From Bacteroidota bacterium (lineage in GTDB: Bacteria; Bacteroidota; Bacteroidia; AKYH767-A; OLB10), in NCBI GenBank assembly GCA_963169675.1, contig CAUJFJ010000338.1, positions 1-47,841 of the forward strand: a DNA stretch of 47,841 nt, read 5' to 3'. Positions 1-47,841 of the stretch are shown here, in pieces. The notes beneath the pieces are model-generated. The model made no database searches, was not told the DNA's origin, and saw nothing but the letters and a program-made list of their open reading frames with translations. The position numbers were made by a program, and so were the translations under genes. Every line of letters starts with the position of its first letter. Position 1 is the stretch's first letter.

Positions 1-228
1 GAATTTATCTGCGATGTAACCTCCTAATAAGGGAGTCAGGTACACCAATCCGGTAACACTTCCGTAAATATTGGAAGATTCTGCTTCCGACATAAACAAT
101 GCCTTAGTCATAAACAGAATGAAAATGGCGCGCATTCCGTAATAACTGAAACGCTCCCACATCTCTGTAAAGAACAATAAATAGAGCCCCTTAGGATGCC
201 CCTGGTTTACACTCGCTTGTTGAGCCAT
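1..228 (-). CDS. POT-family (proton-dependent oligopeptide) MFS transporter, N-terminal fragment running off the window edge
   Basis: Reverse-strand translation [50 protein letters not shown]...[36 protein letters not shown] is characteristic of POT transporters. Confidence 0.88.
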
Positions 229-438
229 AAGTATCTAATTTTCCGGTTTTTAAGGTTTTTGAGAATTTGAGTAGATCGGTTTCTTGGGGTGCTAATGTAC
301 ATTATTTTTAATAGAAACATTCAATTTTACCAGGTTCTGTTAGCTATGAACCACATTGGTATGTCGGAAAAATTGCAATTTTTTTGTTTTTTGTCAAATA
401 TATTTTACATTTGGGCAACCACAAGTCAATTATTGCTT

Positions 439-636
439 ATGCCCACAGGTACCATTAAATTCTACAATCGTAGAAAAGGATTTGGATTTATCCGTTTCGA
501 TGAATCTGAGAAAGAGATCTTTGTACATGCAACCGGACTGCTCGACAAGAGATCTATCATGGAAAATGACAAAGTATCTTTCGAAGAGAAAGAGTCAGAA
601 AAAGGAATGACTGCAGTAAATGTGAAAAAGGTATAG
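439..636 (+). CDS. Cold-shock domain protein (CspA-like), 65 aa
   Basis: MPTGTIKFYNRRKGFGFIRFDESEKEIFVHATGL has RNP-1-like KGFGFI and RNP-2-like IFVHAT; the listed ORF start at 289 is probably too far upstream. Confidence 0.88.
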   Translation: MPTGTIKFYNRRKGFGFIRFDESEKEIFVHATGLLDKRSIMENDKVSFEEKESEKGMTAVNVKKV

Positions 637-700
637 CCTTTATCACTTTTTTGCATTGTTCGAAATTTCTCGTTTGAGGAAGGTAATTTGTATTGTCTTT

Positions 701-723
701 TTTATACCTTTACAAGGTATAAA
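701..723. promoter_or_regulatory. Perfect palindrome TTTATACCTT-tac-AAGGTATAAA upstream of the lysyl-oxidase-like gene
   Basis: 10-bp perfect arms, 3-nt loop, ending 10 bp before the ATG at 734; no T-tract follows. Confidence 0.6.
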
Positions 724-733
724 CACCTGACAT

Positions 734-2551
734 ATGAAATTAAGAATTATCCTTGCCTTGTTTATTGCGATAATTTGCATCGCCCCCTCAGCAAAATCCC
801 AGTCTTTTATCACTCCCTCAGGAGGCACCATCCCCGATAACAACACGATGGTATGTTTCCCATTTACCGTTACGGGATTACCTGCACAAATCGATTCCTG
901 GTTCGGACTTACCAGTGTATGCCTTGACATTTCTCACACCTACACTGCTGATCTTAAAATTTTTCTCAGGTCACCTGATAATACCATAATCACTTTAGTA
1001 AGCAATACGGGTGGTAGTGGCGATAATTTCACTAGTACCTGTTTGCAGGAAGATGGAACCAGCGGATGGATTGTATCCGGAGCCGCACCTTTTACAGGAT
1101 CTTATATACCCGATCAGTCATTGAATATTTTTAATAATGGAATGAACCCCAACGGAACGTGGGAAATTTGTATTCTGGATGAGGTGCCATCTGATGCCGG
1201 GTTCCTGAATTTTGCCGCTATCAATTTTGGTAATAATCCACCCCCTGATCCCGGACTTCCTCCTGGTGTTTGCAGTGTAACTAATGCCTCCGGTTGTTAT
1301 TGTCCCGATTCCACAATTACCGATTGCGATTTGTTACCTGATATGACTGCAAGTGCGCTGATCATTCAACAACAACATACCGAATATCCCGGATATCTGA
1401 CATTATCTAATGCGACACCAAATATTGGATATGGCCCACTGGAAGTAAGAGGAATAAATGTATGCTATTGTGATACCCAAATTGTTGGTTGTTCAACACC
1501 CTTGTGCCCCGATGGTTCCTATCCAACCCAATTGATTACACAGCGTGTTTATCATAAAAACGGACAAACTATGTCGTATACCGACCATGCGGCAGGTACC
1601 ATGACTTATCACCCTACTCATGGGCATATGCACGTTGATAATTGGGCTACATATACTTTAAGAGTTGGTACAACAAATTCTGATCCTTTAACCTGGCCTT
1701 TGGCAGGAAACGGTTCTAAAATCAGTTTCTGTCTCATTAATTTAGGAAGTTGTTCCGGAAGTCCCGGTTATTGTCTCGATACCTTAGGTAATGTAGTTAC
1801 TGGCAGCAATCTTGCAAATGCCGGACTTGGAGGTGTGAGTGGATGCGGAAATGAACAGGGTATTTTTGTGGGTAGTTTAGACATTTACAGTCAGGGATTA
1901 TCAGGTCAGCAAATAGACTTTCCGGGTATTTGTAATGGCGATTATTTCATCATTTCTCATACAGATCCGGAAAATAATTTCCTTGAAACAAATGATAACA
2001 ACAATTATGCAGTTGTTCCAATTACATTGACACAACAAGGTACTCCTCCTGCAAATCCGGGTTTCAACTATAGTGCAAATGGATTAACCGTAAGTTTTGT
2101 TTCTTCTGTTCCTGGGGTTACTTCTTACAAATGGCTGTTCGGCGACGGAGATTCGTCAAACGTTTCCGTGGTTGCACACACGTTTCCTGCACCCGGAACC
2201 TACACGGTAACGCTAGAGTTGTTTAATGGGGTCTGTACAGCTTATGTTGCACAGGAAGTAACAGTAAACAGCACTGTTTCATTAAACGAAATTCCTGCAT
2301 TGACTGATATTAATTTGATGCCAAATCCATCGTATACTTCTACCGATTTACATTACAAACTTGGGTACGATACTCAAATCAAAATCGGAGTTTATGATCT
2401 GATCGGGAATCTGATTATGGAAGTTGCCGATAGTAAACAAGCTAAAGGAAAGCACCATTTCTCCATTGGAACTCTCCCATCAGGAGTTTATCTGGTTCGT
2501 ATGGCTACAGAATTGCAAACCGTAACGCAGCGATTGATCCGATTGAATTAA
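734..2551 (+). CDS. Secreted multidomain protein: signal peptide, proprotein-convertase P-like domain, lysyl-oxidase-like domain, PKD domain, T9SS type A sorting domain
   Basis: P-domain-like ADLKIFLRSPDNTIITLVSNTGGSGDNF...NPNGTWEICILDE; LOX-like LPDMTASALI...YHPTHGHMHVDNWATYTLRV...SKISFCLIN...GNEQGIFVGSLDIYSQGLSGQQIDFPGICNGDYFIISHTDPENNFLETNDNNNYA; PKD YKWLFGDGDSSNVSVVAHTFPAPGTYTVTL; C-terminal MPNPSYTSTD...SGVYLVRM. Confidence 0.78.
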   Translation: MKLRIILALFIAIICIAPSAKSQSFITPSGGTIPDNNTMVCFPFTVTGLPAQIDSWFGLTSVCLDISHTYTADLKIFLRSPDNTIITLVSNTGGSGDNFTSTCLQEDGTSGWIVSGAAPFTGSYIPDQSLNIFNNGMNPNGTWEICILDEVPSDAGFLNFAAINFGNNPPPDPGLPPGVCSVTNASGCYCPDSTITDCDLLPDMTASALIIQQQHTEYPGYLTLSNATPNIGYGPLEVRGINVCYCDTQIVGCSTPLCPDGSYPTQLITQRVYHKNGQTMSYTDHAAGTMTYHPTHGHMHVDNWATYTLRVGTTNSDPLTWPLAGNGSKISFCLINLGSCSGSPGYCLDTLGNVVTGSNLANAGLGGVSGCGNEQGIFVGSLDIYSQGLSGQQIDFPGICNGDYFIISHTDPENNFLETNDNNNYAVVPITLTQQGTPPANPGFNYSANGLTVSFVSSVPGVTSYKWLFGDGDSSNVSVVAHTFPAPGTYTVTLELFNGVCTAYVAQEVTVNSTVSLNEIPALTDINLMPNPSYTSTDLHYKLGYDTQIKIGVYDLIGNLIMEVADSKQAKGKHHFSIGTLPSGVYLVRMATELQTVTQRLIRLN

Positions 2552-3540
2552 TTTTTTTCCTGAGAATCAGTTTTCTTTCTGGAAGGTGGTTTGGTTTCCC
2601 CTTTGCCATAAGCTTCAATGATGTCGCGTACCAAACGGTGGCGAACAACATCTTTGGCATCCAGCATTACAAAACCAATACCTTTAATTCCATTAAGCAA
2701 GGCAATTCCCTGCACCAAACCGGATGGTTGGTTGGATGGCAGATCCACTTGTGTAATGTCACCCGTGACTATCATTTTAGCAGATGGTCCCATTCTGGTA
2801 AGGAACATTTTTAGCTGACTTTGTGTCGCATTTTGGGCTTCATCGAGAATAACATAGGCATGGTCAAGTGTGCGTCCTCTCATGAATGCCAATGGTGCAA
2901 CTTCTATGATGCCATTTTCAATAAATGATTTTAGTTTTTCACCTGGAATCATATCGAACAAAGCATCATAAAGAGGCCGCAGGTATGGATCAATTTTTTC
3001 TTTCAAATCGCCAGGGAGGAAACCCAGATTTTCTCCTGCTTCTACAGCTGGACGTGTAAGAATAATTCTTCGGATCTCTTTGTTTTTTAATGCCCTGACT
3101 GCCAAAGCAACCGCAGTATAGGTTTTTCCGGTTCCGGCTGGTCCAATTGCAAAAGTGATGTCGTTTTTTTCACAGCAGGTTACTAATCGCTGCTGTCCGG
3201 GAGTTCGGGCTCTGATGAGTAGACCGTTTTGCCCGTAAACTAATACTTCTCCTGGTTTTCCTGTTTCAGCAGTGATGACTTTTTGCTCTTTTTCACCTTC
3301 CAGCAAACCTGATACAAAGTCAACATCCAAATGTCCGGTGGCTTCGAACCGAAGGATCATGGAATTTAGAAGTTTCTGAAGTCTTTCGATCTGATTATCA
3401 TCGCCATAGACCTTTATGTCGGTGCCTCTGGACACAATTTTTAAGGCTGGGAAACTCTTTCGGATCATTTCGAGGTGCAGGTCGTTTACACCAAAAAAAT
3501 CGACCGGATTAAGACCGGCAGGGATTGCTATTTCTTTCAA
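2548..3540 (-). CDS. phoH: PhoH family ATPase (TTG start)
   Basis: Walker A GPAGTGKTYTAVALAV; RIILTRPAVEAGENLGFLPGDLKEKIDPYLRPLYDAL; YVILDEAQNAT. First in-frame codon is TTG; TAA lies 3 codons upstream. Confidence 0.92.
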   Translation of the reverse strand: MKEIAIPAGLNPVDFFGVNDLHLEMIRKSFPALKIVSRGTDIKVYGDDNQIERLQKLLNSMILRFEATGHLDVDFVSGLLEGEKEQKVITAETGKPGEVLVYGQNGLLIRARTPGQQRLVTCCEKNDITFAIGPAGTGKTYTAVALAVRALKNKEIRRIILTRPAVEAGENLGFLPGDLKEKIDPYLRPLYDALFDMIPGEKLKSFIENGIIEVAPLAFMRGRTLDHAYVILDEAQNATQSQLKMFLTRMGPSAKMIVTGDITQVDLPSNQPSGLVQGIALLNGIKGIGFVMLDAKDVVRHRLVRDIIEAYGKGETKPPSRKKTDSQEKN

Positions 3541-3678
3541 TGAGATTTAAAAGTTAAAGTTAAATGATTAGATTGTTTATAAGATTGGCTAAAATTATAA
3601 AATGTAAGGTAAAAAGGTGTTGAACATTTATCCTTATTTTTGACCCATCATAAATCAGACCATATTCAGCAAGCAAAA

Positions 3679-4452
3679 ATGCCTGTAATAACGCTCACAA
3701 CAGATTGGGGGACGAAGGATTATTTTACCGGAGCAATTAAAGGTGATATTCTTACCAATTGTTCAAATGCCACAATTGTTGATATTACGCATCAATTGAC
3801 GTCATACGATTGGATAACCGGGGCATTTATTTTCAGAAATTCCTGGCACCGGTTTCCGGAAGGAACGGTTCATGTTATCGGTGTTTCCTCAATTCTCAGC
3901 GGAACATTGGAAATGATAGCCTTTAAACATAAAAACCATTATTTTCTTGGAGCTAATGATGGATTTTTCTCTTTGGTTTTCAATGATGTGCCTAAAGATA
4001 TCTATTATGTACTTGATGCTAAGGGTAATAGAGTTGTTCCTGAGTCGAGAGCTCTTGGAGAATCAGCAGCATATTTAGCTAAAGGAGGGAAAGTCAGTGA
4101 CATGGGCGAGAAGTTGGTAGAGTTTAATCAAAATACTATGCTCAATCCGGTTATTGAAGAGAATCTGATTCGTGGCAGCATTGTGTATGTAGATTCTTTT
4201 GGCAATGTAGTGACCAACATTAAACGGGAGCTGATTGAAAAGATGGCTGCCAACCGTACTTTTGAAATTACATTCCGATCCAAAGAATATGCAATCAAAC
4301 AGATTGATGAATATTATTTTGATGTACCCCGTGGACATATAATGGCACGATACAATGAAGCCGATGACTTAGAGTTAGCCATCAATCAGGGAAGCGCATC
4401 TTCCTTATTCGGGTTAAAAAGAGGCGATACCATCAGAGTTGAATTTAAATGA
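3679..4452 (+). CDS. SAM hydroxide adenosyltransferase / S-adenosylmethionine hydrolase family (DUF62)
   Basis: MPVITLTTDWGTKDYFTGAIKGDIL...VDITHQL...YFLGANDGFFSLVF...VYVDSFGNVVTNI. Confidence 0.9.
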   Translation: MPVITLTTDWGTKDYFTGAIKGDILTNCSNATIVDITHQLTSYDWITGAFIFRNSWHRFPEGTVHVIGVSSILSGTLEMIAFKHKNHYFLGANDGFFSLVFNDVPKDIYYVLDAKGNRVVPESRALGESAAYLAKGGKVSDMGEKLVEFNQNTMLNPVIEENLIRGSIVYVDSFGNVVTNIKRELIEKMAANRTFEITFRSKEYAIKQIDEYYFDVPRGHIMARYNEADDLELAINQGSASSLFGLKRGDTIRVEFK

Positions 4453-4742
4453 TCATAAGAATAGTAAAACTTTCCATAGTTCCTGCTCAAATTGCCCAAT
4501 TTAAAGGTGAATTTGATTTGGTATCCGGACAAATAAGAAACTTCCATGGTTGTTCACATCTTGAACTGCTGGAAGACATTAATGTTCCGGGATTGGTTTT
4601 TACCTATAGTTATTGGGAAGACGAGAAATCTCTGCAAAATTATCAGGCATCCGAATTGTTTAAATCTACCTGGGCTAAAGTCAAGCCATTATTTAATGCA
4701 AAAGCTGAAGCCTGGAGTTTAAACAACATCCGCAATATTTAA
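4449..4742 (+). CDS. Antibiotic biosynthesis monooxygenase (ABM)-domain protein
   Basis: MIIRIVKLSIVPAQIAQFKGEFDLVSGQIRNFHGCSHLELLEDINVPGLVFTYSYWEDEKSLQNYQASELFKSTW; ATGA overlap with upstream gene. Confidence 0.75.
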   Translation: MIIRIVKLSIVPAQIAQFKGEFDLVSGQIRNFHGCSHLELLEDINVPGLVFTYSYWEDEKSLQNYQASELFKSTWAKVKPLFNAKAEAWSLNNIRNI

Positions 4743-4849
4743 GAATATGTTCAACTAAGTACAGATATCGATCTGTGCACATGTATATTAATTAAAATCA
4801 ACAGAATCCGGTCGCAATTTGTACTTTTGTTTCCGTTTAATAAATGTTT

Positions 4850-5584
4850 ATGTTTTCATTGCTGGTAAAAGAAATCAATAGTTTCCTGAATTCCCTGATA
4901 GGGTATATCGTGATTATTGTTTTTCTTCTTACAATAAGTCTTTTTGTTTGGGTCTTTCCAGGCACAGAATTCAATATCCCTGATGCCGGGTATGCTTCAA
5001 TTGATCCGTTATTCATAATTACTCCCTGGGTTTATATGTTTTTGGTTCCTGCTGTTACCATGCGATTGTTTTCTGAAGAGAAGAAATCCGGTACAATTGA
5101 AATCCTTTTGACAAGACCATTGACTGAACTTCAGGTAGTATTGGCAAAATATTTGGCTGGTGTGGTGTTGGTATTATTTTCATTAGTGCCAACCCTAATT
5201 TATTTTTTCAGTGTATATACCTTAGGTTCTCCTGCTGGAAATATTGATACCGGCTCCATGTGGGGTTCTTATATCGGTCTGTTTTTTCTCGGTGCCGGAT
5301 TCGTATCAATTGGAGTGTTCTCTTCTGCTGTATCCGATAATCAGGTAATCGCATTTATTATTGCTGTTTTCCTTTGCTTTTTTTGGTATGCAGGTTTCGA
5401 TTCTATTTCAGCTATACTTGGGTCAGGTGCTATTGCCAATGTGATCTATCAGTTAGGCATTAATGCACATTATTCTTCCATGAGCCGAGGAGTTATTGAT
5501 ACCCGGGATGTCATTTATTTCATTAGTCTCGTAAGTTTGTTTATTATGCTTACCAGAACAATTCTTGAATCTAGAAAATGGTAA
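4850..5584 (+). CDS. gldF: Gliding motility-associated ABC transporter permease GldF
   Basis: MFSLLVKEINSFLNSLIGYIVIIVFLLTISLFVWVFPGTEFNIPDAGYASIDPLF...ITPWVYMFLVPAVTMRLFSEEKKSGTIEILLTRPLTELQVVLAKYLA; directly upstream of gldG. An alternative ATG lies at 4844. Confidence 0.92.
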   Translation: MFSLLVKEINSFLNSLIGYIVIIVFLLTISLFVWVFPGTEFNIPDAGYASIDPLFIITPWVYMFLVPAVTMRLFSEEKKSGTIEILLTRPLTELQVVLAKYLAGVVLVLFSLVPTLIYFFSVYTLGSPAGNIDTGSMWGSYIGLFFLGAGFVSIGVFSSAVSDNQVIAFIIAVFLCFFWYAGFDSISAILGSGAIANVIYQLGINAHYSSMSRGVIDTRDVIYFISLVSLFIMLTRTILESRKW

Positions 5585-5587
5585 CTG

Positions 5588-7306
5588 ATGGCATCTGAAA
5601 AAAAACATATTAGCAACGGTAAGCGCTCTCTGAAGAGTCAGAATATATTCCGACTTGTATTGTTATTGCTTTTACTGGTAGTCATTAATGTTTTGTCATC
5701 TTTTGTTTTTACCCGATTTGATCTTACTTCAGAAAAACGATTCACATTGTCATCTTCAACCCGTGAACTTGTTGGTGGTCTGAAAGATATAATTTATGTC
5801 AAAGTTTACCTTGATGGCGATTTTCCTCCTTCCTTCAAGCGGTTGCAAAATGCAACCCGTGAAATGCTCGATGAATTAAGAGCTTATTCTAATGGTAATC
5901 TGGAGTATCAGTTTATCAATCCTTCAGAAAATCCGGATCAGCAAGAAAGAAATAAAATATACCAGCAACTGGTTGATAAAGGTATTCAGCCAACTAATTT
6001 GCAGGCAAAGAATAAGGAAGAAACCTCAGAGCAAATTATATTTCCGGGAGTGATAATTTCATATCTCGGACAGGAAATTCCTCTGATGCTGCTACAGGAT
6101 CAGTTAGGAGCATCTCCTGAACAAATGCTGAATAATTCCATTCAGGCACTTGAATATGGTTTTGCAAATGCTATTAGAAAAGCTTCCAGTAAATTGCCAA
6201 CAACTATTGCATTTCTGGAAGGACAGGGTGAGGCCGCAGAAGTAAGGGTTGCCGATATCAGCCGGGAATTGCAGTCGTTTTATTTGGTGGAAAGAAAACG
6301 AATTGATGGTAAATTGAATTCGTTGAAACCATATGAAGCCGTAATTGTTGCTGCTCCTGATTCGGTTTTTGATGAAAAAGATAAGTTTATCCTGGATCAA
6401 TATATCATGCAAGGTGGCAAGGTTCTTTGGCTGGTAGATGGAGCAAAAGTTTCTATGGATAGTCTGGAAAAAACATCCGAAACAGTTGCCATCGCCAACC
6501 AGATAAATCTGGATGATATGCTTTTCAGGTATGGTGCCCGGATTAATTATGATCTGGTTCTCGATTTACAGGCAGCACCCATTCCTGTAGTTACCGGTTA
6601 TGTCGGCAACAGACCTCAATACAGTCCAATGCCCTGGTATTATTTTCCAATTGTAATTCCCGAAAGTAAACATCCAATCGTAAATAATCTGAATGCAGTC
6701 CGGTTCGATTTCGTTAGTTCTGTTGATCCTGTAGGCTCCGCAGATGTGATTAAAACTCCATTACTCGTATCATCGAAGTATTCCAGAATCTTTGCAACAC
6801 CGGCCCGGGTTACGCTCGATCTGATGAAGGAAGAACCCCAGCTTAGTCAGTATAATCAACCTAACAAAATTCTTGCATTATTGCTTGAAGGAACTTTCGA
6901 TTCTAATTTTAAAAATCGTGTACCCGCAACCATTTTAAGTGATCCGGAAATTGCCTTCAAAGAAAAAAGTGAGAAAACAAGGATGATTGTTATAGGGGAT
7001 GGTGATGTAATTAAAAATGGTGTCCGAAAATCTACCAACGGAATAATTCCCTTAGGAATGGACCGGTACACCGGACAAGTTTTCGGTAATAAAAATTTCC
7101 TGCTGAATTGTATCGATTACCTGTGCGATGATTCAGGATTAATGGCAATCCGCTCAAAAGAATTGAAATTAAGATTGCTTGATAAAAACAGAATTGACAA
7201 CGATTTGTTATTTTGGCAGGTAGTTAATACTGCCGGACCGGTGCTGGTTATTGCACTTTTTGGCTTGTTCAAATTTTATCGTCGCAGAGTGAAATATGCG
7301 AGCTGA
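5588..7306 (+). CDS. gldG: Gliding motility-associated ABC transporter substrate-binding protein GldG
   Basis: NVLSSFVFTRFDLTSEKRFTLSSSTRELVGGLKDIIYVKVYLDGDFPPSFKRLQNATREMLDELRAY; C-terminal TM; 3 nt after gldF. Confidence 0.93.
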   Translation: MASEKKHISNGKRSLKSQNIFRLVLLLLLLVVINVLSSFVFTRFDLTSEKRFTLSSSTRELVGGLKDIIYVKVYLDGDFPPSFKRLQNATREMLDELRAYSNGNLEYQFINPSENPDQQERNKIYQQLVDKGIQPTNLQAKNKEETSEQIIFPGVIISYLGQEIPLMLLQDQLGASPEQMLNNSIQALEYGFANAIRKASSKLPTTIAFLEGQGEAAEVRVADISRELQSFYLVERKRIDGKLNSLKPYEAVIVAAPDSVFDEKDKFILDQYIMQGGKVLWLVDGAKVSMDSLEKTSETVAIANQINLDDMLFRYGARINYDLVLDLQAAPIPVVTGYVGNRPQYSPMPWYYFPIVIPESKHPIVNNLNAVRFDFVSSVDPVGSADVIKTPLLVSSKYSRIFATPARVTLDLMKEEPQLSQYNQPNKILALLLEGTFDSNFKNRVPATILSDPEIAFKEKSEKTRMIVIGDGDVIKNGVRKSTNGIIPLGMDRYTGQVFGNKNFLLNCIDYLCDDSGLMAIRSKELKLRLLDKNRIDNDLLFWQVVNTAGPVLVIALFGLFKFYRRRVKYAS

Positions 7307-7323
7307 TATCTAATTATCTAAAG

Positions 7324-8349
7324 ATGAAAAAAAACACTGTTATTTTGTTAGTTGTAGTTGTCCTTTCTGCTTTGGCAGGATGGCTGATTTACTCAAAACA
7401 ATCAGGCACCATTAATGAGACGCTTCGTGATTTTACGGTGAAAGATACCTCGGCTGTAGTGAAAATATTTATGGCCGACAAAACCGGAAATCAGGTTACT
7501 CTGGAGAAAAAAAGTCCTGATATGTGGACTTTAAATGGTAAAACCGATGCTCGTCCGGATGCCGTAAAAACATTGCTCACCACTCTGAAAAGTCTTGAAG
7601 TTAGAAGTCCCGTTGGCAAAAATGCCTACAACAATGTTATGAAAGCCATTGCTGCAAAAGGCATAAAGGTTGAAGTTTATACAGCAGAAGGATTATTGAA
7701 AACAATTTATGTTGGCGGACCAACCCAGGACCAATTGGGAACCTTTATGTATCTGGAAAATTCAGACACACCGTTTATAATTCACATACCCGGATTTGAT
7801 GGGTATTTGACACCCCGATTTATTGTAAAGGAAAGTGATTGGCGTGTTAAAACAGTATTCAGATTGGCCGATGGTGAACTGAAATCTCTTAAAGTAACAG
7901 ATAGAGAAAGAGAAGCTGCCATTTATGCAATCGAAAATAATGGAAATGGAACTTACAAAATGAGTGATGAAAGTGGAAACCCCATCTCTGATGTAAACCA
8001 GGATAAAATTATCAGCTATCTTCAATTCTTTAATTCTGTGAATTATGAAATGGAGGAAAGAAGCCTGAATCAGGTTCAACGTGATTCAATAAGAGCAACG
8101 GTGCCTTTCAGAACTGTTACATTGAATAAAAATGATGGAACTTCTACAACGATTGAGTTGTGGAGAAGACCTCAGACTTCAACTACCGTAAACAAAACGA
8201 ATGAAGCCGGTCAACCTTATGTGTATGATATCGACCGAATGACTGCCCGATTCGAAGGTGATACCAATCTGATTGTTGTTCAATATTTTTCATTTGAAAA
8301 ACTATTCAGAAGGATTCCTGATTTTACTAACAGTACCGTTGTAAAATAA
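7324..8349 (+). CDS. DUF4340 domain-containing protein
   Basis: N-terminal TM; repeated ETLRDFTVKDTSAVVKIFMADKTGNQVTLEKKSPDMWTLNGK and VKESDWRVKTVFRLADGELKSLKVTDRE patterns; operonic with gldFG. Confidence 0.75.
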   Translation: MKKNTVILLVVVVLSALAGWLIYSKQSGTINETLRDFTVKDTSAVVKIFMADKTGNQVTLEKKSPDMWTLNGKTDARPDAVKTLLTTLKSLEVRSPVGKNAYNNVMKAIAAKGIKVEVYTAEGLLKTIYVGGPTQDQLGTFMYLENSDTPFIIHIPGFDGYLTPRFIVKESDWRVKTVFRLADGELKSLKVTDREREAAIYAIENNGNGTYKMSDESGNPISDVNQDKIISYLQFFNSVNYEMEERSLNQVQRDSIRATVPFRTVTLNKNDGTSTTIELWRRPQTSTTVNKTNEAGQPYVYDIDRMTARFEGDTNLIVVQYFSFEKLFRRIPDFTNSTVVK

Positions 8350-8448
8350 AGGACATGAATTTCGGATATTTAGATTTATATTTGTCATCATATTTGATAC
8401 TCTAAGTCTCTAAGAATTAATTAAATAACTAATAATCAAATAGTTAAC

Positions 8449-9570
8449 ATGAAGTTTATAGTTTCCAGCACGCTTTTATTGCGTCATATTCAATCGGTTA
8501 GTGGTGCTTTAAACACCAATAGTCCTCTTCCAATTCTTGAGAACTTTCTTTTCGAGATCGATAATGAGAAGCTTAATGTTTCGGCTTCCGATCTGGAAAC
8601 TACCATGACGACCTCAATGGAAGTGACTTCCAAAGAAAAAGGACTTGTTGCCGTTCCTGCGAAAATTTTATTGGATACACTTAAGACTTTTGCAGAACAG
8701 CCTTTGACTTTTACAATTAATGACAAGAACTTCCAAATGGAAATCAGTTCCGAAAATGGTAAGTTCAAGCTTGCAGGGCAGGATGGGGCAGAATTCCCAA
8801 AAATTCCGGTTATTGAACAGGCAAATTCTATTGAAATGCCTTCGGAAGTTTTGTTAGAAGCTATTAATAAAACAATTTTTGCTACTGGTACCGATGAGCT
8901 TCGTCCTGTTATGTCTGGAGTGTTATTTCAGATGAACATAGATAATACCACATTTGTAGCTACCGATGCTCACCGTTTAGTGCGCTACCGTCGTACCGAT
9001 ATTCGTTCAGCAAAATCAGCTTCGTTTATTGTACCTCGCAAACCTTTAGGATTATTAAAAAGTGCTTTAGCCGGTCAGAAATCGAAAGTTAAAATTGATT
9101 ATAATGAAGCTAATGCATTTTTTACATTTGATAATTTCCACCTGATTTGCCGGTTGATCGATGGCAGATATCCGAATTATGAAGCAGTAATTCCATTAGA
9201 CAATCCTAATAAACTTACCATCTCCCGCGATTCATTTTTAAATTCTATTCGACGCGTTTCTATCTTCTCCAATAAAACTACGCATCAGGTAAAATTGAAA
9301 CTTGCCGGATCAGAAATGACCATTTCGGCAGAAGATATTGATTTTAACAATGAAGCTAACGAACGGTTGTCTTGTGATTATAACGGACAGGATATGGAAA
9401 TTGCTTTCAATGCCCGTTTCTTATCAGATATGCTGAATAATATGGGAACGAGTGATATAAACATGGAATTGTCGCTTCCTAACAGAGCAGGAATTTTAAC
9501 GCCTGCCGGTGGTGATGCTTCTCCCGATGAAAATGTGCTGATGCTGGTAATGCCTGTTATGTTGAATTAA
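8449..9570 (+). CDS. dnaN: DNA polymerase III subunit beta (sliding clamp)
   Basis: MKFIVSSTLLLRHIQSVSGALNTNSPLPILENFLFEI...FVATDAHRLVRYRR...DGRYPNYEAVIP...C-terminal LMLVMPVML. Confidence 0.97.
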   Translation: MKFIVSSTLLLRHIQSVSGALNTNSPLPILENFLFEIDNEKLNVSASDLETTMTTSMEVTSKEKGLVAVPAKILLDTLKTFAEQPLTFTINDKNFQMEISSENGKFKLAGQDGAEFPKIPVIEQANSIEMPSEVLLEAINKTIFATGTDELRPVMSGVLFQMNIDNTTFVATDAHRLVRYRRTDIRSAKSASFIVPRKPLGLLKSALAGQKSKVKIDYNEANAFFTFDNFHLICRLIDGRYPNYEAVIPLDNPNKLTISRDSFLNSIRRVSIFSNKTTHQVKLKLAGSEMTISAEDIDFNNEANERLSCDYNGQDMEIAFNARFLSDMLNNMGTSDINMELSLPNRAGILTPAGGDASPDENVLMLVMPVMLN

Positions 9571-9590
9571 CAGTGCAATCAAAAATAACA

Positions 9591-9620
9591 GAGCGGATCA
9601 CTAAACGGTCCGCTTTTTTT
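9591..9620 (+). terminator. Rho-independent terminator after dnaN
   Basis: AGCGGATC-actaaac-GGTCCGCTTTTTTT. Confidence 0.8.
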
Positions 9621-10047
9621 ATGCCTTTAGTTTTCCTGCCAAAGAAATCAATCCCATTTCATATACCTGAATACCCAAACCGCTGATGATTCCTTTACAA
9701 CTTTTGGAAAGCAATGACACCCGACGTTCAGGTTCACGGGCAAAAATATTTGATAAGTGCACTTCAATCACAGGCGTGTTTATGGCGGCAACTGCATCAG
9801 CTATAGCAATTGAGGTATGTGTATATCCTCCGGCATTTAAAATTATTCCATCGCTATTGAAACCATTAGACTGGATCAAATTAACGAGTTCTCCTTCTAC
9901 ATTTGATTGAAAAGCGAGTAACTCAATTTCAGGATAAGCCTGCTGCAATTTTTGAAAATACGCATCGAAGGTTTGGTTACCATAAATTTCAGGCTCACGC
10001 ACTCCCAATAAGTTTAAGTTCGGACCGTTTATAATTACAATTCTCAT
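9619..10047 (-). CDS. aroQ: Type II 3-dehydroquinate dehydratase
   Basis: MRIVIINGPNLNLLGVREPEIYG...SNVEGELVNLIQ...GIILNAGGYTHTSIAIADA...VIEVHLSNIFAREPERR. Confidence 0.95.
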   Translation of the reverse strand: MRIVIINGPNLNLLGVREPEIYGNQTFDAYFQKLQQAYPEIELLAFQSNVEGELVNLIQSNGFNSDGIILNAGGYTHTSIAIADAVAAINTPVIEVHLSNIFAREPERRVSLLSKSCKGIISGLGIQVYEMGLISLAGKLKA

Positions 10048-10159
10048 AGTTGGCAATTAAACAGATTTCAATAGTGCTAAATTGAGCATTTTATTCCTTT
10101 TACTCAACTTATATGCTTAAAATCTTCAGCCTCACCAATCGATTTGTTATTTTTGTGAG

Positions 10160-11059
10160 ATGAGTTGGCCAGCCTACATCAAAGGATTCAGATCTTACCT
10201 GCAACTGGAGCGTTCGCTTTCAGGCAATTCGGTTTCGGCCTATGAACACGACATCGAAAAGTTTTTTCAGTATCTCCAGTATAAAAACCTGCAGGTGGCA
10301 CCTGGGAATATTCAATTGTCAGATTTGCAAGGTTTCGTTAAGTGGATCAATGAATTGGGAATGAGTGCCAGAAGTCAGGCCAGAATATTATCAGGAATCA
10401 AATCGTTTTACAAATATTTATTACTCGAAAATATTGTGAAAGACGATCCTACTGAATTGCTGGAAGGGCCAAAGCTAGGACGTAAATTGCCCGATTTTTT
10501 GTCGGTAGAAGAAATCAATCAGATCATAGCTGCAATTGATCTCAGTAAGCCGGAAGGGGAACGGAATAAAGCAATGCTGGAGACACTCTATAGTAGTGGG
10601 CTTCGTGTCTCTGAACTGGTTGGCCTGCGGAAATCCAATCTGTATCCGGAAATTAGTCTGGTTCGGATCACCGGAAAAGGCAATAAAGAACGATTGGTTC
10701 CTATTGGAAGTGTGGCTCTAAAACAAATACATCGTTATGAGACTTCCTACAGAATGCATTTGAAAATTAAACCCGGTAACGAAGATTATTTATTTCTGAA
10801 CAGACGCGGAGCTAAACTTACCAGGGAGATGGTTTTTACTATCATCAAAGAACTTGTGATGATTGCTGGAATTAATAAAAGTATCAGTCCGCACACTTTC
10901 CGACATTCCTTTGCGACCCATTTGATAGAAGGAGGGGCTGATTTAAGAGCAGTGCAGGAGATGCTTGGTCATGAGAGTATCACAACCACTGAGATTTATA
11001 CACATCTCGACCGTGATTATCTGAGGTCAGCTATTCTGCAGTTTCATCCAAGGAGTTAA
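10160..11059 (+). CDS. xerD: Site-specific tyrosine recombinase XerD
   Basis: LETLYSSGLRVSELVGL...GKGNKERLVPIG...HTFRHSFATHLIEGGADLRAVQEMLGHESITTTEIYTHLD. Confidence 0.92.
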   Translation: MSWPAYIKGFRSYLQLERSLSGNSVSAYEHDIEKFFQYLQYKNLQVAPGNIQLSDLQGFVKWINELGMSARSQARILSGIKSFYKYLLLENIVKDDPTELLEGPKLGRKLPDFLSVEEINQIIAAIDLSKPEGERNKAMLETLYSSGLRVSELVGLRKSNLYPEISLVRITGKGNKERLVPIGSVALKQIHRYETSYRMHLKIKPGNEDYLFLNRRGAKLTREMVFTIIKELVMIAGINKSISPHTFRHSFATHLIEGGADLRAVQEMLGHESITTTEIYTHLDRDYLRSAILQFHPRS

Positions 11060-11079
11060 TTTTAAATCGGAACCTATCT

Positions 11080-11574
11080 ATGCAATTTTCTGCCATCGAC
11101 TACATTAATAATCTGGAACTCCTTCCACATCCGGAGGGTGGTTATTACAAAGAGACATACAGAAGTTCATCCTTGATTGAAGGGAATGGGGAGTTCCCTG
11201 GTGGACGAGCATTTGCTACAGCAATTTATTTTTTGATTGAAGCGAATAATTTTTCCGCATTCCATAAAATTAAATCAGATGAGACCTGGCACTTTTATGG
11301 AGGAAGCGCACTCGAAGTTATTGAGTTAGATGCTGTCGGAAAATTAACTTCAACTGTTGTGGGGTCGGATATTTTGAACGGTCAACTTTTGCAATACACT
11401 GTGACTGCAGGAAACTGGTTTGCAAGCAGGGTTTTGAATGGAGCACCATTTTCATTAGTTGGCTGTACTGTTGCCCCTGGATTTGACTTCAGAGATTTTG
11501 AAATGGCAAAGAGACAAGAACTCCTTAAAAGTTTTCCCATGCACAGTGACATAATCTTAGCGTTAACCAGATAA
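11080..11574 (+). CDS. Cupin domain-containing protein (DUF985 family)
   Basis: LELLPHPEGGYYKETYRSS...ATAIYFLIEANNFSAFHKIKSDETWHFYGGSALEVIEL...VGCTVAPGFDFRDFEMAKR. Confidence 0.88.
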   Translation: MQFSAIDYINNLELLPHPEGGYYKETYRSSSLIEGNGEFPGGRAFATAIYFLIEANNFSAFHKIKSDETWHFYGGSALEVIELDAVGKLTSTVVGSDILNGQLLQYTVTAGNWFASRVLNGAPFSLVGCTVAPGFDFRDFEMAKRQELLKSFPMHSDIILALTR

Positions 11575-11583
11575 ATCAAATTT

Positions 11584-12795
11584 ATGGCTGCTATTTTGGT
11601 AATTGGAGGAGGAGCAGCAGGCTTTTTTGCAGCAATTCATGCGGCTCACAAAAATAATAAAGTGGTGATTTTCGAAAAATCCGGTAAGGTGCTTTCGAAA
11701 GTAAAGGTTTCTGGTGGAGGAAGGTGTAATGTAACAAACACTATTTCTGATATCAATCTGCTGATCGCAAATTATCCAAGAGGCAGAAAAGAACTCAGAA
11801 ATGTACTTTCAAGATTTTCAACATTGGATACTGTTAACTGGTTTGAATCACGTGGTGTGAAATTGAAAACGGAACCTGATGGACGAATGTTTCCTGGTAC
11901 AGATTCCTCTCAAACTATTATTGATTGTCTGTTAAGTGAGATTCAGAAAAAGGGAATATCATTAAATCTGAATACTTCTGTCAAAGAGATTAATTTTGAG
12001 AATAGTAAATTCAATGTGCTGACAGAATCAGGAATGGAATATATTTTTGATAAAATTATAGTTGCAACCGGAGGTTTTCCACAACTAAAGTCTTATCAAT
12101 GGTTATCATTTTCCGGGCACAAAATTATTCCTCCGGTACCAAGTTTGTTTACTTTCAATATTCCCAAAAATCCTTTTGACGGATTAATGGGAGTTTCAGT
12201 TCCTATGGCGCGTATCAGAATTGAAGGGTTTAATGAAATTTCAGAAGGCCCAATGCTGTTTACTCATTGGGGCTTGAGTGGTCCCGCAGTTTTAAAGATG
12301 AGTTCATTGGCTGCAAGGTATTTAGCCGAAAAGCAATATGAATTTAGAGTGGGTATTAATTTCGTCCCTGCAATGAATGAAGAACAAGTCAGACAACTAT
12401 TGCTAAGTAACAAGGTTATTCTTAAAGAAAAGAAAATTTTAAATTCAGTGATAGCAGCTTTGCCTTCCCGGCTTTGGGAAAGGTTAGTTGAGCTTTCCGG
12501 TATTCCTAAAGAATTAAAATGGGGAGAGGTTTCAAATACACTAATCAACAAACTTGCATCGATTATTTCGAATTCTTTGATTGAAGTAAAAGGGAAAACA
12601 ACTTTTAAGGAAGAGTTCGTTACATGTGGCGGAGTTGCTTTGAAAGAAATAAATATGTCAACTATGGAAAGTAAATTATTGCCTGGATTATATTTTGCAG
12701 GGGAAATTCTGGATATAGATGGTGTAACAGGTGGATTCAATTTTCAGGCAGCCTGGTCTACAGGTTTTATTGCTGGTACCAATGCCGGAGCCTAA
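11584..12795 (+). CDS. BaiN/HI0933-family NAD(P)/FAD-dependent oxidoreductase
   Basis: ILVIGGGAAGFFAAIHAA...SGKVLSKVKVSGGGRCNVTNT...GRMFPGTDSSQTIIDCL...GLSGPAVLKMS...VTCGGVALKEINMSTMESKLLPGLYFAGEILDIDGVTGGFNFQAAWSTGFIAG. Confidence 0.92.
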   Translation: MAAILVIGGGAAGFFAAIHAAHKNNKVVIFEKSGKVLSKVKVSGGGRCNVTNTISDINLLIANYPRGRKELRNVLSRFSTLDTVNWFESRGVKLKTEPDGRMFPGTDSSQTIIDCLLSEIQKKGISLNLNTSVKEINFENSKFNVLTESGMEYIFDKIIVATGGFPQLKSYQWLSFSGHKIIPPVPSLFTFNIPKNPFDGLMGVSVPMARIRIEGFNEISEGPMLFTHWGLSGPAVLKMSSLAARYLAEKQYEFRVGINFVPAMNEEQVRQLLLSNKVILKEKKILNSVIAALPSRLWERLVELSGIPKELKWGEVSNTLINKLASIISNSLIEVKGKTTFKEEFVTCGGVALKEINMSTMESKLLPGLYFAGEILDIDGVTGGFNFQAAWSTGFIAGTNAGA

Positions 12796-12831
12796 AAAAA
12801 AAGGCCATCTCGATAGAGACAGCCTTTTTAA
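12794..12831. terminator. Bidirectional terminator between convergent genes
   Basis: AAAAAGGC-ca-TCTC-gata-GAGA-ca-GCCTTTTT flanked by A- and T-tracts. Confidence 0.75.
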
Positions 12832-12849
12832 TATTAGTGAATGATGTTA

Positions 12850-14385
12850 TTACATCAACACGATTTTTCTATTTACAGTTCCATTCTCAAGTTCAATTCT
12901 TACGAAGTAACTTCCGGAATTTATTGAACCACGATTGATCGTATATTTTCTTGATTCAGTAACAGATACTTCTTTAACTTTCCTTCCAGAAATATCATAC
13001 AATCCGATGGCTTTAATTTTGTTGTTGATAGATGATAAATCAACATTGATTACATCAGAAGCGGGATTTGGAGATACAGAAATTAAAGCATCAGCAGTTT
13101 CGATAGAATTGATGCCGGTAGATAGTCCAAGGCAATAAACAATTCTTGGATTCAGGTAATTCATTACTGTATCGATATAAGCTAAACCTTTAGCTTTCGA
13201 CATATCTGGATTTGTCAATAATGCATTACCATAAATTTGAGTACCATTTGCTCCAACTGTTGCCGCTCCATTTACAACACTTAATGAATCAAACCACTCC
13301 CATGGTCCTGATTGAACCTGTGGAGTAGTTGCGAAGCCATAAAGACCATCATAACCGCTGTTGTTTAAGTTTGCTGCCTGAGTGTATGCATCAGTAAAAC
13401 CTGCGCTGATAAAACAATCATTATTTCCATATTGATTTGCTAAACGAATGATCGATTTTGAACCGATTACATCGACAACAGATTGAGGAGGATTTCCTGG
13501 TACAAATACGATACCTACATCAAAAGGAGCAAATGGATCACCGATAACGTGCATTGCAACAGTTGGTACATCACCAGGTTCGAGCCAGGTAGAATCACCT
13601 AATGCTCCACCCATGTTGAATGCAAAGTGAATAGTGTTATCATAACCAACATTGTTATTAGGATTGTTTAATTGTGGAATTCCACCGAATCCATCAAAAT
13701 CACCTAACAATGCCTGATTTACATACGACTGACCTGCAACAAATCCATAAGTAGCATCAGTAGTTCCGCTGATGAATTTAGGAAGTGTAATTTCAGCTGG
13801 ATCATCTAAACTAGCGTAGTTAACAGCAATGTATCCACCTGTTCCCTGTCCGCCAAGAATAACAGCATTTGGATCAATTTTATAAGTATCAGTTGTTGCT
13901 GCATCTTTTTTGAAGAAACGAACGCAAGCTTTAGCATCCTGAATAGAACGGTATACAGCATTCAGTAAGGTGCCGCGGCGGATGTCCACATTCGAACCAG
14001 CAGGATTCCAACCAACACGGTAGTCCATGTTAGCTACAACATAACCTCTGCGAGCAAATTGTTTGCAGATTTCAACAGTTGCACTGTCCTGGCGACTTCC
14101 GGTTGGAGTGCCATTGATAAATGGTGGCAAATAACTGCCTGTGTGCATGAAGATAATCAGAGGACGGTCCTGTAATACATCACCATCCGGCTCATAAATA
14201 TCCATCAACAATGGAATTGAAGCAGGAGTAGGAGGAGGGAAGATTGAAATGTTTTCCCCGTATTGTACATTAGACGTAACGGTTACATTGGGGAACACTT
14301 CAGAAAGGTAGCGCTGTGCCATAAGAGTACCAGGCAGTATCATCATCGCTATCCCGGCTGATACATTTAGTAAAGTTCTTTTCAT
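12850..14385 (-). CDS. Secreted carboxylesterase/alpha-beta-hydrolase-like protein with T9SS type A sorting domain
   Basis: MKRTLLNVSAGIAMMILPGTLMAQ signal; LLMDIYEPDGDVLQDRPLIIFMHTGSY...CKQFARRGYVVANMDYRVGW...DAKACVRFFKKDA...VILGGQGTGGYIAVNYAS; C-terminal SPNPASDVINVDLSS...NSGSYFVRIELENGTVNRKIVLM. Confidence 0.82.
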   Translation of the reverse strand: MKRTLLNVSAGIAMMILPGTLMAQRYLSEVFPNVTVTSNVQYGENISIFPPPTPASIPLLMDIYEPDGDVLQDRPLIIFMHTGSYLPPFINGTPTGSRQDSATVEICKQFARRGYVVANMDYRVGWNPAGSNVDIRRGTLLNAVYRSIQDAKACVRFFKKDAATTDTYKIDPNAVILGGQGTGGYIAVNYASLDDPAEITLPKFISGTTDATYGFVAGQSYVNQALLGDFDGFGGIPQLNNPNNNVGYDNTIHFAFNMGGALGDSTWLEPGDVPTVAMHVIGDPFAPFDVGIVFVPGNPPQSVVDVIGSKSIIRLANQYGNNDCFISAGFTDAYTQAANLNNSGYDGLYGFATTPQVQSGPWEWFDSLSVVNGAATVGANGTQIYGNALLTNPDMSKAKGLAYIDTVMNYLNPRIVYCLGLSTGINSIETADALISVSPNPASDVINVDLSSINNKIKAIGLYDISGRKVKEVSVTESRKYTINRGSINSGSYFVRIELENGTVNRKIVLM

Positions 14386-14430
14386 GTTAGTTATATTAAG
14401 ATTTAAGTTTTGCATTATTTGGTCTCTAAA

Positions 14431-17247
14431 TTACTTCAAATTTTTGGATGGTGCTGAAATGATTATGCTAAAGTAATAAAGTCTACCCACAAGTGGACCA
14501 CCATAAACTTCATAGTGTTGATTATCAAGCAGATTAGATGATCCTAGCTTGAAGATAAGTCTGTCTTTGTCAAATTTATAGTTGATCTGAGCATCCACAA
14601 CACCATACGATTCAATGTATCCGGTAAATTGAGGTGATCCTTCATAGTTGAAGCCATCCACCCATTTATAATTAATATTAAAGCTAAAATTATTGATATC
14701 ACGACCATTAAAGCCAATGTTAAATTTATGTTCAGGGGTATTAAATGCCGGTATCAAAGGATCATCTGAGCCTCCTAAATCGAGGACGTTATAGCTGTAA
14801 TTTGTGGTAATCGCATAATATTTTCCGAGATAATAATTTATGCCCACTGTTACTCCTCGTGTGGTTACAATGTCTTCTGCATTTGTGGCTACACGCAAAA
14901 CATTGTTGAAGCGTAAATCGGTATATGAAAAAGGAGGAAAAATAATTGGCACCTGAAATGTATCTACATCTGCACCAATTTTATATCCTATAAAGTTTTT
15001 ATACGATGAATAATATGCGCTGGCATCAATATATAAACGCTTTGCAACAGTAGTCCGGTATCCAATTTCCAATGATTTCACTTCTTCCGGACGCACTGCC
15101 TTTACGTTGAAAAATTCCAGTGTATCAAATTTCTTATTGAAATCATAAAAATTAATGAGAGATGGTACTGTAACTAATCCATCAAACCCATCTTTGTTTC
15201 CAATTAATATAGCTCTTCCTACAGGATAATATAAATACTGATCGGCAAGAGTTGGATTTCTGATTGCTGATGAGAAGGAAGCTCTGATAACTTTTTCTTC
15301 CCCGGGAAGGTAAACAGCAGAAACAGCAGGGGAGAAGAGGTAGTCGAAATTTTTATTCTTATCAACCCGCGCTGTTGCACTAAGTTTGAGTTTATCCTTC
15401 AAGAACTTTTTTTCAACACCAGCATAAGCTCCACCTTCTTCATTTCGGATTTTAACTCCCATGGTATCACTGAAGATAGTACCATCAGATTCCGGAAGAT
15501 ACCAGCGATAATTAGCGCCGATTACAATGTCCATAAATTTTGGTGTGAATTTGTATTCACCATGAACATGGTATAGAGCAGACTTATCATATAGTCTTGA
15601 TCCGCCTTCAGAAAATGATTTTTTACTGGTAATATTTGCAAATGCTGTATCAAATTGAAAACTTCCGGGTTCATAAAACGCACTGTTTTCATTCAGCGGG
15701 TTTCCTACTCCATTCACAAAGGCCTGGGTAAGGTTGTGATAATAATTAAGTGTATCAGGATAATTTTGGCTCAAAAAAGGATTGATAGCACTCAGGTATT
15801 CCTCATAAGTAGTATATTGATTTGGTTGAGGAAATCCGGGTAGTGTCTGAAGATTATTTTTAACGTTGATAAACCAATAGTCAATATAGTCTTGATACCA
15901 GTCGCCATTGCTCTTCGCAGAATTTTGCATAAGCAAAGCAGTGAAAAAAGCATCATAAGATTTTCCTGCATCTTCATGTGTTGCATAGGCTCTTAAGAAC
16001 CATTTGTCCTGCTTTCTGATTTCAATCCTGTTTTGGTAGAATCTGATATCTTTCAGAGAATATCGGTTATCACCCTGGTAAATAGTTGTTCCTGTACCAA
16101 AGTTGGAGGCAACAATTAATTCAGTTTCGGGCCTTAATTTGTAATGAAGTGCAGTTCCTATTTTCAGATTTGATGTGTTGTAATCAACCAGATCTTTTTC
16201 AAAATAACCTCTGCGGGAAATTACTCCAAGTCCAGGGTAATCTTTTGAATTCTGATTCAAATCAAAACCATTCTGATATTCATCACCATAAACATTCACA
16301 GCATCATAACCACCAGGGTTTGTAGCAGCACTTCTCGATTGAGGTGTTGCACTCAGGTTCTCAGCCTCCCAGTCATTAACTTTGAGATAGAATATGTTGA
16401 ATTTATATCCAAATTTCTCAATACCTTTTTTGTTTTTAATAACGTCTGCAAAACGAACTGCATTTTCAATCAGTCCCCTGTTTCCTACTTTAAATGAAAA
16501 TTCAAGCCCGGGATTAATAAACGGACTTCTGGTGGTCATGCTGATTACTCCGTTAAATGCATTTGGTCCGTAAAATGCAGAGTTAGCACCAACAGCCAAA
16601 TCAACTTTACTTACATCCAGATCTGAAGCACCTAAAAAATTCCCGAGTGAGAAATTAAGTCCGGGTGAGGCATTGTCAACTCCATCAATAATCTGAAGCG
16701 ATCTTACCGGAGATGTACTGTTGAATCCGCGGGTGTTAATAACCTTAAATCCTATGCTTGCTGATGTAAGATCCACACCTTTCAATTGCCCCAGTCCTTC
16801 GTAAAAATTTGCAGCCGGAGTTTCCTTAATGGCAATCACATCCATCGACTCCACAGTCATTGGAGCTTCTTTTTGTTTCTCGGAAATCCTGCTTCCTACA
16901 ACCTCAACATCCTTCAACAATACTTCATTGGCCTGAAGTTTAATAGTTATTGCGGTGTTGGCTTTTACAACAAATTCTTGTTGGATGTATCCGATGTAAG
17001 AGATAACCAGAGTTATGGGTAAAGGTAAATCAGTGGTTATTTTAAACTTTCCATCAAGATCTGTTTGTGCACCCGTGGTGGTTCCTTTTATTACCACATT
17101 GGCTCCAATAAGTGTCTCGTTAGTTTTATTGTCTTTTATTACACCACTCAAGGTTTGTTGAGCAAACGTTGAAAGTGGACATAAACATATGATAAACAGT
17201 AAGTTAAAAAGATAGCTAGCGAGGTTCCTCTGATTGTTATGCTTCAT
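14431..17247 (-). CDS. TonB-dependent receptor with N-terminal carboxypeptidase-regulatory-like domain
   Basis: LSGVIKDNKTNETLIGANVVIKGTTTGAQTDLDGKFKI; plug VESMDVIAIKETPAANFYEGLGQLKGVDLTSASIGFKVINTRGFNSTSPVRSLQIIDGVDNASPG; C-terminal beta-strands. Confidence 0.93.
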   Translation of the reverse strand: MKHNNQRNLASYLFNLLFIICLCPLSTFAQQTLSGVIKDNKTNETLIGANVVIKGTTTGAQTDLDGKFKITTDLPLPITLVISYIGYIQQEFVVKANTAITIKLQANEVLLKDVEVVGSRISEKQKEAPMTVESMDVIAIKETPAANFYEGLGQLKGVDLTSASIGFKVINTRGFNSTSPVRSLQIIDGVDNASPGLNFSLGNFLGASDLDVSKVDLAVGANSAFYGPNAFNGVISMTTRSPFINPGLEFSFKVGNRGLIENAVRFADVIKNKKGIEKFGYKFNIFYLKVNDWEAENLSATPQSRSAATNPGGYDAVNVYGDEYQNGFDLNQNSKDYPGLGVISRRGYFEKDLVDYNTSNLKIGTALHYKLRPETELIVASNFGTGTTIYQGDNRYSLKDIRFYQNRIEIRKQDKWFLRAYATHEDAGKSYDAFFTALLMQNSAKSNGDWYQDYIDYWFINVKNNLQTLPGFPQPNQYTTYEEYLSAINPFLSQNYPDTLNYYHNLTQAFVNGVGNPLNENSAFYEPGSFQFDTAFANITSKKSFSEGGSRLYDKSALYHVHGEYKFTPKFMDIVIGANYRWYLPESDGTIFSDTMGVKIRNEEGGAYAGVEKKFLKDKLKLSATARVDKNKNFDYLFSPAVSAVYLPGEEKVIRASFSSAIRNPTLADQYLYYPVGRAILIGNKDGFDGLVTVPSLINFYDFNKKFDTLEFFNVKAVRPEEVKSLEIGYRTTVAKRLYIDASAYYSSYKNFIGYKIGADVDTFQVPIIFPPFSYTDLRFNNVLRVATNAEDIVTTRGVTVGINYYLGKYYAITTNYSYNVLDLGGSDDPLIPAFNTPEHKFNIGFNGRDINNFSFNINYKWVDGFNYEGSPQFTGYIESYGVVDAQINYKFDKDRLIFKLGSSNLLDNQHYEVYGGPLVGRLYYFSIIISAPSKNLK

Positions 17248-17345
17248 ATAGGGATGATTGCTTCTTCCAAAAGTAAGTTTTTCCTTTGTTTTTTAATAGC
17301 ACTTCAAAAAAAATACAGAAAAGTACAACCCTTTCTCAAAATTAC

Positions 17346-20300
17346 TTACTGCGAAATCATGGCATCGGCAGGTTCTTCTTTTTGACGGAATTTATCACGG
17401 AACTTACGGATCAAATCGCCGATTGTATCAAACTCTTCCCGGTAAAAAACACCAACACCTTGGGTATAGGGTGAGTTATAGTTATTGAGAACACTATTGT
17501 TGATAGTTTTATTAAATGCTCTGAAACGGAATTTTCCGTCTTCACTTACTTTTACTTCCACGTTGAAATCACCCACCAGATTGGAAGTGTTTTGACTGGT
17601 ATTGTTATTGTCAGAAACACCAACGTTGCCATCCAGTGTGACACGATCGTTAAAGAGCTGAGTAGACACTGCTATTTCTAATTCTTCCTGACTGAATGCG
17701 TCTGCGGCTCTGTAATTAACTCCCACATTAATAGATTCTGAAATTTGTGAAGCCCAGACACTGAGTTGTTGCGACAAAAATTCAGTCGCATTTGCAGATA
17801 CTCCGGATGAGGATGTGCCTGCATATTCAACTTCTGCTGCTCTTGAAAAGCGGTTTAATACAAGCAGACTCATAGTTTGTCTGCTCTTTTCTTGTTCAGT
17901 TGAAATGTATCTGTTAATAAGAGTCTCAGCAGTTGGGTCTATATCAGGGACCTTAATTTGAAATTGAATGGTTGGATTGAATAATTCATCTTTCAAACTC
18001 AATTGAACTTCCACAGGGACACGCTTCTTGAAAGTGGTATCCTGGAATAAATCGTATAAACTTGCTCGTAATTTATATACACCTTCCAGATCAATAATTG
18101 CATCATAAGGATCACCGCTCCATCGAATAGTTCCGCCCGGATTTATGGTGAATTTTTTATTGATCAAATTCTGCAATGTGAAAAGGTAATCGCCATTGCT
18201 GACCTGATAATCGCCATACATTTTAAATTCTCCCTGAGCATTGATTGACATATTTATATTGCCGGTACCTCTGCCTTTAATAATATCCCCAATTTTGGAA
18301 TCGAAGATAAGTTGTATTTCTGCATCGTTGGTAACATCCAGTTCAAAGTTCATGTTTATCCCTGAGAAATCAACTTCGCCGGATTGTGCCAGTTGGTTTT
18401 CTCCATCGTGAGTGATGAAATTAATGAAGCTGCTACTTGAAACTTCTTCCGGATTACTGAGTGGAATAAATATTTGAGTGTTCTTTTCTGTCTTCAATGC
18501 CAGATCAATATCAATTAAATCGAGCGGACCTCTGACTTTTACAATACCGGAGCCATAGGCTTTTCCATAATATAAATCGTTCTGCGACATGCTGGTATTC
18601 AGCATCTGGAAATTTTTAGCCGTTACATCAAATGAAAGCACAAAATCGGATAAGTGATCATGATAAACATAGCCGTCAACTTTGGCTTGATTTCCGTTTT
18701 CATCATTAACGGTAAAATTTTTAAACCGGAAGTAATTTTCTTCAAATTCAACTTCTTCAGAAAAGTTGTAATGTGTGTTCAGATAATCAAACCTGAAACT
18801 TGTTTGCTGCAGCCGGATTTTACCTTTCATTACAGGTTTGCTGGCAAGACCTGTAATTCGTAGCTCACCTGATGCTTTGCCTCTCAGTTCTGAAATCAGA
18901 TCTTTTGCATATCCACTGAAAGCAGAAAGATTTGTTTTTTGCATAGCGATTTTGAAATCCAGAGAATCATTTTTTTCTGCAATAAAATACTTTCCTTTTA
19001 CTTCAATATTTTTTATTCCACCGCGATCCACCAATGCATCAACTATGATTTTTTTCTCTTTAAGAATAAAACCGAAATCAATTTTTGCATCACCTAAAGT
19101 ATCTCCGTAAAGTTGAAGATCCTTTATAAACATATCAGATGTAATCCCCGGCGTTTTTAATATCCCTGAAAAAGTACCGGTGCCGGTCGCGAAGCCTCCC
19201 ATGTCAACATCATACAACGCAAGAATTGGATTAATGTCACGGGTGTCGAAGTTGGTTAATGATATGGTTAATTTGTCATTCAGATTTTCAGATACAGTTC
19301 CGCCAATATCAATTTTGTGATCTCCTGAGGAAAGGGAAAGATTGCTGATTGTCACTCTTCCTGAGTCAATTAATGCCGAATTGTTTTCATCAATATTCCA
19401 TATTTTATCGTTGACTTCAATATTGGAAGGCATGAATTTAAACTGCACCTGGCCTGTAGCTAAATAATTAGTCTGACCATTAATCTCAAATTTTGTAAGG
19501 TTACTGTCGCGGGCAGAACCTAAAATTGAAAATGATGAACTGTTTTTATCTGTATTTCCATTGATCCGGAAATTTGCTAATTTTAAAGTGTCATTTACGG
19601 TAATCAATTGCATGTTGTTGTTCACCAGAAGCCTTTGACCGGAGGTTGTGATTCCAATTTTTGTACCTTCAAACAGAAAGTCATCATATCTGATACTGTC
19701 AGATATGACATCAAGGGTTATGTTTTTTGTAACGTTATCAATATTGCCTGAAATGCGGGTGCCGGGACTAACCATTAATTCGGGCATGAAGATTTCGAAA
19801 AGAGGATCCGTCTGACCAAAGCTTAATTGATAATTCATTTTCAGCACATCGGATTTATTAGTCTTGCCTGGTTGTAATGCAGGAACATAGGTTGCAATCA
19901 GTTCCTGGATTTCTCCAAACATGGTAGTTCGTTTATAAGTACCTGTCAGGTCGAAATTTGCTATGTCCGATTTTAAGGAAGCATTTTGAATATTTCCGGT
20001 AACTTCGGAGTTATAGACAATAGATTTTATGGTGATAGAATCATTCAATTCCGAATAGTGCGTATTTCTTAAATTAACATAACCTGTCATGTTATCTATG
20101 TCGGATCCTTTAATTTTAATTTCAGCTGTAGTGTTTAGTGTTGCAGAGGAATCCCTGTCAATAAGGTTTAATTTGGCTAAATGAGCATTTTTGATTTCCG
20201 CTTTAAAATCGAATACAGGGAGTTTGTGACTTAAATCGATATTCCCTTTGAAGTCAAGTCCCAGATTGTTTTCATTTACATTTAATATTCCATTGAATAA

Positions 20301-21740
20301 CTTGCGTGAAATTGTTCCATTTACAGTTATGTTTTTATAATCATAGCCATTTAAAAAGAGTGAAGTAATGTTACCATCCATCTTGGCATTTACCTTCGCA
20401 AGTGAAAAGCCATTTCCTTTAACTTGTGTTTTGAATGTTGTTTTTCCTAAAATATTGCTGTTGTTACTTAGTGTTCCAATATCAAAACCAATTGCAGATA
20501 AGTGTCCCGAATAGGAGCTCTTATCAAAGTCATCTTCAATTTTTAAATTTAAGTCAGATGATACATATCCTAAATCTGTTTGCGCATTTCCATAGGCAAC
20601 AAAGTCATTTAAGAATCCGGTAAATTTCCCTGATATTTTGACTGAACCAAGTAATGCTAAATTGTCAGGCAAATCAATGTTTTCATTTCCGGTAAAAGGA
20701 AATACTGGGATAGATTCAATTTCATCATAATCTGTTGCCAGTTCTTCTACAACAAGATCAAAAAATGATTCATTGAAATCGGGGAGACCGGCAATACTGA
20801 TGTCGCCTTTGAATGTTGAATGATCAGCAAACGCGATGTTCAGGTTTTTACCTCTTAGCTGGTCAATGGTACCTCTGACTTTTCCACTGAATTCAATGCT
20901 TTTATCGAGACCTTCCAACTCAGTTGCAAAGTATACAAGGTCATTGGATGATAAATTGCTTTCTTCAAACTGAGAGTTAATCCTAACTTTATGAATGAAA
21001 TCATCAAAGTCTTCAAAATCTTCATAGATGAAAGTTATTGCTCCCTGAATTTGTGACTCATTGGTTTTAATCAGCAGGTTTTCAAATTCCATTCTAACCG
21101 GAGTGAATTTGGCAGTGGCCTCAAAATATTCTATTTCAAATCCGCTTTTTTCTGTAAAGCTTATGTTTTCAATAGATGCAAAAACGGTATCTTCATCTAG
21201 TTTGAAGTCTTGAACGGTAGCGTTCAGGTTTAATAATCTTATGTCATCAAAATCGACTCCTTTGAAATAATCATTATACCGGTTATCCCGATATACAAAT
21301 TGCATATTGGTTAATTCTATTTCTCCCGGATTAAAGTCAAAAGGTTTTGAAGCAGTTGTATCTTTACTTCCTGAGTCAAAATAATCGATAAGAAATTTAA
21401 AGTTCAGTCCTTTTTCATTGGGGTATTTTTGAATTTTTACAATCCCGTCATTGAGGGTGATACCGGAAAAGTAAATTTTACGCTGCCCCGGAGCGAACAT
21501 TTCAATGGAAGTATTTATTTCAGCAGCATACAAGAGGGTGTCTTTATGCAGGTCTTCAACATAAATGCCTTTTATGGAAAGTGTTTTAATAAATTCCAGA
21601 TGGATTGCGTCGATTGTGACCCTGGCTTTTAGTTCATCAGAAAGATATGCTGTAACACGTTGTACAATCCATGTTTGTACGGCTGGGATTCGGATACTAT
21701 ATACCAGTCCTATGGTCAGCAGGAACAGGCTGAAAAGCAC
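17346..21740 (-). CDS. tamB: Translocation/assembly module TamB-like (DUF490 / AsmA-like) protein
   Basis: 1464 aa; signal anchor; GIYVEDLHKDTLLYAAEI near the N-terminus; C-terminal TamB-like LNPGG-type repeats (TINPGGTIRWSGDPYDAIIDLEGVYKLRASLYDL...TAETLINRYISTEQEKSRQTMSLLVLNRF). Confidence 0.88.
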   Translation of the reverse strand: MLFSLFLLTIGLVYSIRIPAVQTWIVQRVTAYLSDELKARVTIDAIHLEFIKTLSIKGIYVEDLHKDTLLYAAEINTSIEMFAPGQRKIYFSGITLNDGIVKIQKYPNEKGLNFKFLIDYFDSGSKDTTASKPFDFNPGEIELTNMQFVYRDNRYNDYFKGVDFDDIRLLNLNATVQDFKLDEDTVFASIENISFTEKSGFEIEYFEATAKFTPVRMEFENLLIKTNESQIQGAITFIYEDFEDFDDFIHKVRINSQFEESNLSSNDLVYFATELEGLDKSIEFSGKVRGTIDQLRGKNLNIAFADHSTFKGDISIAGLPDFNESFFDLVVEELATDYDEIESIPVFPFTGNENIDLPDNLALLGSVKISGKFTGFLNDFVAYGNAQTDLGYVSSDLNLKIEDDFDKSSYSGHLSAIGFDIGTLSNNSNILGKTTFKTQVKGNGFSLAKVNAKMDGNITSLFLNGYDYKNITVNGTISRKLFNGILNVNENNLGLDFKGNIDLSHKLPVFDFKAEIKNAHLAKLNLIDRDSSATLNTTAEIKIKGSDIDNMTGYVNLRNTHYSELNDSITIKSIVYNSEVTGNIQNASLKSDIANFDLTGTYKRTTMFGEIQELIATYVPALQPGKTNKSDVLKMNYQLSFGQTDPLFEIFMPELMVSPGTRISGNIDNVTKNITLDVISDSIRYDDFLFEGTKIGITTSGQRLLVNNNMQLITVNDTLKLANFRINGNTDKNSSSFSILGSARDSNLTKFEINGQTNYLATGQVQFKFMPSNIEVNDKIWNIDENNSALIDSGRVTISNLSLSSGDHKIDIGGTVSENLNDKLTISLTNFDTRDINPILALYDVDMGGFATGTGTFSGILKTPGITSDMFIKDLQLYGDTLGDAKIDFGFILKEKKIIVDALVDRGGIKNIEVKGKYFIAEKNDSLDFKIAMQKTNLSAFSGYAKDLISELRGKASGELRITGLASKPVMKGKIRLQQTSFRFDYLNTHYNFSEEVEFEENYFRFKNFTVNDENGNQAKVDGYVYHDHLSDFVLSFDVTAKNFQMLNTSMSQNDLYYGKAYGSGIVKVRGPLDLIDIDLALKTEKNTQIFIPLSNPEEVSSSSFINFITHDGENQLAQSGEVDFSGINMNFELDVTNDAEIQLIFDSKIGDIIKGRGTGNINMSINAQGEFKMYGDYQVSNGDYLFTLQNLINKKFTINPGGTIRWSGDPYDAIIDLEGVYKLRASLYDLFQDTTFKKRVPVEVQLSLKDELFNPTIQFQIKVPDIDPTAETLINRYISTEQEKSRQTMSLLVLNRFSRAAEVEYAGTSSSGVSANATEFLSQQLSVWASQISESINVGVNYRAADAFSQEELEIAVSTQLFNDRVTLDGNVGVSDNNNTSQNTSNLVGDFNVEVKVSEDGKFRFRAFNKTINNSVLNNYNSPYTQGVGVFYREEFDTIGDLIRKFRDKFRQKEEPADAMISQ

Positions 21741-21853
21741 AATTGCAGTTATTTTGAGGAACTTTTTAATAGGATTACAATTGTTTAATGGGTTGTTCGA
21801 TCTGATAACGTAATTTTGTGCCGGTTACACCATTCAAATGTGAATTATTATTT

Positions 21854-22879
21854 ATGAAACCGGTACTGATATTAGGAATTGAATCATCTTGCGACGATAC
21901 TGCTGCTGCGGTGAGCGTGAATGACAAAATTCTTGCCAATGTTGTTGCCGGACAAAAGGTTCATGAAGCTTTTGGTGGTGTGGTCCCGGAATTGGCTTCC
22001 AGGGCTCATCAGCAGCATATCATTCCTGTTGTCGATCAGGCTCTCCGTCAGGCAAATGTAAGTAAAAAAGACCTTGATGCCATAGCATTTACGAATGGTC
22101 CGGGTTTGTTAGGTGCCCTTATGGTTGGCTCCTCTTTCGCTAAGTCATTTGGACTGGCTTTGGGAATACCGATTATTGAAGTGAATCACATGCAAGCCCA
22201 TGTTTTGGCTCACTTTGCCCGATTGCCAGAAATAGAATCCCGTACACCATCTTTTCCATTCCTTTGCCTTACAGTTTCCGGAGGTCACACTCAATTGATA
22301 ATTGTACGGGAACATAATGATTTTGAGCTTATTGGACAAACTCAAGACGATGCTGCCGGGGAGGCATTTGATAAAATTGCAAAAATTATTGGATTGCCTT
22401 ATCCTGGAGGCCCGGTTATAGATCAGTTGGCTAAGATGGGTAATCCAGCTGCATTCAGATTCCCCCATCCGCAGGTACCTAATCTGGATTTTAGTTTCAG
22501 CGGTCTTAAGACTTCTATTTTATATTTCCTGAACAAACAGCAGCAGGCTGATGCAACTTTTACCGAATCCCATTTGAATGATATTTGTGCTTCAGTGCAG
22601 GCTACCATTGTTGCCATTTTATTAAAGAAACTTAAATTGGCTTCTGAACAAACCGGCATTAAAACCATTGCTATTGCTGGTGGCGTGAGTGCTAATTCTG
22701 GACTTAGGAGCGCACTTTTAGAAGCAGCAACAGAAAATGGCTGGGATTTATTTATCCCGCCTTTTCAATTTTGCACCGATAATGCAGCAATGATTGCCGT
22801 CGCCGGTTACTATAAGTTTCTGAAAGGTGATTTTGCCTCCCAGAAAACTGCTCCATTTGCCCGTTTCGCAGGATTGTGA
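21854..22879 (+). CDS. tsaD: tRNA N6-adenosine threonylcarbamoyltransferase TsaD
   Basis: ILGIESSCDDTAAAV...GVVPELASRAHQQHI...FTNGPGLLGALMVG...VNHMQAHVLAHF...LTVSGGHTQLI...FDKIAKIIGLPYPGGPVID...AGGVSANSGLR. Confidence 0.97.
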   Translation: MKPVLILGIESSCDDTAAAVSVNDKILANVVAGQKVHEAFGGVVPELASRAHQQHIIPVVDQALRQANVSKKDLDAIAFTNGPGLLGALMVGSSFAKSFGLALGIPIIEVNHMQAHVLAHFARLPEIESRTPSFPFLCLTVSGGHTQLIIVREHNDFELIGQTQDDAAGEAFDKIAKIIGLPYPGGPVIDQLAKMGNPAAFRFPHPQVPNLDFSFSGLKTSILYFLNKQQQADATFTESHLNDICASVQATIVAILLKKLKLASEQTGIKTIAIAGGVSANSGLRSALLEAATENGWDLFIPPFQFCTDNAAMIAVAGYYKFLKGDFASQKTAPFARFAGL

Positions 22880-23007
22880 AATGAATTGTGGATAAGTTTC
22901 GATCCAGCAGGGGTATTACCGCTATTTAACCATTTACCTTCGCATTATCAATTGGTTACACGGATGTGATTCACCAACCAACAAATTAATTATAGCTACC
23001 AAAAACC

Positions 23008-23916
23008 ATGGAAAACAAATCAAACCCCGCTACTGAGAAAAAGGGTGGGAACAACAAAATCTGGATTATCCTGCTGGCATTGTCCGGAATTCTTAACATT
23101 TATCAATGGCAGAACACCAATACCGTTGTTGAAGGGTATGAAGTAAAAACAGACAGTTTGATGACTGCCAAAATGGAAGTTGAGAAGGAGCTTGGTGATA
23201 CCTATCAGGAATTAAATCAGTACAAAGGTATCAATGAACGTCTCGACAGTTTGCTTGCAGAGGCAAACACTACCATCGATCAGCAAAAAGAACGAATCGA
23301 AAAAATGCTGAAAAATGAGAAGAATTCAGCATCTCTGAATAAAAAGCTTCGTGCTGAACTGGAGGAAATAAAAAAGTTACGTGATGAGTATCTAGATAAA
23401 ATAGATAAGCTGCTCGTTGAAAATGATCAGTTGAAAAAAGATAAGCAAGAACTTACAACAACTGTTGAGAACCTATCCAAAAATCTCGAGACCACTGTTA
23501 ATACAGCTTCTGTACTCAAGTCTGAATATATGAATGTGAAGTCGTACAAAAAACGTGGTAGCTCAAAATATTCTGAAACAGCAATGGCAAAACGTACCAA
23601 CAAAATGGAAGTTTGTTTTTCAGTTTTAGAAAATAAAATTGCGAAATCCGGTGAGAAGGAAGTTTATCTTCGTATTGTAGAACCAGGAGGTAAAACTATG
23701 GGTGCAACTTCACAAGGCTCCAGTACTTTTAAAATGGCTAATTCTGGTGAAGAAGTTCAGTTCACTGCCACTACAAAAATTAATTACGATAACTCTAAGC
23801 AGGATGTATGCCTCAAATGGGAAGAACAGGAACGCGTTTTTGCTCCGGGAACTTATGTAGTTGAAGTGTATGTTGATGGAAATCTGAGCGCAGCCTCTTC
23901 GCATATTTTGAAGTAA
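23008..23916 (+). CDS. Conserved hypothetical protein: single TM, long coiled coil, C-terminal beta-rich domain
   Basis: TM IWIILLALSGILNIYQW; heptad-rich EVEKELGDTYQELNQYKGINERLDSLLAEANTTIDQQKERIEKMLKNEK...; C-terminal KMEVCFSVLENKIAKSGEKEVYLRIVEPGG...FAPGTYVVEVYVDG. Confidence 0.75.
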   Translation: MENKSNPATEKKGGNNKIWIILLALSGILNIYQWQNTNTVVEGYEVKTDSLMTAKMEVEKELGDTYQELNQYKGINERLDSLLAEANTTIDQQKERIEKMLKNEKNSASLNKKLRAELEEIKKLRDEYLDKIDKLLVENDQLKKDKQELTTTVENLSKNLETTVNTASVLKSEYMNVKSYKKRGSSKYSETAMAKRTNKMEVCFSVLENKIAKSGEKEVYLRIVEPGGKTMGATSQGSSTFKMANSGEEVQFTATTKINYDNSKQDVCLKWEEQERVFAPGTYVVEVYVDGNLSAASSHILK

Positions 23917-23947
23917 TCATTAATCAGGTTTAATTCTTTATAAAACA

Positions 23948-23978
23948 AAAAAAAGTCCCGGCAATCCCGGGACTTTTT
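23948..23978. terminator. Bidirectional terminator
   Basis: AAAAAGTCCCGG-caat-CCCGGGACTTTTT between convergent genes. Confidence 0.85.
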
Positions 23979-24002
23979 AATTTATATAACCTGACAAACA
24001 AG

Positions 24003-26582
24003 CTATTTTTTCTTTTTGATTTTTGCTTTGGGTTTCACCGGAGTATTTTTTTTCGGACTCACTTTAATCTCCTTTTTTACGGCTGCAGTTACTTCTTTTG
24101 GAATGTTATTGCCGGTTGCTGGAGTTGTATTTTGAAAATTAAGAGGATTCTTTACTTTTTCATTCAGCAAAGCAAGTTTAACCACTTCGATCATTTCCTT
24201 TACATAATGAAATTTCAGGCCGGTTAAATAGTGTTCCTTTATTTCAATTATATCTTTCTTGTTTTCTTCGCTGAGAATGATATCTGTAATTCCTGCTCTT
24301 TTTGCAGCCAGAATTTTTTCTTTTATTCCGCCAACAGGCAATACTTTTCCGCGTAAAGTTATTTCACCGGTCATAGCAAGTTTTCTCCTGATTTTTCTTT
24401 GGCTGAAAGCAGATGCTAAAGAGGTAAGCATGGTAATACCTGCTGATGGACCGTCTTTTGGAGTGGCACCTTCAGGTACGTGAATGTGCACATCCCAGTT
24501 TTCGAACAGTTCAGGTGAGATGTCTAATTGATCAGAATGTGATTTAAGATATGCCAGTGCGATCACTGCTGACTCTTTCATCACATCTCCCAGGTTTCCG
24601 GTTAATGTAAGTTTACCTTTTCCTTTACTCAGGGAAGTTTCAATGAATAAAATATCTCCTCCTACCGGGGTCCAGGCAAGACCGGTTACAACCCCGGCAA
24701 CATTGTTGTCAATTGACTTTTCTTTTTGGAAAATCGGAGCACCCAATGATTTTCTTAATTGCTCTTCATTGATTTTTACTTCGTATTTTTCTTCCAAGGC
24801 TACAGATTTAGCTATGGATCTGATTACCGAAGCAATTTGTTTTTCCAAAGTTCTTACTCCTGATTCACTTGTGTAGTCTTCTATGATTCTTTCAAGAATT
24901 TTATCAGATAAAACAGCCTGTCCTTTTTTCAGTCCATGTGCTTCAAGTTGTTTCGGAACCAGGTGCTTGATCGCAATCTGAATTTTTTCTTCTACGGTAT
25001 AGCCATTAATTTCAATGATTTCCATTCTGTCGCGTAAAGCTGGCTGAATAGAGCTCAACGAATTAGCCGTTGCTATGAATAGTACTTTTGACAGATCGTA
25101 TTCAATCTCCACATAATTATCGTAGAAACTTGTGTTTTGTTCCGGATCAAGAACTTCCAGCAATGCAGAAGATGGATCACCATGAAAATCGTGAGTAAGT
25201 TTGTCGATTTCATCCAGTACAAAAACCGGATTTGATGACTTAGCTTTTTTAAGATTTTGAATAATTCTGCCCGGCATTGCACCTATATAGGTTTTACGGT
25301 GTCCTCTTATTTCAGCTTCATCCCTCAAACCACCCAGCGACATGCGAACATATTTTCTTCCCAATGCTTTAGCCACTGATTTTCCCAATGATGTTTTTCC
25401 TACACCGGGAGGGCCATATAAACACATAATTGGTGATTTCATGTTTCCCTTTAGCTTTAAAACGGCAAGGTATTCCATGATTCTGTTTTTCACCTTATCC
25501 AAACCATAGTGATCGGCATTCAATACTTTTTCAGCACGCTTTAAATCGAAATTGTCGGTTGTGAATTCACTCCAGGGTAATTCGAGGAGCAGTTCCAGAT
25601 AATTTAAGGTGACTGAATATTCTGCTGCAGCTGGATTTATTCTGTTTAATCGTTCCAGTTCTTTTTCAAATACCGCATTTACTTCTTTCGACCATTTCTT
25701 CTTAGATGCTTTAAGTCTCAGTTCATCAATTTCCTGATCCTGAGAATTACCACCAAGTTCTTCCTGAATGGTTTTTAATTGCTGATTTAAAAAGTACTCA
25801 CGTTGTTGTTTGTCAATATCAATTTTAACTTTTGACTGAATCTGATTTTTTAATTCTAAAAGTTGCAATTCCTGAGTTAAGTATTGCAAAACCTGAGTAG
25901 CTCTTTCTTTCAGATCGGTCATTTCTAACAGCTGTTGTTTTCTGGCAACATCTGCATTCATGTTAGATGAAATAAAATTGATCAGAAAGGAGGGACTTTC
26001 AATATTTTTGATTGCAAACGAAGCCTCAGTTGGAATGTTAGGAGACTGGGTAATAATTTGCAAGGAGAGATCTCTCAAAGAATCAATGAGTGCATTAAAT
26101 TCTTTTTCATTGTTGATGACCTTTTTATCTGCAACAGGTAAAATTGAAGCCTTAATGTAGGGTTCAGACTCCTTCACCTCACTGATGATAAAGCGTTTTT
26201 TACCCTGAATAATAACGGTGGTATTGCCATCCGGCATGCGCAACATTTTAATGATGTGTGCAACTGTTCCTACCGAATGTAAATCTGATGCTTTCGGATC
26301 TTCTACCGTACTGTCTTTTTGAGATACAACTCCAATGATCTTATCGGATTTGTAAGCATCCTTTATCAGCTTAATCGATTTATCACGACCGACCGTAATT
26401 GGAATTACTACACCGGGAAACAAAACCGTATTTCTTAAAGGTAAAATTGAGAGGACATCCGGAATGTTTTCCGCATTCATGCTCTCCTCATCTTCTGATG
26501 ATAGCAAAGGAATTAAATCCGGTTCATCGTCTGATAATCCTGAAATTCCATAAATGTTGTTGGTATAAGCGTTGTCGAACAT
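24003..26582 (-). CDS. lon: Endopeptidase La (Lon protease)
   Basis: LPLRNTVLFPGVVIPITVGR; GPPGVGKTSLGKSVAKALGRKYVRMSLGGLRDEAEIRGHRKTYIGAMPGRIIQ; catalytic DGPSAGITM; Lys-rich C-terminal tail KAKIKKKK. Confidence 0.97.
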   Translation of the reverse strand: MFDNAYTNNIYGISGLSDDEPDLIPLLSSEDEESMNAENIPDVLSILPLRNTVLFPGVVIPITVGRDKSIKLIKDAYKSDKIIGVVSQKDSTVEDPKASDLHSVGTVAHIIKMLRMPDGNTTVIIQGKKRFIISEVKESEPYIKASILPVADKKVINNEKEFNALIDSLRDLSLQIITQSPNIPTEASFAIKNIESPSFLINFISSNMNADVARKQQLLEMTDLKERATQVLQYLTQELQLLELKNQIQSKVKIDIDKQQREYFLNQQLKTIQEELGGNSQDQEIDELRLKASKKKWSKEVNAVFEKELERLNRINPAAAEYSVTLNYLELLLELPWSEFTTDNFDLKRAEKVLNADHYGLDKVKNRIMEYLAVLKLKGNMKSPIMCLYGPPGVGKTSLGKSVAKALGRKYVRMSLGGLRDEAEIRGHRKTYIGAMPGRIIQNLKKAKSSNPVFVLDEIDKLTHDFHGDPSSALLEVLDPEQNTSFYDNYVEIEYDLSKVLFIATANSLSSIQPALRDRMEIIEINGYTVEEKIQIAIKHLVPKQLEAHGLKKGQAVLSDKILERIIEDYTSESGVRTLEKQIASVIRSIAKSVALEEKYEVKINEEQLRKSLGAPIFQKEKSIDNNVAGVVTGLAWTPVGGDILFIETSLSKGKGKLTLTGNLGDVMKESAVIALAYLKSHSDQLDISPELFENWDVHIHVPEGATPKDGPSAGITMLTSLASAFSQRKIRRKLAMTGEITLRGKVLPVGGIKEKILAAKRAGITDIILSEENKKDIIEIKEHYLTGLKFHYVKEMIEVVKLALLNEKVKNPLNFQNTTPATGNNIPKEVTAAVKKEIKVSPKKNTPVKPKAKIKKKK

Positions 26583-26598
26583 GAAATATTAGATAAGA

Positions 26599-26678
26599 GT
26601 CATTTTGGCAGTGTGTTTGCAAAATGACAGGTTAAACTGTTAGCCGTTCTATTAGTCAATTGATATGCCAAACGACAG
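26599..26678 (-). promoter_or_regulatory. Cluster of three CTGTCRTTTKGCA-like motifs upstream of lon
   Basis: GTCATTTTGGCAG (26599-26611, +); TGCAAAATGACAG (26618-26630, reads CTGTCATTTTGCA on -); TGCCAAACGACAG (26666-26678, reads CTGTCGTTTGGCA on -); copies 1 and 2 form 9-bp perfect inverted arms spaced by 12. Confidence 0.6.
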
Positions 26679-26762
26679 CCTTGTTGAAATGGGATGCTTA
26701 TAAAGTTTGTATTATTCTAAAAATCAATTAATTGCAATAATTTAATAATTAATTACTGATTT

Positions 26763-27944
26763 TCATCCCGGGTTACTTTCTGTCAGGTCAAAAACGGTTT
26801 TGAGAATAGATTCTTCAGTTGCATCAAAGTCCATGTTTCTTCTTTTAAAGACTTCTTTAGCTAGCTGAGTTGCCTTATCAAATCGGAATCTGGTGGTGTC
26901 TTCGCTATCAATGCCTCCCCAGGCGAAGGAGGGCACAAATTTGGCAGGAAAACCTGCTCCAAAAATGTTGGCTGAAACACCAACTGTTGTACCGGTATTA
27001 AACATAGTATTGATACCACATTTGGAGTGATCGCCCATGAATAATCCGCAGAAAAGCAATCCTGTATCTTTTGATCCACCGGAAATGAAGTCGTGTACCT
27101 GAACATTTTTATAATTGTTTTTCAGGTTCGAGTTATTGGAGTCTGCACCTAAATTGCACCATTCACCAATGACGGAATTTCCCAGGAAACCATCGTGAGC
27201 TTTATTGGAGAAACCAAAAATCACTGAATTATTTACTTCGCCACCAACTTTGCAATGAGGTCCAATGGTGGTTGCTCCATAAATTTTAGCACCCATTTTT
27301 AAAGTAGCATGTGTACCCAGAGAGAATGGTCCTCTAACCATAGAGCCTTCCATAACTTCAGCATCAACACCAATGTAAACTGGTCCGGTTGCCGCATTTA
27401 TAATGCTGCATTCGACAATGGCACCAGGTTCTAAAAATATATTTTCAGGGGCGTTTAGTTTGTTTGATGCGCTGATTGGTGCCGATTTTCTTCCTGAGGT
27501 AATTGCTTTGAACTGGGCACGTAGCACCTGATCATTCATGGTGAAAATATCCCACGGATTTGCAATCACTGATACTGCACCTTTGAATTCTATATCCCGA
27601 AATCTTCCATACGGAGAAACCGGATCAGGCCATCCTTCTGCGAAAGCTGCAAGTGGAATTCCATTTTGAACTAAACGTTGTCCTAAAGAAAGTCCCCTGG
27701 TGGCATCCACTAATTCCGGAGTAGCAATCAGTGCGCCATTAATAAAAATATTTTCCTGCTCTTTCCAGACGGCATATTTTTTAGTGAGATATTCTTCGGT
27801 TAGCGAAGAAGTTGGGCCTCCGAGTAAAAGCTCCCAGTGTTCGCGAATGGTGAGTATTCCTATTCTGATATCTGCAACAGGTCGGGTATATGTAAATGGT
27901 AAGAGTGACTTCCTGTTGAAATCAAATAAAACGGTATTTGTCAT
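26763..27944 (-). CDS. GlmU-family putative sugar nucleotidyltransferase/acyltransferase with left-handed beta-helix repeats
   Basis: VLFDFNRKSLLPFTYTRPVADIRIGILTIREHWE; hexapeptide repeats VYIGVDAEVMEGSMVRGPFSLGTHATLKMGAKIYGATTIGPHCKVGGEVNNSVIFG. Confidence 0.85.
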   Translation of the reverse strand: MTNTVLFDFNRKSLLPFTYTRPVADIRIGILTIREHWELLLGGPTSSLTEEYLTKKYAVWKEQENIFINGALIATPELVDATRGLSLGQRLVQNGIPLAAFAEGWPDPVSPYGRFRDIEFKGAVSVIANPWDIFTMNDQVLRAQFKAITSGRKSAPISASNKLNAPENIFLEPGAIVECSIINAATGPVYIGVDAEVMEGSMVRGPFSLGTHATLKMGAKIYGATTIGPHCKVGGEVNNSVIFGFSNKAHDGFLGNSVIGEWCNLGADSNNSNLKNNYKNVQVHDFISGGSKDTGLLFCGLFMGDHSKCGINTMFNTGTTVGVSANIFGAGFPAKFVPSFAWGGIDSEDTTRFRFDKATQLAKEVFKRRNMDFDATEESILKTVFDLTESNPG

Positions 27945-27990
27945 AGCGCTTAGGAATTTGAAAGGTTCAAAATTGTCAAAGAAAAGGCTA

Positions 27991-28019
27991 AAAAAAAAGT
28001 CCCGGAAGGGACTTTTTTT
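27991..28019. terminator. Terminator for rpmE2 (minus strand)
   Basis: AAAAAAAAGTCCC-ggaa-GGGACTTTTTTT. Confidence 0.85.
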
Positions 28020-28034
28020 GATTGGCGGAATCTA

Positions 28035-28301
28035 TTATTTCCCGGATTTCTCCGTGTGTTTCTTGTAACGGTTACGGAATTTGTCAACACGACCAGCGGT
28101 ATCTACCAGCTTCATCTTTCCGGTATAAAAGGGATGTGACATGTGCGAAATCTCCAACTTAATAAGTGGGTATTCTTTACCATCTTCCCAGGTAATTGTT
28201 TCTTTGGTTTCTACAGTTGAACGACTCAGAAATGCATAGTCGCAGGAGATATCTTTAAATACCACCATTCTGTAATTCTTTGGATGTATGTCCTTTTTCA
28301 T
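28035..28301 (-). CDS. rpmE2: 50S ribosomal protein L31 type B
   Basis: [82 protein letters not shown]. Confidence 0.96.
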
Positions 28302-28497
28302 ATGTACAGTTTTCAAAACGGGATGCAAAGATAAGATAAAGAGTCCTATTCTCCAATAGGTTGGGATTTTTTTTTGAGGATTTTAAGATTGGTTCGTATG
28401 TAACTGAATATTAATTATTTAAATTCTTGAGCAATAATTATTGAATAAGGAATGTTTAAGCAGTCTGGTTATCTTTGTAGCAGTAATTCAACAGTCT

Positions 28498-29958
28498 ATG
28501 CCTTCAAAAAATATTAACTACTTCATTTTCAGCTTTTTATTTGTTTTAGCAGTTTCTTCGTGCAAGAAAGATGATTTACTGACCGACAGTTCGGCGAAAC
28601 TGGAATTTTCTGCAGACACCGTTATTTTTGATACGATATTCACCAGTTTAGGGTCAACGACCAAGCAATTAAAGATTTATAACAGGAACAGCCGGCCTAT
28701 AAATGTTTCCTCTATCAGATTAGCGGGTGGCAACACTTCTCCATATCGTTTGAACGTGGATGGAATTCCGGGTAAAAGTTTCAGCAATGTGGAAGTTGCA
28801 GGCAAAGACTCCTTATTCATTTTTGTAGAAGTGACCATCGATCCTAACAGTTCCCTGACCCCTTACCTGGTAATGGATTCCATTGTTTTTGAAACCAATG
28901 GCAATATGCAGGATGTAGACTTAGTAGCATTTGGACAAAATGCCAGATTTATCATTGCTGACAGAGCTATTCTAAATGGAAATTCATTTATCCCTTATGC
29001 CTTATTAGATACCAATTTAAATACTACCATCACGTGGGATAATGTATTACCTTATGTTATTTATGGGGGCTATGCTGTGGTCGATTCTTCCCAAACTTTA
29101 ATTATGCAGCCCGGAACCAGAGTCTACTTTGGAAATAATTCGGGATTGTGGGTATACCGTTATGGTACAATAAAAGTTCAGGGCAATATAAACGAACCTG
29201 TAAAATTCGAAGGTGTGCGCAGAGAGTCCTATTATCAGGATGTGCCTGGACAGTGGGATCGTATATGGATTAATGAAGGCAGTGATCAAAATGAAATCAC
29301 GTATGCAGAAATCAGAAATGGATTTATTGGATTGCAAACGGAATGTTTATTGGATACAGCACCACCTAAAAGGGTGAAAATTCAGAATACCATCATTGAA
29401 AATATGTCAGGGTTTGGAATTCTTTCCAGATATTATGAAATAATAGCAAAGAACAGTGTCATTTCCCGAAGCGGACAATATGGTGTTGCCTTATCGCAAG
29501 GTGGCAATTATGAATTCAAATTTTGTACCATTGCCAATTACTGGAATAACGGGCAAAGAAATACACCTACTGTTTATATTAATGACTATGCAATTAATCA
29601 GTCAAATAACGCAGTGGAATTTCCGCTCAGCAAAGCTGATTTTCTGAATTGTATCATCTGGGGAAATAATGATGAAGAACTGGAGCTTGATTTTGAATTT
29701 AACTCTACCGGATATAATTTCAGAAATGTATTATTGAAGACTGAATTGAATACAACCGGTTCAAATTTTTCCGGAATGATCATCAATCAAAATCCTCAAT
29801 TCGTGGATTATGCTGAAGATGATTATCAATTGCAATCCGGCTCACCTGCAATAAACGCAGCAGATGGAAACTATATTGATTTGCCTGACACAGGAACAGA
29901 TATAAAAGGAGTTGACCGAACCGGCGATCCCGATATCGGCGCCTACGAAAAAAACTAG
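28498..29958 (+). CDS. Lipoprotein with parallel beta-helix / choice-of-anchor Q-like architecture
   Basis: Lipobox-like FVLAVSSCKKDD; ITYAEIRNGFIGLQTECLLDTAPPKRVKIQNTIIENMSGFGILSRYYEIIAKNSVISRSGQYGVAL; C-terminal GSPAINAADGNYIDLPDTGTDIKGVDRTGDPDIGAYE. Confidence 0.82.
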   Translation: MPSKNINYFIFSFLFVLAVSSCKKDDLLTDSSAKLEFSADTVIFDTIFTSLGSTTKQLKIYNRNSRPINVSSIRLAGGNTSPYRLNVDGIPGKSFSNVEVAGKDSLFIFVEVTIDPNSSLTPYLVMDSIVFETNGNMQDVDLVAFGQNARFIIADRAILNGNSFIPYALLDTNLNTTITWDNVLPYVIYGGYAVVDSSQTLIMQPGTRVYFGNNSGLWVYRYGTIKVQGNINEPVKFEGVRRESYYQDVPGQWDRIWINEGSDQNEITYAEIRNGFIGLQTECLLDTAPPKRVKIQNTIIENMSGFGILSRYYEIIAKNSVISRSGQYGVALSQGGNYEFKFCTIANYWNNGQRNTPTVYINDYAINQSNNAVEFPLSKADFLNCIIWGNNDEELELDFEFNSTGYNFRNVLLKTELNTTGSNFSGMIINQNPQFVDYAEDDYQLQSGSPAINAADGNYIDLPDTGTDIKGVDRTGDPDIGAYEKN

Positions 29959-29962
29959 ACTG

Positions 29963-30991
29963 TTAATTTTTTAAGGTAGTCAGAAATGCCATAGTATCTA
30001 TGTTATCGGCATAGTCATTTACTCCGGGAAATTGTGCTTGACCAAATGGTATTTTGCCATGTTTACTTACCACACATTGCAGTTCCTTTTCTAAGGATAA
30101 AATCGTTTCGTCAAGGATATTCCGATCATTATAATATTCAAAATGCACAACAGAAACAGGGGATGCCAGAGAACTGCTTTCTGTAAGAATTAGAAAATTA
30201 TTAGTCAGGAAAGGCTGCATATTTAACAAGTAAAGGGCCTGATGATAATCGAAGTTATTCATGTATTTAGTGTGCTGCATCACTTCATTGTAGGCAAGTT
30301 GATTTTCGAAAAAATCATCAAACTTGTAATTTGCCGGAACAAATAGTTTGGAAATATTCCGGCATCCTAAACCATAATAGGTAAATATATCTCTGCCAAG
30401 TAGCAAGAGGTCATATTCATTTTCATCGCCTGTCAAAATGGCTGCTGAATTCCTGTTTTTTCTGAAGATATGAGGATATTTAGCAAAATAATGTTCGAAG
30501 TATCTTCCAGTGTTGTTGCTTCCGGTTGCTATGATTGCTTCAATATCATTGAGTCTTTCAGTGGTCTCAAACTCACTTTTGAGTTCCGGTTCAATTGAAA
30601 AGAGAATTTCCAGGATAAAAGGTATCAATAATTTGTCATCCTTGCTCATCTTAGCTACCAAGTGATTCCCAGAAAGATTCACTGCTAACAGGTCATGAAA
30701 TCCTGCCATTGGAATATTTCCGGCCATAATCACACCTACCCGAAACGATTTTCCTGAGTTTTCGGGGTAGGAGCGAGTCCAATCAATAAGCGACTCATAT
30801 TCAAGCATTTTGGCGATTCCTTCAAAAGCCATTTGAAGTTGAGGCCGGGTGAACCATGGATTTTGAATAGCGGCATTTATAGCCACTTCTTCCAGTTTTT
30901 GGTTCCATGTGCCTGATTTTTCGCCATTTACAATTTGTCTGAGAATATCTCCGGTTTTCGCCCAGGCAGCCACTTTATCACTTCTTTTCAT
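29963..30991 (-). CDS. Acyl-CoA reductase (LuxC-like family)
   Basis: [55 protein letters not shown]...[38 protein letters not shown]...[14 protein letters not shown]. Confidence 0.85.
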
Positions 30992-31071
30992 TCAAATTTT
31001 TATTTAAAGATTCGAAAACGAAACAAATCTCTTTATATTTGTGTTCAAAATTAAAACTAAAAGCAAGATAT

Positions 31072-31416
31072 ATGGCAATCAAGATTACTGATGAGTGCAT
31101 CAATTGCGGTGCCTGCGAGCCCGAATGTCCAAATAACGCAATTTATGAAGGTGGTGCCGAGTGGAGATTTTCCGATGGTACCAGTGTAAAAGGCATGTTT
31201 ACCAAATTAGATGGTTCACAGGTAGATGCAGATGCGGCTCAAGCACCTGTTTCTATGGATGCTTATTATATTGTTTCTGATAAATGCACTGAATGTGTAG
31301 GTTTTCACGATGAGCCTCAATGCGCTGCCGTTTGTCCGGTAGATTGCTGTGTGGATGATGAGAATTTCCGCGAAAGCAAAGATGAGTTGCTTGCTAAGAA
31401 AGGCAAAATGCACTAA
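31072..31416 (+). CDS. 4Fe-4S dicluster ferredoxin
   Basis: [28 protein letters not shown]...[55 protein letters not shown] at 31034-31041. Confidence 0.93.
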
Positions 31417-31440
31417 TCGTTTGTCGCATTAAACATATTA

Positions 31441-31473
31441 AATCCGCCTCGTTTTCAACCTGGCGGATTTTTT
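31441..31473 (+). terminator. Rho-independent terminator after the ferredoxin gene
   Basis: AATCCGCC...GGCGGATTTTTTATTT. Confidence 0.75.
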
Positions 31474-31569
31474 ATTTAATCAATAGCATCAATATCATGA
31501 CTATTGCCTTTGAAATGAAATCCAAATATTAATTTTGTCACTCCATCGTTACATAGATAAATTCAATTA

Positions 31570-32415
31570 ATGCGCAAATTCATTTCCCTTATCGTTGTTG
31601 GATTTTGTCTGCTTTCTGATTTGCAAGCACAATCGGTTGCAACCGTAAATGAAGAACTACAAGTTGCTGAAAAGACACTGAAAGTGCTTTCGGATTCCAT
31701 CATCAGGGGTTCAACCGACATTGTCAGAAGAGCTGCTGTAGCTGAATTTAATGAACGCATGCTTGATCTTCTCAAGAAACCTGCAACTTTTTCATATCCC
31801 TTTGATAGTATTAAGGCACTTTCCAAATTGCGTACATCCGACAACCGGACCAGAATTTATACCTGGTTTCATCAGTCCCGGGATGATGGTACCTACCGCT
31901 ATTTTGGCCTGGTACAAAGATTTAATCCTGCCAAGACTGAAATGAGGCTGATAGGACTGATAGAACAAAAATGTGACAATGATACCATTGAAATGAAGGA
32001 GTTAAATTCAGATTCCTGGATGGGTGCTGTTTATTATGATCTCATTGAAAAGAAAGTGAAATCGGGTTATCAGTATTACCTCTTAGGTTGGATTGGACAT
32101 GACAGGTACACAACCCGGAAAGTACTCGAAGTATTGACATTTGACCGGTACGATAATGTCGCATTTGGAGCGCCTGTTTTTATTGATGAAAAGAATAAGA
32201 AAAAATGGAGAGAAGTTTTTGAATTTACGGCTGAAGCAGTAATGTTGTTGAGATATGAAGAAAAGAAGAAAATGTTCGTTTTCGACCATTTGTCTCCTGC
32301 CAGCCCTTCTGCCAAAGGTCAATTTCGCTATTATGGGCCCGATTTTACCTATGATGGATATCGATTTAAAAAGGGGCTCTGGTATTACAAATCTAATCTC
32401 GATATGAGGAATTAA
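31570..32415 (+). CDS. Secreted/periplasmic hypothetical protein
   Basis: Signal MRKFISLIVVGFCLLSDLQAQ; FNERMLDLLKKPATFSYPFDSIKALSKLRTSDNRTRIYTWF...YFGLVQRF...YYLLGWIGHD. Confidence 0.7.
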   Translation: MRKFISLIVVGFCLLSDLQAQSVATVNEELQVAEKTLKVLSDSIIRGSTDIVRRAAVAEFNERMLDLLKKPATFSYPFDSIKALSKLRTSDNRTRIYTWFHQSRDDGTYRYFGLVQRFNPAKTEMRLIGLIEQKCDNDTIEMKELNSDSWMGAVYYDLIEKKVKSGYQYYLLGWIGHDRYTTRKVLEVLTFDRYDNVAFGAPVFIDEKNKKKWREVFEFTAEAVMLLRYEEKKKMFVFDHLSPASPSAKGQFRYYGPDFTYDGYRFKKGLWYYKSNLDMRN

Positions 32416-32497
32416 TCGGTAGTAATCAGGAATTTTTACCGGATTGATAAACCTTAGATTATAAAAGTGTTAATTTGCATTATCAAACAGGAACCAT

Positions 32498-33568
32498 ATG
32501 AAAAAACATAATTTTGGTGCAGGTCCGGGTATATTACCTGAAGAAGCACTCCGCAAATCAGCTCAGGCAGTTCTGGATCTTAATGGAACCGGACTTTCTT
32601 TACTGGAAATTTCTCACCGCAGCAAAGATTTTGATGCCATAATTCAAAAGGCAAAATCTCTTGTTAAAGAATTGCTTGGTGTACCTGATAATTATTCTAT
32701 TCTTTTTTTACAAGGAGGTGCAAGTACTCAATTTGCAATGGTTCCATATAACCTATTACCTGCCGATGGAAAGGCTGCTTATATTGATTCCGGCGTGTGG
32801 GCAAATAAAGCAATTAAAGAGGCTAAGATGGTTGGTAATACACAGGTATTAGCTTCTTCCAAAGACAAAAACTATTCTTATGTCCCCAAGGATTTTACTA
32901 TTCCTTCTGATGCAGCATATTTGCATGTAACATCCAACAATACTATTTACGGAACACAAATGAAGTCGTATCCAGACTCCCCAATTCCGGTGGTCTGCGA
33001 TATGTCAAGTGATATTTTCAGTAAACCTGTTGATGTTTCTAAGTTTGATCTTATTTATGCAGGTGCTCAAAAAAATATGGGTCCGGCAGGAGTTACATTG
33101 GTGATTATAAAGAATGACATTTGCGGAAAAGTTAACAGGACGATTCCCACTATGTTAAACTATCAGACACACATCGAAGGTGATTCTTTATATAATACTC
33201 CTCCGGTATTTCCTATTTATGTTTGTATGGCAACTCTGGAGTGGTTACAATCAATTGGTGGTGTGCCGGCAATTGCAAAAATAAATCAGAAAAAAGCAGC
33301 TATGCTTTATGCTGAAATTGACAGTAATCCATTATTTACCGGAACTACAGCAGTTGAAGATCGATCAGAAATGAATGTTTGTTTTCTGATGACTAAACCT
33401 GAACTTGAAGAAGAGTTTTCGAAAGCGGTGAAAGATGCCGGAATAATTGGAATAAAAGGCCACCGTTCAGTAGGTGGATTCAGAGCATCTCTTTACAATG
33501 CACTTCCTATTGAAAGTGTAGAGGTGATGACCAAAGTTATGAGGGAGTTTGCAATGAAAACCGCTTAA
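32498..33568 (+). CDS. serC: 3-phosphoserine/phosphohydroxythreonine aminotransferase
   Basis: [48 protein letters not shown]...[18 protein letters not shown]...[18 protein letters not shown]...[24 protein letters not shown]. Confidence 0.97.
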
Positions 33569-33578
33569 AATAAATTTT

Positions 33579-34550
33579 ATGATCAGAATTTTAGCTAATG
33601 ACGGAATCGATGCAGCAGGAAAAAAATTATTTACTGATGCAGGTTTTGAAATCGTCACTGACAAGGTGCCGCAAGATCAACTTGCTACTGCACTTCTGAA
33701 TTTCGATGGAATTTTGGTAAGAAGTGCTACTCAGGTAAGGAAAGAGCACATTGATGCCTGCCCGAATTTAAAGTTGATTGGTAGAGCAGGAGTGGGAATG
33801 GATAATATTGATGTTGCCTATGCACGCGAAAAAGGTTTGCATGTGGTAAATACACCCGATGCCTCTTCTCAATCTGTGGCAGAATTGGTATTTGCTCATT
33901 TGTTCACCATGACCCGTTTCTTGCATGATGCAAATAGAAAAATGCCAGCTTGTGATTCAAAAGAGATTTTTGATTCTCTGAAAAAACAGTACTCATCCGG
34001 TATTGAATTAAAAGGAAAAACTCTTGGGATTATTGGTTTTGGAAAAATTGGACAAACCGTTGCAAGAATGGCTCTTGGATTAGGGATGAAAGTTATGCCA
34101 TTCAAGCTGAATGCTGCAGATGTTAAAATAGAGATTGATTTTTTTCAAACACACAGCAATGCTTCCCTCATGGTAACTATGAAGTGCGTTCCATTTGAGG
34201 AGTTGTTAAGTCATAGTGATTTTATCACTTTGCATGTTCCTTTTCCTAAAGGTGCAGTTCCGGTAATTGCAGCAAAACAAATTGCTTTAATGAAGAAGGG
34301 AGTGGGAATCGTGAACACAGCAAGAGGAGGGGCAGTGGCTGAACTTGATCTTTTGGATGGGTTAAATTCCGGTAAAATTGGATATGCTGCATTAGACGTT
34401 TTTGAAGGAGAGCCCATGATTAGAAAAGAACTTCGGGAGCATCCAAATGTATCTTTGTCGCCGCATATTGGTGGCTCTACAAAAGAAGCTCAGGAGAGAA
34501 TTGGTATTGAGCTGGCTGAAAAAGTTATTCAATTGTGTAGCAATAAATAA
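33579..34550 (+). CDS. serA: D-2-hydroxyacid (3-phosphoglycerate-type) dehydrogenase
   Basis: LVRSATQVRKEHIDACPNLKLIGRAGVGMDNIDVAYAREKGLHVVNTPDASSQSVAELVFAHLF...GKTLGIIGFGKIGQTVARMALGLGMKV...IVNTARGGAVAELDLL...LSPHIGGSTKEAQERIG; 10 nt after serC. Confidence 0.88.
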   Translation: MIRILANDGIDAAGKKLFTDAGFEIVTDKVPQDQLATALLNFDGILVRSATQVRKEHIDACPNLKLIGRAGVGMDNIDVAYAREKGLHVVNTPDASSQSVAELVFAHLFTMTRFLHDANRKMPACDSKEIFDSLKKQYSSGIELKGKTLGIIGFGKIGQTVARMALGLGMKVMPFKLNAADVKIEIDFFQTHSNASLMVTMKCVPFEELLSHSDFITLHVPFPKGAVPVIAAKQIALMKKGVGIVNTARGGAVAELDLLDGLNSGKIGYAALDVFEGEPMIRKELREHPNVSLSPHIGGSTKEAQERIGIELAEKVIQLCSNK

Positions 34551-34576
34551 AAAAGGGGGAAATTTCCCCCTTTTTC
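34549..34576. terminator. Bidirectional terminator
   Basis: AAAAAGGGGG-aaattt-CCCCCTTTTT, fully palindromic. Confidence 0.85.
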
Positions 34577-34595
34577 AATGAACCCCATATTCGAT

Positions 34596-36245
34596 TTAGT
34601 ACTTTTCAATTTTCGCAATGCTTACTTTGTCGTTTTCTGTAACTACCAATTGATAGAATCCTGATTTTAGATTTGAAAAATCTATCTGAACAGAATTGGA
34701 ATATGACGGAACTTTTAAAATCATAATTTTTCTGCCAGTAATGTCAATAACGTCAATCTGAGCTTCATTCTCGTTTTGAAGTTTTAAAGTTGTTGCTCCA
34801 TTGGTAGGATTTGGGTATGCCATTATGTTTTGAACTGACTCTTGTGAATCTGAAATTCCGGTTGTGTTGTTTTCAACAGAAAAAGAAACCGTGAATCCAT
34901 CACTACCGCCAGTGCTGGTATACACATTGCTTCCTAAAGTTAAATTCACTCCTGTTTGATTTGCTCCAAAGTAACCGGAAATAATTACTTCAGTTCCTTC
35001 CGATTGCATTTCATTGATTAAATCATCTCCAAGTGTGTTGTAAATTTCACAGTCTGAAATTCCATTTAATGCTGATGAGTATGCAACAAATGCATCCAAA
35101 CCACCTGAAGTATAATGAGTGTTTCCGTTGATTGTAAACATATCTAAGAAATATCCTGAAATCGCAACATGATTATTATCGGTAATTGCGATTTTTCCAC
35201 TTTGCTGATACCCTGGAGATTCGAAATAAGTGGCATTAACAGGGTTTCCATTGGCATTCATTTCAAGAATCATCACATTGCGATCGAGACCTGTTGATGG
35301 TTTTCCTGCAAATGAAAAGGTACCTTCGTAGAATGCTGCTATAAATATATTTCCATTTGCAAATGAAATAATTCCTGTTCCTCCGGTTGTAGATGTCATC
35401 ACAGATGAAGGGGTATAGTAAAATAATGGATTACCCAAAGTGTTGTATTTTGCAATCCATAAGTTCTGATTTTGAGACTGAAAGTTTTGTGATCCGTTAG
35501 TGCCTGCATTTAAGGTGCCATTAAAATGTCCCGTGACGTAGATGTTAGCACTTTCATCTGAAAATAAATCCTGTGCATTAACGATTCCTGAATTATGCAC
35601 CGATTCACAAACTGACAATAAAATAGTTCCGGTGTAGTTAAATTTAGCAATACAAACTGCTGAACCTGTTGCAACCTGATCACTGTTGGGAAATTGGTAT
35701 GCGTTAGTGTTAGCCGCAAGAACTAAATTTCCATTTACATCAACAACGCATTTTATACCTTCATCACTTCCTGTTCCTCCAAAAGATTGTAACCACAAAA
35801 TATTCCCTGATTCATTAAATGCTGCCATAAATATATCCGTGCCTCCATTGGATGTCACACTTTCTGAATCTATTGTTAATGTGTTATAAAATGAACCTGT
35901 CACATATATGATACCTGTAGCCGGATCTGAATCAATTGAATTTAATTGTTCATGACATGAATTACCAAATGAAAGTGACCATTCCAGTTGATGCTGTTCA
36001 TTGTAAGCAGTAATGAAGCAATCATTGCTACCTGCAATTGAATTGGTGATGCTTTGTGAAGTCTCATAGTTTGTTATGAAGTTTCCGGCAACAATTTGCT
36101 TTCCATTTACTGTTGTGGTTCCCGCAGTTTGTTGATTCCCTGATCCACTTTCAATGGATGACCAATTTTGAACTATGGAAGCATTTCCAGTTTGAATTGA
36201 TAATGAAGTAATGATTGAGATGATTAATGGAAGAAATTTTTTCAT
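34596..36245 (-). CDS. SBBP-repeat-like beta-propeller secreted protein with T9SS type A sorting domain
   Basis: Repeats IIYVTGSFYNTLTIDSESVTSNGGTDIFMAAFNESGNILWLQSFGGTGSDEG...; C-terminal MAYPNPTNGATTLKLQNENEAQIDVIDITGRKI...LKSGFYQLVVTENDKVSIAKIEKY. Confidence 0.82.
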   Translation of the reverse strand: MKKFLPLIISIITSLSIQTGNASIVQNWSSIESGSGNQQTAGTTTVNGKQIVAGNFITNYETSQSITNSIAGSNDCFITAYNEQHQLEWSLSFGNSCHEQLNSIDSDPATGIIYVTGSFYNTLTIDSESVTSNGGTDIFMAAFNESGNILWLQSFGGTGSDEGIKCVVDVNGNLVLAANTNAYQFPNSDQVATGSAVCIAKFNYTGTILLSVCESVHNSGIVNAQDLFSDESANIYVTGHFNGTLNAGTNGSQNFQSQNQNLWIAKYNTLGNPLFYYTPSSVMTSTTGGTGIISFANGNIFIAAFYEGTFSFAGKPSTGLDRNVMILEMNANGNPVNATYFESPGYQQSGKIAITDNNHVAISGYFLDMFTINGNTHYTSGGLDAFVAYSSALNGISDCEIYNTLGDDLINEMQSEGTEVIISGYFGANQTGVNLTLGSNVYTSTGGSDGFTVSFSVENNTTGISDSQESVQNIMAYPNPTNGATTLKLQNENEAQIDVIDITGRKIMILKVPSYSNSVQIDFSNLKSGFYQLVVTENDKVSIAKIEKY

Positions 36246-36593
36246 TTTGCTTTTTTGGTTAGTTTGATGATGCAAAAGTGAAATTTCCTTTTCAGCAAGA
36301 TGTTATTAAATGAGTAACCTGTTGTTAATGTTTATTCAGTTGCAATTTCTGTTAGTGATTTGCCGTAAATATTTCTTTTGTTGCCTGAAAGCTCGAATGG
36401 AGAATCAATCGGTTGATAATCAGTTTTATGGGATTGAGTAGAATTGTTCCGTAGTAAACAATTCCTTCTTTAAGATGGTACTCTATTTGCTGTTAAATAA
36501 TTGAATATCAGTTTAATATATTGAGTTTAGATAGAGGTGCTGTCATGCCATTTATTAGATTGATTATACATGATGCGTGTATTTTTAATGTAC

Positions 36594-36627
36594 TTGGCCA
36601 TATTATAAGGTATAAAACCTAATTTTG
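36594..36627 (+). promoter_or_regulatory. Bacteroidota-type promoter (TTGG-N22-TAATTTTG) for the DUF1015 gene
   Basis: TTGG at 36594-36597, TAATTTTG at 36620-36627, ATG at 36650. Confidence 0.5.
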
Positions 36628-36649
36628 CATTCCTGAAAAAAACAGATTT

Positions 36650-37894
36650 ATGGCTATATTAAAAGCATTTAAAGGAATTCGCCCGGTAGCTTCTGAAGTT
36701 GCGAAGGTGGCCTCCAAACCGTATGATGTACTCAACGAGATTGAAGCACGTGAAGAATGTAAGGGTAATCCACATTCCTTTTATCATGTTATAAAACCGG
36801 AAATTGATTTTCCGGACGACTTTGATCATTATGCTCCTGAAATATATTTAAAAGGCAAAGCCAATTTCAATAAGCTTATCAGTGAAGGAGTTTTCTTTCA
36901 TGATAATAAAGAGTGCTTATATATATATCAACAAACCATGAATGGAAGAAAACAAAATGGTATTGTTGGTTGTGCAGCTGTTTCTGATTATGTTAATGAT
37001 GTGATTAAAAAGCATGAGCTAACACGTCCCGATAAGGAAGAGGACCGAAAGAAACATGTGAGGGTAAGTGGTATGAATTATGAGCCGGTATTTTTCGCTT
37101 ATCCTAAGGTGGTTGCACTTGACGAAATTGTCAATCGAATCATTCAGGATAAACCGGAGTATGATTTTGTTGCAGATGATGGAATTGGTCATACCTTTTG
37201 GGTGGTAAATGACGATGCAACAATTCAGGCTATCATTGGTCATTTTGCGAATATTAAGGCAACTTATGTAGCGGATGGACATCATCGTACTGCAGCAGCA
37301 GCTTTGGTTGGGAAAGAACGAATGGATGGGAATCCAACCCACACTGGAAATGAAGAATATAATTTTTTCCTTGCGGTACATTTTCCGGATGATCAGTTGG
37401 CAATCATGGATTATAACCGTGTGGTTAAAGATCTGAACGGCCATTCATCAAGTGAATTTATTGATAAGCTGAAACAAAATTTTGACGTTGCAGAAAAAGG
37501 TTCCTCCATATTTAAACCCGATCAACTGCATACTTTTGGGATGTATCTGGAAGGTAAATGGTATTCTTTAAAAGCTAAAAATGGAACATATAATGATCAG
37601 GATCCTATCGGGGTTTTAGATGTAACCATTCTTTCAGACAAAATTCTTGGTCCTTTATTAAACCTTCATGACCTCAGAACCGACAAGCGTATCGAGTTTG
37701 TAGGTGGACTTCGTGGCTTGGGGGAATTGGAGAAAAGAGTAAATTCCGGCGAAATGAAAGTTGCCTTTGCCTTATATCCGGTTACTATGAAGCAATTGAT
37801 TGATATTGCCGATACAGGAAACATTATGCCACCGAAAACTACCTGGTTTGAGCCTAAATTAAGAAGCGGCCTGGTAGTGCATAGCATTGATTAA
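36650..37894 (+). CDS. DUF1015 domain-containing protein with ADGHHR motif
   Basis: MAILKAFKGIRPVASEVAKVASKPYDVLN...NPHSFYHVIKPEIDF...IKKHELTRPDKEEDR...ATYVADGHHRTAAAALVGKER. Confidence 0.9.
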   Translation: MAILKAFKGIRPVASEVAKVASKPYDVLNEIEAREECKGNPHSFYHVIKPEIDFPDDFDHYAPEIYLKGKANFNKLISEGVFFHDNKECLYIYQQTMNGRKQNGIVGCAAVSDYVNDVIKKHELTRPDKEEDRKKHVRVSGMNYEPVFFAYPKVVALDEIVNRIIQDKPEYDFVADDGIGHTFWVVNDDATIQAIIGHFANIKATYVADGHHRTAAAALVGKERMDGNPTHTGNEEYNFFLAVHFPDDQLAIMDYNRVVKDLNGHSSSEFIDKLKQNFDVAEKGSSIFKPDQLHTFGMYLEGKWYSLKAKNGTYNDQDPIGVLDVTILSDKILGPLLNLHDLRTDKRIEFVGGLRGLGELEKRVNSGEMKVAFALYPVTMKQLIDIADTGNIMPPKTTWFEPKLRSGLVVHSID

Positions 37895-37904
37895 TGTGAT
37901 TCAA

Positions 37905-38846
37905 ATGTCATTTTTAAAAATAAGATGGGCCCAGTTTTTGAGAGAACTCAAATCACTGGGTCTTTTTTATGCATTAATACTTATTTCTGGAATAATTGGA
38001 ATCTTGTGGGTGTTTTATCAGGTGCAGGTTAAAACCGAACCCCGATATGGTTCAATGCTGTTTATTGTTGCTTTTATTCTAAGCATTCATTTAAACAGGA
38101 AAGATCACAGATTTATCAGACTCGTATCGGATCAGCCTTATTTGGTTTATATTTCTGAATATGGTTTTTTAGCAATTGTTTTTATGGCTCTTTCATTCCT
38201 GAAGTCGCATGCTTTTACAATGTTCTTATTAATTCCTGCAATTGCTTCAATATCCTTAATAAATGTAAACTTTATTAGTAATACTAAATCGGGCTTTATT
38301 GGCAGATGGATTCCTGCAAAAAATTATGAATGGAAATCGGGTGTCAGATCTACCGGTTGGTTTATTCCATTTCTGATTTTATGTGGTGTGCTTTTAGCTC
38401 CATTGCCCTTTGCCTCGTTGGTAATTTGTTGGGTAATTCTGGCTTTAAGTATTTCTTTCTATGAGCAGGGTGAATCCCGGGAAATGATCCTTTCGTTTAT
38501 GCAGTCTCCACGAAGGTTCTTACTGAACAAAACCTTAATTCATGCATTGACTTTTTTGATGGGTATTCTACCTGTACTAATTACAAATTTTGCTTTTTTC
38601 CCGGATAAATGGTGGCTTGGACTTAGTTTCATACTTTTTTGTGTGATTAATATTGCTGTCTTTGTAACATCAAAATATGCTGTATGGCACCATGGCCAAC
38701 AAAATAAATCTCAATCTGTTTTAAATTCCATTGGCATGATCGGACTTTTCATTCCTTTCTTATTGCCCATTCCAATTGTTAATCTTATCCGGAATTACCG
38801 GAAAGCAACTCACAATTTAAGCCCTTTGCTAAATGATTTCAATTAA
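37905..38846 (+). CDS. Polytopic membrane protein, probable permease partner of the downstream ABC ATPase
   Basis: Multiple hydrophobic segments; start 10 nt after the DUF1015 stop; overlaps the ATPase start by 14 nt. Confidence 0.65.
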   Translation: MSFLKIRWAQFLRELKSLGLFYALILISGIIGILWVFYQVQVKTEPRYGSMLFIVAFILSIHLNRKDHRFIRLVSDQPYLVYISEYGFLAIVFMALSFLKSHAFTMFLLIPAIASISLINVNFISNTKSGFIGRWIPAKNYEWKSGVRSTGWFIPFLILCGVLLAPLPFASLVICWVILALSISFYEQGESREMILSFMQSPRRFLLNKTLIHALTFLMGILPVLITNFAFFPDKWWLGLSFILFCVINIAVFVTSKYAVWHHGQQNKSQSVLNSIGMIGLFIPFLLPIPIVNLIRNYRKATHNLSPLLNDFN

Positions 38847-39522
38847 TGGTTTGAATATTAGTTATGGGAATCATCAAGTGATTAATAATTTGAAGTGGGA
38901 GCTTCAGGAGGGTCTTATTCATGGCCTTGTTGGATTGAATGGTTCCGGTAAAACCACACTGTTGCAAACGATGTGTGGTATGATCAAACCTCAATCGGGA
39001 CAAGTTCTTTATCGTGGTGAAAAATTTACCCCTCATAAAATTTCGATGCTTGAAACGGAGCCCTATTTTTATAAAGGGATCACCGGTTTAGAGTATTTAC
39101 ATTTATTCAAATCTCCGGAAAATTCTACTTTTAATGTTCAGGAATGGCTTGATTTATTTTCAGTGCCCGGTAATGAATTAATTGATAATTATTCAACCGG
39201 TATTAGAAAAAAACTTGCTTTGATCGGCATTTGTAAATTAAGTCGACCGGTTATACTTCTCGATGAACCATTTAATGGATTGGATCTGGAGTCTTCCAGA
39301 ATTCTGACCACCGTTTTGAAAAAATTGGTTTCAAAAGGTCATACAATTATAATTACATCTCACATATTGGAATCCCTTACAGGTCTGTGTACTTTTATAC
39401 ATTATCTCAGAAATGGTGTCATAGCAAATATTTTTAATGCAGAGGATTCAGCTTTAATTGATAAAACTATTTTTGCTGAACTTGATGCCGGAATCGAGAA
39501 GAAAATAGATGGTATTCTCTAG
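38833..39522 (+). CDS. ABC transporter ATP-binding protein
   Basis: Walker A GLNGSGKTTLL; signature-region NYSTGIRKKLALI; Walker B PVILLDEPFNGLD; switch His ITSHILE. Confidence 0.92.
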   Translation: MISINGLNISYGNHQVINNLKWELQEGLIHGLVGLNGSGKTTLLQTMCGMIKPQSGQVLYRGEKFTPHKISMLETEPYFYKGITGLEYLHLFKSPENSTFNVQEWLDLFSVPGNELIDNYSTGIRKKLALIGICKLSRPVILLDEPFNGLDLESSRILTTVLKKLVSKGHTIIITSHILESLTGLCTFIHYLRNGVIANIFNAEDSALIDKTIFAELDAGIEKKIDGIL

Positions 39523-39549
39523 TCTTTAATTCCCGATTAATACTCATTT

Positions 39550-40236
39550 ATGAACCCGAAAAAGAACCTTTTACTATTGCATGGAGCTTTAGCAGACAAG
39601 AGTCAATTTGATGGATTGATACCGCTGCTTGAAGAAGAGTATTCAGTCCATGCAATTTCATTTCCGGGACATGGTACAGAGCCTCTCGGAAATTATCAGT
39701 TTTCAATTGAATCGTTTTCCGCATTTGTGCTTTAATACATTAAAGCAAATAGCTTATCTCAACCATTAGTTTTCGGTTATAGTATGGGTGGTTATATTGG
39801 ATTATTTCTGGCTTCACAAATTCCGAATGCTGTTTCAGGTATCGTAACATTAGGAACAAAGGTTGACTGGACTGTTGAAAATGCAGCCAAAGAAGTGCGA
39901 CAACTTAATCCCGATAAGATTTTAGAAAAGGTGCCGAAATTTGCTGGACGGTTGAGCCGGATTCACGGACCTGAGAATTGGAGGAATGTTGTTATCAGCA
40001 CTGGTCTATTGATGACTGAACTAGGCTGCAACTCTTTGCATGAGAAGGATTATATAAACATAAACGTTCCTGTTACCATGATGATTGGAGATAGCGATTC
40101 GATGGTTGATATGAATACTTCAAAGCTTGTGTGTGATTTTATCCCGAATTCCCGCTTTGTTGTATTACAGAACACGGAGCATCCATTTGAAAAGGCAGAC
40201 CTTTCTTTGATAGCTGATTTTTTAAATAATTTTTAG
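39550..40236 (+). pseudogene. Alpha/beta hydrolase interrupted by an in-frame TAA at 39733-39735
   Basis: ORFs 39550-39735 (LLLLHGALADKSQFDGLIPLLEEEYSVHAISFPGHG) and 39784-40236 are in the same frame; read-through gives SFSAFVL*YIKANSLSQPLVFGYSMGGYIGLFLASQIP; C-terminal DSDSMVDM and NTEHPFEK match the Asp/His regions. Confidence 0.82.
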
Positions 40237-40252
40237 AACTCCCAATTAAATA

Positions 40253-40284
40253 TTTGGAAAATTGGAATACCTTGAATACATTTG
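40253..40284 (+). promoter_or_regulatory. Consensus Bacteroidota promoter TTTG-N20-TACATTTG
   Basis: TTTG 40253-40256, TACATTTG 40277-40284; the ATG follows 3 nt later at 40288. Confidence 0.65.
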
Positions 40285-40287
40285 GAC

Positions 40288-41631
40288 ATGAAGTTCAATT
40301 TATCTGAAAGGCTTCTTGCAAAAAGAGATGCCATCAACCTGGATGTGTTCAGAATCCTTTTCGGATTAGTTTTGTTATTTCAATATTATAGTTTTCATAG
40401 CGTCGATTTTATTGATCGCGGAATTATTGCTCCCAAATTTTTATTTAGTTATGATCTGACCCCATTCATTGTACCTCTTCCCGAAGGTATTATGAAAATA
40501 ATGATGCTGATAACATTGATTGCACCGATTTTTATCATGCTGGGGAAGTTTTTTAAAGTGGCTCTTTGGAGTTATATTGTTTGCTTCGGATATTTCTTTC
40601 TATTAGATGAATCTTACTATAATAATCACTTCTATGTAATCTTATTACTTTGTTTCCTTTTTCTTTTTTATTCTCCAAAGGAATTCAGAAAAGTAAATAC
40701 TATTCCTCTATGGTTGCTCTTTTTATTTCAGTTTCAGATTGTTGTTGTTTATTTTTTTGGAGGAGTAGTTAAGCTCAATTATGATTGGTTGGTATTACAA
40801 CAGCCAATCAGATCCTTAATGGAGATTAATGCTCCAATTTCCCCTTTTCCTGAGCTTCTTAAAAGTGAAGCTGTTATATATTATCTTGCATATGGCGGAG
40901 TAATATTTGATTTATGTATAGGTTTTTTACTGTGGTGGAGAAAAACCAGAATAGCCGGAGTTCTGCTTTCGATCATATTTCATTTGACGAATTTGTGGAT
41001 TTTTAATTTTGGGTATGGTGGTGAAATTGGGATTTTTCCATTTCTTATGATAGCTTCTAATCTACTTTTTCTTGATTCGGAATTATTAAGGAATTATTTC
41101 AGTAAATGGTTCCCTACAGACAAGAAAGCCGTTAAAGCATCACATCATTCAATCTTACATACTACCTGGCAATTTAATCCTAAGGCTCTGTCTTTTGTTT
41201 ACCTATATATTTTAATTCAGTTAATTTTACCTTTCAGGCATTATCTTTCCCCGGTTCATGTCGACTGGACAGGTCAGGGGCAGTATTTTGCATGGCGAAT
41301 GAAGATTTATTCTAAGACTGTTCAAATTAAATTTACTGCCAGAAGATTTCCTGAAGACAAACCGGTAACTGTTCAATTACAAAAAATGTTAAACACCATT
41401 CAGGTAAATATGATGGGGCAACATGCAGATATGGTTTATAAAACGGCTCAATATATAGTGAATGATCTGGAAAATCGTTTAAAAATTAAAGACCCTATCA
41501 TAAATGCTGAGATTAAAGTCTCTTACAATGGCAGACCTTTTGTGTATTTTGTAGATCCAAATGTAAATCTTGCGAAAGTTACCTACAATCCATATGGAAA
41601 TAATTCCTGGGTGATGCCTAAGCCGGAGTAG
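40288..41631 (+). CDS. HTTM / vitamin-K-dependent gamma-carboxylase-like membrane protein
   Basis: DAINLDVFRILFGLVLLFQYYSFHSVDFIDRGIIAPKFLFSYDLTPFIVPLPEG...DESYYNNHFYVILLLCFLFLFYSP...QIVVVYFFGGVVKLNYDWLVLQQPIRSLM...HLTNLWIFNFGYGGEIGIFPFLMIASNLLFL...GQGQYFAWRMKIYSKTVQIKF. Confidence 0.82.
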   Translation: MKFNLSERLLAKRDAINLDVFRILFGLVLLFQYYSFHSVDFIDRGIIAPKFLFSYDLTPFIVPLPEGIMKIMMLITLIAPIFIMLGKFFKVALWSYIVCFGYFFLLDESYYNNHFYVILLLCFLFLFYSPKEFRKVNTIPLWLLFLFQFQIVVVYFFGGVVKLNYDWLVLQQPIRSLMEINAPISPFPELLKSEAVIYYLAYGGVIFDLCIGFLLWWRKTRIAGVLLSIIFHLTNLWIFNFGYGGEIGIFPFLMIASNLLFLDSELLRNYFSKWFPTDKKAVKASHHSILHTTWQFNPKALSFVYLYILIQLILPFRHYLSPVHVDWTGQGQYFAWRMKIYSKTVQIKFTARRFPEDKPVTVQLQKMLNTIQVNMMGQHADMVYKTAQYIVNDLENRLKIKDPIINAEIKVSYNGRPFVYFVDPNVNLAKVTYNPYGNNSWVMPKPE

Positions 41632-42181
41632 TGCTGTTTGGAAATTCTTTAAATGTATTTACTGGTAGATTTTCATCTAATGGGAATACATAGTTCATCC
41701 AGGGTACTCCATCATAAATGAGATCTTTTTCATAGATGAGACCTAGTTTTTCTGTCACTCTAATTGATCGGACATTTTCTTTGTGCACACGTGCAACAAT
41801 TCTTTTTAAGCCAAATTCTTCAATGCCTGCTTTTATACATACAGTGGCAGCCTCAAGAGCCAAACCTTGACCCCAGAATTCAGGCAGAAAGCGATAACCA
41901 ATATCTACTTCATTCTCTCCCAAAATATACTTTAAACCACACCATCCGGCGAATTGATTGTCATTTTTCAGAATTACTGCCCATCTTCCAAATCCTGAAA
42001 TTTGATAGGCCTTGTAATTTTTCAAGAACAATGCAGCCTCATCAGGATTTTCAAATGGTGGGTCCGTAGTAAAACGAAAGATATCCGGATGTAAGTTTAA
42101 TCGGTAGACAGCCTGAGCATCTCCAGAAGAGAACTCTCTCAGAAAACACCGGTTAGTCTCGAAAAGGATATTACTTTTCAT
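41618..42181 (-). CDS. GNAT family N-acetyltransferase (RimJ/RimL-like)
   Basis: ETNRCFLREFSSGDAQAVYRLNLHPDIFRFTTDPPF...DIGYRFLPEFWGQGLALEAATVCIKAGIEEFGLKRIVARVHKENVRSIRVTEKLGL. Confidence 0.92.
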   Translation of the reverse strand: MKSNILFETNRCFLREFSSGDAQAVYRLNLHPDIFRFTTDPPFENPDEAALFLKNYKAYQISGFGRWAVILKNDNQFAGWCGLKYILGENEVDIGYRFLPEFWGQGLALEAATVCIKAGIEEFGLKRIVARVHKENVRSIRVTEKLGLIYEKDLIYDGVPWMNYVFPLDENLPVNTFKEFPNSTTPA

Positions 42182-42224
42182 TAGTTTAGTTTAACTTTGC
42201 GATTCAAATTTACGAAAAGTTTAA

Positions 42225-42908
42225 ATGAATTCAAGTTCAAGCCCAATTGCTGATTCTATTTTGAATCTAAAGAATGAGTTAGCTCCATTTAATGCCAAGC
42301 TTGTTGCAGTTTCCAAAACGAAACCAATTGAAATGATTCTTGAAGCCATGAACGCTGGTCAGGTTGATTTCGGTGAAAATTATGTTCAAGAACTTGATGT
42401 TAAACAGAAACAAATTTCTGCTCCCATCAAGTGGCATTTTATTGGTCATCTTCAAACTAATAAAGTAAAGATTATAGCACCTTATGTAGATTTGATTCAC
42501 GGTGTTGAAAATGTGAAAGCATTGGAAGTTATTAGCAGGCAGGCACTGGCTTTGGAAAGAGAAATTGAGGTGTTGCTACAGATACATATTGCAAAAGAGG
42601 AAACTAAGTTTGGATTTGACGTGGAAGAGGTGGGGAAGGTCGTGTCAGATTTATTTGAGAATCCCTTGCCTGCTGTAAAGTTATGCGGGTTCATGGGAAT
42701 GGCAACATTTACCAATGATGAGCAGGTGATCAGAAAAGAATTTCGTTCGCTTAGAAAGTTATTTGAATCGGTGAAGCAGGAGTTTGATTCGAGGGGTATT
42801 GCGGGATTTGATATATTGAGCATGGGCATGACATCTGACTATAAAATAGCTTTGGAAGAAGGAAGTACCATGGTCAGGATTGGAAGTGCAATTTTTGGCT
42901 CGCGATAA
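42225..42908 (+). CDS. YggS-family PLP-binding protein (PLP homeostasis)
   Basis: LVAVSKTKPIEMILEAMNAGQVDFGENYVQELDVKQ...IKWHFIGHLQTNKVK...LSMGMTSDYKIALEEGSTMVRIGSAIFGSR. Confidence 0.96.
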   Translation: MNSSSSPIADSILNLKNELAPFNAKLVAVSKTKPIEMILEAMNAGQVDFGENYVQELDVKQKQISAPIKWHFIGHLQTNKVKIIAPYVDLIHGVENVKALEVISRQALALEREIEVLLQIHIAKEETKFGFDVEEVGKVVSDLFENPLPAVKLCGFMGMATFTNDEQVIRKEFRSLRKLFESVKQEFDSRGIAGFDILSMGMTSDYKIALEEGSTMVRIGSAIFGSR

Positions 42909-42949
42909 GTTGTAAGTTATTTTTACATTTGTATTATTAAAACGGAAAT

Positions 42950-43867
42950 ATGTTCACAATTGCTATTCATGGTGGTGCTGGTACCATTTTACCTTCTGAC
43001 CTGACTGCTGAAAAGGAAATACTTTATCGAAATGGTCTCGATAGTGCTATTCGGGCAGGAATTAACATTTTGGAAAGCAAAGGAACAGCCATGGATGCTG
43101 TTACAGCAGCTGTAACTGCTTTGGAAAATAACCCGTTATTTAATGCCGGTAAAGGATCTGTTTTCAACCATCTGGGGCGCCATGAAATGGATGCTTCCAT
43201 AATGGATGGTAAAAATCTTGCGGCTGGTGCTGTTACTTGTGTGACCGGAGTTAAAAACCCTGTTCAACTGGCGAGGCTGGTGATGGAAAAAACAGAACAT
43301 GTCATGCTATGTGGAAGTGGTGCTGAAGAGCTTGCACATCAATATAAATTGCCCTTTGAAAGCCCTGATTATTTTTTCGATTCATTTAGACATGATCAAT
43401 GGATTGCTATAAGAGATTCTGAGTCGACTCAGTTGGATCATTCAGGTGAAAAGAAATTTGGAACTGTAGGTGCAGTTGCTTGTGATATGCATGGAAATCT
43501 TGCTGCCGCAACTTCAACCGGAGGTATGACAAATAAAAAGTATAATAGAATTGGTGATACACCTGTTATAGGTGCTGGTACCTATGCCTCTGATTCCAGT
43601 TGTGCTGTTTCTTGTACAGGGCATGGTGAGTTTTTTCTGAGAGCAGTGGTTGCCTATGACATAGCTTGTTTAATGCAATACAAAGGTTGTTCATTAGAAG
43701 AAGCCTGCCGAATAGTGGTGCTCGATAAATTAGTAAAAATAGGAGGGGAAGGTGGCGTAATTGCTACGGATACACAAGGCAATATCAGCCTTGTTTTTAA
43801 CAGTGCCGGAATGTACCGGGCTTCTTTCAAGGCCGGAGAAATGGTTCAGACAGCAATTTATCGCTGA
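42950..43867 (+). CDS. Isoaspartyl peptidase / L-asparaginase (N-terminal nucleophile hydrolase)
   Basis: IAIHGGAGTILPSDL...FNAGKGSVFNHLGRHEMDASIMDG...autocleavage-type FGTVGAVACDMHGNLAAATSTGGMTNKKYNRIGDTPVIGAGTYA. Confidence 0.95.
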   Translation: MFTIAIHGGAGTILPSDLTAEKEILYRNGLDSAIRAGINILESKGTAMDAVTAAVTALENNPLFNAGKGSVFNHLGRHEMDASIMDGKNLAAGAVTCVTGVKNPVQLARLVMEKTEHVMLCGSGAEELAHQYKLPFESPDYFFDSFRHDQWIAIRDSESTQLDHSGEKKFGTVGAVACDMHGNLAAATSTGGMTNKKYNRIGDTPVIGAGTYASDSSCAVSCTGHGEFFLRAVVAYDIACLMQYKGCSLEEACRIVVLDKLVKIGGEGGVIATDTQGNISLVFNSAGMYRASFKAGEMVQTAIYR

Positions 43868-43958
43868 TTTTCAGAACTTTTGAGTGATTTCAGTTGTTTT
43901 CTTTCAAATTGAATATTTGAATGGAAAAATGTATCTTTACCATACTAAAATGCTTATC

Positions 43959-46763
43959 ATGAGAAAGTTATCTTCATTACTGGTTAGTTTATGCCTATTG
44001 TTTTCAGTATTTGTTACCGGGCTCCATGCTTCTGCGCCCATTCCTGCTCCGTATCAGAAAGGGAAAGTCATATTTAGAATGGCTCCTGAATATCGTGCAT
44101 CTTCCAGAGTTACCGGAATAGACCTTGCTGAATTTCAATTGATTTTTAATCAGATTAAAGCAGCTTCCGTAAGTAAAAAATTTCCCCGACATGAAATGCC
44201 TGCTACTCATTTTGATGCCAGAGGAAATAAGCTGGTTGACTTATCATTAATTTATGAAGTTAGTTTTGATCCAGCCATGCCTGTGAATAAGGTTGTGCAA
44301 TCATTGCTTGCAACAGGAAAAGTGATTTATGCAGAGCCGGTTTATACTTTGGAATTGTTATACAATCCAAATGATCCTGACACCGCTTCTCAATATTATC
44401 TCACATTAATAAAAGCTTTTGATGCATGGGATATTAATCAGGGTGATACCAATTTTGTAGTTGGTGTTACCGATACCGGTGCTGATTTAGACCACCCCGA
44501 TCTTGCTGCAGGAATAAAATATAATTATGCAGATCCGATTAATGGTGTCGATGATGATGGAGATGGTTTTACTGATAATTTTTATGGTTGGGATGTTGGC
44601 GATAACGATAATGATCCCAGCGTTGATGTAGTCCATGGCTCCTTTGTATGCGGTCTTGCAGGTGCTTCAACAGATAATGGTACCGGAATTGCCGGAACCG
44701 GATTTAAAACAAGATTTCTACCTGTGAAAATTTCATCAAATGGTGTATTGAATGCAGCTTATGATGGAATCGTATATGCAGCTGATCATGGTTGTCAGGT
44801 AATTAATTGCTCCTGGGGTGGATTTGGAGGTGGACAGTTCGGACAGGATGTCGTGGATTACGCGACCATAAATAAAAATTCACTCGTTGTCGGAGCCAGT
44901 GGTAATTCAAATAATGAAGCTCCGTTTTTTCCGGCCTCATACAATAATGTATTATCGGTAACCGGAACCAATAATACCGATACCAAATGGGTAAATTCAA
45001 GTTATGGTGCATTTGTGGATATGTGCGCACCGGGAGAAGGGATCTATTCTACTATTTTTGATAATAATTATTCTTTTTCATCAGGGACTTCTTTTGCTGC
45101 ACCAATTGTAGCAGCTGCTGCTGGAATTCTCAGAACGCAGTTTGCATTTTATACGCCTATGCAAATTGCCGAACAGTTGAGAATGACCTCTGATGATATT
45201 TATGCTGTTCCTGGAAATGCTTCCTACATAAATAAATTGGGCAAAGGTCGGTTGAATTTATTCAGAGCTTTAACTGAAAGTCCTAAGTCGGTTAGAATGA
45301 TCAATCAGACAATCACTGACAATAATGATAATGCTTTTGCAGGTGATGATACATTAGATATAACAGTGTTCTTAAAAAACTACCTGGCTCCACTTTCGAA
45401 TTTAAATGCAACACTCACATGCAATATTCCGGGTATAACTATTTTGAATGGTAATCTTCCGGTTGGAGCTATGAATACTTTGGCAGATTATGATAATTCA
45501 GGTACTCCATTCCGTGTGGTCATACCTAATGGGATTGCCTTTAACACCAAGGTTACCTTTACTCTTAGTTATTCAGATGCCGGTTATAGCGACTGGCAGA
45601 TTTTTGATCTTGTTGTTAATGTTGATTACATCAATGTATTAATCAATGATGTGGGTACATCAATTACGAGTAAAGGAAGAATTGGATATAATGAGGGTAG
45701 TCAGGTACAGGGAATTGGGTTTACTTACAACGATGGAACTTCCTTGTGGTATGAAGGCGGATTGGTTTTAGGAACCGACACGTCACATGTTTCTGATCAC
45801 CTTTTTGGTTCTCCGGTTTCAGTTATGTCTGATGATTTTATTTCCATGATTAATGTCAGGAAAATTATTCCTACAGTTGATTCAGATTTTGATCTGGACA
45901 GCCGGTTTAATGATGATGGTGCGGGAACAACACAATTGGATGTGGAAGTTAATCAGAAAACATACGCATGGAGTACACCGGCAGATAGCAAATATATCAT
46001 TGTTGAATATATTATCTCCAATAAAGGAACCAATCAACTCACCGACTTCTATGCAGGTATTTATGGGGATTGGGATATTGGTGCTGTTATCGATAACAGA
46101 GGACAATATGACAGTGGTTTAAAAATGGGTTATGCATTTAATACAGGTACCCCAACCGTGTATGCCGGTGTTAAGCAATTGAATTCCGGGCCCAATAATG
46201 TATATGCATTCGATAATGATGGAGCAGGAGGGACCATAGGTATTTACAATGGATACACTAAGGCAGAAAAGTATCAGTCGTTATCTGCTTTAAGAAGTTC
46301 CTCAGGTCAAAATGGTGCTGGTAACGATGTTTCCATGATGGTGGCTTCCGGACCTCACACAATTCCTGCAGGCGATTCTATCACTGTCGCATTTGCACTA
46401 TTAGCAGGAGATGATCTGACCTCTTTAACCAATTCTGCAATTGCTGCCGATATTAAATACAGCACATTAAACTCAATAATTCCATTACAACCTGTACTAA
46501 CTACAAGCTTAAGTCAGAATTTCCCAAACCCTTTCAGTGGTCAAACAACAATCAATTATTCTTTGGCTTCTGATGAAGTTGTAACTATTGAAATTTACAA
46601 TGTTTTGGGAGAGCTTGTTCTAAAGCCTGTTAATAATGTAAAACTTCCTGCAGGTGAATACACATTCGATTTTGAGACTAAAGCTGGTGAAGATGGATTT
46701 TATTATTGCCGCATGATTGCAGGTAATAATAATCAAACGATAAGAATGATTTCAATTCAATAG
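43959..46763 (+). CDS. Secreted S8 family (subtilisin-like) serine peptidase with T9SS type A sorting domain
   Basis: Asp VVGVTDTGADLDHPDL; acidic NGVDDDGDGFTDNFYGWDVGDNDNDPS; His VHGSFVCGLAGA; Ser SGTSFAAPIVAAAAGIL; C-terminal LSQNFPNPFSGQTTINYSLASDE...IRMISIQ. Confidence 0.94.
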   Translation: MRKLSSLLVSLCLLFSVFVTGLHASAPIPAPYQKGKVIFRMAPEYRASSRVTGIDLAEFQLIFNQIKAASVSKKFPRHEMPATHFDARGNKLVDLSLIYEVSFDPAMPVNKVVQSLLATGKVIYAEPVYTLELLYNPNDPDTASQYYLTLIKAFDAWDINQGDTNFVVGVTDTGADLDHPDLAAGIKYNYADPINGVDDDGDGFTDNFYGWDVGDNDNDPSVDVVHGSFVCGLAGASTDNGTGIAGTGFKTRFLPVKISSNGVLNAAYDGIVYAADHGCQVINCSWGGFGGGQFGQDVVDYATINKNSLVVGASGNSNNEAPFFPASYNNVLSVTGTNNTDTKWVNSSYGAFVDMCAPGEGIYSTIFDNNYSFSSGTSFAAPIVAAAAGILRTQFAFYTPMQIAEQLRMTSDDIYAVPGNASYINKLGKGRLNLFRALTESPKSVRMINQTITDNNDNAFAGDDTLDITVFLKNYLAPLSNLNATLTCNIPGITILNGNLPVGAMNTLADYDNSGTPFRVVIPNGIAFNTKVTFTLSYSDAGYSDWQIFDLVVNVDYINVLINDVGTSITSKGRIGYNEGSQVQGIGFTYNDGTSLWYEGGLVLGTDTSHVSDHLFGSPVSVMSDDFISMINVRKIIPTVDSDFDLDSRFNDDGAGTTQLDVEVNQKTYAWSTPADSKYIIVEYIISNKGTNQLTDFYAGIYGDWDIGAVIDNRGQYDSGLKMGYAFNTGTPTVYAGVKQLNSGPNNVYAFDNDGAGGTIGIYNGYTKAEKYQSLSALRSSSGQNGAGNDVSMMVASGPHTIPAGDSITVAFALLAGDDLTSLTNSAIAADIKYSTLNSIIPLQPVLTTSLSQNFPNPFSGQTTINYSLASDEVVTIEIYNVLGELVLKPVNNVKLPAGEYTFDFETKAGEDGFYYCRMIAGNNNQTIRMISIQ

Positions 46764-46776
46764 ATAAACAAATTAT

Positions 46777-46823
46777 CTATAAAGAAAAAGGCTTGCCAAT
46801 CTGGCAAGCCTTTTTCTTTATAG
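46777..46823. terminator. Bidirectional terminator with 22-bp perfect arms
   Basis: CTATAAAGAAAAAGGCTTGCCA-atc-TGGCAAGCCTTTTTCTTTATAG between convergent genes. Confidence 0.92.
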
Positions 46824-46835
46824 TCGTTGTTAATT

Positions 46836-47600
46836 TTATCTTGATATAATCATCCGGTTCGTACGCTGAACTTTTCCATCAATCTCGAGTGAATAAAAGT
46901 AAAGTCCATTTTTTAAGAATGAGCCGCTATTGCTATCGCCGTTCCAGTTTATTTTGTGCACGCCTGCTTTTTGAGATTCGTTTACAATCGTTTTTACTTT
47001 TTGTCCAATTACATCATAAACATTGATTGTTACATTAGATGCATTGTTTTTCAGGTTGTATGTGATCAAGGTATTAACCTTTAAAGGATTTGGAAAATTA
47101 TTCATCACAAATTCTTTAAATTCTATTTCTTGTTCACCAACGCCACAAAATCCGGGAATTACACCTGTAAAATTAGATGTTGGTGGATTGGCTGTCATGT
47201 CGACTATGATATAGTTATTACTGAAATCATAGCCAAACAGTGTTCCATTAGCATTCCTGAAAAACATGTCGATTGCATATATAGTTGATCCGTTAGGAAT
47301 TGGTCCTGACAAACCGGAACTATAATACACAAATGGATCTACACAAATAGACCAGGTATCATTACCCTGAGAAGTCATTAAGCCGATTCCGTTATCCAGG
47401 TTCGGGCTACCAACAATATATTCCCAGGCTCCGGATGGGCTTGATGTAACTGCACCGGAATACATATATACTTTACTTGCTCCGGCAAGTCCCGTTACAC
47501 CTTGATTAGCATAATAGGTGATTCGGAGATCGTTTTGTTGAGCTGAAGCCAGCAAAACAAACACATTAAGAAATAGAAATAAGGGTAAGAGTCTTTTCAT
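46836..47600 (-). CDS. Small secreted protein with T9SS type A sorting domain
   Basis: MKRLLPLFLFLNVFVLLASAQQNDLRITYYANQGVTGLAGASKVYMYSGAVTSSP...; C-terminal VMNNFPNPLKVNTLITYNLKNNASNVTINVYDVIGQKVKTI...NGLYFYSLEIDGKVQRTNRMIISR. Confidence 0.85.
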   Translation of the reverse strand: MKRLLPLFLFLNVFVLLASAQQNDLRITYYANQGVTGLAGASKVYMYSGAVTSSPSGAWEYIVGSPNLDNGIGLMTSQGNDTWSICVDPFVYYSSGLSGPIPNGSTIYAIDMFFRNANGTLFGYDFSNNYIIVDMTANPPTSNFTGVIPGFCGVGEQEIEFKEFVMNNFPNPLKVNTLITYNLKNNASNVTINVYDVIGQKVKTIVNESQKAGVHKINWNGDSNSGSFLKNGLYFYSLEIDGKVQRTNRMIISR

Positions 47601-47809
47601 ATGGATGAAATTATATTTCGTCTTTGTTATTATAATATGCACAAAGTTAATGAATTCCACAAGGCTTGTCGAGCGTTTTTAACACATTTCTTTCAACATG
47701 CTAATGTTGAGTGAGGTTTATGATGGAGTTGTGTTCTTTAATTAATTGAAAATCAATAAATTAATTTCATTTCTAGTACTAATTCAGTAGACTATACTGC
47801 TTTAAAAAT

Positions 47810-47840
47810 AAATAAAGCCCTGAAAATCAGAGCTTTATTT
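47810..47840. terminator. Probable terminator for a gene beyond the window
   Basis: AAATAAAGC-c-CTGA-aaa-TCAG-a-GCTTTATTT. Confidence 0.65.
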
Positions 47841-47841
47841 G

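Follow-up and report, generated by a model that had tools for sequence, protein, structure and literature searches.

Which reaction is carried out by a DUF1015 protein encoded close to serC and serA in a genome in which no serB is visible? This question is raised by a 47,841-nucleotide stretch of Bacteroidota DNA (hereafter, the window), for which the original prediction had proposed a role of the protein in the phosphoserine/serine step. A search of the open-access literature identified no functional study of DUF1015/COG4198. SerK and SbnI, both free serine kinases, are members of the ParB-CTPase/sulfiredoxin fold and, in the accessible part of a 2025 survey of this fold, DUF1015 is listed among the fused domains and among the candidates for nucleotide-binding tests and is not named among the nucleotide binders (PMC12704722); DUF1015 had, therefore, already been linked in part to a ParB-type fold. 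What is new here is the link to the free serine kinases, the serC-serA module and the distribution of SerB.

The DUF1015 gene and its surroundings

The coordinates of the relevant features are summarized in Table 1. The DUF1015 gene encodes a complete PF06245 protein (residues 4-326; E 6.4e-110, 367.5 bits versus a cut-off of 25.8) that has zero matches in NCBIfam and, thus, does not match the SerB profile TIGR00338 (HAD type). The motif YVADGHHRTAAAA (residues 206-218) is present as originally reported but is located at nucleotides 37265-37303 rather than 37262-37300, i.e. one codon downstream. ADGHHR is invariant across 14 aligned homologues and conserved in 116-117 of 117 more diverse DUF1015 proteins and is, therefore, not a chance motif. 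In the alignment of these 117 proteins, which reaches down to about 22% identity, the near-invariant positions include P24-Y25-D26 (conserved in 116-117 of 117), H122-E123, D132-R133, A208-R213, M393-P394, K396, T398, F400, P402-K403 and G407. One row of the alignment (L101), the branch of which is unusually long in the tree, is probably a wrong ORF, and several of the 116/117 counts are probably due to it.

Table 1. Positions of genes and protein motifs in the window
Feature	Coordinates	Strand	Evidence
serC, phosphoserine aminotransferase	32498..33568	+	NF003764 and TIGR01364 above cut-off
serA-like 3-phosphoglycerate dehydrogenase, 323 aa, short form	33579..34550	+	PGDH-like; TIGR01327 best, under cut-off
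T9SS sorting-domain protein, between serA and DUF1015	34596..36275	-	profile match
DUF1015 protein (414 aa, ATG start), predicted to fold like SerK/SbnI	36650..37894	+	Pfam, AlphaFold2, Foldseek, hhalign
PYDV motif, residues 24-27	36719..36730	+	homologue alignment
H122-E123, candidate counterpart of SerK H29-E30 (suggestive)	37013..37018	+	kept in 116/117 homologues
ADGHHR, residues 208-213	37271..37288	+	aligned with SerK VDGHHR
C-terminal MPPKTTWFEPKLR, residues 393-405	37826..37864	+	aligned with SerK YSPKTTRHVLPF

The neighbourhood is as originally described: serC and serA lie upstream of DUF1015 on the same strand, and a single T9SS gene on the opposite strand separates serA from DUF1015. 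At the locus of the nearest relative (L042; 69% identity), the T9SS gene is absent and serA ends ~36 bases before DUF1015, suggesting that the T9SS gene in the window is a local insertion. The lack of a visible serB extends from the window to the whole 3.87-Mb assembly (97% complete), in which all matches to TIGR00338 fall below its cut-off, the highest-scoring one having 28 bits and lying within a 712-aa frame. The source genome has one DUF1015 gene. Just past this gene, a membrane protein and an ABC ATPase are encoded as a pair (37887-39522), the first ORF of which, called from a TTG start, overlaps with the DUF1015 stop by 8 bases.

Likeness to the free serine kinases

An AlphaFold2 model of the DUF1015 protein built from 14 Bacteroidota sequences has a mean pLDDT of 92.9 and a pTM of 0.88. 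A Foldseek search of the PDB with this model gave nine matches with E <= 1e-3 (1.1e-8 to 2.9e-5), all of which are of free serine kinase types: (i) five entries of SerK (TK0378), the ADP-dependent free serine kinase of Thermococcus (5x0k, 5x0e, 5x0b, 5x0j, 5x0g), (ii) the P. furiosus SerK homologue (1vk1), and (iii) SbnI, the free serine kinase encoded in the staphyloferrin B cluster (6nr6, 5uje, 5ujd). The tenth match was noise (E 0.07), no significant match to ParB or Srx in the PDB was obtained, and the ParB matches of the model were weak and to viral models only. The TM-scores are partial (0.36 by query and 0.57 by target for 1vk1) with an rmsd of about 6-7 Å, suggesting that the domains match with large insertions or another domain arrangement. 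Searching the PDB by sequence, using the protein as well as the profile as queries, gave nothing meaningful and no DUF1015 structure, and the fold accordingly rests on prediction. When residues 112-414 were folded alone, SerK and SbnI were still the sole matches but weaker (E 6.7e-6), the TM-scores to the target were 0.37-0.48 and the C-terminal motif was disordered, suggesting that residues 1-111 contribute to the fold. In total, the models predict with high confidence that DUF1015 has the free-serine-kinase fold of SerK and SbnI, in line with the original prediction.

The comparison with the SerK sequence, which is identical to that of PDB 5x0b as judged by a PDB search, points in the same direction. 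Using hhalign, the profile of 14 DUF1015 proteins aligned with the single SerK sequence with an E-value of 2.7e-6 over 154 columns and with 26% identity, from DGHHR to PKTT (residues 204-398 in DUF1015 and 64-224 in SerK). The alignment pairs ADGHHR with VDGHHR, in line with the proposed resemblance to the phosphate-binding motif of ParB/sulfiredoxin-fold proteins, and GNIMPPKTTW with GEVYSPKTTR. A deeper DUF1015 profile gave an E-value of 2.4e-6, the best local stretch being the C-terminal 55 columns. Thus, DUF1015 shares with SerK the DGHHR nucleotide/phosphate motif, the C-terminal PK(S/T)T motif and the helix preceding it. The two proteins differ in length (242 aa in SerK versus about 410 aa in DUF1015) because DUF1015 has ~110 extra N-terminal residues and an insertion before DGHHR, and in hmmscan at E <= 10 DUF1015 matched neither ParB_N (PF02195) nor SerK_C (PF18231), whereas SerK matched both. 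With SbnI, DUF1015 shares the predicted fold, and the two are about 10% identical when aligned by structure. In the N-terminal region, H122-E123 is in register with H29-E30 of SerK, the complexes of which carry a mutation at E30. This register has a score of 14.3 compared to a shuffle mean of 10.0 and is below the shuffle maximum of 15.7, and it was not decided by folding, as the model of residues 112-414 matches SerK less well; the suggestion that E123 is the counterpart of the catalytic E30 is, therefore, only a lead.

Gene context and the distribution of SerB

To place the window in a wider context, 198 Bacteroidota genomes with a completeness of at least 90% were surveyed. DUF1015 is present in 173 of them, nearly always as a single copy, and serC (TIGR01364) in 113, 102 of which also have DUF1015 as judged from the 20 DUF1015-negative genomes listed; because five more negatives exist, the 102 could include a few genomes without DUF1015. 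DUF1015 lies at most 10 kb from serC in 74 of the 91 genomes in which both positions are listed, and in all but two of these 74 (72) the two genes share a strand. Counting loci with a given family in the fetched flanks (80 Bacteroidota-type loci from named genomes, and three from a plasmid collection), serA is a neighbour of DUF1015 at 56 and serC at 52 of the 80 loci, far above the next family (16), so the adjacency suspected from the window is not random. The usual order is serC-serA-DUF1015 on the same strand. It is also found in a Listeria chromosome and in Enterococcus gilvus, where there are no gaps between the genes, DUF1015 being present in Firmicutes and Actinobacteria as well; the trio has been shown without comment on its function in Porphyromonas (PMC11316588). 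DUF1015 matches in phage records look like mis-assigned bacterial DNA and were set aside. The serA slot next to DUF1015 is occupied by two types of dehydrogenases (compared for the window gene at 33579-34550 and loci L042-L121): the type of the window is found with 48-65% identity in several relatives, and the other, ~30% identical, in Bacteroides-like genomes. In a genome without a TIGR01364 serC, an apparently different class V aminotransferase, perhaps an alternative SerC, is encoded directly upstream of DUF1015 (L137:5029-6102). A scan for riboswitches and T-boxes at gathering scores in the window and 13 related loci found none near the serC-serA-DUF1015 operons, the one hit, in a plasmid, being a cobalamin riboswitch encoded on the other strand.

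SerB-like proteins were counted at E 1e-12, true SerB being those above the TIGR00338 cut-off; by this standard, 55 of the 198 genomes have true SerB. Among the 102 genomes with serC and DUF1015 (by the negatives listed), five have true SerB, nine have a weak SerB-like match and the other 88 have neither, genomes of the last kind occurring in about 21 of 23 families. Most of the genomes with DUF1015 and serC, therefore, lack serB. Among the 11 serC genomes listed as lacking DUF1015, the corresponding numbers are five, four and two (Fisher tests ignoring descent, p 6.5e-4 for true SerB and 5.8e-6 for any match). Given that the tests ignore descent and that the five genomes with true SerB and without DUF1015 all belong to one genus, the anticorrelation is itself weak. 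Of 50 further named genomes with DUF1015, most of which have the operon, nine have true SerB and 41 have none above the cut-off; no SerB was found in the Listeria record with serC-serA-DUF1015. SerB and the trio occur together in Bacteroides ihuae, B. oleiciplenus and Parabacteroides faecis. In Prevotella disiens, which has serC-serA-DUF1015, a serB match is broken by stops (G207:C186:5493-6139), and is either a decayed gene or an assembly error.

In the tree, the DUF1015 proteins linked to serC and serA form a clade of 49 rows (support 100/100) that includes Listeria, Enterococcus and alphaproteobacterial MAGs. A divergent clade of eight rows (98/96) contains Monoglobus and the genomes of the groups f17, which from its gene content may be Chlorobi, f28 and f30. 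Its members have ~25% identity and other neighbours, e.g. tsaE/tsaB-like and scpA-like genes (named by eye) near L132:5638-6912, and those from other lineages of the phylum (L132, L134, L139, L143) keep HE, ADGHHR and PKST. SerC-negative, SerB-positive genomes were considered as counter-examples and rejected, as those examined carry DUF1015 of this divergent clade with other neighbours. Four alphaproteobacterial gut MAGs of 0.9-1.0 Mb (L072, L093, L110, L115) have a Bacteroidales-type DUF1015 nested in the clade of this type and have neither serC nor SerB, their sole PF00266 match being a SufS-like protein. This distribution apparently reflects horizontal transfer of a stand-alone gene and counts against a simple tie between DUF1015 and SerC.

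Proposed function and its direction

Combining the predicted fold, the profile homology and the serC-serA context, all of which support the role originally proposed, we consider it likely that DUF1015 represents a branch, in bacteria, of the SerK/SbnI-type free-serine phosphotransferases and functions in a module with SerC and SerA. Because its predicted fold is that of the free serine kinases, DUF1015 probably interconverts serine and phosphoserine, the substrate and chemistry being deduced by analogy with SerK and SbnI. In this model, (i) a nucleotide would most likely be bound at ADGHHR, (ii) phosphate would be passed between the nucleotide and free L-serine or O-phospho-L-serine, and (iii) SerC, SerA and DUF1015 would constitute a three-gene module joining serine and 3-phosphoglycerate.

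The fold and the operon module are supported by computation, and the direction of the reaction is the weakest step of the explanation. We favor the kinase direction, serine to phosphoserine, and give it about an even chance; SerC and SerA would then return carbon from serine or glycine to 3-phosphoglycerate, or else the phosphoserine would be used elsewhere. For this direction speaks that the known serine-acting enzymes of the SerK/SbnI fold are kinases. Similarly, in Desulfurococcales serK adjoins the genes for 3-phosphoglycerate dehydrogenase and an aminotransferase, as DUF1015 does, and a route for assimilation of serine to 3-phosphoglycerate has been proposed (PMC5120207). SbnI differs from DUF1015 in having siderophore genes as its context, where the main context of DUF1015 is serC-serA. 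However, on a Streptomyces longwoodensis plasmid (NZ_CP107737.1; L156:4427-8170), an SbnA-like PLP enzyme, for which SbnA is the best match, below the SbnA model cut-off, is followed by an MdtH-like MFS exporter and a divergent DUF1015, which thus has the position that SbnI has near SbnA. This locus is flanked by metal-transport genes and possibly functions in a diaminopropionate-type metallophore pathway or a related one. We also count for the kinase direction the single-aptamer glycine riboswitches that have been reported to precede COG4198 (= DUF1015) genes in Firmicutes (PMC2211319). The many serC-serA genomes without any SerB are hard to reconcile with a role that is purely catabolic.

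These genomes are an argument for the phosphatase direction, to which we assign a clearly lower probability. Here, DUF1015 would be the missing phosphoserine phosphatase: a protein of the SerK fold that has become a hydrolase, or passes phosphate from phosphoserine to an acceptor, and so carries out the last step of serine synthesis in the absence of SerB. The operon has a biosynthetic look, and the counts for serC genomes with and without DUF1015, the 41 named genomes and the Listeria record all agree with this possibility, as do 450 gut Firmicutes that have SerA and SerC and lack all four SerB types (PMC9026213). SerB would share the metabolite and the pathway position with DUF1015, with an unrelated fold. 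However, the known enzymes of this fold are kinases, true SerB and the operon coexist in Bacteroides, Parabacteroides and others, the four small alphaproteobacterial MAGs retain DUF1015 without SerC, and the anticorrelation is subject to the effects of descent noted above. Running a nucleotide kinase in reverse is energetically uphill and, therefore, hydrolysis by DUF1015 would need new chemistry. We are slightly more doubtful still about the broader proposal that DUF1015 is the unrecognised, dephosphorylating phosphoserine-to-serine enzyme, of SerK fold, in much of the Bacteroidota and Firmicutes.

Two further readings dispense with serine phosphotransfer. The ParB fold also serves in switches and scaffolds, according to the fold survey (PMC12704722), and together with the constant serA and serC neighbourhood this would fit a non-catalytic sensor of a nucleotide or of phosphoserine that regulates SerA or SerC. 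Given that three motif blocks are near-invariant, two of them aligned with SerK, and that DUF1015 is found without serC and beside an SbnA-like enzyme, we regard such a sensor as improbable. If anything, it is even less probable that DUF1015 phosphorylates another small hydroxy-metabolite, e.g. homoserine, with its proximity to serC and serA being incidental: the divergent Monoglobus member precedes hom-thrB-lysC, but thrB is itself present at that locus, and in the main clade serC and serA are the prevailing neighbours.

For a widespread family without an assigned function, kinship to the free serine kinases supplies a substrate hypothesis, and it bears on the gap presented by hundreds of genomes that have SerA and SerC and no recognisable phosphoserine phosphatase. 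If the phosphatase direction were true, this reported gap in serine biosynthesis would be closed. If DUF1015 is a kinase, as we favor, serine in bacteria could return to 3-phosphoglycerate by a route otherwise proposed for archaea (PMC5120207).
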